Shown: piece after piece, positions 1 through 48,626 of the stretch
Numbering within the stretch: position 1 is the first letter of the stretch
Layout: each line of letters starts with the position of its first letter
Assembly: GCA_900322135.1 (NCBI GenBank)
Contig: ONYP01000019.1
Location: 1 to 48,626 of the forward strand
Reading direction: 5' to 3'
Origin: an uncultured Prevotellaceae bacterium
GTDB lineage: Bacteria; Bacteroidota; Bacteroidia; Bacteroidales; Muribaculaceae
Length of the DNA: 48,626 bases
The notes under the pieces: generated by a model
What the model saw: the letters and a program-made list of their open reading frames with translations, nothing else
What the model was told of the DNA's origin: nothing
The model's database searches: none
Translations under genes and position numbers: made by a program

Positions 1-1586
1 ATGCCGTCCTCGGTGAAGCTCAGGATGTCCTCATAGATGGCCCAATCGCTGTAGGTGCCGTCCGGGTAGCGAACGCGATACCAGATGGTGCTGGGCTCGC
101 TGGGAACGATCTCAACGAAGTAGGCGTGGATACCGTCGGTGGTGTAGCCGTTGAAGGTGGGAGCACCGGTCTTCTCGGTGGGTTGGGGAGTGCCACCTTC
201 CAGCGTGGTGAAGGGAACAATAGGAGTCCAGCCGCTGACATTGCCTTCTGCGTCTACACCCTGTACCTCAACCTCATAGTTAGTCTCGGGAGTCAGGCCG
301 TCGATGGTGTAAGGACTGGTTACGCCCTCAACAACGATCCACTCGTTGGGCTTACCGATGGTCAAGGTAACGTCATCGATGTTCAGCCAGAACATGTCGG
401 TCACGTTGTAGTGACGGATTGCAATGTAGCCTTCCTCGCCAGCGCGAGAAGTCAGGTCGTAGGTATACTCCGTGTAGGTGCCGGTAGCAACCTGGTCCTC
501 GCCAATCTGCGTCCAGTTCTCCATGTCGGTGGAAACAAATACACCGAATACCTCACTTGCATAACTGGCATCCTGGCCAGCAGCCCAGAAGGAGAATGTG
601 CCATCCAGTTTTACCTTGGGCGAAATCAGCCAGTTGTCGGGAGTGAGAGCAACGCCCGAATCCTTGTCATAACTTGCCGAGGCCATCAGACCTTCACCGG
701 TGTGGGGAGTCATCCTGCCGGTGGTGACACCAGTCATGTCGAAGTAGGTCCAGTTGAAGCCGTCACCATCAGCATCAACGAGGGTCCACTCGTCAACACC
801 CTCGTTGTTCTCGAAGCCCCAGGTCAGAACCTCAACATCGACAGCCTCACGATAGCGCAGGTTCCAAGCAGCGTTCTCGGCATCATCCCAAGTAACTACA
901 GCACTTGTTGCACCGGGCTCAACAGCCACATTCTCGGGCATTGCAGCAGCGGGAGCAGTCAGGGTGATGAAGTCTACCAGGACACGCAACTGGTCATAGC
1001 AGTCATAGTGACGGATAGCAAAGTAGCCCAGGCCCTGGAACTGGCTCAGGTCATAAGTATACTCGGCCCATTCAGTGGGAGGAGTAATCAGTTCGCTAAT
1101 AGGCACAGCTGCCTCGATGGCCTCGATGGTCAACTCCTCGCCAGGGATTACGTAAACCTGGAACTTATCAGGCCAGGAGCCCGAGTAGTTCTCGGCGAAC
1201 AGTGACAACTCGCCACCCAGGTTTACCAGGGGCGAAATCAGCCAGTTGTCAGGAGACAACGCTGAGCCACTGTAGTAACTGCGGGACGTCAGACTCTGAG
1301 CACCGCTGTAGGCATAGTAGGTGTCAACTTCCCAACTGTAGCCGTCACCGTCAGCATCATAGGCTGACCAGCCTTCAAAGTCCTCTTCAGTCTCAAAGTC
1401 CCATACATAGGTATCCATAGCCCTCAAGGGCATGTTAACGGTACCGTCAAAAGCCTTTACGGGCTGGAGTACTTTCGTGTCAAGGGCGCGGTCAACCTTG
1501 TCAACGCTTCTCTTGGCAGGAATAATCTGGGCCGTCATCGGCAGTGCCAATGCGACCGTCAACAGAACGAATAGAAATTTCTTCAT
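1..1586 (-). CDS. Secreted choice-of-anchor J / fibronectin III surface protein, partial (3' end off window)
   Basis: The frame is open from the ATG at 1586 down to base 3, 528 codons with no stop, so the C-terminus lies outside the window. Residues 1-20 form a signal peptide ending in MTAQ. Two homologous beta-jelly-roll modules of the choice-of-anchor J (cleaved adhesin, MAM-like) type follow, about residues 60-210 and 252-410; each has the pattern W-x-F-E, D-A-D-G-D-G, S-P-D-N-W-L-I-S-P and G-Y-x-A-I-R-H-Y. Fibronectin III strands flank the second module (about 215-248 and 412-462), so that module looks inserted into one Fn3 fold. Residues 472-528 resemble a chitobiase-like beta domain. 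Such proteins are exported and often carry a C-terminal sorting domain, which would be in the missing part. Codon choice (GGT, GCT, GTT, AAC, TAC) suggests high expression. The ligand is unknown. Confidence 0.85.
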   Translation of the reverse strand, partial: MKKFLFVLLTVALALPMTAQIIPAKRSVDKVDRALDTKVLQPVKAFDGTVNMPLRAMDTYVWDFETEEDFEGWSAYDADGDGYSWEVDTYYAYSGAQSLTSRSYYSGSALSPDNWLISPLVNLGGELSLFAENYSGSWPDKFQVYVIPGEELTIEAIEAAVPISELITPPTEWAEYTYDLSQFQGLGYFAIRHYDCYDQLRVLVDFITLTAPAAAMPENVAVEPGATSAVVTWDDAENAAWNLRYREAVDVEVLTWGFENNEGVDEWTLVDADGDGFNWTYFDMTGVTTGRMTPHTGEGLMASASYDKDSGVALTPDNWLISPKVKLDGTFSFWAAGQDASYASEVFGVFVSTDMENWTQIGEDQVATGTYTEYTYDLTSRAGEEGYIAIRHYNVTDMFWLNIDDVTLTIGKPNEWIVVEGVTSPYTIDGLTPETNYEVEVQGVDAEGNVSGWTPIVPFTTLEGGTPQPTEKTGAPTFNGYTTDGIHAYFVEIVPSEPSTIWYRVRYPDGTYSDWAIYEDILSFTEDG

Positions 1587-1644
1587 AAGCCTGAATAATT
1601 AAAAGTTAAACAAAATAGAGAATCAAAAATATCGCTTCAGGCCT

Positions 1645-1678
1645 CAAAAATACATAAAAAAATTAAAAGTGCAACAAA
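1645..1678 (-). promoter_or_regulatory. Candidate Bacteroidetes promoter for the choice-of-anchor J gene
   Basis: On the minus strand TATTTTTG (1652-1645) fits the -7 consensus TAnnTTTG, and TTTG at 1678-1675 lies 22 bases upstream, close to the usual 19-21. It would give a leader of about 50 bases. A second TATTTTTG at 1631-1624 has no partner at the right distance. The rest of the 1587-1839 spacer is AT-rich and shows no gene or convincing terminator. Confidence 0.35.
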
Positions 1679-1839
1679 AGAACCAAATAAAAAACAACAT
1701 TTTCCAACAAATTCTATTAATTTCATGGAAAAAATCACTATTTGCTATTATTTTCAGCAGGATTGATACGAATTTATTGTGTCGCCCGACAACATGCGTA
1801 AGAGAAAAAACACGCATAAGAGGGGTACAGAATCAGGTA

Positions 1840-4176
1840 TCAGAAGGGGTATCCCACCGAAAAATGGAACTCGCTGTCGTTCTTGAAGTTGGGATGCAGC
1901 AGTGGCCAATGCTCCTGTCCACTGGCGGGATTGTGGGCCTTCATACCCATGTCCACACGCACGAGGAAATACTTGAAGTCCAGACGGATACCAGCGCCAT
2001 AGGCCAGTGCGATCTGCTCATAGAACTTGTTGAACTTGAACACACCGCCCGGTTGGTCCACATAGTCCTTGATGGTCCAGATGTTGCCCGCGTCGATGAA
2101 CAGGCCCAGTTCCACCACCCAAAAGAGTTTAGCACGGTATTCCAGGTTGATGTCGAAGCGGATGTCCCCACACTTGTAGATGAAGTTTGGCAGTGAGTCG
2201 TTTTTGTAGTAACTGCCGGGGCCCAAGGTGCGGACACCCCAACCACGCACGCTGTTGGCACCGCCGCTGTAGAAGCGTTTTTCAAAGGGCACCGCGTCGC
2301 TGTTGCCGTAGGGAACGGCGATGCCCGCGCCGACATGGAAAGCAAGGCTTTGCCGACGGTCAAAATAGTGGGTAAAGGAGTAGTCGGCATCGGCTTTGAA
2401 ATACTGCGCGTAGCGGATGCCCAATGCTTTATAATTGCCCGACTCGTCGGCCTTCTGCTTCGATAGGTGCGAGAGTCCGTAAAGCAGGTTGCCCGCCGTT
2501 TCGGCATTGGCACGCAAAGTAAAGACATTGCGCTGAAAGCGTCCCATCTGCAGCACATTGGTCTCGGCCTTGTTGGTGCGGTAAAAGTTATAACCCATGC
2601 GCATAATCAGATGGGGGTCGTAACTGTAACGCAGCAACGGGTTGATGCGCTTATACAGCACGCTGTCGATTTTGGGCACACTGATGACGCTCAGGTCCAC
2701 CAGTGTAAAGGTGTGAGACAGGCGACGGCTGCGCTCGGTCCACTGGTAGCGCCAACCGCCACCGGCAATGACACGGGTGTATTCGGGGCGCGACTGATAG
2801 TCAAAGTTGACGGTAAATGCCGTCGAAGCCTGGATTTTGCGTTTAAACGACCGTTTCAGCAGGGGGGCCATAAACTTGGGGAAAGTAATGCCCCACTCGG
2901 TGGAATAGTCACTGTAGTTGTTATTAATCAAGCCACCCAAGTCGCCCGAGATGCTCTCATAGGACACCTTGAACTTGCCGCTAAGCACCTCGGCACCCTT
3001 AAAGATGTTGCGATGCTCGTAGTCCAGTCCCACGCCGAATCCCAGGTCACCCTCGCTGTTGGTGCCCTCGAGCGACACCGACACCGACTGCTCGCTATCG
3101 GGTTGCAGCAGCACAAAGGCATCGACCATGAGCACACCGTCGACCTTGCCAACGGGGCGCACATCGATGTTGATCTGCTTGATGACACTCAGGCGGCTCA
3201 GTTCACGGTAGGTGCGCGAGACGGCCTCGGCATTGTAGAGTTGACCCGGCTCGATGTGGTTGCACTCGTCGAGCACGCTGGGACGCAGGTATCGCTCGGC
3301 ATCCTCGATGATTTTCACACCGCCGGTAACCTCCACCGTGTCGGCGCCCCACAGCCCGTCGTGCATAGCCACGGGGTCGTAGTTGGTGACATAGGTCACA
3401 TTTCGCACATAGAACGGCTCATGCTCGGTGTAATAGGGCATGTGCTCGTTCAGATAGGGCTCGCGTGTGTTGAGCGTCAAGTCCACGGCACGGCTGTCGG
3501 CAGCCGTGTCGGCCATGAAGGTGATATACTCCTTGTTGAAGGCAAAGTAGCCGCGGTTGCGCAGCATCTCGGTAATCTCGTTGCGCCACTCGTCCAGACG
3601 GGAATAGTTGAGCAGGTCGCCGCTGCGCACAGCGTAATGTGCCGTGTCGGCCAGGACGATGCCGCGGATGTCCTCGTCGGGAATGTCATAGGCAATGGAA
3701 CGGATGTAGTAGGGCTCGCCAAGCGTGATGTTATAGTTCACACGCGCTTTGCGCTTGACACTGTCGGTCTCGACACGGCTGGTTACCGTGTTGTTCATGA
3801 AGCCGCGGTTGACAAGAGCCATGTGCAGTTGCTCGATGCTGGCAGCGGTGAGCGTGCTGTCGTAGATGACAGGCGGTGTGCCCACACGCTGAATCCAGCG
3901 GTTGAACCAGTTGGTGCTGTCACGGCCCGAGATGTTGTATATGGCCAGCTGAAGTTTGATGCCGCCAAGCACGCGGTGATTGGCATTCTGGCGCAGGTAG
4001 TTGTACAATTGCGGCGTCTCAACAGCGCTGTGGGGGTCGCTGATGTTGATTTTAACCTTGTCGAGCAGCAGCTTATCCTGGGGCACATGCTTGGTCGACG
4101 AACATGACGGCAACAACGCTATGGCACACAGCGCCACAGCAATGCCGACCCATATTCTCGAACTCAAGCGACTCAT
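1840..4176 (-). CDS. tamL: TamL-like Omp85 outer membrane lipoprotein
   Basis: A 778-residue BamA/TamA (Omp85) family protein. The N-terminus is a lipoprotein signal with lipobox LPSC (Cys25), which marks the Bacteroidetes TamL branch, whereas BamA has an ordinary signal peptide. Residues about 30-390 are alpha/beta repeats consistent with POTRA domains; the rest is a 16-strand-type barrel rich in alternating aromatics, with the Omp85 loop motif GGANSVRGWGVRTLGPG near residues 635-655 and a C-terminal phenylalanine typical of outer membrane beta-barrels. TamL works with TamB in outer membrane assembly or lipid transport; no tamB is present here. The TPR gene lies 33 bases upstream and may be co-transcribed. 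Confidence 0.88.
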   Translation of the reverse strand: MSRLSSRIWVGIAVALCAIALLPSCSSTKHVPQDKLLLDKVKINISDPHSAVETPQLYNYLRQNANHRVLGGIKLQLAIYNISGRDSTNWFNRWIQRVGTPPVIYDSTLTAASIEQLHMALVNRGFMNNTVTSRVETDSVKRKARVNYNITLGEPYYIRSIAYDIPDEDIRGIVLADTAHYAVRSGDLLNYSRLDEWRNEITEMLRNRGYFAFNKEYITFMADTAADSRAVDLTLNTREPYLNEHMPYYTEHEPFYVRNVTYVTNYDPVAMHDGLWGADTVEVTGGVKIIEDAERYLRPSVLDECNHIEPGQLYNAEAVSRTYRELSRLSVIKQINIDVRPVGKVDGVLMVDAFVLLQPDSEQSVSVSLEGTNSEGDLGFGVGLDYEHRNIFKGAEVLSGKFKVSYESISGDLGGLINNNYSDYSTEWGITFPKFMAPLLKRSFKRKIQASTAFTVNFDYQSRPEYTRVIAGGGWRYQWTERSRRLSHTFTLVDLSVISVPKIDSVLYKRINPLLRYSYDPHLIMRMGYNFYRTNKAETNVLQMGRFQRNVFTLRANAETAGNLLYGLSHLSKQKADESGNYKALGIRYAQYFKADADYSFTHYFDRRQSLAFHVGAGIAVPYGNSDAVPFEKRFYSGGANSVRGWGVRTLGPGSYYKNDSLPNFIYKCGDIRFDINLEYRAKLFWVVELGLFIDAGNIWTIKDYVDQPGGVFKFNKFYEQIALAYGAGIRLDFKYFLVRVDMGMKAHNPASGQEHWPLLHPNFKNDSEFHFSVGYPF

Positions 4177-4209
4177 GCTAATCCTGAACCTGCCAACGGC
4201 ACAAGGACA

Positions 4210-5817
4210 TCAATAGTGCTCCACAAAATTGCGTTGTGCTTTCTCGATGAGCAGAGGGAAGCCCGAATCTTCACGCAACGACTTGAGGCTGAGGGGCGAC
4301 AGCGTGTCATACTGCAGGTTCAGCAAGCTGCCGTAGCCGTTATCCAAAGCCCTCTGGAGATATTCCATGGCCTTGAAGTTGTCGCCACGCATAGCCATCA
4401 GCAAAGCGGCATAATAGAAGTTCTCGCCACCGGCTACCGTCTTGGCGGTTCTCTGCTCCAGCCAGCGATACATGTCGCTGTCACGGCCCAACTCGCTAAA
4501 GGCAAAGCCCTTGAAACCCTCCAGGCCATCGTCCAAGCCAGCAATAACCACATTGAGGTCCTTGACGGCGAGATTCATGTTATCGAGTTTCTTGAACAGC
4601 AGAGCGCGAGTCAGCCGCGCCTCGGCATTGGCGGGCTCATTGGCGACAGCGGCATTCAGGTACCCCAAGGCTTCCTGGTCCTTGCCCTGGCTGCTGAGCA
4701 GTGATGCTTTAGCCAACAGCATGGGAACATACTGCGGTGCGAACGACGAGCAACGCTTGAGCGTCTGCATCGCGGTCTCATAGTTGCCGCCGTTACCTGC
4801 ATAGTAGTCGGCAATGGCCTTATCGACATAGAACTCGGGTCTCGAGGGGTCAAGAGTCATGGCGTTGTCTAGGTTGGTGACAGCTTCGTCAAAACGGCCC
4901 AACTCCAGACAGCACTTGCCGATGCCGTAGTCCACGGTGGGGCTGTCATAGGTATGGCTGCGCTTGATGTGCTGCAGGTCACGCAAAGCCTGAGCGTAGC
5001 ACAAGTGGTCCATTGCGATGTTGGCACGCAGGAAGCGGAAGACGCCACCGCCGTCAGAACTCTGGTCGGCAAGGGTTGCCAGCGAATTCATCACGCCGTC
5101 ATAGTTGGTGTCGCTCAAGTCAAAGAGGCTCTGCAGAGCCGAACCGTCATCACCCACTGCCATGCCCTGCAACAAGTCGACCACCGCTGCGTTGATGTCA
5201 CCCTGACGGGCATAGATGTCGGCACGGTTGATGTACACCTGTGGCTCGGCATGGAACAGCTCGACGGCTTTGTCGACCTGCTCGATGGCATTCTTGCCGT
5301 TGCCGCGGGCGAGTTCCACCTGAGCCAAGCCGTACATGGCGTCATAGTTCTTGGACTCGGCACGCAAGATGGTCTTGAAAGCCTTCTCGGCGGCATCAAG
5401 GTTGCCGGTCTTGAGGTTGGCCTTGGCAATCATGTCGACACACGGCAAGGACTTGGGCTGCAGTTCCTGGGCAAGGCGCAGGTCGGCCAACTCGGACGCA
5501 TAGTCATGACGGGCATCGCTGATGCGGGCGCGCAGGATATATTCGTCAAAACGCAGTTCCTTATCGGTCTTGGGTGTCAGCAACATTGCCTGGTTGACAT
5601 CGGCAAGTGCTGCAGTATAATCTCCGTTATAGAAATTCTGGTGAGCACGGGCATACAAGACATTGTAGTCATTGGGGTTCTGGGCGAGATGGTCGTCATA
5701 GACCTTCATAACCGCACTGGTCATCTTGTCCCGCAGGGCTGCGTCGCTGCTCTGCCCCATGGCACTCAGGGCACACAGGGCTGCAACTAACGATAAGATA
5801 AAGGTTCTCGTTTTCAT
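4210..5817 (-). CDS. Secreted tetratricopeptide-repeat protein
   Basis: A 535-residue protein with a signal peptide (cleavage after about residue 21, SAMGQ). It is almost wholly TPR: repeats with the spacing L/Y-x-x-A/G-Y/F-x-A-x-x-D and P-x-x-x-x-A are visible from about residue 45 to 450, for example PNDYNVLYARAHQNFYNGDY and the NLDNAMTLDPSRPEFYVDKA stretch. The C-terminal about 80 residues are helical without clear TPR and end in RNFVEHY. It is probably a periplasmic scaffold. It sits 33 bases upstream of tamL and 27 downstream of kdsA, which suggests an envelope-related role, but no specific partner can be named. Confidence 0.8.
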   Translation of the reverse strand: MKTRTFILSLVAALCALSAMGQSSDAALRDKMTSAVMKVYDDHLAQNPNDYNVLYARAHQNFYNGDYTAALADVNQAMLLTPKTDKELRFDEYILRARISDARHDYASELADLRLAQELQPKSLPCVDMIAKANLKTGNLDAAEKAFKTILRAESKNYDAMYGLAQVELARGNGKNAIEQVDKAVELFHAEPQVYINRADIYARQGDINAAVVDLLQGMAVGDDGSALQSLFDLSDTNYDGVMNSLATLADQSSDGGGVFRFLRANIAMDHLCYAQALRDLQHIKRSHTYDSPTVDYGIGKCCLELGRFDEAVTNLDNAMTLDPSRPEFYVDKAIADYYAGNGGNYETAMQTLKRCSSFAPQYVPMLLAKASLLSSQGKDQEALGYLNAAVANEPANAEARLTRALLFKKLDNMNLAVKDLNVVIAGLDDGLEGFKGFAFSELGRDSDMYRWLEQRTAKTVAGGENFYYAALLMAMRGDNFKAMEYLQRALDNGYGSLLNLQYDTLSPLSLKSLREDSGFPLLIEKAQRNFVEHY

Positions 5818-5844
5818 TGTTTTATGGAATCGGCTTAGTTTAGT

Positions 5845-6663
5845 TTATGCTTGATAATCCATTTCGTTGATGACCTCCTTGAGTCGGGTCAAACGGGTGA
5901 GCAGACCCTCAAGCAAGTCCAGCTTGAGCATGTTGGCACCGTCGCTCTTGGCGACCGAGGGGTCTTGATGCGTCTCGAGGAAGATGCCGTCGGCACCCGT
6001 GGCAATGGCTGCACGCGCCATGGTCTCGATGAGCTCGGGACGGCCACCGGTCACACCCCCACCCTGGTTGGGCTGCTGCAGGCTGTGGGTGATGTCAACG
6101 ATGACGGGAGCAAACGCCTGCATCACCGGCACACCGCGGAAGTCCACCACCAGGTCCTGATAGCCAAAGGTGGTGCCGCGCTCGGTAATCGTCACCTGGT
6201 CGTTGCCAGCGTCACGCACCTTCTGCACGGCAAAGCGCATCGATTCGGGAGCCAGGAACTGCCCCTTCTTGATGTTCACCATGCGGCCAGTGTGGGCAGC
6301 AGCGACCAGCAACTCGGTCTGGCGGCACAGGAAGGCGGGGATCTGCAGCACATCCACATACTCGGCGGCGATGTCAGCCTCCACGGGTTCGTGGATATCA
6401 GTAACCACGGGAATATTGAAGGTCTCGCCCACCTTGCGCAGGATGCGCAGGGCCTTCTCGTCACCGATGCCGGTAAACGAGTCGATGCGGGAGCGGTTAG
6501 CCTTGCGGTAACTGCCCTTGAACACATAGGGGATACCCAGTGCCGTTGTGATTTTCAGCGCCTTCTCGGCAATATCCATCGCCATCTCCTCGCCCTCGAT
6601 TACGCAAGGGCCAGCGAGCAGGAAAAAGTTGTGCTTTGGCGATACCAGTAATTCTTTCAACAT
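5845..6663 (-). CDS. kdsA: 3-deoxy-8-phosphooctulonate (KDO-8-P) synthase
   Basis: Condenses phosphoenolpyruvate with arabinose-5-phosphate to KDO-8-phosphate for lipopolysaccharide. Family signatures are all present: LLAGPCVIEG, KGSYRKANRSRIDSF, TDIHEP, LQIPAFLCRQTEL, NIKKGQFLAPE, TERGTTFGYQDLVVDFR, DITHS, LETHQDPSVAKSDG. Cys in AGPC, His in DITHS, Glu in LETH and Asp in KSDG match the ligands of the metal-dependent class (Aquifex type), as does TERGTTFGY in place of the CDRG-NFGY of the metal-free E. coli enzyme. I chose the ATG at 6663 (MLKELLVS, 272 residues); an in-frame ATG at 6696 would add eleven residues from AT-rich spacer and no homologous sequence. Confidence 0.95.
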   Translation of the reverse strand: MLKELLVSPKHNFFLLAGPCVIEGEEMAMDIAEKALKITTALGIPYVFKGSYRKANRSRIDSFTGIGDEKALRILRKVGETFNIPVVTDIHEPVEADIAAEYVDVLQIPAFLCRQTELLVAAAHTGRMVNIKKGQFLAPESMRFAVQKVRDAGNDQVTITERGTTFGYQDLVVDFRGVPVMQAFAPVIVDITHSLQQPNQGGGVTGGRPELIETMARAAIATGADGIFLETHQDPSVAKSDGANMLKLDLLEGLLTRLTRLKEVINEMDYQA

Positions 6664-6700
6664 ATAATTCGTTCTAAAAATAAATCTCTTTCTCAAAAAA

Positions 6701-6749
6701 CTCTAAACCAGTCGCCGGGTCAAGTCCTCTCTAAACTCTAAACCCTAAA
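6701..6749. repeat. 7-bp TAA-containing tandem repeat at the rsmE stop
   Basis: Three adjacent 7-base units (CTCTAAA, CTCTAAA, CCCTAAA; 6729-6749 on the plus strand) and a separate CTCTAAA at 6701 fill most of the spacer between rsmE and kdsA. The rsmE stop codon (complement of CTA at 6745-6747) lies inside the last unit. A related 7-base array sits at the mnmA end near 9434. Confidence 0.6.
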
Positions 6750-7467
6750 CTTCACGCTTGGAATCCAAAGCATGAATAGCAGCCACCGACATCATGCCGG
6801 CAGTTTCGGTGCGCAGGCGGCTCTCGCCCAGCGTCACGGGGACGAATCCGCCAGCAACGGCAGTCTGCACCTCGTCGGTGCTGAAGTCGCCCTCGGGCCC
6901 GATAAGCACCATGATGTCCTTTCCGGGCTGATAGACTCCGGCCAGCGTGTGTCGCTGCTCTCGCGGTAGCTGCTCGTCACAGTAGGCGATGCAGCGTGTA
7001 CCGTCAAACGGCTCGGCCAACACCTGGGCCACGGGAGTCATCTCGTCGAGCTGCGGCAGGGTCGCCTTGAGCGACTGTTTCATGGCAGCGACCATGATTT
7101 TCCTGAGCCGCTCGGTCTTGAGCACCGTACGCTCGCTGTTGTGACAGCGCAGGGGGATAATGCGGTCCACGCCCATCTCGACACACTTCTCCACAAGCCA
7201 CTCGATGCGGTCCAGGTTCTTGGTGGGCGCGACGCCCAGCACAATGCGGTGCCCCCAGTGCGGGGGGAGCACCTGCCTGTCGAGCACCTCGACGGCACAC
7301 CGCTTGGGATGTGCCATCGTGATGCGGCAGGTGTATAGATTGCCGTTTCCGTCCACCACCTCGATGGTGTCGCCCTCGGCCATGCGCAGCACCTTGACGC
7401 AGTGCTTGGAATCCTCCTCGCCCAGCGTCAATGTAGTTGCTATGTCAGGACAATAGAAACGGTGCAT
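6745..7467 (-). CDS. rsmE: 16S rRNA (uracil-1498-N3)-methyltransferase
   Basis: SPOUT-class methyltransferase that methylates U1498 of 16S rRNA with S-adenosylmethionine. The N-terminal PUA-like RNA-binding part is followed by the trefoil-knot domain with LIGPEGDFSTDEV, VTLGESRLRTETA and the upstream GVAPTKNLDRIEWLVEKC and LRCHNSER elements, all hallmark RsmE motifs. Start taken at 7467 (MHRFYCP, 240 residues), where the family usually begins; the ATG at 7479 adds only MITI. It lies just downstream of the NupG-like gene (21 bases) and its stop falls within a short tandem repeat. Confidence 0.93.
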   Translation of the reverse strand: MHRFYCPDIATTLTLGEEDSKHCVKVLRMAEGDTIEVVDGNGNLYTCRITMAHPKRCAVEVLDRQVLPPHWGHRIVLGVAPTKNLDRIEWLVEKCVEMGVDRIIPLRCHNSERTVLKTERLRKIMVAAMKQSLKATLPQLDEMTPVAQVLAEPFDGTRCIAYCDEQLPREQRHTLAGVYQPGKDIMVLIGPEGDFSTDEVQTAVAGGFVPVTLGESRLRTETAGMMSVAAIHALDSKREV

Positions 7468-7488
7468 GATAGTTATCATTTTAAGGCT

Positions 7489-8769
7489 TTAGCCTTTAAT
7501 AACGGGGGCTTCTTTTTGCGGATTCTTGAAGATAAACATGAACAGAACAGCCACTATCAGGGCATAACCGGCAAAGATATACCATGAAGTGCTCCATCCC
7601 GAAACCTGGGCAGTCGGATCAGTCTGTGTGGTCACAAACTTATTGACAACCTGCTGAGCGCTAAGGGTACCTATTGTAGCACCGATACCATTTGTCATGA
7701 TCATGAACAAACCCTGTGCACTACTACGGATGGAGTCATCTGTTTGCTGGTCGACATAAAGCGCTCCAGAAATATTGAAAAAGTCAAATGCAACACCATA
7801 GACTATACAGGACAGCACGAAAGCAAGCACACCGGGCATGCCGGGGTTACCCACTGCAAACAAGCCATAACGCAGCACCCAACCGAACATGGCAATCAGC
7901 ATCACATTCTTGATACCAAACTTCTTCATACAGAAAGGAATCAACAAGATGCAGAGCGTCTCGCTCATCTGCGACAACGAGATAAGAGCATTTGCATGCT
8001 TGGCAGCAAATGTATCTGCATATTGCTGAATATCAGCAAATGTGCTGATGAAAGCATTGGCAAAACTGTTGGAAATCTGCAATGAAACGCCAAGCAACAT
8101 CGAGAAAATAAAGAAGATTGCCATGCGTTTTTGCTTAAACAAAGTGAAAGCACGCAGGCCAAAGATGTCAATCCAAGACTTGCTGCCCTCGTTCTTGTTG
8201 ATTGGGCAATGAGGCAAGGTCAAAGCATAAGCAGCGAGCACGAGACTCAAAACACCTGACATGATAAATTGTCCATAGGTGTGTTGCATTCCGCTGAAGT
8301 CAACTGTCAACATAGAGCAGATGAAACCAATCGTTCCAAATACCCTGATTGGCGGAAACGCCTTCACGGTATCCATTCCGGCCTTAGTCAACGCATTAAA
8401 GGCAACAGAATTGGTCAATCCGATGGTCGGCATGAAGAAAGCGACACTGAGTGTGTACAGTGTGAACAATGGGCCAAATTGCACACTATCCCCAGCGTTC
8501 ATGGCATAATATCCAGCGGCAATCATCAGGATACCCGCCAAGGCATGGCTCAGGCTCACAACTTTTTGAGCAGGGATCCATCGGTCAGCAAGAATACCCA
8601 TCAAAGCGGGCATAAACAATGAAACGATTCCCTGGATGGCATAAAACCAACCAACCTGATTCTCCAAACCGTGATCAAACAGATAACCACCCATTGAAGT
8701 CAGGTAGGCGCCCCACACGGCGAACTCCAGGAAATTCATCACGATGAGTCTTAACTTCAGATTTTTCAT
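7489..8769 (-). CDS. NupG/XapB-family nucleoside:H+ symporter
   Basis: A 426-residue major facilitator with about twelve hydrophobic helices. The N-terminus LKLRLIVMNFLEFAVWGAYL, the segment GWFYAIQGIVSLFMPALMGILADRW and the later FPPIRVFGTIGF and GVAFDFFNISGALYVDQQ stretches are typical of the NupG-like nucleoside permease family. It should import nucleosides across the inner membrane by proton symport; the exact substrate is not readable. Base composition is noticeably richer in A+T than its neighbours. The next gene, rsmE, follows closely, and a -7 promoter element lies upstream at 8808-8815. Confidence 0.85.
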   Translation of the reverse strand: MKNLKLRLIVMNFLEFAVWGAYLTSMGGYLFDHGLENQVGWFYAIQGIVSLFMPALMGILADRWIPAQKVVSLSHALAGILMIAAGYYAMNAGDSVQFGPLFTLYTLSVAFFMPTIGLTNSVAFNALTKAGMDTVKAFPPIRVFGTIGFICSMLTVDFSGMQHTYGQFIMSGVLSLVLAAYALTLPHCPINKNEGSKSWIDIFGLRAFTLFKQKRMAIFFIFSMLLGVSLQISNSFANAFISTFADIQQYADTFAAKHANALISLSQMSETLCILLIPFCMKKFGIKNVMLIAMFGWVLRYGLFAVGNPGMPGVLAFVLSCIVYGVAFDFFNISGALYVDQQTDDSIRSSAQGLFMIMTNGIGATIGTLSAQQVVNKFVTTQTDPTAQVSGWSTSWYIFAGYALIVAVLFMFIFKNPQKEAPVIKG

Positions 8770-8807
8770 AAGTAGCTTATATTTTAAAAATTGATATTTT
8801 CAACCTA

Positions 8808-8815
8808 CAAAAGTA
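8808..8815 (-). promoter_or_regulatory. -7 promoter element for the NupG-like gene
   Basis: Minus strand TACTTTTG matches TAnnTTTG and lies 39 bases before the ATG. No good TTTG partner is found 19-21 bases upstream, where the 3' end of the preceding gene begins, so this rests on the -7 box alone. Confidence 0.35.
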
Positions 8816-8830
8816 GTAAAAAAGTGCCAA

Positions 8831-9430
8831 TCAACCTTCTCCCTCGGAAAGATTAGTCTTCTGGGCAATGATTTTCTGGATGCGTGCAGCCTTCTCATAC
8901 TGCTCCAGGTCCACATAGTGCTGCATGCGGCGCTCGAGTTTCTCGACGGGCAGGTCCTCGAGGCGCACGGGCTTGTGAGACTTGTATTCGCCGTCGCGAC
9001 GCCACTCATAACTGGTGAGCGACATCACCTCGGGCGTGGTGTAGATAGGTGCACCGGTGCGCAGGGCGATGGCGATGGCGTCGCTCGTGCGGGAGTCAAT
9101 CTCGACCGATGTGGTGCCGTCGCTCATGTACAGCATCGAGGCAAACACGCCGTCCTTGAAACTGTAGATCACCACCCGCTGCAACTCGATGCCATAGACA
9201 TGAAACATCGACACGAACAAGTCATGGGTCAACGGACGCGAGGGCACCACCTGCTCCATGTGCACAGCGATAGACTGCGCCTCGGCAGTTCCCACCACGA
9301 TGGGGATGCGGCGTGCCTCTTCGGGCGTGCTGTCGGCATTCTCAAGCAGCAGGGCATAAGCCCCGGGCTGCACCTCGCTGCGCGTGACGCCCAGCACCTT
9401 CAATGCTATCAATTTCTCGTTTTCCTCCAT
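8831..9430 (-). CDS. Bifunctional nuclease (DUF151) domain protein with UVR motif
   Basis: A 199-residue protein. Residues about 1-140 form the DUF151/bifunctional-nuclease domain (RIPIVVGTAEAQSIA, RPLTHDLF, IDSRTSDAIAIALRTGAPIY). Residues about 163-198 form a UvrB/UvrC-type coiled motif (LEKLERRMQHYVDLEQYEKA then ARIQ). This domain pair is common in Bacteroidetes; the in vivo role is not settled, though nuclease activity has been reported for plant DUF151 relatives. It starts 18 bases after the mnmA stop, with only a 7-base tandem repeat between them, so the two are likely co-transcribed. Confidence 0.88.
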   Translation of the reverse strand: MEENEKLIALKVLGVTRSEVQPGAYALLLENADSTPEEARRIPIVVGTAEAQSIAVHMEQVVPSRPLTHDLFVSMFHVYGIELQRVVIYSFKDGVFASMLYMSDGTTSVEIDSRTSDAIAIALRTGAPIYTTPEVMSLTSYEWRRDGEYKSHKPVRLEDLPVEKLERRMQHYVDLEQYEKAARIQKIIAQKTNLSEGEG

Positions 9431-9433
9431 ATC

Positions 9434-9461
9434 TCTAACCTGTAACCTTTAACCTGTAATG
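9434..9461. repeat. 7-bp TAA-containing tandem repeat at the mnmA stop
   Basis: Plus-strand units TCTAACC, TGTAACC, TTTAACC, TGTAATG follow one another without a gap and occupy the whole spacer between mnmA and the DUF151 gene. The mnmA stop codon (complement of TTA at 9449-9451) is in the third unit. Confidence 0.55.
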
Positions 9462-10513
9462 ATTCCGCTGCCGTAGCACAGGTGCCCCTGCGGGTCATAG
9501 ACCACGGCAAACTGTCCCGGGGCGATGCCCTGCACATCCTCCTCGCTCTCGATGACCCATTGGCGGTCGCCCGTGCGGGTGAACTTGGCGCGCATCATGT
9601 GGGGCGTGTGGCGGTTCTTGAACATGATGTCCACAGGACCGACGGCACCCTCCCAGGGGTTGCCCGAGATGAAGTGCATCTCGTCAAGGCGCAGCTCGCG
9701 CCCGTACTGCTTGGCGGTACCATACCCGTTGGAAACATAGATGACATTCTCCTCGACATTCTTGCGCACGACATACCACGGTCCGCCGCTCAGGCCCAAG
9801 CCCTTGCGCTGCCCGATGGTGTGGAACCAGTAACCGCGGTGTTCGCCCAGCTTGCGGCCCGTCTCCAGCTCGATGATGGGACCGGGGCGCTCACCCAGGT
9901 GACGGCGGATAAAGTCGTTATAATCAATCTGACCCAGGAAGCAGATGCCCTGGCTGTCACGCCTGTAGGCATTAGGCAACTTGGCACCCTCGGCAATGCG
10001 GCGCACCTCCTCCTTGGGCATGTCGCCGATGGGAAAGATGACATGCTTCAACTGGTCATAGGTAATCTGGGCCAGGAAATCGGTCTGGTCCTTAACAGGG
10101 TCCACAGCCGTGGCGAGGTATTTCACGCCATCAACGACATCGGTGGTCGCATAGTGTCCCGTAGCGGTCAGGTCAAAGTCCTTGCCCCAGCGTTGCTCAA
10201 AGAAGCCAAACTTGATCATGCGGTTGCACATCATGTCGGGATTGGGCGTCAGGCCCGCCTTTACAGTGCGCAACGCATACTCCATCACATGGTCCCAGTA
10301 TTCCTCGTGCAACGACACCACCTCAAGCGGCAAGCCATAGCGGTGGGCGATGAGGGTGCACATCTCGATGTCTTCCTCGGCACTGCAATCGCCCTCGTCA
10401 TTGTCCATGCCGATGCGTATGTAGAACAGGTGCAAATCCTCACCTTGCTCCTTGAGCCGGTGAACGACCACGGCGCTGTCCACGCCTCCCGATATGAGTA
10501 CTGCGATGCTCAA
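9449..10513 (-). CDS. mnmA: tRNA-specific 2-thiouridylase
   Basis: Makes 2-thiouridine at the wobble position 34 of tRNA for Lys, Glu and Gln. The PP-loop SGGVDS is at residues 8-13. The two catalytic cysteines are visible: Cys96 in [12 protein letters not shown] and Cys191 in DSQGICFLG. Further family motifs are [14 protein letters not shown] and [18 protein letters not shown]. Length 354 is normal. It is followed by the DUF151 gene after 18 bases and preceded by a 74-base spacer behind the DoxX gene. Confidence 0.95.
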
Positions 10514-10587
10514 TTTCTAATTCAACTATTCAATCGTAAGTATTTGACTCCAGGATAAATATATTGCCTGATATCCGTTGACTGATA

Positions 10588-11076
10588 TCACGCTTTGTCA
10601 AGGACTTCCTCCTCGGTCGGACTCTCGGTGAAATGGGCGGCAACAATATAATCCAGCGAAATTTTACCAGGTCCCGCCAGCAACATGTACACGAAAATGC
10701 CGATAAACATCACCGGATACCCGGGCTTGAAATTAAACAGCTGATCGGTCACCACACCAGGTGAGGACATGAGAAGATTCTCGGCCACCAGCATCAGTAC
10801 CAGCGGGAAAATCACAGCCAGACGCGTCAGCAGTCCCAGTATGATACACACCGCACACAGCAACTCAACGACAACAAGCACGGTCATTGATGTCTCGGGG
10901 CTCATGCCCATAAAGCCCTGGAATGTGGGCACAATCTTGTCGAAACTCAGCATCTGGCGGATGCACAGCTGCAGGAACATGATTCCCGTGAACAGGCGCA
11001 GGAACAGACGCGACAGGTTACTGTAGGTGTGTCCCACGCTGAACAAAAACAGGTTTTTAAAGAATCGAGTCATCAT
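10588..11076 (-). CDS. DoxX family membrane protein
   Basis: A 162-residue protein with four hydrophobic helices (about residues 22-45, 64-85, 87-106, 120-140) in the DoxX arrangement. The family is loosely linked to quinone or thiol redox chemistry, but no specific reaction is known for this branch. The start MMTRFFKNLF gives two possible ATGs. The gene follows the DUF5106 gene by 32 bases, a pairing also consistent with envelope redox work. Confidence 0.8.
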   Translation of the reverse strand: MMTRFFKNLFLFSVGHTYSNLSRLFLRLFTGIMFLQLCIRQMLSFDKIVPTFQGFMGMSPETSMTVLVVVELLCAVCIILGLLTRLAVIFPLVLMLVAENLLMSSPGVVTDQLFNFKPGYPVMFIGIFVYMLLAGPGKISLDYIVAAHFTESPTEEEVLDKA

Positions 11077-11108
11077 CGTGTAAATTAGGGTTATAGCGGT
11101 GTGAGGAA

Positions 11109-12005
11109 TTAATAAGCAGGGTTGACAGCCGTGAGAAGTCCCTCGACAGGGAGGTTCTTATCAGAGATAGCCTGTTGTGCGTCAAGTATATAACAGCAAG
11201 GCAGCGAACGCAGGTCAAGCCACCCTGCCAGTTCATCACTGCAGCCCACGACCCAATTGTCGGCATATCCAGCAGCAGCAGACGCCCACTCGGCACTGTA
11301 CTTGTTCAGGCACAGGCACACCAGAGTGGCTTCGCCCGACGAGAGCAAAGCGTTGAGCGCTACATCGGTGCTAAGCCTCAGGCGCCCGATAGAGCTGTCG
11401 GTTGAATCGTCGACAAAGACAAGGATATAGGCCTTGGCCCCGGTCAGTTCGTTCAAGCGATGCTTGAGACCGTCGATACCAATATACTCTAAATCAAGCG
11501 TGGAGCCGATTTGCGTAGAGTTGATGTTCGCCAGTTGCTTGGCATAATGGTCGCGCACATCCCGTGGCAACTTCTTGCTCGCTGCCAAGGGCTGAGCAAA
11601 GGCGATGTATACCTCATCACTCCAGTACTCGGCCTGGGAGCCGTAGAGCGAACGCTCGGCCACCTCGCCCAACTTCTGCAGATTGGCAGTGTTGGACTGA
11701 GCCTTGTTCATCAGATCGCGCACCGACGACATCACCACATTGCGATGGGCATAACGGAAAAAGTCCACATAGTCACGGAAGGTGTTCTCCAGTGCCAACT
11801 CGTCGGTGATGGGCTTGCTGATGTCAAAATTGTCCCAGAAGTGGGTAATGATATAGTTACAGCGTCCCTCGAGAGTGGAGCATGTGTCAGGTGCCAACGG
11901 ATAGGCAAACAAGGTGCCCGGTTGCTGTTCGGCCAGCAGTTCCTGGGACGACAGCTTTGGGGCAAAAAGCAATAATGCAGTGAATATCAATAAGATATGT
12001 TTCAT
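11109..12005 (-). CDS. DUF5106-type exported protein with thioredoxin-like C-terminus
   Basis: A 298-residue protein with a signal peptide (cleavage near LSSQE, residue 20). The middle (about 45-180) is helical and contains YIITHFWDNFDISKPI, the feature I associate with DUF5106 proteins of Bacteroidales. The C-terminal about 110 residues look thioredoxin-like: the beta strand AYILVFVDDSTDSS takes the place of the usual W-C-x-x-C loop and LPCCYILDAQ the place of the cis-proline strand. There is no CxxC in the active-site position, so it is unlikely to be an ordinary disulfide reductase. The DoxX gene follows at 32 bases. Confidence 0.65.
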   Translation of the reverse strand: MKHILLIFTALLLFAPKLSSQELLAEQQPGTLFAYPLAPDTCSTLEGRCNYIITHFWDNFDISKPITDELALENTFRDYVDFFRYAHRNVVMSSVRDLMNKAQSNTANLQKLGEVAERSLYGSQAEYWSDEVYIAFAQPLAASKKLPRDVRDHYAKQLANINSTQIGSTLDLEYIGIDGLKHRLNELTGAKAYILVFVDDSTDSSIGRLRLSTDVALNALLSSGEATLVCLCLNKYSAEWASAAAGYADNWVVGCSDELAGWLDLRSLPCCYILDAQQAISDKNLPVEGLLTAVNPAY

Positions 12006-12152
12006 CTTCGTTTTATAACATTCTATTAGGGTATGCTTTTAAACCGCTAAATTACTACAATTGCGGCAACTGCGACCCATCAGCCGTTGAAAAAACACAC
12101 CGCATCAACATTTTTTCACACAATCCCGCCTTATCTGCAACCCTATAGCACA

Positions 12153-12191
12153 AAGAAGCCGGAGGCGGGGGTCGCTCGTCTCCGGCTTCTT
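12153..12191 (-). terminator. Terminator-like GC hairpin below the salvage operon
   Basis: Perfect 12-bp inverted repeat AAGAAGCCGGAG (12153-12164) and its complement (12180-12191) with a 15-base loop. On the minus strand the stem runs into TTTGTG, a weak U-tract. It is about 280 bases past the GDSL stop and 148 before the DUF5106 start, so it could end the salvage operon, end a small RNA, or attenuate the next gene. Confidence 0.55.
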
Positions 12192-12378
12192 CCTCTTAAC
12201 TTCATAGGATCCTAAAAGGGTAAGGATTTCAAGTATTTGCCTGTAATTATGATCCAGTCAGGGTCTGCTTGAAATGCATGGCAAAATTACTCCAGGGAAC
12301 CTTACCGACATTAGGAAAATCACCGAAATTAATTAGGATTGTTTGTGTTTTTTTGACTCAAAATTTGAGTTTTTTTTA
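12192..12378 (-). ncRNA. Candidate structured RNA or attenuator leader
   Basis: The plus-strand segments GGTAAGG (12219-12225) and CCTTACC (12300-12306) can close a domain. Inside it, two pairings are possible: ATTTCAAG (12226-12233) with CTTGAAAT (12268-12275), or GTATTTGCC (12233-12241) with GGCAAAATTAC (12280-12290, two-base bulge). The two cross, so they are alternatives or a pseudoknot. A -7-like TAATTTTG lies upstream on the minus strand and a hairpin terminator lies downstream. The strand is inferred from these and from the direction of all genes. I do not recognise it as a named RNA family. Confidence 0.4.
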
Positions 12379-12470
12379 CCACACAAAATTATAATCACAT
12401 GATTATCAGTTATTTAATTTTTCAAATCCTACTAATAATAATCAAATGCAATTATTCAGTCTGTTTTACC

Positions 12471-13124
12471 TTACTTGACATAGGGACGGATGGCATCGCG
12501 CCAGATGAGGTAACCCTCGCCCATCAGGTGCAAGCCGTCGTTGGTTAACTCGGCGCGCAAGCGTCCCTGATCGTCGACAAACAGCGGATACAGGTTAATC
12601 CAGGTCACACCCTGGCGGCGCGCTACCTGCTCGAGCAATGCGTTGGTCTCGACGACCACATGCTCGCGTCCCACGAGCAGTTTCCACTCCCGCACATCGT
12701 TGTTGAAGGGCAGCAGACTCTGCAGGTAAATCTTGGTGCGCGGCGAGCCCTGCTTGACCATGATAATGAGTTTCTCGGTCACACGGGCGATGCTGTCGGC
12801 ATCCACACCGTGGCTGATGTCGTTCACGCCGCTCATGATGAACAGTTTCTTGGGCTGCCCCTTGATGATGGGGTCGATGCGGTCAATCAGTCCCTGCACG
12901 ATGTCGCCCACGATACCACGGTTCTTGATGTGCCGGTTGCCCAGCAGTTCGTTGAATTCGCAGCCGTCGGTGAGACTGTTGCCCAGCATCACGATGTCCT
13001 TCTTGCCGATGGGCAACTGCTCAAACAGCGTTGCCCGCCGTGCGTAGTAGGGGTCCTGGTTGGCCTGGGCCGCGGCCGTTAGGCAGATGAGTGCCACCAC
13101 GGCCAGTGTTGCTAATCTTCTCAT
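12471..13124 (-). CDS. Exported SGNH/GDSL esterase
   Basis: A 217-residue SGNH hydrolase with a signal peptide (about residues 1-20, TAAAQA). The four blocks are clear: catalytic Ser50 in MLGNSLTDG, oxyanion Gly70 in NRGIVGD, Asn101 in SGVNDI, and Asp196/His199 in TNDGLHLMGEGY. It is the last gene of the salvage operon, 100 bases after murQ. By context it may remove O-acetyl or another ester from peptidoglycan sugars before uptake; that substrate is inferred. The bases just before the ATG (minus strand ATAAAACAAAGACA) are identical to those before the glycosyltransferase gene. Confidence 0.88.
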   Translation of the reverse strand: MRRLATLAVVALICLTAAAQANQDPYYARRATLFEQLPIGKKDIVMLGNSLTDGCEFNELLGNRHIKNRGIVGDIVQGLIDRIDPIIKGQPKKLFIMSGVNDISHGVDADSIARVTEKLIIMVKQGSPRTKIYLQSLLPFNNDVREWKLLVGREHVVVETNALLEQVARRQGVTWINLYPLFVDDQGRLRAELTNDGLHLMGEGYLIWRDAIRPYVK

Positions 13125-13143
13125 TGTCTTTGTTTTATCTATA

Positions 13144-13184
13144 TCTAGATTTCTAGATACTCTAGATTATCTAGAGGTTCTGGA
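13144..13184. repeat. TCTAGA 9-bp tandem array between murQ and the GDSL gene
   Basis: TCTAGA starts at 13144, 13152, 13161 and 13170, followed by a degenerate TCTGGA at 13179; the period is nine bases except the first step of eight. It is the longest member of a family of such arrays in this window and lies just upstream of the GDSL leader. Confidence 0.75.
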
Positions 13185-13224
13185 CTGCACATCCAGGCAC
13201 CCCGGGGATGTTGATGCTGTCTTC

Positions 13225-14046
13225 TTATTGTCCGCGATAGGCGTCGGTGGCTTTTTTCACCGAGCCGTGGAGCAGCAGCAGTCGCTTGGCTTCGTCATAG
13301 GGGAGTTTCAGTTCCTCAACGAGCCAGCGGGTGCCTCGGTCCACGAGTTTCTGGTTGGTGAGTTGCATGTTCACCATCTTGTTGCCCTTGACACGGCCCA
13401 TCTGAATCATCACACTGGTCGAAATCATGTTGCAGATGAGTTTTTGGCCCGTGCCGCTCTTCATGCGCGAACTGCCGGTGACATACTCCGGTCCGACAAC
13501 CATGACGATGGGAATCTCGGCAGCCTCACAAATGGGGGCACCGGGATTGCTCGTGATGGCAGCCGTCAGGCAGCCATAGGCCCGTGCGTCACGCAGCGCG
13601 CCGATGACATAGGGTGTCGTCCCCGACGCGGCGATGCCGATGACCGTGTCGAGCGGCGTCACCTTGTGTTCCTGCAGGTCTTTCCAGCCCTGCTCGGTGT
13701 CATCCTCGGCATTCTCGACGGCATTGCGCAGAGCGATGTCACCACCGGCGATGATGCCGATGATCCATCCGGGCGACATGCCGAAGGTGGGCGGTATCTC
13801 GCTGGCATCGAGCACGCCCAGACGCCCGCTGGTGCCCGCACCCATGTAGAAGATGCGTCCACCTTTCTTCATACGCTCGACGATGCCGGTGACCAGGCGT
13901 TCTATCTCAGGTATCGCCCGCTGCACCGCATCGGCCACCTTATGGTCTTCCTGGTTTATCTCGGTGAGTAACTCGTGCACCGATTTCTTTTCCAGGTTAT
14001 CATATAGCGATGGTTGCTCGCTGATTTTCTCAAAATCCATAATCAA
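13225..14046 (-). CDS. murQ: N-acetylmuramic acid 6-phosphate etherase
   Basis: Splits the lactyl ether of MurNAc-6-phosphate to give GlcNAc-6-phosphate and D-lactate in the cytoplasm. It has the SIS sugar-phosphate site GAGTSGRLGVLDASE and Glu83 and Glu114 at the positions known as catalytic in E. coli MurQ. The TGSSRMKSGTGQKL stretch is also diagnostic. Length 273 is slightly shorter than the roughly 300 of E. coli. The start may be the first or third codon (MIM). It sits between the candidate MurK gene and the GDSL esterase, which fixes its role in wall-sugar salvage. Confidence 0.96.
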   Translation of the reverse strand: MIMDFEKISEQPSLYDNLEKKSVHELLTEINQEDHKVADAVQRAIPEIERLVTGIVERMKKGGRIFYMGAGTSGRLGVLDASEIPPTFGMSPGWIIGIIAGGDIALRNAVENAEDDTEQGWKDLQEHKVTPLDTVIGIAASGTTPYVIGALRDARAYGCLTAAITSNPGAPICEAAEIPIVMVVGPEYVTGSSRMKSGTGQKLICNMISTSVMIQMGRVKGNKMVNMQLTNQKLVDRGTRWLVEELKLPYDEAKRLLLLHGSVKKATDAYRGQ

Positions 14047-14075
14047 TCAAATATTATTCAACTTCAGTGTTATCC

Positions 14076-14148
14076 GTATCCGGGCCCTCGGGACCCCGAT
14101 ACTTCATGTCAGGCTTGGCTGGCAAGCCTCGATACGGCCTTTCAGGCC
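14076..14148. repeat. Cluster of three short palindromes behind the candidate murK
   Basis: Three hairpins in a row: GTATC...GATAC (14076-14102) with GC-rich interior, AGGCTTG/CAAGCCT with a five-base loop (14111-14129), and GGCCT/AGGCC (14136-14148). The last includes the stop codon of the upstream gene. It resembles a REP-like mosaic, or a messenger-stability element inside the operon. Confidence 0.5.
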
Positions 14149-14993
14149 TCGGTAGAGTGGTACTTCACCAGTCCCTCCATCGGGTCCTTGATGATGGTGC
14201 CGATGGTGATGCCCAGAGCATCAGCGGCCTCCTGCAGCACCTTCTTCTGGCAATAGGCGATTGAGCCCACGAAGTTGCAGGGCAACTCCTTGTAGCCCGG
14301 GTAACTGGCCACATTGCGGGTGAAGAAATCGGTGAACGAGCGCAGCACGATGGCATGGATTGACGGCTCCTCGATGTTATGCTCCAGGAACGGGGCAAAC
14401 TGTGCCAGGAAGCGGTTGGCGGCAGGCTTGCGGTAGACCGAGGTGATGATGGTCGTGTAGTCCAGGTCATACTCCTTCATGAACTTGTCGCACAGGTGCT
14501 GCGGCAACTGCTTCTTCAGCACATCCCCCACGAGCAGTTTGCCCATCACGGCACCGCTGCCCTCGTCACCCAGGATGTAACCCAGGGGAGACACATTCTG
14601 CACGACTTTCTCGCCGTCGTAATAGCACGAGTTGCTGCCCGTGCCCATGATGCAGGCGATGCCCGGCTCACGGCCACACACGGCACGCGCGGCAGCCAAC
14701 AGGTCGGTTGCCACCTCTACCCTGCCCGCGCTGGGCAGATTGGCGCGCAGGGCGTTGACCACCTGCTGCCTGATTTCGTCGGAGACGATGCCGGCACCAT
14801 AGTAGTGGATTTCATCCACCTTGTAGTTGGTCAGATGAGGCATCAGTTCGCTCTTGATCTGTTCCTTCATCTCCTCCTCGGTGAGCAGGAGGGCGTTCAT
14901 TCCGGTGGTGAAGATTTGAGCCACCTTCTCTTTTCCGTTCAGCAGCGTCCAGTTGATCTTGGTGGAGCCGCAGTCAGCAATAAGAATCATCAT
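14142..14993 (-). CDS. murK: BadF/BadG-type amino-sugar kinase, candidate MurNAc kinase
   Basis: A 283-residue ASKHA-fold kinase of the BadF/BadG/BcrA/BcrD family. Phosphate motif 1 is ADCGSTKINW (residues 6-15), the second is MGTGSNSCYYDG, and GYILGDEGSGA follows. These proteins phosphorylate GlcNAc or MurNAc. Its position between the COG4299 membrane protein and murQ matches the murT-murK-murQ order I recall from Tannerella forsythia, so MurNAc 6-phosphorylation is the likely activity; a GlcNAc kinase is the alternative. A paralogue lies at 27010-27870 outside the operon. Confidence 0.75.
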   Translation of the reverse strand: MMILIADCGSTKINWTLLNGKEKVAQIFTTGMNALLLTEEEMKEQIKSELMPHLTNYKVDEIHYYGAGIVSDEIRQQVVNALRANLPSAGRVEVATDLLAAARAVCGREPGIACIMGTGSNSCYYDGEKVVQNVSPLGYILGDEGSGAVMGKLLVGDVLKKQLPQHLCDKFMKEYDLDYTTIITSVYRKPAANRFLAQFAPFLEHNIEEPSIHAIVLRSFTDFFTRNVASYPGYKELPCNFVGSIAYCQKKVLQEAADALGITIGTIIKDPMEGLVKYHSTEA

Positions 14994-15034
14994 AGTTAAA
15001 TAGCTATTTTGTTGTTATTAGTTACTTGTTGAGT

Positions 15035-15049
15035 TCTAGAGATTCTAGA
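15035..15049. repeat. TCTAGA two-unit array at the COG4299 gene stop
   Basis: TCTAGA at 15035 and 15044, nine bases apart. The TAG stop of the upstream gene is the complement of CTA at 15045-15047, within the second unit. Confidence 0.65.
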
Positions 15050-16205
15050 TTTTGATGTAAATTTTCTTCTTGTACAGCACATGGCCGATGGCCCAGTTGA
15101 GCAGCACGAAGCAGACAGCATACAGAGCCGATGCCGTGCACTCGCTGCAGAACGAGGCAAAGAAGTCGTAAACCGCGCTATGGATGGTGATGTTGCCGCC
15201 CTCGGTATCGTGGCCGATGGGGATGGCACCGAACAGGATGGCCAGGATGGTGCCGATGAGGTACAGGGCCAACGGGTTCACGCCGAACGACTCAAAGAAG
15301 CGGCTCAAACCGCCCTTCTTCTCCTTGATGTCGACGAAGTAGATGAGCATAGCCTGAATGCACATCGCCATGCCACAGGTGATGAGCACAAATGTCGATG
15401 ACCACATCTTCTTGCCGCAAGGGATACCGTATTGCAGCAGCCAGCCGCCCAGCACCATCATGCTGCCCCACAGCAGCATCGTGGTCACGCGTTCGGTGTT
15501 GTTGTGGACCGACAAAATCATCCTGCCGACCAAGTAGCCGATGAGGACATGGGCAATGCACGGCAGCGTGCTCAGGATGCCCTCCGGGTCGAGAGAAATG
15601 CTCTCGCCGTAAGCAGTCTCGTGATACATGTGGTCGGTGCCCAGCACACTGTTGTCGATCTGGGCGATGATGTTCTCGAGCGAGAAGTCATAGCCGTTGC
15701 CCAGGCCCAGAATCAGCGCATAGGCCACCAGGATGATGCCGATGAGCCACGGAATGAACTTGCGCTTGAACAGCACCACACACAGCGACCCGAAGAAGTA
15801 GACCAGCGCCAGTCGCTGGAACACGCCCAGGATGCGCAGGGTGTCCAGGTTGTTCACCGCCTCGCTGAAGGGGTCCCCCTTGCACAGGCCGCGCACCAGG
15901 TGGCTGAACCAACCCACCGCCCAGCCGATGAGGAACAGGACGACCGTGCGGCGCACGACCTTCCACATCAGCGGGCCCGACATCTTGTAATTGAACTTCT
16001 TGAGCGAGAATGCCATCGACACACCCATGCAGAAGATGAAGAACGGGAACACCAGGTCGGTGGGCGTGAGCCCAATCCAGTCGGCGTGCTCCAGCGGCCG
16101 ATAGAGGTGACTCCACGAGCCCGGGTTGTTCACCAGCAGCATCCCCGCAATGGTGATACCGCGCAGGATGTCGAGCGACAGCAACCGTTTATTGTCTTTA
16201 CCCAT
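15045..16205 (-). CDS. COG4299/DUF5009 polytopic membrane protein, candidate MurNAc transporter
   Basis: A 386-residue protein with about ten hydrophobic helices. The N-terminus RLLSLDILRGITIAGMLLVN and the HADWIGLTPTDLVFPFFIF segment are typical of the heparan-alpha-glucosaminide N-acetyltransferase-like (COG4299, DUF5009) family. Database annotation would call it an acyltransferase. In Tannerella forsythia a membrane protein at this position beside murK and murQ acts as the MurNAc importer MurT; I infer the same role here from position only. The gene ends inside a TCTAGA array and follows namZ by 60 bases. Confidence 0.72.
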   Translation of the reverse strand: MGKDNKRLLSLDILRGITIAGMLLVNNPGSWSHLYRPLEHADWIGLTPTDLVFPFFIFCMGVSMAFSLKKFNYKMSGPLMWKVVRRTVVLFLIGWAVGWFSHLVRGLCKGDPFSEAVNNLDTLRILGVFQRLALVYFFGSLCVVLFKRKFIPWLIGIILVAYALILGLGNGYDFSLENIIAQIDNSVLGTDHMYHETAYGESISLDPEGILSTLPCIAHVLIGYLVGRMILSVHNNTERVTTMLLWGSMMVLGGWLLQYGIPCGKKMWSSTFVLITCGMAMCIQAMLIYFVDIKEKKGGLSRFFESFGVNPLALYLIGTILAILFGAIPIGHDTEGGNITIHSAVYDFFASFCSECTASALYAVCFVLLNWAIGHVLYKKKIYIKI

Positions 16206-16218
16206 AATCTTTCAGTTT

Positions 16219-16248
16219 TGGGACAAAGGGGACGGTTCTTTTGTCCCA
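16219..16248. repeat. REP-like palindrome between namZ and the COG4299 gene
   Basis: Perfect 9-bp inverted repeat TGGGACAAA / TTTGTCCCA with a 12-base loop that starts GGGGACGG. I recall GGGACAAAGGGGACGG-type palindromes as dispersed repeats in many unrelated bacterial genomes, some linked to REP-associated transposases; that comparison is from memory. The position is 13-42 bases before the COG4299 start. Confidence 0.6.
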
Positions 16249-16265
16249 TTATTGTCTTGAGGTTT

Positions 16266-17591
16266 TTATTTCTTGGTTTCCTTGATTGTCTTGCCAGCGG
16301 CAGGCATTCCCTGGATGCGGGATGCGTCCTTCGGTGCAGGATTGTACAGGTAGTAACTTGCACTGCGTTTCTGGAAGGCCTCGGCATCCTTGTTCCAGTA
16401 GTCGGCCATGTCGGCCACCTTGTAGCGCTTGATGAAGCGCTCACGGATTTCCTTGCTGCCGCACACCTTGTCGAACATGGCATAGCGCTTGGGGTTCTGC
16501 TCGAACAGTTCCACCTGGGGGTACATCTCGTGGATAACCTGCAGGAAGTAGAACTGCGTCAGGCACAGGTTGGCGGCATCAGGGTCGGTGATGTAGGTCT
16601 GCACGCCGTGCACCTCCTGCAGCGACTGGTCCACCGCCACGCTCAAGGCGAAGAAGGGCTTGTAGTTGATGGGTCTGAAATGCATGCCCGGCAGGTTCAG
16701 GGCGTTCATGCGCATTGCCAGCGAGTCGGCATTGATCCACGAGGCAGCAAAAGTCTGGAACGGCAGCGTGTAGCCGATGCCGGTGTTGAAGATGTACAAC
16801 TCACCCAGGATGCCCGACACGGGATAGAAGAACGCGCTCTCGGGTGTGGGAATCTGCGGCGAAGGCAGTACCCAAGGCATACCCGTGTCGCGGAACTTCA
16901 TCTCGCGTTTCCAGCCCTGCATGGGGATGACGGTGAGTTTGCAGCCGTGGCCCGTCTTGGAGCGCTCGGCGATGATGCCCTCCCCGTTGAGGAACTGTGC
17001 CAACTCACCGGGAGTGAGTCCGTAGATGTAGGGGATGGGATACTTGCTCACGAAGGAGTAGTAGCCGTCCTCGACGAGGTTACCCTCCACCTTGTTGCCG
17101 CCCAGCGGGTTGGGACGGTCCAGCACCATGAATTCGGTGCCGTGCTTGGCACAGGCCTCCATGCACACGCCCATCGTGGCATAGAAGGTGTAACTGCGGC
17201 AGCCCACATCCTGGATGTCATACACCAGCACATCGATATCCTTCAGCATCTCGGCCGTCGGCTCATGGGTCTTGCCGAACAGCGAGTACATCTTGATGCC
17301 CGTCAGCGGGTCCACAGCGTCGCCCACGGCATCGCCCGCATGGGCATTGCCGCGCACGCCGTGCTCGGGGCCGAACAGCGCCACGAGTTTCACACCCGGT
17401 GCCTCGTTGAGGATGTCGACGGTGCTCTTGAGGTTATTATCGATGCCGCTGGGGTTGGTCACCAGTCCCACACGCTTGCCCTGCAACTGGGCAAAACCGC
17501 CGTCGCGCAGCACCTCGATGCCCGGCTTGACGACTGCACTGGCCGTCAATGCCGCCATCACCATACACACTGCAAATAATATCTTCTTCAT
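16266..17591 (-). CDS. namZ: Exo-beta-N-acetylmuramidase (NamZ, DUF1343, GH171)
   Basis: Releases MurNAc from the non-reducing end of peptidoglycan fragments. It has a signal peptide (about residues 1-19), so it acts in the periplasm or outside. DUF1343 hallmarks are visible: LFGPEHGVRG with the probable catalytic Glu76, VYDIQDVGCRSYTF (residues 123-136), LDRPNPLGGNKVEG, and WVLPSPQIPTPESAFFYP. Length 441 is normal. It lies directly upstream of the candidate MurNAc importer, kinase and MurQ, giving a complete path from MurNAc release to GlcNAc-6-phosphate. Confidence 0.93.
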   Translation of the reverse strand: MKKILFAVCMVMAALTASAVVKPGIEVLRDGGFAQLQGKRVGLVTNPSGIDNNLKSTVDILNEAPGVKLVALFGPEHGVRGNAHAGDAVGDAVDPLTGIKMYSLFGKTHEPTAEMLKDIDVLVYDIQDVGCRSYTFYATMGVCMEACAKHGTEFMVLDRPNPLGGNKVEGNLVEDGYYSFVSKYPIPYIYGLTPGELAQFLNGEGIIAERSKTGHGCKLTVIPMQGWKREMKFRDTGMPWVLPSPQIPTPESAFFYPVSGILGELYIFNTGIGYTLPFQTFAASWINADSLAMRMNALNLPGMHFRPINYKPFFALSVAVDQSLQEVHGVQTYITDPDAANLCLTQFYFLQVIHEMYPQVELFEQNPKRYAMFDKVCGSKEIRERFIKRYKVADMADYWNKDAEAFQKRSASYYLYNPAPKDASRIQGMPAAGKTIKETKK

Positions 17592-17649
17592 ATCACTAAT
17601 ATTCTTAAAATTTTATATTAATAAACAACTGATAGATAAGACTATTCGG

Positions 17650-19710
17650 TCATTTAGATTCTTCGTTGGTTTTGGGAGTCTCGTCCTTCTCCTTCAGGCC
17701 GAACTTGGGATCTACCTTAACAATCATCGCCACGATAATGGTGCATGCGCAGCAAATCATCGTCCAGATGAAAAAGTTCTGATAGCCCACGAGGTCCTCG
17801 AGCCAGCCGGCCATCATACCCATCATCATCGACAATGCCATGAAACCGGTGCAGATGGCGTAGTGGGCAGTCTTGTACGGGCCCTCACTGTAATAGATGA
17901 GGTAAAGCATATAGGCTGTGAAACCGAAGCCATAACCAAACTGCTCAATAAACACGCAGATGTTGATGGTCAGCAGGTTCTGGTCCTGGGTAAACGCCAG
18001 GTAGATGAACGTCAAGCAGGTCAGCGACATGCTCCACGCCATGGGCTGCAGCCAGTGCTTGAGGCCGCCCTTTGCCGCCACGATACCGCCAATGATGCCA
18101 CCGATGGTCAAGCCGATGATGCCGACGGTGCCGTAAACGATGCCTACCTCGCTGGTAGACAATGCCAAGCCGCCCTTATCCAGCGGGTCCACGAGGAACG
18201 GCATGATGATCTTGGTCAACTGGGCCTCGGGGAAGCGGTAGAAGAGCATGAACAGGATGGCTGCAACAGTCTGCCACACAGGGAACTTGGTGAAGAATGT
18301 CCTGAATGTGTCCAGGAAGCCCCTGACTATTTCGCTTGAAGTCTTCTTCTCCTGATTGGAATCGACAGCAGGCCTGGGCAGCGCCCAAGTGTGGTAAATT
18401 ACAACTATCAGGAAGAAGACCGACAACACAACGAACACAATGGCCCAAGCCATCGGAATGTTACCCGATGTGCCCAGGAACGAAGACGAAACATCTTTCT
18501 TGACTTTGTTGTCCACCGTGAAGTAGATATAGGCCAGTTTGTTCCAGTTGTTCTCGTTGAAGACGATGCGCGACTGCGAGGCCTTGATGTCGGTGCTGCC
18601 CTTGTCGTTAGCGAGGTTCAAGACATATTCCTTGCCTGCATCAGGTTTCTTGTTGAGGCGCACAGCCACGACAGCAAAGTTGTTGCTCTGATTGTTGGAC
18701 TTCACCTGCTTGAACTTGTCGGGGAATGTAGTGGCAATCCAGTTTTCAAAGAGGTTCTGCTCCTCGGCCTTCTTGGCGAGTTCCTCGGCTGTCGCGGCTA
18801 TGAGTTTAGCGTCGGAGGTATCACCGTAGTATACATAGCGGCCATTCTCCCAGACAGCGTTGACCAGCACGAATTTCTTTCCCTTGTATTCAAGGTCATC
18901 TTTCTCAGTAAAGGCAGGATCGGGGATGTAGAAGCCGTTGGCGATGTTCATTTTCTCGACCGAGTCGGCGATGGCCTTGGAATAGTCTGCAAAGTTCATC
19001 ACCGAGTCGCCCGACTGAATATCGGCGGGCGCCTTCACCGATGTCTTGATGTCGGCAGCACTGGTGACGAAGCAGATTTCCTTGCCCACCTGGTCACCAA
19101 CCAGGACATCGCTGGGGAGGACGGCCGAAACCGGCGCGCTGTTCACACCGGCATCAATGTTGATGCGGACAGGTTCAAGGCCCGAATTCATCTCGATCAC
19201 ACCTGCCAAGATGACAAGCAAGCCCTGCCCCACAACAGTAGCAATGCGGTAGAACGTGGAACGAATGCCCACAAACAGTGACTGCTCATGCTCGGTCAGC
19301 GCCAGCATATAGAAGCCGTCGGCAGCAATGTCGTGCGTTGCACTGGCAAAGCCCATCAGCATGAACACCGCAAACGTGAGTTGCACCCACCACGACGTCG
19401 GGATAGTGAATGCAATGCCCGCCAACGCAATAGCGACAATCCACTGCATGATGATGACCCACCAGCGCTTGGACTTGATAATGTCCACAAACGGGCTCCA
19501 GAAGGGCTTAATCACCCACGGCAGTCCCAACCATCCCGTGTAAAGGGCTATATCGGTGTTGGACATGCCCAGACGCTTGTACATGATTACTGTAATCGTC
19601 ATCACCGCCACATAGGGCAGTCCCTGGGCGAAATAAAGCGTCGGTATCCACGCCCATGGCGAGCGCTTTGTCGCTTTTTGTTCTTGACTGTCTTTCATCT
19701 TTATCTTCAT
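17650..19710 (-). CDS. ampG: AmpG-like muropeptide permease with large periplasmic insert
   Basis: A 686-residue major facilitator; AmpG relatives without insert are about 420-490. Residues 1-175 hold five helices with AmpG-like motifs (YFAQGLPY, GLPWVIKPFWSPFVD, SATHDIAADGFY). Residues about 176-415 are soluble, and by topology lie in the periplasm between helices 5 and 6. The second half of this insert (about 345-405, ending in SRIVFNENNWNKLAYIYFTV) looks like a Calx-beta/VCBS-type beta sandwich. Helices resume at IPMAWAIVFVVLSVFFLIVV and continue to about 660; the tail is charged. It should import disaccharide-peptide fragments. The upstream SpoIID-like gene ends only six bases before it. 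Confidence 0.8.
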   Translation of the reverse strand: MKIKMKDSQEQKATKRSPWAWIPTLYFAQGLPYVAVMTITVIMYKRLGMSNTDIALYTGWLGLPWVIKPFWSPFVDIIKSKRWWVIIMQWIVAIALAGIAFTIPTSWWVQLTFAVFMLMGFASATHDIAADGFYMLALTEHEQSLFVGIRSTFYRIATVVGQGLLVILAGVIEMNSGLEPVRINIDAGVNSAPVSAVLPSDVLVGDQVGKEICFVTSAADIKTSVKAPADIQSGDSVMNFADYSKAIADSVEKMNIANGFYIPDPAFTEKDDLEYKGKKFVLVNAVWENGRYVYYGDTSDAKLIAATAEELAKKAEEQNLFENWIATTFPDKFKQVKSNNQSNNFAVVAVRLNKKPDAGKEYVLNLANDKGSTDIKASQSRIVFNENNWNKLAYIYFTVDNKVKKDVSSSFLGTSGNIPMAWAIVFVVLSVFFLIVVIYHTWALPRPAVDSNQEKKTSSEIVRGFLDTFRTFFTKFPVWQTVAAILFMLFYRFPEAQLTKIIMPFLVDPLDKGGLALSTSEVGIVYGTVGIIGLTIGGIIGGIVAAKGGLKHWLQPMAWSMSLTCLTFIYLAFTQDQNLLTINICVFIEQFGYGFGFTAYMLYLIYYSEGPYKTAHYAICTGFMALSMMMGMMAGWLEDLVGYQNFFIWTMICCACTIIVAMIVKVDPKFGLKEKDETPKTNEESK

Positions 19711-19716
19711 TTTAGG

Positions 19717-21051
19717 TTAATATCGTTTCTCGATGCTGGCGCCCACGAAGTAGTGCAGCAGGATCTGCTTGTAGTCGTAACCCTTGGCACCCATCACGGC
19801 GGCACCAATCTGGCACAGGCCGACACCATGGCCCCACCCTGCCCCGCGCAGCACGAACTTGGCGGGATAGCCGTCGTCGCCCATGTCATGCTTCTCGACG
19901 ACGAAGGCCGAACTGTACAGGCACGAGGGCGACAGGGCGTAACGGATGGTCAGTTCCTTGCCGATAATGCGCTCACGCTTCTCGCCGACAATGCGCAGGC
20001 GGTAAAGCCTGCCGCTGGTGCCGCGTGCCACAGGCTGCAGGTCACGGATGCGGCCGTAGTCAGTGCCCGTGCGCTCCTTGATCAGCGCGGCAATTTCGTC
20101 CTGGGTATATTCCACCTTCCAGCGGTAAAAGTCCTTGGTCTCCTGGTCATAGTCATTGAGCACCTGGGAGAGGATTTCAGGGTCGGTGGTGTTGCAGAAG
20201 GCGCTGGGCGAGGACAGAATCCACTCGGCAGCGTTGTCCTCGCGGGTGAGGTCGGGGAAGTCCTCCTCGTTCTCGCCGTCGCGACGCGCCTCCAGATAGT
20301 CGTGGTGATGCGGTTCCCAGCAGTTCTCAAATTCTTCCATTACGCCGCCGCACGACTTGCTGAAGCGGGCGTCGCACAGCGCACCACCGTGCATCAGCAC
20401 CTGGCCCCATGTGGCACGGATGGCCTGTTCCACCTTCTCGGTCGAGGCGCGGGTGATGCCCTGATAGCGCTGGCAGTGGTCGTCGGCACACACATCGAAG
20501 TTCACATGGTCGTCGCGGTCCCACCACTTGACCAGTTCCTCGGGCGTATCCATCATTTCGCCCGGCGCATCGGGATTGCGCTCGGCGGGCTTGACGGTCT
20601 CCTCGGTGTGAATCTGCGCCAGCAGCCAACTGCGCGAGATGACGGCATGGGCCTTGAGCAGTTCGAGCGAGGCATGGGCGCTCATCTCGCTGGAGATGAC
20701 ACTCAGCAGGTAGTCTTCAACGCTCAGCACATTGACGGGAGTTAGTTTTCCGTCCTCGACGATGAGGTGCAACGCACCCTTGAAGGTCTGGTCCTCCTGG
20801 CGTTTCCAGTGGAAACTCACACCGATGGTCACCGCCTTCAATGTAAACGAGGCATTATCATTATCCACAGGTTCAAAGAGCAACTCGCCGTAGCGGTTGC
20901 CGCCCCACTCCACCATGCCGTCGACACAGCGGGCCGTCTGGTCACCGCTGCAGGTGCCGCCATTCACGCGGTAGTCACCATTGAGCACGAAGTCAATCGC
21001 AGGCTCATTCATGATGCCCACTCTCACTTGCGGTATCTGTTTCTCATCCAT
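19717..21051 (-). CDS. SpoIID/LytB domain protein without a signal peptide
   Basis: A 444-residue protein. The N-terminal quarter (VRVGIMNEPAIDFVLNGDY) and the middle (VEDYLLSVISSEMSAHASLE, LKAHAVISRSWLLAQI, residues about 130-170) are the SpoIID/LytB domain; the C-terminal signature is GAGWGHGVGLCQIGA (about 395-410). SpoIID is a lytic transglycosylase on glycan lacking stem peptides. No signal peptide is present and the reading frame upstream of the ATG hits a stop after ten codons, so it is predicted to be cytoplasmic, unlike SpoIID. The gene is six bases before ampG, which suggests action on imported fragments. Confidence 0.82.
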   Translation of the reverse strand: MDEKQIPQVRVGIMNEPAIDFVLNGDYRVNGGTCSGDQTARCVDGMVEWGGNRYGELLFEPVDNDNASFTLKAVTIGVSFHWKRQEDQTFKGALHLIVEDGKLTPVNVLSVEDYLLSVISSEMSAHASLELLKAHAVISRSWLLAQIHTEETVKPAERNPDAPGEMMDTPEELVKWWDRDDHVNFDVCADDHCQRYQGITRASTEKVEQAIRATWGQVLMHGGALCDARFSKSCGGVMEEFENCWEPHHHDYLEARRDGENEEDFPDLTREDNAAEWILSSPSAFCNTTDPEILSQVLNDYDQETKDFYRWKVEYTQDEIAALIKERTGTDYGRIRDLQPVARGTSGRLYRLRIVGEKRERIIGKELTIRYALSPSCLYSSAFVVEKHDMGDDGYPAKFVLRGAGWGHGVGLCQIGAAVMGAKGYDYKQILLHYFVGASIEKRY

Positions 21052-21107
21052 AATATTCTCATTTTTCCGGTTATTAGCACATCAAAAAGAGCCATCCTGA
21101 TTCTGCG

Positions 21108-22070
21108 TCAGATGGGTTGAAGGTTTTCCCAGTAGTGGGTGAAGCCGTTGAAAACGGGGGTCAACTCCTTGCGCGTCAAGCACAATTCGTCGTAGAGGGC
21201 CTGCACCATCCGTGGTGTGAGAGCGTCAAAGTCCTTTTGTTCGGGAACGGCCCACAAGCCGCCCATGTCGACCGAGGCCGGGCTGAGCAGCAGTTTGCCC
21301 TCTCCCTCGCCATAGCAGGCGGGACGGTGCTTGCGTCGGGGAAAGACAACCAGATGCCACAGGCGGTCGGTCACATCCCACCAGCACAGCACATTGACCA
21401 TTGGCTCCTCGGCACCGTCGGTTACCGGCAACTGGTCCAGCAACCGCAGGGCAAAACGCTCGGCGGCACGCTGGGTCGATGTCTCGATGGTGAACAGGCT
21501 GCGTCCCAACTGGTCTACATAGCCGATAAAGCCCTCGTCGCCATCGGCCAGCAATTGGGTCGTGGCGTGGGTAATCTCGTCACATAGCGGCATCTCACCC
21601 TTGGCACCGGCCTGGAAGTGCATGTGGTCGGGGGCCGAGGCACCGCAGCGCGGACCATTGTAGAACACGACGAACTCGGGCAGCGCCTTGGCCAGCAACA
21701 GCATGTCGCTTACCCTGTCGGCCAGCCGCTGCGGCACATGGTGCAGGTCGGCTATCGTGAGGTGACGGCTGAAAATGGGATACGGATTTACTTGAATCTT
21801 GTAGCGTTCGCCCCACAACACGGCTTTCTGCTTGACGGGCTGATGCTCGCTGCACAGGAAACACTGGCGGCGGGCAAGCGACCGGCGGTCAACGGCGGCA
21901 GCCGAGGAGCGCCGCCGCTCGGGATTGAACTGCAGCGTGACAGTGGACTCGCCCAGCGACAACGAGCGCGTGGCAACGCCTGCCAGCGCCGCATAATTGG
22001 CGCCAGCCATGTCCCAGTCTCGCAGTTGCTTGGCAATGAGCTTATTTATCACACTACTGTAATCCATCAC
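21108..22070 (-). CDS. DUF4922 protein, GalT/HIT-like nucleotidyl-transfer enzyme
   Basis: A 320-residue cytoplasmic protein. It has the GalT/HIT-superfamily triad H-x-H-x-Q at residues 149-153 (SAPDHMHFQAG), preceded by FVVFYNGPRCGA, a CxxC pair (Cys70, Cys73 in CFLC), and NPYPIFSRHLTI. This arrangement recalls the Ap4A phosphorylase and GDP-L-galactose phosphorylase (VTC2) branch, where the central histidine forms a nucleotidyl intermediate. The substrate cannot be read; the operon suggests a sugar-1-phosphate or nucleotide sugar linked to wall salvage. It lies between the two-domain glycosyltransferase and the SpoIID-like gene. Confidence 0.72.
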   Translation of the reverse strand: MMDYSSVINKLIAKQLRDWDMAGANYAALAGVATRSLSLGESTVTLQFNPERRRSSAAAVDRRSLARRQCFLCSEHQPVKQKAVLWGERYKIQVNPYPIFSRHLTIADLHHVPQRLADRVSDMLLLAKALPEFVVFYNGPRCGASAPDHMHFQAGAKGEMPLCDEITHATTQLLADGDEGFIGYVDQLGRSLFTIETSTQRAAERFALRLLDQLPVTDGAEEPMVNVLCWWDVTDRLWHLVVFPRRKHRPACYGEGEGKLLLSPASVDMGGLWAVPEQKDFDALTPRMVQALYDELCLTRKELTPVFNGFTHYWENLQPI

Positions 22071-22080
22071 CTCTCGTCAA

Positions 22081-22122
22081 CCTAGATTGTCTTGATAGTC
22101 TAGAAAGTCTAGAAAGTCTAGA
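22081..22122. repeat. TCTAGA 9-bp tandem array between the glycosyltransferase and DUF4922 genes
   Basis: Five units at 22081 (CCTAGA), 22090 (TCTTGA), 22099, 22108 and 22117 (TCTAGA), spaced exactly nine bases; the last three are identical TCTAGAAAG copies. The array lies 12 bases after the glycosyltransferase stop and 11 before the DUF4922 start. Confidence 0.75.
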
Positions 22123-22134
22123 AATATACTATTC

Positions 22135-23619
22135 TCACTTCTTGTTCATGGCGATGCGTGCCATCAACTCCCAGGTGCGGATGCGGTCCTTGTAAAGGTT
22201 GTTGCGGTTCATCTTCTCTACATCAAGCGAGGCATCGCTGTTGTCGTCCCAGCGGCGGCACAGGTAGACGGGCTCGTACACGCGACCAATCTGGTAGTTG
22301 CGCGAGATGTTCAGGCCCAGGGCATAGTCCTCACCGTAGCTGGTGTTGGGAATCTTCACATCGCGCAACACGGGGGTGTAGAAAGCACGCGGTGCGCCCA
22401 AGCCGTTGATGCGCAGGGCGTTGTTGCGGCCGTTCTCGGGGGTCCACTCCTTGTGGTCGATGATGCCGGGGGGAATGGGATTGAGATGGATGTCGGTCAT
22501 CTGATAGGTGCCCACCACCATGGCCACATTCTGCTCGTAGAAGGCGTTGACCATCGTCTGCAGGGTGTGCTCGTCCTTGTACATGTCATCACTGTCGAGC
22601 TGCACGATAAACTTGCCCACATTTTTGCGATGGGCAGCCAGGTTCCAGTAGCCGCCGATGCCCATGTCGTAGTAGTCAGCGATGATATGGACCAGGCGCG
22701 GGTCGTTATACTCGGCAATGGCCTCACGGGTGCCGTCGGTCGAGAAGTTGTCCACCACCATCAGGTTGAACTTGAAGTTGCACTCCTGCTTGAGCACCGA
22801 GTCGATGGCGTCGCGGATGGTGCGGATGCGGTTGCGTACGGGAATCATCACCGTTGCCTCGACCTCAAACTCGCCCTGGTTGAACTCGATGTGGCGGAAG
22901 TTGGGGACCTCCTTGCCGTCCTCGATGCGCGTGGGAGCCAAGTAGCCGCCCACCTCCTTGAGGTGCTCGGTGCAGGCCTGCTCCATCTCGATTTGGCGGC
23001 CGCGGTTGCGCGGGTCGACATAGTCAAAAATCTTCTCGCCGCTCTTGCGGGTGTCCAGTTCCACATCGCTGTAGAGGAACTCGTTGATGTGGGTGATGGC
23101 GGCAAACTGCGACAGCTTCAGGCGCAGGTCATACAGGCCTGCGAACTCATAGTTGACTTTCATCGCACCGGCGGCGCGCTTGAAGCACTGGCCGCAGAAG
23201 AACAGCACCGAGCCGAAGTCGAAGTCGTCCCTGAGGCTGCCCATCTGGTAATCGATGACGGGAGCCTTGTCGGCACCCTTTTCGGTCACATTGTAGTGGT
23301 CGGCATACAGCAGACCCGAGCGGGTATCGTCGCCCAGTTTCACAAAACGCTCCATCGAGAACGGACCCATCTTCAAGGTGTCATACTTGGTGTAGAGCAG
23401 CACATAGTCGGCATCGGCATGCGCGGCGATAGCGAGCATCGTGGCACTGTTGGTAAGACCCTTGACAGGCAACAGCTCACAGCCTTCTACAGCGGTAGCG
23501 CCATCCTCGGTGGACAGGAGATAGATTTTGTTGACCAGTTCCTGCTCCTTGAGGTTCTGGATGGTTTGCGCGGCCTGCTCGGCATTGGCAAACGGGATAA
23601 AGCAATTAATTCTTCCCAT
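22135..23619 (-). CDS. Two-domain family 2 glycosyltransferase
   Basis: A 494-residue cytoplasmic protein. Residues about 1-235 form a degenerate GT-A-like domain ([33 protein letters not shown]). Residues about 250-440 form a canonical GT2 domain ([32 protein letters not shown], metal site DSDDM near residue 343, and [12 protein letters not shown] as the acceptor-side acidic motif). Donor and acceptor are unknown. It is the second gene of the salvage operon, between the large amidase and the DUF4922 protein, which makes a wall-derived sugar a reasonable guess for its substrate. Confidence 0.82.
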
Positions 23620-23666
23620 GATTGTCTTTGTTTTATGATTATTGATATTGTATTGTTCGGTTTTAT

Positions 23667-23699
23667 TCTAGATGTTCTAGAAGAACTAGATATTCTAGA
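23667..23699. repeat. TCTAGA 9-bp tandem array after the large amidase gene
   Basis: Units at 23667, 23676, 23685 (ACTAGA) and 23694, spaced nine bases, ending seven bases beyond the amidase stop codon and upstream of the glycosyltransferase leader. Confidence 0.75.
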
Positions 23700-23706
23700 T
23701 GGGACT

Positions 23707-26700
23707 TTATTTCAGGTAGTCCATGATGCGGGACATCAGGCTGGTGCGCTCCTGGACGGTAGTCACCGTCTCGAGGGGGAAGCCCATGACCACTGTGCGG
23801 TAGCCGCCGCGGTCGCTGGCGATGGCGGCGGGCAAGCCGTTCTCGCCGTAGCGCATCCATGTGAAGCCGCGGTCGTCGCTGGCGCGCACGGCGTCGGGCG
23901 ACTCAACGGCATACTGCCTGTCGTTCAACTTACTGACGAAAGTCCATGCACCAGGCGACGACAGACGGCTGTCGGGGCTGTCGACGCTGCAGACGGTGCC
24001 GTCGAGCGAGGCACGGCCGTGCAAGTGCTCATAACCGAGCACATTCTTCACAAAGTCCTGACCTACCTCGTCGTTGTTGCCGGCGGCATTGTCCCACAGG
24101 TCGCTACCCACATAGGCACCCGACAACAGCACGCTGCCGCCACCCTCGGTGAAACGGCGCAGCACGCTTTGCAGGCCCGGCGTGTAAATCTTGAAACGCG
24201 TGGGCATCAGGCCGCTACCGGTCTTGATTTCCTTTTGCTTGCCCAAGATGAGGTCCATCAGGCGGTAATCGCTGGCGTCATAGTTGGTCTCCAGTGCCTG
24301 CTGGCTGCACGACACGAAGGAGTAGCCGGCGTTCATCAACGCCTCGCCATGCACTGCCGGATAGTCGAATGTGTTACCTGCCACATTCATCGTCTCGTGG
24401 TCGCTGCGGCTGCTGCCGAAACCGGGGGAGTCGTCGTCCTTCCACGGGATGGAGCGGCGGAATTCGTACTGCGAACCCAAGTAGTTGATCTGCTGGATGT
24501 AGGGCACGCCGTGGTCCTTATTGTCGTCAAAGCCCGCACGCTCGGGACCGTCGAACCAGTCGGGGGCACTCACGCGGGTGAAGCCGTTAACCACAAGCAC
24601 ATCGCCCTGGCTGCCTGCCACCTCGCCCAGGCTCAAGGTCTCGCTGGGGAAGCTGCGGCCGCCGTCGTTGATGGCGATGATGCGGTAGGAATGTATCTTG
24701 TTGTCATTGATGCGTACGCTGTACTGGGGACCACGGGTAGTGGCAATCTCCCTGAAAGCACCATCGAGGCCCACGCGCTCACACACGATGTAGCCCGTGG
24801 CGTCGGCATTATCGCTCAACTCATCGTGGGTGGGATTCCAGGTGAGCAGGTAGTGTCCCTTGTCGGTCTTGCTGATGGCGAAAGTGTTGACGGGCAGTGG
24901 CTGCACGACATAGGAGCGGTGGTCGCGTTGGGCGATGAATTTGAGCATGCCCTTGTAGATGGCGCGGCTCACATCGAAGCGGAACATCGGGTCGAGGCCA
25001 TACTTCATGTCGGCGAAATTCTGGTGAGACAGCAACTCCATGAGCACGGCGGGCACCTCGGGCACGCGCGCCTCATAATAGCTCTTGTCCCACATGCCAC
25101 GACGCGTCCAGTTGGGTTCCCACTTGGCGCGGATGTCCTTGACAATCTCGGTGGAGAGCAGGTTGCAATAGCGGCGCGACAGTTCGCGAGGCGTGCCGTT
25201 GGCATACCTGCCGAACTTCTTGCCGCCACTGTTGGTGCAATAGATGAGCAGCGTGCCCACAATCGAATCGTTGGGCGTCTCGCCGGCATCGGTGTGCAGG
25301 CAGAACGACAGGTCGACAGGCACATTCAAGCCGCCACGGTCGGGCAGCACATCGCTGCCGCCTGCCAGGTAGTTGACCCACACGCCGCGGCTGCGGTAGT
25401 CGTCGGTATAGTCATTGATGCCGTGGGAGGTCGAGTAGACGCTATCGGGGAAGCCTGCCCACTGCAGGTAATAGCGCGACCCCAGGTGGAACCAGGGATG
25501 CTCACCGCTTCCCACATAGCTGTACTCGACGCCCTCCTTGCCCAGGTATTTCTCATTCTCCTGCTCGGCGGCGAGTCGGCGGTTCTCCTCGGTGGGCAGA
25601 GCCACGCGGCGGGCAATGTTGCCCTTGCCGCCACCCACCTTGATGGCATCGGCAGTGATGACGGCGTCCTTGTCCTCGCTCAGGTTAGACACCTGGACCA
25701 CAGCCTTGTTCATGCCCTTGGCCAAGGGAAAGGTGCCCAGATAGACCCACACGCCGCCAGCCATCGTCTGGTCAACGCGGAAACTGCGCTCACCGGCCAG
25801 GCTGTTGACGGTATAAGTAACATCGCGGGCACTGTTGGGCAACGACTTGTAGGAGATGTATACGGCAAACTCACCAGCCTCGGGCATCTCCACATCCCAA
25901 GAAGCGGTGGATACTTTCTTTTTGTCTTTCTCGGCCTTGACCATGCGGTATGTGCCCTCGGTAAAGGGATTCTCGAAGTCCTTGTATTGAGGGCGCAAGA
26001 AGGCAAATCCGCTTTGCTTGCCGGCTTCCCAGCGCTGCTTGCCGTTGTGCTCACTGTAGCCCTGCTGGGCCTCGCCGCCGTCATTATCGACCACAGCACC
26101 AAAGTTGTGGGTGTCGCGCTCACGGGCATTCCACACATAGGCACCGGCGTTCTCCAGCATCGGAATCAGGAACGGCAGCACATAGCTGTGGGTGTACATG
26201 TCCTCGACAGTCTGCATCAAGCGTGCACGCTGCCACTCCCAACGGTTGAGTTTGGGCTCGAAGTACCAGCCGTGACTGGGCCACATCGCGATGATGTTGC
26301 CGTCCAGACCGTGCTTGTAGTGGCGGTTGGCATCCATCTCGCTGATAAAGGCCTTGTGGCTGCGCTTGTAGGCCGGCTCATAGTCGGCAAAATACTTCTC
26401 GATGTCGTTGCCCACGATGGTGATGAGCACGGGGTTGTCGCGGTACTCGCGGCCCAGAGCGCCACGAATCTCGCTGCGCATCTGCTCGACTCCAGCCTGG
26501 GTGAACGGCACATCGCCGAAGTTCTCGCTCACATCCACCTTGACGGTGTCGTTCTCGACGGTCACCGAGCGCACCTTCAGGTCACCAACGCCCATGTGCT
26601 CGGGCAATTGGCCGGCAATCACACGCTGCACGCCATCCAGCTGCTCCTGGGTGAACGGCTGTTGGGCAGCGGTTACCTCTTGGGCCTGGACAGGACACGC

Positions 26701-26751
26701 CAATGCCAGGCAAGCGGCAACACTTAACAATACTTGACTTGTCTTCTTCAT
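23707..26751 (-). CDS. Exported Amidase_3 with inserted golvesin-like domain and Fn3
   Basis: A 1014-residue protein with a signal peptide (about residues 1-23). Its Amidase_3 zinc site is split: His160 in MWPSHGWYFE, His486 in CLHTDAG, and catalytic Glu572 in PAVLMELLSHQN. Between the first two ligands sits a golvesin/xanthan-lyase-like beta module (about 255-375, WDVEMPEAGEFAVYISYKSL, ending ITADAIKVGGG). An Fn3-like segment follows at about 620-720, then a C-terminal alpha/beta domain with a possible flavodoxin-like fold. It should cut the MurNAc-L-alanine bond. It is the first gene of the salvage operon. Databases may label this family xanthan lyase. Confidence 0.85.
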   Translation of the reverse strand: MKKTSQVLLSVAACLALACPVQAQEVTAAQQPFTQEQLDGVQRVIAGQLPEHMGVGDLKVRSVTVENDTVKVDVSENFGDVPFTQAGVEQMRSEIRGALGREYRDNPVLITIVGNDIEKYFADYEPAYKRSHKAFISEMDANRHYKHGLDGNIIAMWPSHGWYFEPKLNRWEWQRARLMQTVEDMYTHSYVLPFLIPMLENAGAYVWNARERDTHNFGAVVDNDGGEAQQGYSEHNGKQRWEAGKQSGFAFLRPQYKDFENPFTEGTYRMVKAEKDKKKVSTASWDVEMPEAGEFAVYISYKSLPNSARDVTYTVNSLAGERSFRVDQTMAGGVWVYLGTFPLAKGMNKAVVQVSNLSEDKDAVITADAIKVGGGKGNIARRVALPTEENRRLAAEQENEKYLGKEGVEYSYVGSGEHPWFHLGSRYYLQWAGFPDSVYSTSHGINDYTDDYRSRGVWVNYLAGGSDVLPDRGGLNVPVDLSFCLHTDAGETPNDSIVGTLLIYCTNSGGKKFGRYANGTPRELSRRYCNLLSTEIVKDIRAKWEPNWTRRGMWDKSYYEARVPEVPAVLMELLSHQNFADMKYGLDPMFRFDVSRAIYKGMLKFIAQRDHRSYVVQPLPVNTFAISKTDKGHYLLTWNPTHDELSDNADATGYIVCERVGLDGAFREIATTRGPQYSVRINDNKIHSYRIIAINDGGRSFPSETLSLGEVAGSQGDVLVVNGFTRVSAPDWFDGPERAGFDDNKDHGVPYIQQINYLGSQYEFRRSIPWKDDDSPGFGSSRSDHETMNVAGNTFDYPAVHGEALMNAGYSFVSCSQQALETNYDASDYRLMDLILGKQKEIKTGSGLMPTRFKIYTPGLQSVLRRFTEGGGSVLLSGAYVGSDLWDNAAGNNDEVGQDFVKNVLGYEHLHGRASLDGTVCSVDSPDSRLSSPGAWTFVSKLNDRQYAVESPDAVRASDDRGFTWMRYGENGLPAAIASDRGGYRTVVMGFPLETVTTVQERTSLMSRIMDYLK

Positions 26752-26783
26752 GTCTTGGTTATTCTCGTTATTTTCTTATGCAA

Positions 26784-26814
26784 CAAAATTACTCAAACCA
26801 AACGAAAAACCAAA
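26784..26814 (-). promoter_or_regulatory. Promoter of the peptidoglycan salvage operon
   Basis: Minus strand TTTG (26814-26811), 19-base spacer, TAATTTTG (26791-26784): a full match to the Bacteroidetes consensus TTTG-N19-21-TAnnTTTG. Transcription would begin near 26777, about 26 bases before the amidase ATG. This is the best promoter in the window. The remainder of the 26752-27009 spacer is AT-rich and holds the kinase terminator. Confidence 0.65.
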
Positions 26815-26910
26815 ACACAACCCCTAAAACACCCTGTTTTACAACATTATTTATGAATTAACTACACTTTTTAAGGAATTAAAGCAAACATCAGAGTCTA
26901 AACCAATAAA

Positions 26911-26963
26911 TGCGACAAACACGAAATCTTGGTGTTGCCACCAGTCAAGTCGTGTTTGTCGCA
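26911..26963 (-). terminator. Terminator of the BadF kinase gene
   Basis: Perfect 14-bp inverted repeat TGCGACAAACACGA (26911-26924) and its complement (26950-26963), loop 25 bases with a minor internal hairpin. On the minus strand it is followed by TTTATT. It lies 47 bases past the kinase stop. Confidence 0.6.
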
Positions 26964-27009
26964 CTTGGTATTTTATATATCCCCCGACGCTGCCGCCAGG
27001 AAAAAAATT

Positions 27010-27870
27010 TCAAGCGTTCTGGTCGCTATGATAGGCGACGAGGCCCGGCATCGAGCTCAAGAGGATTTTGCGCACAGTGGCACCAAAGTCATTGGCAACC
27101 TCAAGCAAAATCTCGCTGTAGGTCGTGGCGATAGACCCCACGAAGCTCACAGGATAGCTCTTGTAGTCATACTGCGACACATTACGCTCAAAGAATCGCC
27201 TGAACTCACGCGAGATAGTCTCGTGGACATAGGGATTGTCCAGATGCTCGCTCAGGAAGAACGAGTAGGCGCGCAGGTTGCGCGTTGCAGCCGGGTTGTT
27301 GAGCACGGCGTCAAGCACCTCGGCACGCGTCACTTTGTATTTGTCAAAGAAGGCCTCGGTCAACTCATGAGGAGCCAAGCCCTTGAGGGCATCGCCAAGG
27401 AACACGCGCCCCAACGCGGCGCCACTGCCCTCGTCACCCAAGATAAAGCCCAAGGCTGGCACATTCTTCACGATATCATTACCGTCATAGAAGCACGAGT
27501 TGCTGCCCGTGCCCAAGATACAGGCCAGGCCAGGCTCACGCACCAGCAGGCCACGAGCTGCACCCAGCAGGTCGCTCATCACCGTCACCGGCGTCTTGAA
27601 CTGCGCCACCAGCGAGGCCTCGATGATTTTATTCTTCTCGGGACCAGAGCAACCGGCGCCATAGAAAAACACATGGCTCCAACGACGCTTGAAAAACTCA
27701 GGCGGCAATTCCAGACGGATGCTGTGGCTGATCTCGCGACGCGACATGAAAAACGGGTTCAGACCCGAAGTGAACGCATGAGCAAGCACCTCGCCATCAT
27801 CGACGAGAGACCACTCGGTGCGTGTCGTACTGCTTTCTGCGATCAGGGTTATATTTTGACCTTTGATCAT
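27010..27870 (-). CDS. BadF/BadG-type amino-sugar kinase (second copy)
   Basis: A 286-residue paralogue of the candidate MurK at 14142-14993. Shared motifs include LGTGSNSCFYDGNDIVKNVP, GFILGDEGSGAALGRVFLGD and the C-terminal FVGSIATTYSEILLEVA. Phosphate motif 1 reads AESSTTRTEW where the paralogue has ADCGSTKINW, so the first Asp is Glu and the Gly is Ser; both are conservative within the family. GlcNAc phosphorylation is likely and would complement the MurNAc kinase. Start chosen at the third codon of MIMIKGQ. It has its own -7 element and terminator, so it is not part of the operon. Confidence 0.78.
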   Translation of the reverse strand: MIKGQNITLIAESSTTRTEWSLVDDGEVLAHAFTSGLNPFFMSRREISHSIRLELPPEFFKRRWSHVFFYGAGCSGPEKNKIIEASLVAQFKTPVTVMSDLLGAARGLLVREPGLACILGTGSNSCFYDGNDIVKNVPALGFILGDEGSGAALGRVFLGDALKGLAPHELTEAFFDKYKVTRAEVLDAVLNNPAATRNLRAYSFFLSEHLDNPYVHETISREFRRFFERNVSQYDYKSYPVSFVGSIATTYSEILLEVANDFGATVRKILLSSMPGLVAYHSDQNA

Positions 27871-27945
27871 TATCAACTCAGTTAATGGATGTATCTTTTT
27901 GTTAACATGCTTTAAAATCAGCCTCTCGCCGACTTTTTACGGCCA

Positions 27946-27953
27946 CAAAGGTA
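27946..27953 (-). promoter_or_regulatory. -7 promoter element for the BadF kinase
   Basis: Minus strand TACCTTTG, a canonical TAnnTTTG box, 76 bases before the ATG. The nearest upstream TTTG (27971-27968) is only 14 bases away, closer than usual. Nothing else is seen in the 27871-28097 spacer. Confidence 0.45.
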
Positions 27954-28097
27954 CGCATAATTACCATCAAAAAAAGAACGCGCACCAAGAATCTTGAAGA
28001 AATAAACAGCAATTTAACATACAATTACTTTTATTAACCTTAAAAGCAGCAACTGATACTCCATTTCGGTGTTGTGATCCCGCACACCTGCACGACA

Positions 28098-28128
28098 AGC
28101 GCCCGCTGCGGCAATTGCAGCGGGCGCT
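28098..28128 (-). terminator. Terminator hairpin of hsp20
   Basis: Perfect 12-bp GC stem AGCGCCCGCTGC / GCAGCGGGCGCT with a 7-base loop, 22 bases past the hsp20 stop. The following minus-strand sequence is TTGTCG, so the U-tract is poor. Confidence 0.55.
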
Positions 28129-28150
28129 CATTGATGGTTCATCCGTCTGG

Positions 28151-28594
28151 TTATGCGATATCAATCACGCGGTCCATTTTCTTCTCGGGCTCGGGAGCGA
28201 GTTTGGGCAGTTCGATGGTCAGGATGCCGTCCTCGACCTTGGCACTGATGTGCTCGGTGTCCACCTCCTCGGGCAGGGCCTGCTCATAACTTGCGTAGGA
28301 AAACTCGCGGCGCAGGTAGTGGTGCTTCTTCTCACCCTCGTCAGATTTCTCCTCGTTCTGGGCCTTGTTCTCGATCTTGACAACGAGGTTGCCCTCATTG
28401 TTGATGTTCACGGTGCAGTACTCCTTCTTCAGGCCCGGTGCGGCGATCTCCATCGTGAAAGCATCGTCGCTTTCCTTGACATTGACAGCCGGAGCCGTAG
28501 TCACATGGCGCGGAGCCCATTCCATATCAAACAAGTCGTTGAATGCTGTGTCTAACCAATTGTTGCGGTTGTTACGAATTACAGGAAAATACAT
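28151..28594 (-). CDS. Small heat-shock protein (Hsp20/alpha-crystallin)
   Basis: A 147-residue ATP-independent chaperone that holds unfolding proteins in the cytoplasm. The alpha-crystallin domain spans about residues 35-130 (VNVKESDDAFTMEIAAPGLK, EFSYASYEQALPEEVDTEHI, AKVEDGILTIELPK). The N-terminus MYFPVIRNNRNNWLDTAFND is typical of Bacteroidetes Hsp20. Two ATGs are possible, 28600 and 28594. A strong GGAGG lies two bases before the first and eight before the second, so I chose the second. It stands alone with its own terminator. Confidence 0.93.
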   Translation of the reverse strand: MYFPVIRNNRNNWLDTAFNDLFDMEWAPRHVTTAPAVNVKESDDAFTMEIAAPGLKKEYCTVNINNEGNLVVKIENKAQNEEKSDEGEKKHHYLRREFSYASYEQALPEEVDTEHISAKVEDGILTIELPKLAPEPEKKMDRVIDIA

Positions 28595-28602
28595 AGTCAT
28601 TA

Positions 28603-28607
28603 CCTCC
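28603..28607 (-). promoter_or_regulatory. Shine-Dalgarno site of hsp20
   Basis: Minus strand GGAGG (within AGGAGGTA), eight bases from the ATG at 28594. Most genes in this window have A-rich leaders without any such site. Confidence 0.65.
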
Positions 28608-28777
28608 TAATTCTAAAATTTTATGAGTCTTTAAATGTTTGTTCTTTCTCAGTTGCCAGCGGACCTTGCGACCCGCTCGCACCTCTAGATAAGGCAAAAC
28701 AGGTGCCAGTAGCCCAACGGCTAACTACTGTTAAAAATCAAAGACAGCGTGTCAGGTTTTTAAACTATTTTAAACTT

Positions 28778-28800
28778 AAAACTGACATTTTGTCAGTTTT
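28778..28800. repeat. Palindrome upstream of hsp20
   Basis: AAAACTGACA TTT TGTCAGTTTT, a 10-bp inverted repeat with a three-base centre, in the 28601-28900 spacer about 185 bases before hsp20. It could be a repressor operator or a hairpin behind the amidase terminator. A TTGACA half-site follows at once. Confidence 0.5.
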
Positions 28801-28804
28801 TGAC

Positions 28805-28835
28805 AAAAACAATAGGACCCTGAACGGGTCCTATT
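28805..28835 (-). terminator. Terminator of the propeller-amidase gene set
   Basis: Perfect 10-bp stem AATAGGACCC / GGGTCCTATT with a 5-base loop; on the minus strand it is followed by GTTTTTG. It lies 66 bases past the stop of the T9SS amidase. Confidence 0.75.
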
Positions 28836-28874
28836 GATACCGTGCCGCAGTAGCGGACGGGATGTGCTGGAAGG

Positions 28875-28898
28875 TCTAGAGAATCTAGAGGTTCTAGA
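28875..28898. repeat. TCTAGA 9-bp tandem array after the T9SS amidase stop
   Basis: TCTAGA at 28875, 28884 and 28893, exactly nine bases apart, two bases beyond the TAA stop (28901-28903). Confidence 0.75.
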
Positions 28899-28900
28899 GG

Positions 28901-31297
28901 TTAAAGTTTCACCTTCCGGGTGGCGGTGCGGCCGTTGATGTGGACGCGCACGAGATAGATGCCATGTGCCATCGAGGCCACATTCATGCAGTTGCCGCCC
29001 ACGGCCTTGATGGCTCGTCCGTTAGCGTCAAACAGTTCCAACCCCTGGATATAGGTATCGGCAGTGGCAACGATGTAGTCGCCCTCGCACTTCACCTTGA
29101 GGCCGGCAAGGGGAACCTCGTCGATGCCGCTGGAGGCCTTCTTGAGCAGGTTGTCAAAGCGGATAGTGCCTGTCGGGCTCATCGATTCATCACCGCGAGT
29201 GAGCCTGAATCCGACGAACTTATAGTCCTTGTTGCTCATATTCTTGATCGGCACAGTCATGTATCGCCAACCATGGAAATCGATGGTACCTAAAGGCAGC
29301 GGGTAGGTATACTCACCAGCCGAGAAGCACACACTGAGTTCGTTGTAACTCATATCGCCCCACACATGGACACCCACGGTGTCACCAAGGTTGAAGGTGG
29401 CGGCCACCTCGTCAATGGGCTCAATCAGTATCCTCGTTCTATCATAGAAATCGTAGACCATCTGCATGGAATGGCTGCCAAACAGCCTGTCGGTCGAGGT
29501 TGTCAACGGGTAGGTGTGTCCCGTGCCAATGCCATAGCCTGTGCTAGCCGAGTAGTTGTCGGCACTCTCAAAATCCTCAACGACCTGCATGCCGGGTTTG
29601 TCGGCGCCGGCATCAACGCCAGTGAAATTGATGACGCGGGCTGCGGGAAGGTGGATGCCGGCAGTATCGGCAATATCGACATCGAGGATGAGCTGGTAAT
29701 CCTTGCCTACATCAATGTTCTTGACGAGCGGGATGCGCACATAGCCGTAGTCATCACCATTCTTGTTGTACTTGATGCTGCGCTTGTTCCATGCCACCTC
29801 GTTGCCCTCGCTGTCGAGGACACGCAGGCGCTGGAACAGGTTGTAAGTGTCGAGCATCGAGTCCACACGCAGTTCCACGGTGGGCGTCTTGTAATGCACG
29901 GGAGCGCCCTCATAGGGGAACACGGCCAACTCGTTCAAGTGGTTGCGCGGCTGGGTATAGAACTGCAGCGAGAAATCCTCCTCCATGGGCGTGCCGCCGC
30001 CATGCTCGGCGCTCTTGTCGAGCGTGAGGGTGTACAGCGTGTTCACATCAAAGGCGTCGGTAGGCGTGAATATCAAGCGGTAATAGGAATCCTCCCAACG
30101 GAAGGAACCCTCCACTGGCGGGTCGAGATGGAAGGCATCGCAGGTCGTGACGCTGTCCATATCCCAGTTGAAGGCGAGCATGATCGATGCGCTGCACTTC
30201 ACAGCAGGGTCATTCTCTTGCCACACGGGGCTGTAGTCCACCACAACGGGAGGTGTGTCGCGCACGCGCTTGAGGTAGAAGTTCTGATAGGTGGGCTCAT
30301 TGGCAGCCACGGTGACGGTTTGGGTCTGGGAGAAATGTGAGGGTTCAGTCACCTCGACATTGTAGGTGCCGGGCTCGACATACTTGAAGACATAGATGCC
30401 GTTGCGCAGGGTGTCGGTCATGCAGCGCTGCACCTCGTTGCCCTCCATGTCAAGCAGACGCACAGTAGCGGCTCCGATGGGCATGAGGTTGTCATCGCCG
30501 ATGACGATAAACGGCTGGGGATTCTCCTGCAGGCGCTTGATGCGGTCGTCACGCACATTGCCCGTAATGACGCCCTGGCCGAAGCTGTCCAGGCGGCTGA
30601 AGTACTTGTCGGCGCCCAGCGAGATGTTCCAGCCCTCCATCCAGCAGTAAGCGAGGCTGAGCAGACGGTAAGCCTCGGGGATATAGTCATGGAACGAGCC
30701 CTCGCTCAGGTTGGCTACTGCATTATTGCCGCGCAGCACACCATAGCCCTGGGTGCCCCATTCAGGACGGAAGGACCAGTCGCCCCAGATCTGGTAATTA
30801 TTGGTCCACACCGTGCTCTGGTTGGCATAGAGATAGGGTTCCAGGTCAGCGGCGAGCACATCGGCATTGGGAATCTGCGGGCTACCGGTATAGCCGCGGT
30901 AGAACACCATCGGGAAGTTGGCTACCGAACTGGTGCCCGTAGCGTTGCTGTGGATAGAGTAGAACACATCGGCACCACTCTGGTTGCACAGGGCAACGAT
31001 GGTCGATAGCGCCAGGTCGTCGGCCGTGGTGTTGGTCACGCGCGACATGGTGGTCTTGTAGCCCTTTTTTTGCAGGATTTCGCGCAGGGCGAGGCCCTTG
31101 CGCAGGTTGGACTTGGACTCCCATGAACCGGCGCTGTCACCGGCGCCGAAGGGGTAGATGACCATGTTGCGGTCATCGCTGTCATAGCCACCGTGACCAG
31201 GGTTGATATACACATGGGGCTGCTGTGCTATGGCGACATTCACGGCCATAACCGCCAGCAGAGCCGTCATCACTGATTTGAATGAATACTTTTTCAT
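28901..31297 (-). CDS. N-acetylmuramoyl-L-alanine amidase with T9SS C-terminal domain
   Basis: A 798-residue secreted protein with a signal peptide (residues 1-25). Amidase_3 occupies about 28-230, with zinc ligands His35 (NPGHGG), Glu60 (SWESKSN), His116 (SIHSNAT) and catalytic Glu199 (LSEGSFHDY). Next come a carboxypeptidase-regulatory-like Ig fold (about 262-345), an SbsA/Big_5-type Ig domain (about 350-460) and a beta-rich region to 715. The last about 75 residues (LELFDANGRAIKAVGG to GIYLVRVHINGRTATRKVKL) are a type A sorting domain of the type IX secretion system, implying export to the cell surface. It starts 15 bases after the propeller gene, so the two are co-transcribed. Its amidase part is homologous to the C-terminal half of the gene at 32259. 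Confidence 0.9.
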   Translation of the reverse strand: MKKYSFKSVMTALLAVMAVNVAIAQQPHVYINPGHGGYDSDDRNMVIYPFGAGDSAGSWESKSNLRKGLALREILQKKGYKTTMSRVTNTTADDLALSTIVALCNQSGADVFYSIHSNATGTSSVANFPMVFYRGYTGSPQIPNADVLAADLEPYLYANQSTVWTNNYQIWGDWSFRPEWGTQGYGVLRGNNAVANLSEGSFHDYIPEAYRLLSLAYCWMEGWNISLGADKYFSRLDSFGQGVITGNVRDDRIKRLQENPQPFIVIGDDNLMPIGAATVRLLDMEGNEVQRCMTDTLRNGIYVFKYVEPGTYNVEVTEPSHFSQTQTVTVAANEPTYQNFYLKRVRDTPPVVVDYSPVWQENDPAVKCSASIMLAFNWDMDSVTTCDAFHLDPPVEGSFRWEDSYYRLIFTPTDAFDVNTLYTLTLDKSAEHGGGTPMEEDFSLQFYTQPRNHLNELAVFPYEGAPVHYKTPTVELRVDSMLDTYNLFQRLRVLDSEGNEVAWNKRSIKYNKNGDDYGYVRIPLVKNIDVGKDYQLILDVDIADTAGIHLPAARVINFTGVDAGADKPGMQVVEDFESADNYSASTGYGIGTGHTYPLTTSTDRLFGSHSMQMVYDFYDRTRILIEPIDEVAATFNLGDTVGVHVWGDMSYNELSVCFSAGEYTYPLPLGTIDFHGWRYMTVPIKNMSNKDYKFVGFRLTRGDESMSPTGTIRFDNLLKKASSGIDEVPLAGLKVKCEGDYIVATADTYIQGLELFDANGRAIKAVGGNCMNVASMAHGIYLVRVHINGRTATRKVKL

Positions 31298-31312
31298 GAC
31301 GATTGCTGTTGA

Positions 31313-32203
31313 TTAGTCGTAAATGTTGATTTTCATCTCATACAGCAGACCATCGACGGTGGTATAGACGATGCGGCCATTACCACAGGTGGGCTGCATG
31401 GCCATCGAGGCGGGCTTGGTCAGTTCGGTCTGCCAGGTGCCGTCGGCCTTTATCAGCAGAATCTGCGAGGACACGAACTGGTGGCCGTCGTCCTTGGCAT
31501 TCTGTGCCACCAGATAGTCGTTGTTGTACCAGCACGGCATCTCATAGTTGCCCAGCATGGCGAGCATCTGGCCGCGCAAGTCAATCACCACGATGCCCTT
31601 GCCGGCAGCGAAGAATGCCACACGCTTGCCATCAGGCGAGAGCGAGGCCCACAAGTAGCCGGCCCACGAGTCGACGGGGCTGAAGACGCGCTCCTCACCG
31701 CCCACCATCACATGCACACGGCTGCCCTCGGTCCAAGCGGCACTGCCGATGTCACTGCCTGAGGTATAGTCCCTGCCCGGCGCCTTGACGGCTCCGCCAC
31801 GGGTTGCCGGCACGGCACACATTGCCCCATGCTGTTCCTCGGTCACTGTGGCAAGCTGTCCAGTCGCAGCGTCAAAGGTGCGCCCCGTACGGTAAACCAG
31901 GTGATCATCGCCCACGCGCTGGGTCACGAAATACACCTTGCCATCACCGCCGAAGCAAGCGTCATGGCCCACGACGCGGTCACGGGTGACCGTCGTGGTC
32001 ACATCGCTGGCAAAGTCATACAGTTTCAACGCACCGTCCTCGTTAGAGAACAGCAGGCGATTGCCCGACGCGTTGAGCACAGGATAGTAGGCAGGTCCCT
32101 CGACGCCGTCGAGCAGACGCCGCTGCGAGGTCACCTCCACCTCCTGGCCCATGGCCGGCAGCAGCATGGCCGCCAGCGCCATCACAATCATCAGTCTCTT
32201 CAT
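31313..32203 (-). CDS. Exported TolB-like beta-propeller protein
   Basis: A 296-residue protein with a signal peptide (residues 1-19). Blades of the TolB/PD40 type are visible, such as YYPVLNASGNRLLFSNEDG, DACFGGDGKVYFVTQ, YLWASLSPDGKRVAFFAAG and LGNYEMPCWYNNDYLVAQN. It is homologous along its whole length to residues 25-295 of the fused propeller-amidase gene just upstream (compare LGEFLMPCWYNNDYIIAMS). It has no catalytic motif. The next gene, 15 bases on, encodes an amidase, so the two may form in trans the complex that the upstream gene encodes in cis. Confidence 0.8.
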   Translation of the reverse strand: MKRLMIVMALAAMLLPAMGQEVEVTSQRRLLDGVEGPAYYPVLNASGNRLLFSNEDGALKLYDFASDVTTTVTRDRVVGHDACFGGDGKVYFVTQRVGDDHLVYRTGRTFDAATGQLATVTEEQHGAMCAVPATRGGAVKAPGRDYTSGSDIGSAAWTEGSRVHVMVGGEERVFSPVDSWAGYLWASLSPDGKRVAFFAAGKGIVVIDLRGQMLAMLGNYEMPCWYNNDYLVAQNAKDDGHQFVSSQILLIKADGTWQTELTKPASMAMQPTCGNGRIVYTTVDGLLYEMKINIYD

Positions 32204-32258
32204 TGTCTTATGCTTTTTTTAGATTTCTATTAATTATTGGATGTCAGCCCTTGGGCTC

Positions 32259-34199
32259 TTATTTCTTCTTTTTCTTGGGTTTCTGGTCCTTCTTGAGTTT
32301 CAGGTTCTTGTAGACCGTCTCGTTCTTCTTGACCTTTACCTTGGTCGTGATGTACAGGTCCTCGTTTCCATAATAGAGTTCCAGGCGGTATTTGTCCTTG
32401 GGCAGGTTGGTAAACACAAACACACCGTTGTCGTAGATGTCAAGGGTGAAGACACGAACCATCGAACCGCGTCCGTTGTACAGGCGCAGGAGCGCCCCGT
32501 TGACAGGCTTGAGCCTGTCCTCTCCAAAGAGTTGCGGGTCTTCATCACGGCGCTGGATGTCTTCCCAGCGCACGGTACCTGCCAAGACACCGTTTTTGGT
32601 CTTGCCCTTGCGCCCGAAGTACTCGTCGATACCCAACGACTGGTTCCAGGCCTCGAGCCAGCAGTAGCTGTCGTTCAACAGACGCTCGCGCTCGGGCAGA
32701 TAGTCGTGGAAGGAGCCCTCGCTCAAGAAGCCCGGCAACTTGTTGAAGCGCAGCACACCCAGGCCCACCTTGTAGCCCCAGTCATAGAACGACCAGTCGC
32801 CGTTGCTGCGTTCCTTGTGGGTCCATACCGTCAACTCATTCCTCACGGCATATTTCATCACCAGGTCGCTCAACTTGAGACTGCCCTCAACTACGGGCTT
32901 GCCGTTCCAGCCGCGATAGAGGCCCAGAGGGAAGTTGAGTCGTTTCTCGATGCCCGTGGCATTGCTGTGGATTGACAAGAAGATATCGGCACCGCTGTTG
33001 GCCGCCAGTGAGACGATTTCAAACAGGTCGAGGTCGTCCTCGGTGTTGTTGGTCTTGCGGGACAATTGGGTTTCATAGCCCTTGTTGTTCAGGATTTCCT
33101 GCAGGGCAAGGCCCTTGGTCAGGTTGCTGTTGGACTCATAGTAATGTAAAGTGTCCTGGGCTCCGATAACCCATGTGGGAACATGGCGGTCGTCGCTGTC
33201 GTGGCCACCGTGGCCGGGATTGATAAACACACGGGGAGCGTCCTTCTTGCCGGCGGGGTCCTTCACCTTCTCCACTTTACCCTTGCCCGAGGGCAGCATG
33301 GGACTCATAACAGGAGGGACATCCAGTGTCACTTGCTTGACCTGACCATCGTAGATGACGCTGTAGACGACCTTGTCGCCAGCCACCATGGGCTGCACCG
33401 CACGCTCCTCCTTGGGGGTAATGGGTTTGATGGTCTCGCCGTCTACCGAGAGGAGCCAGATGCGTGAGCCGCTCAACCTGATATTGCCCACATTGCTCAT
33501 CGCGATGATATAGTCGTTGTTATACCAGCAGGGCATGAGAAACTCGCCCAGTTCAGCCAGGACTTGGCCGTTGAGGTCACACACAAACAATCCGCGTGAT
33601 GCCGCCTCAAACATGACCTTGGTGCCATCAGGAGAATAAGCAGCCCACAGGTAGCCGTTACTGTCTTTCACCGGCTGCAGGGCGCGTGTCGTCCCCCCCT
33701 CATCAACCAGGTAGAGCATATCACCACGCGTGTAGCAATAGGCGCCCACCTGCTTGTCGCTGCGATAAACCTGGTGCTCTCCATTGATGACGACACCTGC
33801 CGCGGCACGCAGAGCCTGCACACGGCCATGCTGCGGCTTGAGCACCACCTTGTCCTTGCCCGTGGCTGGGTCATAGCAATGCCCCGCACGGTACACCATG
33901 CCGTTTTTCTTGCGCTCCTGGGTGATATAATAGACCTTGCCGTCAGCACCGAAGATGGCATCAAAACCCGGATAGCCCACACTGGCCACTGTTGTCACAG
34001 CCCCGGTTTCCAGATTCTTCAGCATCAAGCTGGTGGCCTCGGTGGGCGAATAAAGCAGCCACTTGCCGTCTCCACTCAACTGCGGGAAGAAACCGCAGCT
34101 GTCAACCAGTGTTCTGGCACTGCCCTGTTTCACGCCAACGGCGCCAGTGCCCAATGCCCATAGGCTCATGATTGCCATTACTAAACAGATTTTCTTCAT
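32259..34199 (-). CDS. Beta-propeller / N-acetylmuramoyl-L-alanine amidase fusion
   Basis: A 646-residue exported protein with a signal peptide (about 1-20). Residues 25-295 are a TolB-like propeller. A short Pro/Lys linker (296-322) leads to an Amidase_3 domain (323-535) with His330 (NPGHGGHDSDD), Glu355 (YYESNSN), His411 (SIHSNAT) and Glu494 (LSEGSFHDY). A carboxypeptidase-regulatory-like Ig fold follows (about 560-635), and a Lys-rich tail ends the protein. There is no T9SS sorting domain, so it probably stays in the periplasm. The propeller may position the amidase on the wall or a partner. It is first of the three-gene set, 55 bases before the free-standing propeller gene. Confidence 0.88.
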   Translation of the reverse strand: MKKICLVMAIMSLWALGTGAVGVKQGSARTLVDSCGFFPQLSGDGKWLLYSPTEATSLMLKNLETGAVTTVASVGYPGFDAIFGADGKVYYITQERKKNGMVYRAGHCYDPATGKDKVVLKPQHGRVQALRAAAGVVINGEHQVYRSDKQVGAYCYTRGDMLYLVDEGGTTRALQPVKDSNGYLWAAYSPDGTKVMFEAASRGLFVCDLNGQVLAELGEFLMPCWYNNDYIIAMSNVGNIRLSGSRIWLLSVDGETIKPITPKEERAVQPMVAGDKVVYSVIYDGQVKQVTLDVPPVMSPMLPSGKGKVEKVKDPAGKKDAPRVFINPGHGGHDSDDRHVPTWVIGAQDTLHYYESNSNLTKGLALQEILNNKGYETQLSRKTNNTEDDLDLFEIVSLAANSGADIFLSIHSNATGIEKRLNFPLGLYRGWNGKPVVEGSLKLSDLVMKYAVRNELTVWTHKERSNGDWSFYDWGYKVGLGVLRFNKLPGFLSEGSFHDYLPERERLLNDSYCWLEAWNQSLGIDEYFGRKGKTKNGVLAGTVRWEDIQRRDEDPQLFGEDRLKPVNGALLRLYNGRGSMVRVFTLDIYDNGVFVFTNLPKDKYRLELYYGNEDLYITTKVKVKKNETVYKNLKLKKDQKPKKKKK

Positions 34200-34239
34200 T
34201 TCTTTCCGTCCTTGGTTACTATTAGGTTGATAGAATAGG

Positions 34240-34247
34240 CAAAGTTA
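34240..34247 (-). promoter_or_regulatory. -7 promoter element for the propeller-amidase set
   Basis: Minus strand TAACTTTG matches TAnnTTTG, 40 bases before the ATG. No TTTG lies 19-21 bases upstream, so the call rests on this box and its position. Confidence 0.4.
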
Positions 34248-34297
34248 AACAAAAGTTTTCAGTTGGCAGTTTTCAATGTCAGTTTTTTTGTGGTATC

Positions 34298-34333
34298 AAA
34301 AAAATCATTGGTGCCAACTACTGACACCAATGA
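34298..34333 (-). terminator. Intrinsic terminator of the LRR-dockerin gene
   Basis: 9-bp stem TCATTGGTG / CACCAATGA with an 11-base loop, followed on the minus strand by seven T. It is 61 bases past the LRR stop and is the cleanest intrinsic terminator in the window. Confidence 0.85.
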
Positions 34334-34394
34334 AAAAGAGCCCTTTAGGCAACAAAGCCTGTCGCTTGCGCCTTATCAGGAAGGCGGTCGGGAC

Positions 34395-37097
34395 TTACTG
34401 TTTAAGAATTATGGCGATGAGCGCGTTGACATCGGCGATGTTTACCTCACCGTCACCGTTCACATCGGCACCAGATGAAGACTTATTCTTCAAGATCAAG
34501 TCGATCAGAGCATTGACATCGGCGATGTTCACCTCACCGTCACCGTTCACATCACCTGTGATATTAGCCTCTATCTCTACCCATTGCGAACCATTGTATC
34601 GCATGGGAATCCAGTACTTCTTCCTGGCATTATTCACCTGGGTGGCCGTGATGACATTGTTCTCACCACTGTTGTAAATCAGATAGAACCCACCCGGGCT
34701 CGAGGCTTGACGAGTGACCAGACTGCTAATCATGTAGTCCATATTGACTCCCTTGATATTGTTCTTGTAGCAATGGAGCAGTTTCAATTTGGTATTATTC
34801 TGCAAGTTGAGCACGGTCAGTTTGTTATTGTAGCACCACAAATTTTCCAAATTGGTGCAAGATGAGAGAGAGAGGCTGGTCAGTTGATTATCGCGACACG
34901 ATATCTCATTCAGAGCGGTGCAGCCCGACACATTGAATGTGGACAACTTATTCTTGTAAGCGTTTATAACGGTTACAGCAGAACATCCCGAAACATCAAG
35001 ATCGGTCAATGCAGGATTGTTATAGCAGTTGATTTTCGTCAGTGATGTGTTGCCCAAAAGACGGACTTTTTCCAGCTTGCTCAAATTCTTGATGTCAATG
35101 GTACCGGTGAGCTTGTTATTGCGGGCAAGCAGAGTCACCAGGTTGCTCATGTTTTGCACGGCACTCAAATCGGTGAGCTGGCAGTCCTCACAATCCAGAT
35201 AGGTGATGGCCGTGCAGTCGGCAAGACCGGTGATGATGGACAGGTTGTCATTATAGTAGCAACGCAGATCCTTCAGCATGGTGTTGCCCGTGACATTGAG
35301 CGTGGTCAGGTTGTTACTAGAACACTTGAGCGTGGTTAACGAGGGATTGTTCTTGCAATCGAGATAGGTGAGATTAGTCTTGGATGTGAGCTCGAGGGTT
35401 AGCAATTTGTTAGAATGGCAATACACTTTCTCCAGTTTTTGCAGATTGTTGATGCCCTCCAGCGTGTTGATGATACAACTGTAGCAATAAAGCGTCTTCA
35501 GCGCGGCACAGTCGGCCAAGCCAGAGATTTTGTCCAAGGAGGGGCTGGGTGAGCAGTCAAGCTCGGTCATCACGGTACACCCTGCCACATTGAGCTTGTT
35601 CATCAAGGGATTGTTGTAGATGTATAATGTTTTCAGCGTTGTAGTGCCCGAGACATCAAAGGTCGCCAACTTGGAAAAGTTGCTGTAATTCAACGAGGTG
35701 AATTTGTTGCCTCCGCAGTAGACTTCCTTGATTTGGGGACATGAATTAAAGTTGAGTGATGTGAGCTGGTTGTTCTGGCACAAGAGGTAAACCAGCTTGC
35801 TGTTGTTGGACAGATTGAGCGTGGTCAACTTGTTCCAGCCGCAACGCAGGTCGGTCAACTTGGGAAATTTGGAAATGACGCTCAGGTCGGTAAACGCGCA
35901 AGTATGGCAGCGCAGGCCTTCCAGATTGATGCAATCGGCCAGGCCGGTAATATCGGACAGGCCGGAGTTGTTGAAACAATACAGGGTCTTGAGTGCCGTG
36001 CATTCCTCTACATTCAGGTCGGTCAAAGCACAGTTTCCGCAGTTCAAGGATGTCAACAATGTGTTGCCCAAAACCCTGAGCCTATTCAACTTGCTCCTAC
36101 CGGAAACATCGAGCGAGGTCAGCTTGTTCTTGCGGGCAAGAAGGGTCTCAAGATTGGGCAGACTCCCTACTGCGCTCAAATCACTGATAGAGCAGTCCTC
36201 ACAATCCAGATAGGTGAGTGCCGTGCAAGTAGACAGGCCGGTGATAGTGGTCAGATTGTCGTTGTAGTAACAGCGCAAGTCCTTCAACGCGGTGCAGTTG
36301 TCCACTTCAAGTGAAATCAAGGCATTGCTATAGCAATTGAGTTGAGTCAACTGGCTGTTGCCTGACACCCTTAAATATTTCAAATAGAGCTTGTTGTATA
36401 TTTCTAACGAGGTAAGTTTGTTGTTGCGGCACAAGAGTCTTTCAAGTTTGCTCATATTCGATGTAGCGCTCAAGTCCGATACTTTGCAATCCTCGCAGTC
36501 CAGCCAGGTAAGGTTAGTGCAGTCACCCAGACCTTCGATTTCGGTTAGATTGGGGTTCTCGTAACACTTGAGTTGCTTGAGTGCCGAGCAACCCGTTACA
36601 GTCAAATCGGTCAACGCACATCGATAGCAGAAAAGGGTCTGAAGCGAAGTACAATATGGGGTATAGAGTAACTTGAGTTTACTATGATCACTGACATTCA
36701 ATGATGTGAGCGATGGGTTACTTTGGATATAGAGTTGCTCCAGTTCAGTGTTGTTAGTGAGGCTGACAGATACAAGCTTATTGTAAGCAAGGTTAAGAAG
36801 AACCAACTTGGTGTTGTGGCTCAAGTCAACACTGGATAGATTATTGTCTTGACAACGGAGCAAAGTCAGGTTAGGGAAGAACTCAATACCCTTCAAGTTA
36901 GAAATACCTAAATCCGCCACTTCTATTGCGGTGCGCGCATTGAGCTGCGCAGTGGTGATGACACCACTTGGATACTCTGCTATCAGGAAAGCACGGAATT
37001 TAGCGTCAGGGAAGTTGGTCGTGTTGATGTAAACATCGGCCCGGGCGGCAAGAGAAGCCGCCATCGTCAACAAGAGGAGGAGTAAAATCTTTTTCAT
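34395..37097 (-). CDS. Secreted leucine-rich-repeat protein with dockerin-like C-terminus
   Basis: A 900-residue protein with a signal peptide (residues 1-20). Residues about 60-785 are short leucine-rich repeats of the irregular L-x-x-L-x-C/V-x-x-N-x-L type, with many cysteines at the x-C-x-N position. A 98-residue super-repeat is stacked three times at 172-269, 270-367 and 368-465, and a close copy recurs at about 607-704. The last 52 residues hold two dockerin-type calcium loops, both DVNGDGEVNIADVNALI. Such ends in Bacteroidales are probably surface or extracellular docking modules; the partner is unknown. The gene is richer in A+T than its neighbours and has its own promoter and terminator. 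Confidence 0.88.
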   Translation of the reverse strand: MKKILLLLLLTMAASLAARADVYINTTNFPDAKFRAFLIAEYPSGVITTAQLNARTAIEVADLGISNLKGIEFFPNLTLLRCQDNNLSSVDLSHNTKLVLLNLAYNKLVSVSLTNNTELEQLYIQSNPSLTSLNVSDHSKLKLLYTPYCTSLQTLFCYRCALTDLTVTGCSALKQLKCYENPNLTEIEGLGDCTNLTWLDCEDCKVSDLSATSNMSKLERLLCRNNKLTSLEIYNKLYLKYLRVSGNSQLTQLNCYSNALISLEVDNCTALKDLRCYYNDNLTTITGLSTCTALTYLDCEDCSISDLSAVGSLPNLETLLARKNKLTSLDVSGRSKLNRLRVLGNTLLTSLNCGNCALTDLNVEECTALKTLYCFNNSGLSDITGLADCINLEGLRCHTCAFTDLSVISKFPKLTDLRCGWNKLTTLNLSNNSKLVYLLCQNNQLTSLNFNSCPQIKEVYCGGNKFTSLNYSNFSKLATFDVSGTTTLKTLYIYNNPLMNKLNVAGCTVMTELDCSPSPSLDKISGLADCAALKTLYCYSCIINTLEGINNLQKLEKVYCHSNKLLTLELTSKTNLTYLDCKNNPSLTTLKCSSNNLTTLNVTGNTMLKDLRCYYNDNLSIITGLADCTAITYLDCEDCQLTDLSAVQNMSNLVTLLARNNKLTGTIDIKNLSKLEKVRLLGNTSLTKINCYNNPALTDLDVSGCSAVTVINAYKNKLSTFNVSGCTALNEISCRDNQLTSLSLSSCTNLENLWCYNNKLTVLNLQNNTKLKLLHCYKNNIKGVNMDYMISSLVTRQASSPGGFYLIYNSGENNVITATQVNNARKKYWIPMRYNGSQWVEIEANITGDVNGDGEVNIADVNALIDLILKNKSSSGADVNGDGEVNIADVNALIAIILKQ
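34986..35279. repeat. Distant copy of the LRR super-repeat
   Basis: Encodes residues 607-704. It is very like the second tandem copy: both begin LKDLRCYYNDNL and share YLDCEDC and the TLLAR-NKLT stretch, with long blocks of near-identical DNA such as CAGTCCTCACAATCCAGATA. Confidence 0.75.
35703..36584. repeat. Three tandem 294-bp (98-codon) super-repeats in the LRR gene
   Basis: Units 36584-36291, 36290-35997 and 35996-35703 each begin at A-L-K and contain about four LRRs. The first two are closest in protein sequence; the third has diverged. Confidence 0.75.
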
Positions 37098-37167
37098 AGC
37101 GATATCGTTATTAGGTGGTTAATAGATAATTTCACATCAATATTGAGAAATGAACAGTCTGCTGCCA

Positions 37168-37199
37168 CAAAGATAATAAAAAAACAACAAACAAAGCAA
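37168..37199 (-). promoter_or_regulatory. Candidate promoter of the LRR-dockerin gene
   Basis: Minus strand TATCTTTG (37175-37168) is a good -7 box, with TTG (37199-37197) 21 bases upstream as a partial -33 element. The leader would be about 65 bases. Confidence 0.45.
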
Positions 37200-37322
37200 T
37201 ATCATGCCAATTTATTACATTTTATACCAACTATTATCTGCCCATAGATTTTTAATCATTCTAAATATCCTGAGTCCAAAGGGCAAAATGACAACTTTCA
37301 TTGGAATATCCCGGTATCCCTC

Positions 37323-37359
37323 CAAAAAGGAGGCGCCATGGATTGCCACGGTGCCTCCT
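37323..37359 (-). terminator. Terminator of the nuo genes
   Basis: GC-rich stem AGGAGGC (37328-37334) with GCCTCCT (37353-37359), extended by inner pairs around the loop ATTG; the minus strand then runs into five T. It is about 160 bases past the nuoN stop. The 37098-37519 spacer also holds a weaker hairpin TTAAGTTTG/CAAACTTAA (37427-37449) and no gene. Confidence 0.65.
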
Positions 37360-37519
37360 ACACATAATAACATGAAACAAATCTTCTGCTTTGGTTATGC
37401 TAAATGATATCAGAAGTAGTATTCATTTAAGTTTGCCATTCAAACTTAAAGTTTTGAGTTTTGGGGGCGGCATGAGCTTCGCAATCCCCTACTCATCTCT
37501 AAACGCCTGAGAACGGGAT

Positions 37520-38995
37520 TCACTTGAATGCTTCGAACATCGTGTTGATAGCATTCACCGAACCGTTGATGTAGGCATAGATGCAGCTCACCAGGCCAAT
37601 GAAGATGATACCAAGCACACACAGGATGAGGCCTGCGCGCTCGCTCCAGTGACTCTTGATGGTGGGAATGACGCAGTCGTCCTGACGCAGGAACATGGCC
37701 TTAACCACAAGCAGATAGTAGTACAGCGAGATGATTGTGTTGACCAACGCAATGAGCACGAGCACATAGATGGCCACCGAACCCTGATGGCAGGCGCCGA
37801 CGAAGATGAAGAACTTGCTGAAGAAGCCCGCAAACGGGGGAATACCACCGAGCGAGAACATCGCAAGCATCATCGTGAAGGCAAGCCAGGGATTGGTCTT
37901 GAACAGGCCGTTGTAGTCATCCATGGTCACGCGGCCGGTCTGGCGCTCAATAGCGGCAATCACGCCAAAGGCGGCGAGGTTGCTGAAGATGTAAACCAGC
38001 ACATAGTACATCATCGAGGACATACCCATCACATTCACAGCGATGACGCCAAGCATGATGTAACCGGCTTGGGAAATGGACGAGAACGCCAGGAATCGCT
38101 TCAGGTTGCGCTGACGCATGGCGAACAGGTTACCCAGCGTGATGGTCAGGACAATCACTGCATAGAGCATCCACTCCCACACCTCATTGTAGGCAGCGCC
38201 GAAGACCTGCACCATAATCACCAGGAACGAGAATGCGGCAGCACCCTTGCTGATGACCGACAGGTAACTGGTCACGGCGGTGGGGGCACCCTGATAAACA
38301 TCGGCAGTCCACAGGTGGAACGGAACGAGCGAGAGCTTGAAGCCCACACCGGCAATGACAAAGGCCAGAGAGGCAATCAGCAATGCCGAATGCTCGCCTG
38401 AGATTGCGTCGGCAATGTCTTTGAAGTAAAGCGTGCCGCTCATGCCATAGACGAAGGAGATACCCAGCAGGAATATCGCCGACGAGAAAATGGCGGTGAA
38501 GATGTACTTAGCCGCAGCCTCGTGGGACTCGTAGTGGCGCTTCTCAAAGGCAGCCAGGGCTGCAATGGGCAGCGAGGCGGTCTCGAGACCGATGACGAAT
38601 AGCAGGAAGTGACGCGCCGATATCATGAGGAACATGCCGAACAGGGTCAACAGGGTCAACTCGTAGAACTCGCCGCGGCGAACGCTGACGAAGTCGCTGT
38701 TGGTCCACTTCACGGCCTGCAAGAGCACCAGCACAGCGCCCACATTGAGGATATTCTTCATCACCCAAGTGGCGGGGTTGGTCTCAAACATGCCGCCGAA
38801 GGCCGTATCACTTGCCAGCTGAGGCATACAGAAACAGTATATCGTGTAAAACGCCATCATGATGACCGTGAACACCGGCAGGTGTCGTTGGGTGCGCTCC
38901 GGCATGAAAGTGTCGTAGATGAAAACAAGCAGGAAAACCAGCAACAGGCCTATCTCCTGCGGCATCGATAAGAATTGTGAATAACTCATCTCCAT
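37520..38995 (-). CDS. nuoN: NADH-quinone oxidoreductase subunit N
   Basis: A 491-residue antiporter-like proton-pumping subunit in the membrane arm of complex I. About fourteen helices; the TM5 glutamate is seen in FVIGLETASLPIAALAAFEK, and the loop GIPPFAGFFSKFFIFVGA is typical. The start METPVG-like acidic MEMSYSQFLSMPQEIGLLLV fits Bacteroidetes NuoN. It is last in the operon, 39 bases after nuoM, and a terminator follows. Confidence 0.95.
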   Translation of the reverse strand: MEMSYSQFLSMPQEIGLLLVFLLVFIYDTFMPERTQRHLPVFTVIMMAFYTIYCFCMPQLASDTAFGGMFETNPATWVMKNILNVGAVLVLLQAVKWTNSDFVSVRRGEFYELTLLTLFGMFLMISARHFLLFVIGLETASLPIAALAAFEKRHYESHEAAAKYIFTAIFSSAIFLLGISFVYGMSGTLYFKDIADAISGEHSALLIASLAFVIAGVGFKLSLVPFHLWTADVYQGAPTAVTSYLSVISKGAAAFSFLVIMVQVFGAAYNEVWEWMLYAVIVLTITLGNLFAMRQRNLKRFLAFSSISQAGYIMLGVIAVNVMGMSSMMYYVLVYIFSNLAAFGVIAAIERQTGRVTMDDYNGLFKTNPWLAFTMMLAMFSLGGIPPFAGFFSKFFIFVGACHQGSVAIYVLVLIALVNTIISLYYYLLVVKAMFLRQDDCVIPTIKSHWSERAGLILCVLGIIFIGLVSCIYAYINGSVNAINTMFEAFK

Positions 38996-39034
38996 ATCTA
39001 TATTATGCTATTTTTATCAGGTTAAACACTTCCA

Positions 39035-40567
39035 TCACAACACTCCGGGTATTGCTTCCTGCAGTGCCTCAACGACAGGGTTGAAACTGCTGCGGATGAT
39101 ATTAATAAAGAAGTTGGGGAAGCAGCCGATGGCAGCCACGGCAAGAATCAGCGTGGCCGTCGAGAGGCGCTCTTCCCAGCTAGCATCGGTCAATGTGCGG
39201 TGATGCTCGTCCTGAACCTCGCCAAAGAGCAACTTGGCAACAACGCGCAGGATGTAAACAGCCGTCACGACAATCGAGGTGGTCGCCATGATAGTGAGCA
39301 CACGGTGGAATGTGTCGGCGTGCTCAAACGAGCCGAAGAAGATGGTCATCTCGGCAGCGAAACCACTCAGACCGGGCAGACCGAGCGAGGCAAGACCTGC
39401 TATGACATATCCCACGCCCAAGTAAGGCATGATGTGCATCATACCGCCCATGTCACGGATGTCACGCGTGTGGGTGCGGCCATAAATCATACCGATGAGG
39501 GCAAAGAACAAGGCCGTCATCAGACCGTGCGAGAGCATCTGCAGCACAGCACCGGTCATCGCTGTGGTGTTGAACATGAGGATGGCAAACAGCACCATAC
39601 CGCAGTGGCTCACCGACGAATAAGCGTTGATGTACTTGAGGTCGGTCTGCACACAGGCACTCAGCGCACCATAGACGATGCTGGCACCGGTGAGCAGCAG
39701 GAAAATCCATGCCAACTCATTGGCGGCAAACGGCATCAGGTAGATGGCGATGCGGAAGCAGCCGTAACCACCGAGTTTCATCAGCACACCGGCGTGGAGC
39801 ATCGACACCGCAGTGGGCGCCGAGGCATGACCGTCGGGCGACCATGTGTGGAACGGGAACATGGCACCCAGCACACCGAAGCCGACAAATGTCAGCGGGA
39901 ACAACACATACTGCCAATTATGGGGAATAGCATTATTCTTGGCGATTTCCAGGATGTTCATCGTCAAGCTATTGCTATCGGTCGACGAGTGGAAGTAGAT
40001 ACCAATCAGGCCGAGCATCAGGAAGGCCGAGCCACCCATCAGCATCAGGGTCAATTTCATGGCACTGTAGTTCTTGTTGCCGCTGCCCCACACGCCAATA
40101 AGCAGGTACATGGGAATCAGAGCGACCTCATAGAACATGAACATCGTGAACAGGTCAATCGAGATGAAGAAGCCGAACACACCCGTGGACAACAGGAAGA
40201 ACCACATGAAGTACTGTTTGGGCAGCGGGTTCATCTTCCACGAGGCGAAGACACCGGCGAACACAATGAACGCCGACAGCAGGATCATCACCACGCTCAC
40301 GCCGTCGACACCCAGGGCCAACTTGACATTGAACGGGGCGTACCACATCACATCGGTGCGCAGTATCATCTCGCTGGTGTCACCGGCGCCGCGGGCGGCG
40401 AGGAACATCTTCACGAGAATGGCGGCGAGCACCATAAGGGCGCTGGCGCCTATCACGGCAACGGTCCTGATGGCCTTGATGCCGCTGTTGCGGCAGATGG
40501 CCAGGCCTCCAAGCGTCAACAGAGGCACTATCACAAAGTAAATCAGTATATTATTGAAAATTTCCAT
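39035..40567 (-). CDS. nuoM: NADH-quinone oxidoreductase subunit M
   Basis: A 510-residue antiporter-like subunit. The key glutamate lies in FMFYEVALIPMYLLIGVWG, and the lysine-bearing helices and GVLGAMFPFHTWSPDGHASAPTAVSMLHAG segment are conserved NuoM features. It pumps protons in the distal membrane arm. It lies between nuoL (36 bases upstream) and nuoN (39 bases downstream). Confidence 0.95.
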   Translation of the reverse strand: MEIFNNILIYFVIVPLLTLGGLAICRNSGIKAIRTVAVIGASALMVLAAILVKMFLAARGAGDTSEMILRTDVMWYAPFNVKLALGVDGVSVVMILLSAFIVFAGVFASWKMNPLPKQYFMWFFLLSTGVFGFFISIDLFTMFMFYEVALIPMYLLIGVWGSGNKNYSAMKLTLMLMGGSAFLMLGLIGIYFHSSTDSNSLTMNILEIAKNNAIPHNWQYVLFPLTFVGFGVLGAMFPFHTWSPDGHASAPTAVSMLHAGVLMKLGGYGCFRIAIYLMPFAANELAWIFLLLTGASIVYGALSACVQTDLKYINAYSSVSHCGMVLFAILMFNTTAMTGAVLQMLSHGLMTALFFALIGMIYGRTHTRDIRDMGGMMHIMPYLGVGYVIAGLASLGLPGLSGFAAEMTIFFGSFEHADTFHRVLTIMATTSIVVTAVYILRVVAKLLFGEVQDEHHRTLTDASWEERLSTATLILAVAAIGCFPNFFINIIRSSFNPVVEALQEAIPGVL

Positions 40568-40603
40568 TTGATATATCCTTTCTATTTTGTTAAGACCGTT
40601 GGT

Positions 40604-42601
40604 TTAGAACAATACACAAATCATGGTAACTGCAGCGAGCAGCAAGGCTCCCAACAGATAAACATACACATATCCCTGCACGCTACCCGACTGGAAGCGG
40701 CGGATGCCGTAGGACAGCGAACTGGTGGCATCGGCAAGCAGGTTCATGAAGCCGTCGATGATGTGGCGGTCGAACCAGGCGATGGGCACACAGATGCCCT
40801 GGAAAATCACCTTGTGGGTGATGAACTGGTAAAGCTCGTCCATGTAGAAGCGCTTGTAGGAAGCGGTCCACAGGCCGCGCATCGCGTTGGCCATGCGCTC
40901 GGGCAGCGGGTTCTCCTTGCGGTACATGATGGTAGCAAGACCGATGCCAACGAGGGCTACTGCGATACTTGAACCGGCTACGGTCCAGTCGATGGCGGTC
41001 TCCAGTGCCTTGCCGTCCCAGGTCACCAGGTCGTGGAAGGGCACGAAGCCGGCAACACACGAGATGGTGGCGAGGATAATCAGCGGCACTGTCATCGTCC
41101 AGGGCTGATCCTTGGGCGCATGATGCTCATCGTGAACCTCATGTTTCTTCCAGAAGAAGATGAGGTAGTAGATGCGGAACATGTAGAAGGCGGTCATGCA
41201 AGCCACCATCGACATCCACAGTCCCCAACCCAGGCCGCGATGATAGGCGGCGACGAGAATCTCGTCCTTACTAAAGAAGCCTGCAAACGGGGGAATGCCC
41301 GCAATGGCCAGACAGCCGATGAGGAAGCAGATGCTGGTGATGGGCATGTACTTGTGCAGACCGTGCATCTTGGAGTTCTCGTTGCTGTGGACAGCATGGA
41401 TGATGGCACCGGCACACAGGAAGAGCAACGCCTTGAACATGGCGTGGGTGAACAAGTGGAACATCGACGCCATATAGCCCAGACCGTAGCCACCGTGAAT
41501 CTCGATGAGCTTGTTGTCGGCGGCGCTGACGGCGAGCGAGGTCATCATGAAGGCAATCTGCGAGATGGTCGAGAAGGCCAGTGCGCGCTTAATGTCACTC
41601 TGGGTGCAGGCGATAGCTGCCGCATAGAATGCCGTGAAGGCGCCGACGACGAGGATGACATTCATCGCCCCCTCGACGAGGACATACAGCGGGAACAGCC
41701 TTGCAACCAGGAATACACCGGCGACAACCATCGTGGCGGCGTGAATCAGAGCCGACACGGGCGTGGGACCCTCCATAGCATCGGGCAGCCAGATGTGCAA
41801 CGGGTACATCGCACTCTTACCGGCGCCGCCGATGAAGATGAAGGTCAATGCCCAAGCCACTACCGAACAGCCCATGAAGGTGCCGCCCACCTTGCTGACA
41901 GCCGCTTGGGCCGCTGGTGAGACTGCGCCGGCCTCGGTGGGACCGAAGACCAACTGGTCGAAGTCGAAGGTGCCAGTGTAGAAACTCAGTATCATGATAC
42001 CCAACAGGAAGAACAGGTCGGCCAAACGGGTGACGATGAAGGCCTTCTTGTTGGCATGGTTGGCATCGGGTGACGAATAATAGAAACCGATGAGCAGGTA
42101 GGACGACAGACCCACCATCTCAAAGAAGATGAATATCTGGAAAATGTTGGTGGCGACCACCAGGCCCAGCATCGAGAAGGTGAACAAGGCCAGGAAGGCG
42201 TAGTAACGCTGGAAACCCTTCTCGGCGTTACCGTCATGGTCGCTCATGTACCCGAGGCTGTAGAGGTGCACCATCAACGATACCGTGGTGATGACCACGA
42301 GCATCATCGCAGCGATGGGGTCGACGAGGACACCCATGCGCACTACCAGCGTATCGGTAAACGACAACCAGGCGGGATTAGCAACGACAACGGCCTGGCG
42401 CACACCGTCCACAATCTGTCCCTGGCCGCTGCCAAAGAAGTAGGTCAGCGCCACGCCATAGGCAAGGACAGTGTCGACAAGCATGCCCAGCACACCAATC
42501 ACACCAGTGATTTTTCTACCCATTTTCACCCCGGCGAGTCCCAGGAACAGGAACATGAACAGGGGCAATGCTACAACTAATATTGCTAAATCTAATGACA
42601 T
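40604..42601 (-). CDS. nuoL: NADH-quinone oxidoreductase subunit L
   Basis: A 665-residue subunit with the long lateral helix of NuoL at the C-terminus. Key segments are FIFFEMVGLSSYLLIGFYY (TM5 glutamate), GGAGKSAMYPLHIWLPDAMEG then PTPVSALIHAATMV, and GIPPFAGFFSKDEIL. It is the terminal proton-pumping unit of the complex. It begins five bases after the nuoK stop, consistent with translational coupling. Confidence 0.96.
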   Translation of the reverse strand: MSLDLAILVVALPLFMFLFLGLAGVKMGRKITGVIGVLGMLVDTVLAYGVALTYFFGSGQGQIVDGVRQAVVVANPAWLSFTDTLVVRMGVLVDPIAAMMLVVITTVSLMVHLYSLGYMSDHDGNAEKGFQRYYAFLALFTFSMLGLVVATNIFQIFIFFEMVGLSSYLLIGFYYSSPDANHANKKAFIVTRLADLFFLLGIMILSFYTGTFDFDQLVFGPTEAGAVSPAAQAAVSKVGGTFMGCSVVAWALTFIFIGGAGKSAMYPLHIWLPDAMEGPTPVSALIHAATMVVAGVFLVARLFPLYVLVEGAMNVILVVGAFTAFYAAAIACTQSDIKRALAFSTISQIAFMMTSLAVSAADNKLIEIHGGYGLGYMASMFHLFTHAMFKALLFLCAGAIIHAVHSNENSKMHGLHKYMPITSICFLIGCLAIAGIPPFAGFFSKDEILVAAYHRGLGWGLWMSMVACMTAFYMFRIYYLIFFWKKHEVHDEHHAPKDQPWTMTVPLIILATISCVAGFVPFHDLVTWDGKALETAIDWTVAGSSIAVALVGIGLATIMYRKENPLPERMANAMRGLWTASYKRFYMDELYQFITHKVIFQGICVPIAWFDRHIIDGFMNLLADATSSLSYGIRRFQSGSVQGYVYVYLLGALLLAAVTMICVLF

Positions 42602-42606
42602 AATCG

Positions 42607-42918
42607 TTAGAATTTCAGTTTAGTGATTTCGTTGATGTCCACTTTCTTGGCAATGCGGAAGACATTGATGATAATGGCCAGAGCCAATGCCGTCTCGGCA
42701 GCCGCGATAGCTATCGCGAACAGCGAGAAGAACATGCCTTCCAACTGCCCGGGGAACAAGTAACGGTTAAACACCGCAAAGTTGACGTCAACCGAGTTGA
42801 GCATCAGCTCTAGCGAAATCATGATAGCAATCATGTTCTTGCGGGTAATGAAACCGTAAACACCGCAGCCAAACATAATGAGGCTGGGAATAAGATACAT
42901 TAACAGTGTCAGATTCAT
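42607..42918 (-). CDS. nuoK: NADH-quinone oxidoreductase subunit K
   Basis: A 103-residue, three-helix subunit with the conserved glutamates in MIAIMISLELMLNSVDVNF and AIAAAETALALAIIINVFR. Start chosen at 42918 (MNLTLLMYLIP), which leaves a 13-base gap after nuoJ; a longer open frame from 43017 overlaps nuoJ and has no family similarity. Confidence 0.95.
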   Translation of the reverse strand: MNLTLLMYLIPSLIMFGCGVYGFITRKNMIAIMISLELMLNSVDVNFAVFNRYLFPGQLEGMFFSLFAIAIAAAETALALAIIINVFRIAKKVDINEITKLKF

Positions 42919-42931
42919 AATTTCTCCATGT

Positions 42932-43471
42932 TTAGCGGCGACGGGCAATAACCACACCTCCAATGATACAAGCCAATAACAACACACTGATGGCCTCAAA
43001 AGGCAACAGATAATCATACTTGTCGGTACTCAACAGGTGCTTGCCGATTTCCTCGATGTTGACAATCTGATCAATGGATTTACCATCAACCTTATCGACT
43101 AAAATTTGACCTGCAAACCTGACATAGCTGAAAAGGGCATAACCACAGACAGCCACGCCGGCCAATGCCGCCGTCAATCCCATCCAGCGACGGTGCGAGG
43201 CTAGAGGCTCAGCACTTTTACCAGGCTGCTGTGTGAGCATGATGGCAAACACAAACAGCACCAGGATGCCGCCGGCATAGACAGCAATCTGTACCGCTCC
43301 CAGGAACTGGTAGTCCAACTGGAAGTAAATGATGGCTGTGGCAAAGAGCACAAACAGCAGATAGGTTGCCGAGCGCAGAATCTTGCGCGTGGTAACCGTC
43401 AACACCGAGAAGATGATGATGGCGAAGGCAACGATAAAAAACAAAATGATGTTTCCTACTGGTGTTTCCAT
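42932..43471 (-). CDS. nuoJ: NADH-quinone oxidoreductase subunit J
   Basis: A 179-residue, five-helix subunit that helps form the quinone-linked proton channel. The typical segment QFLGAVQIAVYAGGILVLFV is present. Its ATG shares one base with the nuoI stop (TAATG on the minus strand), a sign of coupled translation. Confidence 0.94.
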   Translation of the reverse strand: METPVGNIILFFIVAFAIIIFSVLTVTTRKILRSATYLLFVLFATAIIYFQLDYQFLGAVQIAVYAGGILVLFVFAIMLTQQPGKSAEPLASHRRWMGLTAALAGVAVCGYALFSYVRFAGQILVDKVDGKSIDQIVNIEEIGKHLLSTDKYDYLLPFEAISVLLLACIIGGVVIARRR

Positions 43472-44064
43472 TATTCTTTAGTTTCTTTTGGTTCTTGTTT
43501 GTTCTCGCCGTCGGCGGGTTTAGGCTCGGCAGGAGCTGCCGGAGCAGCGGGCTTGGGAGCCGGAGCAGCAGGCTTGGGGGCCGGAGCAGCAGGCTTGGGA
43601 GCCGGAGCATCGTCCTTCTCGGGCAGGTAATTGAGTTGCTTGACAAGTTTCTCACGGGTGAACACGGCCTGCTCAAAGTCGTTGCTGAAGCGGATGGCAT
43701 TGGTGGGACACACCTGCACACACAGTCCGCAGAAAGTGCAACTTCCCAAGTCATAAGTATACTTGTCGAGTTTCATTTTCTTCTTGCCGTCGGGCAGGTC
43801 GACCATGCGTTTGGTAATACTGATGGTCTGGTTGGGGCAATTGCGCTCACAGCTGCCGCAGGCGATGCACTTGTGGTAGCCGTTCTCGTCATAGATGAAC
43901 TCCAGGGTAGCGCGGAAACGGTCCGAAATCTTGAGTTCGGCACGGTTCTCGGGATACTGCTCAGTCACCTTGGGGGTCACCAGCTCCTTGCCGGTCACCT
44001 CCATGCCCTTGATCAGGCTGTAAAAGCCTTTAAAGATTGAGACGAAATACTCCTTGATATTCAT
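43471..44064 (-). CDS. nuoI: NADH-quinone oxidoreductase subunit I with repetitive C-terminal tail
   Basis: Carries the N6a/N6b 4Fe-4S clusters that pass electrons towards quinone. Both motifs are intact: CIACGSCERNCP and CTFCGLCVQVCP. The core ends near residue 148. The tail to 197 is low-complexity, with three PAPKPAA units followed by an acidic Lys/Glu-rich end; most NuoI proteins lack it. Its neighbour upstream is atpG rather than the expected nuoH, 36 bases away. Confidence 0.93.
   Translation of the reverse strand: MNIKEYFVSIFKGFYSLIKGMEVTGKELVTPKVTEQYPENRAELKISDRFRATLEFIYDENGYHKCIACGSCERNCPNQTISITKRMVDLPDGKKKMKLDKYTYDLGSCTFCGLCVQVCPTNAIRFSNDFEQAVFTREKLVKQLNYLPEKDDAPAPKPAAPAPKPAAPAPKPAAPAAPAEPKPADGENKQEPKETKE
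43541..43603. repeat. Three 21-bp tandem units in nuoI
   Basis: Units 43541-43561, 43562-43582 and 43583-43603 differ by one or two bases and encode A-P-K-P-A-A-P three times. The period keeps the frame, so copy number can change without breaking the gene. Confidence 0.85.
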
Positions 44065-44076
44065 AATATAATGTAT

Positions 44077-44105
44077 TCTAGTTGTCTAAACACTATGCGT
44101 CTAGC
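44077..44105. repeat. Degenerate TCTAG array at the atpG/nuoI junction
   Basis: TCTAGT (44077), TCTAAA (44085) and TCTAGC (44100), imperfectly spaced. The atpG TAG stop is the complement of CTA at 44101-44103. It looks like a decayed member of the 9-bp family. Confidence 0.4.
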
Positions 44106-44935
44106 GTTCCACCTGTCCGCCCAGGATGTCGAGCAGTTCGGTAGTGATGCCCTGTTGACGCAGTTTGTTGTACTCCAGTTGCAGGCTGTCGAGCAGCTCC
44201 TTGGCGTTGTCGCTGGCCGCCTGCATCGCCATCACGCGCGCGCTCTGCTCGCTGGCCGTGCTCTGGATGAATACATCCTGGAGCATCGACTTGATGTGCA
44301 GGGGCAGCACGGTGTTGAAGATGGTGTTGGCGTCAGGCTCGAACAGGCAGGGGCTGTTGGCGGCACGCGGGGGCAAACACCTGCTTGCCGGTGGAGATGA
44401 AGTGCATGTACAGCACCTCCACACGGTCGAAGGTATGCTCCAGGAAACGCGTCTTCATCAGGTCGGTGAAGTCATACAGCTGCTCGCTGCCGCTGCGGGT
44501 GTTGAGCGCCACACGCTCGACCTGGATGTCGGCACCGGCAATCTTGGCCACCGCCTTGGTCATCTTCTTGCCCACAGGGACAACGGTGATGCCCACCTTG
44601 GAGCCATAGTCGGCACGCACTTGGCTGATTCTCGCCAACAACTGCTTGAAGATGTTGACATTGTAACCGCCGCACAAGCCGTCGTCACTGCCGAACACCA
44701 CCAGGGCAACACGCTGCACCTCACGCTCGACGATGAGCGGCGAGTCGAACTGCTGGTCGGTCACCAGCAGGTGGCTGATGACATGCTGCACCATGTGGCG
44801 GTAGGGCGAGAGACGCTGCAACTGGCCGGTGGCCTTGCGCATCTTGGACGACGAGATCATCTTCATGGCACTCGTCGTCTTCTGGGTCGAGGCTACCGAA
44901 CCTATTCGCGTCTTGAGTTCTCTTAATGTTGACAT
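44101..44935 (-). pseudogene. atpG: ATP synthase F1 gamma subunit, frameshifted
   Basis: The gamma stalk that couples rotor to catalysis is encoded in two frames. The first (44935 down to the shift) starts MSTLRELKTRIGSVASTQKT and runs to HFISTGKQV; the second resumes with RAANSPCLFEPDANTIFNTV and ends with the normal C-terminus ASEQSARVMAMQAASDNAKE and ITTELLDILGGQ. The shift is in a run of five C (plus-strand G5, 44369-44373): four C would give one continuous frame of about 277 residues. As read, the first frame stops at about 200 residues, without the C-terminal helix. A sequencing or assembly indel is the simplest cause; real mutation or slippage remain possible. Confidence 0.85.
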
Positions 44936-44959
44936 CTTGCGAACTTAAAATTTGCTTGA

Positions 44960-46555
44960 TTAACTGGCCGGGGCCACGGTATATTTCGCGGCGACATCGG
45001 CGGCAGCTTGCTTGAGCTTGGCCATTACATCGTCGTCAATCTTGCCCGAGCGCAGCACATCGAGCACATCGTGCTGGTGCTTGCCGCGCAGGAAGTTGAT
45101 GAACAGTTTCTCAAACTCGGCTACCTTGTCCAGGGGCACATCGCGCAACAGGCCGTTCACACCGCAATAGATGATGGCCACCTGTTCCTCGACCAACATG
45201 GGCGTATACTGGGGCTGCACGAGCAGACGCTCGTTCTTGCGGCCGGTGTCGATGGTGCGCGCGGTCACGGGATCAATGTCTCCACCAAACTTGGTGAAGG
45301 CCTCAAGCTCTCGATACTGGGCCTGGGCAATCTTGAGCGTACCAGCCACCTTCTTCATGCACTTAATCTGGGCGTTACCGCCGACACGCGATACCGAGAT
45401 ACCCACATTCACTGCCGGGCGGATACCCGAGTTGAACAGGGCCGACTCCAGATAGATCTGACCGTCGGTGATCGAAATCACATTGGTGGGAATATAGGCG
45501 CTCACATCGCCGGCCTGGGTCTCGATGATGGGCAATGCCGTCAGCGAGCCACCGCCCTTGACGATGGGCTTGAGCGGCGCGGGCAGGTCATTCATCACAC
45601 TGGCCACAGCCTGGTTCTCGTTGATCTTGGCTGCACGCTCGAGCAGACGGCTGTGCAAGTAGAAGATGTCGCCGGGATAAGCCTCACGGCCCGAGGGGCG
45701 CTTGAGGATCAGCGAGATCTCGCGGTAAGCAACAGCGTGCTTGGACAGGTCGTCGTAGATGACCAGAGCATCACGGCCGGTGTCGCGGAAGTACTCGCCG
45801 ATGGCGGCTCCGGCAAACGGTGCATAGTAACGCATCGACGCCGAGTCGGCTGCCGTAGCGGCAACGACGATGGTGTAAGGCAGGGCGTTGCTCTCCTCGA
45901 GTTTGTTGACGAGGGCAGCCACTGTCGAAGCCTTCTGGCCGATAGCGACATAGATGCAGTAGACCGGCTTGCCGGCTTCGTAGTTGGCACGCTGGTTGAT
46001 GATGGTGTCCACGGCTATGGCGGTCTTGCCAATCTGGCGGTCACCGATGATAAGTTCTCGCTGTCCGCGGCCGATGGGAATCATCGAGTCGATAGCCTTG
46101 AGGCCCGTCTGCAGCGGCTGGTTCACCGGCTGGCGGAAGATGACACCGGGAGCCTTGCGCTCCAGGGGCAGACGCAACTTGTCGCCCTCGATGGGGCCTT
46201 TGCCGTCGATGGGCTTGGCCAGCACATTGATAACGCGGCCCAAGAGCCCCTCACCGACCTCGATAGAAGCAATCTCGCCAGTACGGCGCACCTTCATGTT
46301 CTCGGTGACGGTGTCGACCTCGTCGAGCAGGATGATACCCACATCGCTCTCCTCGAGGTTCATGGCAACGCCGGTCACGCCGTTCTCGAACCTCACGAGC
46401 TCGTTGGCCTCGACATTGTGCAGGCCATAGGCGTGTGCCACACCGTCGCCCACCTCCAGGACGGTGCCTTCTTCTTCAAAGGCTACCTGCCTCTTGGCGA
46501 TGTCTTCGACGAGTTGCTGTTTCAGTATATCAGATATTTCACTGGGATTAATCAT
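44960..46555 (-). CDS. atpA: ATP synthase F1 alpha subunit
   Basis: A 531-residue regulatory nucleotide-binding subunit of F1. Family signatures are intact: [71 protein letters not shown]-type [20 protein letters not shown], and [17 protein letters not shown]. The P-loop reads GDRQIGKT rather than the usual GDRQTGKT. It lies 24 bases before atpG. Confidence 0.96.
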
Positions 46556-46567
46556 CGTTGGAATCTG

Positions 46568-47110
46568 TTATTTCTTTTGCAGTTGTAATCGCAATTCGTT
46601 CAACTCTCTCTTTACCGACGCATCGAGCACCAGGCCGTTGATGACCACAGTGAACCCGCCGATGAGTTCGGGGTCGATTTTCTTCTCGATTTCGAGTTCC
46701 ATGGCCCCGAGGCGTTTCTTCACGATGTCGATAATGGCATTGACCTCGGGCTCAGGCATGGGGACAGCGGTGGTGATGACCACATGGGCTATCTCGTGGG
46801 CCTCGCGGTAAAGGTCGACATAGGCTAAGGAAATCTTCTGCAGATACTCGGCTCGGTTGTTGCGCACGCACAGCAGCAGGAACTTGTCCAGTGAGCTGCC
46901 GGGTTTGCCGCCGACGAGTTTAAGCATGAAGGCTCCTTTGACCTCGTCAGAGATTTCGGGGTTGAGCACCGCGCGCTTGAGTTCGTCGATAGCGGTATAG
47001 CGGAAACTAAGCGTCTTCAGGAGTTCGTAGATCTCCTTAGAGTCGCCGTTCTCGACAGCGTACTTGTACAGCGCTTTGGCATATCGGCGTGGAATCAGTC
47101 CGTCACTCAT
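46568..47110 (-). CDS. atpH: ATP synthase F1 delta subunit
   Basis: A 180-residue OSCP-type peripheral stalk subunit. IPRRYAKALYKYAVENG at the N-terminus and ELIGGFTVVINGLVLDASVKR near the C-terminus are diagnostic. It links the b subunits to the top of F1. It is spaced 6 bases after atpF and 12 before atpA. Confidence 0.94.
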   Translation of the reverse strand: MSDGLIPRRYAKALYKYAVENGDSKEIYELLKTLSFRYTAIDELKRAVLNPEISDEVKGAFMLKLVGGKPGSSLDKFLLLCVRNNRAEYLQKISLAYVDLYREAHEIAHVVITTAVPMPEPEVNAIIDIVKKRLGAMELEIEKKIDPELIGGFTVVINGLVLDASVKRELNELRLQLQKK

Positions 47111-47116
47111 ATCGCG

Positions 47117-47614
47117 TTAGTTTTTAGTCTCAACCTCACTCAGATATTGGTCCACAAGCGCACGCTGGGCATCATCGCTGGCGATATTGCGGCGAATCAC
47201 CTTCTCGGCAATCTGCAACGCCAGGTCACCCACCTCGGTGCGCAATTGCTTTTCGGCCTCCTTGCGCGCCTGCTCAAGCGAGACTTGAGCGGCTTCGGTC
47301 ACCTTCTTGGCCTCGTCGGCTGCCTCGCTGCGCGCCTTCTCGATGAGTTCGTTGCGCGCCTTGGCGGCCTCGCGCAGGATTTCGGCCTGCTCGTTGTGGG
47401 CCTCGGCAATCAATTTGTCCGCCTCGGCCTTGGCATTGTCCAGGTGTGACTTAGCCTCCTGTGCATAGGCCACACCCTTGTCAATCAAGTCGGCACGCTC
47501 CTCCATCGACTTGATGATGAAGGGCCACGCCCACTTGGCAAGGATGCCAAAGAGGCACAGGAAGGCGATGAACATCCAGAACGCCAGGCCAAATTCAGGC
47601 TTGAAAAGTTCCAT
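47117..47614 (-). CDS. atpF: ATP synthase Fo b subunit
   Basis: A 165-residue peripheral stalk subunit: one membrane helix (FGLAFWMFIAFLCLFGILAK) and a long charged coiled coil to the end. Start chosen at 47614 (MELFKPEFG), the usual Bacteroidetes beginning; the frame stays open upstream to 47761 only because it crosses the truncated atpE in another frame. The start lies inside the 3' end of the shortened atpE frame. Confidence 0.93.
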   Translation of the reverse strand: MELFKPEFGLAFWMFIAFLCLFGILAKWAWPFIIKSMEERADLIDKGVAYAQEAKSHLDNAKAEADKLIAEAHNEQAEILREAAKARNELIEKARSEAADEAKKVTEAAQVSLEQARKEAEKQLRTEVGDLALQIAEKVIRRNIASDDAQRALVDQYLSEVETKN

Positions 47615-47783
47615 CTGGTAAACCGGTGCGGATGTCACCGGTGGATTCGGGCTGACGGGCGATAGCCTCCATAGCCGAGCCGCCAATGCGACCGATACCG
47701 ATACCTGCTGCGATTGCTGCGATACCTGCTCCAATTGCTGCGCCAAGATTGGCAATAGCATCTAATAAAATCATGTCTAACAT
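47595..47783 (-). pseudogene. atpE: ATP synthase Fo c subunit, truncated
   Basis: The first helix and the polar loop of subunit c are intact: AIGAGIAAIAAGIGIGRIGG and SAMEAIARQPESTGDIR. After residue 53 the frame runs into GLPDGTFQA and a stop, within sequence that is the leader and first codons of atpF. The second helix with the essential ion-binding carboxylate (expected as a stretch like MIIAAALVEGVAL) is missing, as is the atpE-atpF spacer. A c subunit of 62 residues cannot make a working rotor ring. A deletion of roughly 80-110 bp, real or from assembly, would explain it. Confidence 0.85.
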
Positions 47784-47862
47784 AATCGTAAAGTTTTTTA
47801 GTTTGTTATTGTTATTTATTTGTAATTCAATTAATTGATATTCAGTAATTTGGGGTTTCCAC

Positions 47863-48626
47863 TCACTCGGCAGCCTCAAGCTCGGCCTCGTGCTCGTGGA
47901 CATGTGCCATCGAGATGAACATCGTGGACAGGATGGTGAACACATAGGCCTGGATGAAACTTACCAGCACATCGAGCAGCAGCATGAACAGCGACAGGAC
48001 TATCGACAGCGGTGTAATCGCAGCGCCGACACCCGTGCCGAACATGTTGCCGAAGATGAAGATCAACAGCATGAACACGATGACCACCATGTGGCCACCC
48101 ATCATGTTGGCAAAGAGACGGATCATCAACGCGATGGGCTTGGTGAAGATACCGAAGATCTCGATGACCTGCATCAGGGGCACGGGGCACTTGAGCGGCG
48201 TGGGCACATCGGGCCAGAACATCTCTTTCCAGTAGTGCTTGGTACCCGTCAAGTTGGTCACCAGGAAGGTGATGACAGCGAGCACTGCCGTCACGGCCAG
48301 GTTACCCGTCAGGTTGGCACCGCCGGGGAAGATGACAATCAGTCCCAGCAGGTTCATCGTCAGGATGAAGAAGAACACCGTCAGCAGGTAAGGCCCGTAC
48401 TTGGGCGCCTCCTTGCCCATAATGGGGCGGATGGTGTCGGTGTAGACAAAGTCTACCACCAGTTCAAGGGCAGCAGTGAAGCGGCGCGGTGCCTTCATGC
48501 CGTTGCGCTTGTACCAGTTGCGCACCTTAAAGACAATCGCGATCACCAGCAGGGCGGCAATCAGGATGCCGGCCACATTCTTGGTGATGGAGAAGTCCCA
48601 GGGACGCACCTCGGTGCCGTCGTCCA
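47863..48626 (-). CDS. atpB: ATP synthase Fo a subunit, partial (5' end off window)
   Basis: The frame continues through the window edge as DDGTEVRPWDFSITKNVAG, so the true start is outside; Bacteroidetes AtpB has an N-terminal extension, which fits. Five helices are visible and the essential arginine of the proton path is in PIALMIRLFANMMGGH. The C-terminus HVHEHEAELEAAE is acidic. The 79-base AT-rich spacer to atpE holds nothing else of note. Confidence 0.93.
   Translation of the reverse strand, partial: DDGTEVRPWDFSITKNVAGILIAALLVIAIVFKVRNWYKRNGMKAPRRFTAALELVVDFVYTDTIRPIMGKEAPKYGPYLLTVFFFILTMNLLGLIVIFPGGANLTGNLAVTAVLAVITFLVTNLTGTKHYWKEMFWPDVPTPLKCPVPLMQVIEIFGIFTKPIALMIRLFANMMGGHMVVIVFMLLIFIFGNMFGTGVGAAITPLSIVLSLFMLLLDVLVSFIQAYVFTILSTMFISMAHVHEHEAELEAAE

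What the first reader, a model, noticed from the sequence alone, without database searches (positions are those of the whole stretch)
47595..47783. atpE lacks its second membrane helix and the essential carboxylate
Seen: subunit c reads normally to residue 53, then runs straight into the leader of atpF and stops. The ion-binding helix is gone, while atpB, atpF, atpH and atpA around it are intact. Short repeats ACCGGT flank the junction area (CACCGGT occurs twice in 17 bases), which could promote deletion or assembly collapse. Known: the Fo ring needs both helices. If real, this strain has no working ATP synthase, striking for an anaerobe with an ion-pumping Nuo.
Basis: partly seen in the sequence, partly recalled or inferred. 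Interest (0 to 1): 0.72.

Follow-up and report, generated by a model that had tools for sequence, protein, structure and literature searches.

The report
Assembly gap in ATP synthase genes
The ATP synthase ring gene in this draft genome really does lack its second half as written, but an unrelated gene cluster of the same draft shows the same kind of damage, so it is most likely an assembly error and not a bacterium living without ATP synthase.

Summary
atpE (47595-47783, minus strand) reads normally for 52 codons, then jumps into the atpF leader; helix 2 with its carboxylate is absent. Against G007, the nearest by atpE of 60 relatives searched, 98 nt are missing. Read literally, the operon is broken twice, in a genome where no other rotary ATPase was found.

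It is probably not real. The window is one contig of a draft genome (145 contigs, 82.55% complete). In 184 kb compared with G007, the unrelated glycine-cleavage operon of the same genome carries similar damage: gcvH -54 nt, lpd -23 nt, gcvPB +20 nt tandem copy. The other atp genes tested are under purifying selection. In 91 of 94 genus genomes with a hit, atpE runs on through helix 2; of the other two exceptions, one has a run of N and one a contig end. Raw reads were not available, so a true, recent deletion is not excluded.

The parts
47595..47783 (-). atpE as assembled: 62 aa, helix 1 and loop native (residues 1-52), helix 2 absent
   Evidence: PF00137 profile positions 1-37 of 60 matched; DNA comparison with G007
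47626..47627 (-). deletion junction in atpE; 98 nt missing against G007, 1 nt microhomology (A)
47117..47611 (-). atpF, intact (Pfam ATP-synt_B)
46568..47110 (-). atpH, intact (Pfam OSCP)
44960..46555 (-). atpA, intact (531 aa in both genomes)
44101..44935 (-). atpG, broken: 50-nt deletion at 44371/44372 splits it into a 200-codon frame (44333-44935) and an out-of-frame remainder
   Evidence: PF00231 positions 1-180 of 285 in the first piece and 199-281 in the second
47863..48626 (-). 3' part of atpB, open at the contig end; its 5' part is on contig C118 together with atpD (and a frame that I take for atpC)
48528..48626 (.). terminal 99 nt identical to the first 99 nt of contig C118 (assembly-graph overlap)

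Best explanation
The missing helix is a local assembly error in a draft genome, assembled from a metagenome by all signs, of a gut or rumen Muribaculaceae bacterium (genus probably Sodaliphilus). Shown: a clean 98-nt gap in atpE, a clean 50-nt gap in atpG 3.3 kb away, and gaps or a duplication of the same kind in an unrelated conserved operon of the same assembly. Inferred: the organism itself carries full-length atpE and atpG, and the contig lost these segments during assembly, perhaps because parts of these operons are nearly identical between related species. The exact assembler step is not known.
For: The genome is a draft of 145 contigs, 82.55% complete. Among 85 contig ends compared, leaving out the six contigs that read N at both ends, 5 of 8 exact relations are 99 nt long (3 of 4 overlaps, 2 of 4 shared termini; the others 91, 77, 77), as a de Bruijn graph assembly leaves them. 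Same-type damage elsewhere in the genome: gcvH lacks 54 nt in frame, lpd lacks 23 nt and is split, gcvPB has a 20-nt tandem copy that splits it. G007 lacks 69 nt of gcvPB that G000 has. In the genus, 91 of 94 genomes with an atpE hit match on through helix 2 (to query residue 78-80); the other two exceptions are an N-filled gap (G090) and a contig end (G087), and none of the three is among the 48 best genomes. atpG is split inside one contig in 4 of 94 genomes, so such breaks recur in these drafts. dN/dS against G007 is 0.04-0.16 for atpE codons 1-52, atpF, atpH, atpA and both parts of atpG. Published experience: uncorrected local assembly errors put incomplete or incorrect protein-coding genes into databases; the authors suspect them to be prominent in IDBA-UD assemblies and likely occasional in all assemblers (PMC7111523, passages).
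Against: No reads were available, so lack of read support was not shown. A plain de Bruijn contig should only hold joins present in reads; I could not name the step that dropped the bases. The gap lengths (98, 50, 54, 23) share no common length. Identity to G007 does not step at the junctions, so no chimera was seen. atpE, gcvH and gcvPB lie in or beside 500-column blocks at 0.965 or more identity to G007 (median 0.85), but the blocks over atpG and lpd do not reach that, so near-identity between species does not account for each break. Both gaps in the window fall in one operon and I saw none in the other genes, which a real loss would also give. One of the four split atpG genes is in one of the 48 best genomes (G099), so splits are not confined to poor drafts.
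Confidence: 0.87

Rival explanations
1. The deletions are real and recent: this strain has lost F-type ATP synthase through a deletion in subunit c and a second one in subunit gamma, and lives by substrate-level phosphorylation with Nuo and other pumps making the membrane potential.
For: Two frame-destroying deletions sit in one operon within 3.3 kb; the other orthologues in the window line up nearly full length with G007 (read by eye). No second c subunit over the cut-off. A recent loss would leave the low dN/dS seen.
Against: The genome also has breaks in gcvH, lpd and gcvPB, which this story does not explain. No other rotary ATPase was found in the genome; in the genus, V-type subunit I gives short matches in 3 of 101 genomes, two of them just over the cut-off. 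In Bacteroides fragilis P207 few F-type insertion mutants were recovered, and the system is called a critical fitness determinant (PMC10790697, passages).
Confidence: 0.08
2. A true minority deletion variant in the sampled population was picked up by the assembler as the contig path, while most cells carry the intact gene.
For: The contig ends in atpB at a 99-mer shared with C118, as at a branch of the assembly graph; clean junctions fit a molecule that exists.
Against: Needs several independent variants at unrelated conserved loci to be chosen each time.
Confidence: 0.04
3. The 62-aa product is a functional short c subunit, or helix 2 is supplied elsewhere.
For: None found beyond the open frame.
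Against: Own-genome searches found no helix-2 piece and no second ATP-synt_C match over the cut-off; the tail is atpF leader out of frame; gamma is broken too. The genome is only 82.55% complete, so a copy in the missing part is not excluded.
Confidence: 0.01

Closest known systems
F-type ATP synthase subunit c (atpE, Pfam PF00137)
   Same: Operon place, start, helix 1 and RQP loop as in relatives
   Different: Helix 2 and its carboxylate absent from the contig
Local assembly errors in metagenome-assembled genomes (PMC7111523, passages)
   Same: Incomplete protein-coding genes in a draft genome; several in one assembly
   Different: The published test, no perfectly matching read across the site, could not be run here
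Broken atpE in draft genomes G090 (N-filled gap) and G087 (contig end, with an in-frame stop before it) of the same genus
   Same: Trouble in the same gene of other drafts
   Different: Theirs is marked by N or a contig end; here the join is silent

Membership tests
F-type ATP synthase subunit c | Glycine-rich helix 1 and polar RQP loop | tested here: met
   PF00137 match to profile positions 1-37 of 60; comparison with relatives' proteins
F-type ATP synthase subunit c | Second helix with the ion-binding carboxylate (role recalled) | tested here: not met
   Absent from the frame and not found elsewhere in the genome held
F-type ATP synthase subunit c | Place between atpB and atpF | tested here: met
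Local assembly error | Same-type breaks at unrelated conserved genes of the same assembly | tested here: met
   gcvH, lpd, gcvPB, all in one operon on contig C104
Local assembly error | No read matches the junction perfectly | not testable with these tools
   No raw reads held
Pseudogene / operon decay | Relaxed selection on the other genes of the pathway | tested here: not met
   dN/dS 0.04-0.16 against G007 for atpE(1-52), atpF, atpH, atpA and both parts of atpG; atpB, atpC, atpD not measured; a very recent loss would look the same

The most novel reading that the evidence does not exclude
A gut Muribaculaceae lineage has recently lost its only rotary ATPase by two deletions, in the c ring and the gamma shaft, and grows without ATP synthase.
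Probability: 0.08. Interest if true: 0.7.

Novelty: not a real feature. Interest (0 to 1): 0.08.

Why it matters
If the deletions were real, an anaerobe with Nuo but no rotary ATPase would show that such fermenters can do without ATP synthase. As an artefact it is a caution: silent gaps of some 20-100 nt can sit inside conserved genes of draft genomes used as species representatives and read like gene loss.

Tried and rejected
Repeat-mediated deletion between the ACCGGT copies: rejected, the bases between the copies are kept and both places carry ACCGGT in G007.

Deletion length equal to the assembly overlap (99 nt) as a fingerprint of a trimming error: 16 distinct relatives' sequences with the same atpF leader predict 97 nt missing in 13, and 98, 99 and 94 in one each. 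The other gaps (50, 54, 23) do not fit one length, so I do not lean on it.

Inter-species chimera: identity to G007 along the operon shows no step at either junction; not supported.

Automatic counts of broken genes in the 184-kb sample were too noisy (antisense frames, start-codon extensions, small compensating gaps). One search flagged 38 of 130 G007 genes as changed in G000 and 34 of 125 the other way; most look false by eye, I did not check each, and I use no rate from it. I rely on the clean gaps and the translations. The flank filter drops most long gaps: it saw 42 deletions and 22 insertions of 15 nt or more in G000 in all, many in diverged stretches. The atpB row of the dN/dS table is invalid (my coordinates were out of frame) and was dropped, as was its last atpB translation line (wrong frame). 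In one search the gcvH flank row failed (motif not found) and was dropped. In one search the loci on the minus strand were aligned in the wrong orientation; only the plus-strand rows were used.

A second assembly of the same species was not found: near records may be left out of genome contigs (note), the genome search holds one genome per species, and metagenome scans were capped at 0, so none was asked for. No structure prediction was run.

Full report
What is there. The window is the whole of contig C82 (48,626 nt) of a draft genome, G000: 145 contigs, 3.09 Mb, 82.55% complete, 2.08% contaminated. On its minus strand, from the right end, lie atpB, atpE, atpF, atpH, atpA, atpG and then nuo-type genes (the nuo names are read from the translations and recalled). 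The frame at 47595-47783 gives 62 aa. It matches ATP-synt_C only over profile positions 1-37 of 60. The relatives' proteins that were read in the right orientation are 79-81 aa and go on into a second helix.

The organism. G007, the closest by atpE of 60 relatives searched, lies on a 109,209-nt contig, the length of the record of isolate RUG575. G030's atpE contig (4,452 nt) has the length of a record of Candidatus Sodaliphilus fimicaballi. G007 and G030 are in the window's genus, so I infer genus Sodaliphilus, family Muribaculaceae.

The junction. The window and G007 match exactly for 34 nt before the gap and 98 nt after it, with 98 nt missing and 1 nt of microhomology. The native protein ends at residue 52; codon 53 straddles the junction.

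atpG lacks 50 nt against G007, with no microhomology that I could see, at 44371/44372. This shifts the frame: the first piece matches the gamma-subunit profile at 1-180 of 285 and the second, in another frame, at 199-281. Five other relatives aligned across this region have neither gap. In the orthologue list for the window against G007 I saw no other gene broken (read by eye).

Is there a substitute? A full-length c-subunit query finds only the window copy in G000. A 145-nt probe over the missing segment finds only its retained end there, besides nine matches at E 0.7 or worse. The two other ATP-synt_C matches are under the family's cut-off of 24 bits (16 and 11.1). Two places match the rotary ATPase catalytic family: atpA and a gene on C118 that I take for atpD. 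V-type subunit I has no match in G000. In the genus 3 of 101 genomes have matches to it over 74 to 107 of 815 positions, two of them just over the cut-off. Taken literally, no working rotary ATPase was found in this genome, which is however incomplete. In Bacteroides fragilis P207 few F-type insertion mutants were recovered, and the F-type system is described as a critical fitness determinant (PMC10790697, passages only).

Is it the genome or the assembly? I took 16 stretches of 20 kb from G000; 11 of 16 could be placed on G007 by a central tag. These 11, the window and the head of C118 gave 183,965 aligned nt. Eight gaps of 10 nt or more in G000 had both 40-nt flanks at least 32/40 identical. 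Four are in conserved genes: atpE 98, atpG 50, gcvH 54, lpd 23. The other four (13, 27, 28, 21 nt) look like low-complexity or intergenic sequence by eye; I did not annotate them. Six insertions met the same test: 15, 11, 19, 20, 69 and 10 nt. The 20-nt one is a tandem copy that splits G000 gcvPB; the 69-nt one is a stretch of gcvPB absent from G007; the 19-nt one is at the start of gcvPB, where G007 is the shorter. Which genome departs from the norm was tested for gcvH and, by Pfam, for lpd and atpG; for gcvPB it is judged from the broken frame. Without the flank filter there are 42 deletions and 22 insertions of 15 nt or more. So an unrelated operon of the same draft carries three breaks of the same kind within about 4 kb, and the relative used for comparison may not be free of them. 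I read this as a mark of the assembly and not of ATP synthase biology.

Gene by gene across the genus (101 genomes each, G000 included). atpE: 94 with a hit; in 91 the match runs to query residue 78-80, though 13 of these start only at residue 9 or 10. The exceptions are G000, G090 (ten N with unmatched sequence around them) and G087 (contig end, with an in-frame stop before it); all three are under 90% complete, while all 48 of the genomes at least 90% complete and at most 5% contaminated have a hit and none of them is among the exceptions. atpG: 94 with a hit; split inside one contig in 4 (G000, G099, G113, G121), of which G099 is among the 48; G001 and G002 are cut by contig ends. I did not look into the other three splits. 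gcvH: 93 with a hit; G000 alone shows two pieces in one open frame with the middle missing; G027, G118 and G122 are partial and G112 has a stop inside. The single-contig genome G062 has all three over their full length.

Assembly signature. C82's last 99 nt are the first 99 nt of C118, which carries the 5' part of atpB and atpD. Among 85 contig ends compared (of 290), leaving out six contigs that read N, 3 of 4 overlaps and 2 of 4 shared termini are exactly 99 nt; the others are 91, 77 and 77. That is the pattern of a de Bruijn graph assembly; that IDBA-UD at its default largest k would give 99 is recalled, not looked up. Chen et al. write that leaving local assembly errors uncorrected propagates incomplete or incorrect protein-coding genes, suspect them to be prominent in IDBA-UD assemblies and think all assemblers make them at times (PMC7111523, passages). 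Which assembler made G000 is not known.

Selection. Against G007, dN/dS is 0.11 for atpE codons 1-52, 0.04 for atpF, 0.15 for atpH, 0.05 for atpA, 0.16 for the first part of atpG and 0.06 for its remainder. Some rest on few differences (atpE 4, atpG remainder 6, atpF 8). The part of atpG downstream of the frameshift is conserved as protein, so it has been translated in frame until very recently, or still is.

Results against my reading. I could not show missing read support. The lengths of the gaps have no common value. Identity to G007 does not step at the junctions. atpE, gcvH and gcvPB lie in or beside blocks at 0.965 or more identity to G007 against a median of 0.85, but atpG and lpd do not, so near-identity between species does not account for each break. 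Two gaps in one operon would also fit real loss. The extra breaks that I rely on all lie in one other operon. I weigh these below the damage in gcvH, lpd and gcvPB.

Literature. A search for truncated c subunits in draft genomes (terms ATP synthase, c subunit, truncated, metagenome-assembled genome, pseudogene; 15 papers held at least four of the five, 12 listed) showed nothing on point in titles and abstract starts; no paper of that list was opened. Searches were seen as listings, apart from the two papers named above.

Verdict. Observation confirmed, and the damage is wider than stated. Most likely a local assembly error, 0.87; real loss of ATP synthase, 0.08.

Noticed in passing
   Followed up: yes
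L262:1669-6372 (G000 contig C104, about 21.7-26.4 kb): Glycine-cleavage operon of the same genome: gcvH lacks 54 nt, gcvPB has a 20-nt tandem copy that splits it, lpd lacks 23 nt and is split.
   Followed up: yes
L267:3488-4846 (G007 contig C21): G007 gcvPB lacks 69 nt that G000 has, and is 19 nt shorter near its start; the relative may have breaks of its own.
   Followed up: partly
window 1-120: The contig begins in a repeated element: near-identical copies start contigs C111 and C92 and related ones lie inside C31, C75 and C47.
   Followed up: no
window about 17396-19400: A 686-aa membrane-protein-like gene is about 99% identical to G007 over 2 kb while the median block identity is 85%; possible recent exchange or shared reads.
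   Followed up: no
L148:1-2501 (G090 contig C6): atpE of G090 holds ten N flanked by sequence that does not fit the gene, a scaffolding scar in the same gene.
   Followed up: partly
G099:C13:97606-98483: atpG of G099, a 92% complete genome, matches in two overlapping pieces, so it is split by a change other than the window's 50-nt gap.
   Followed up: no
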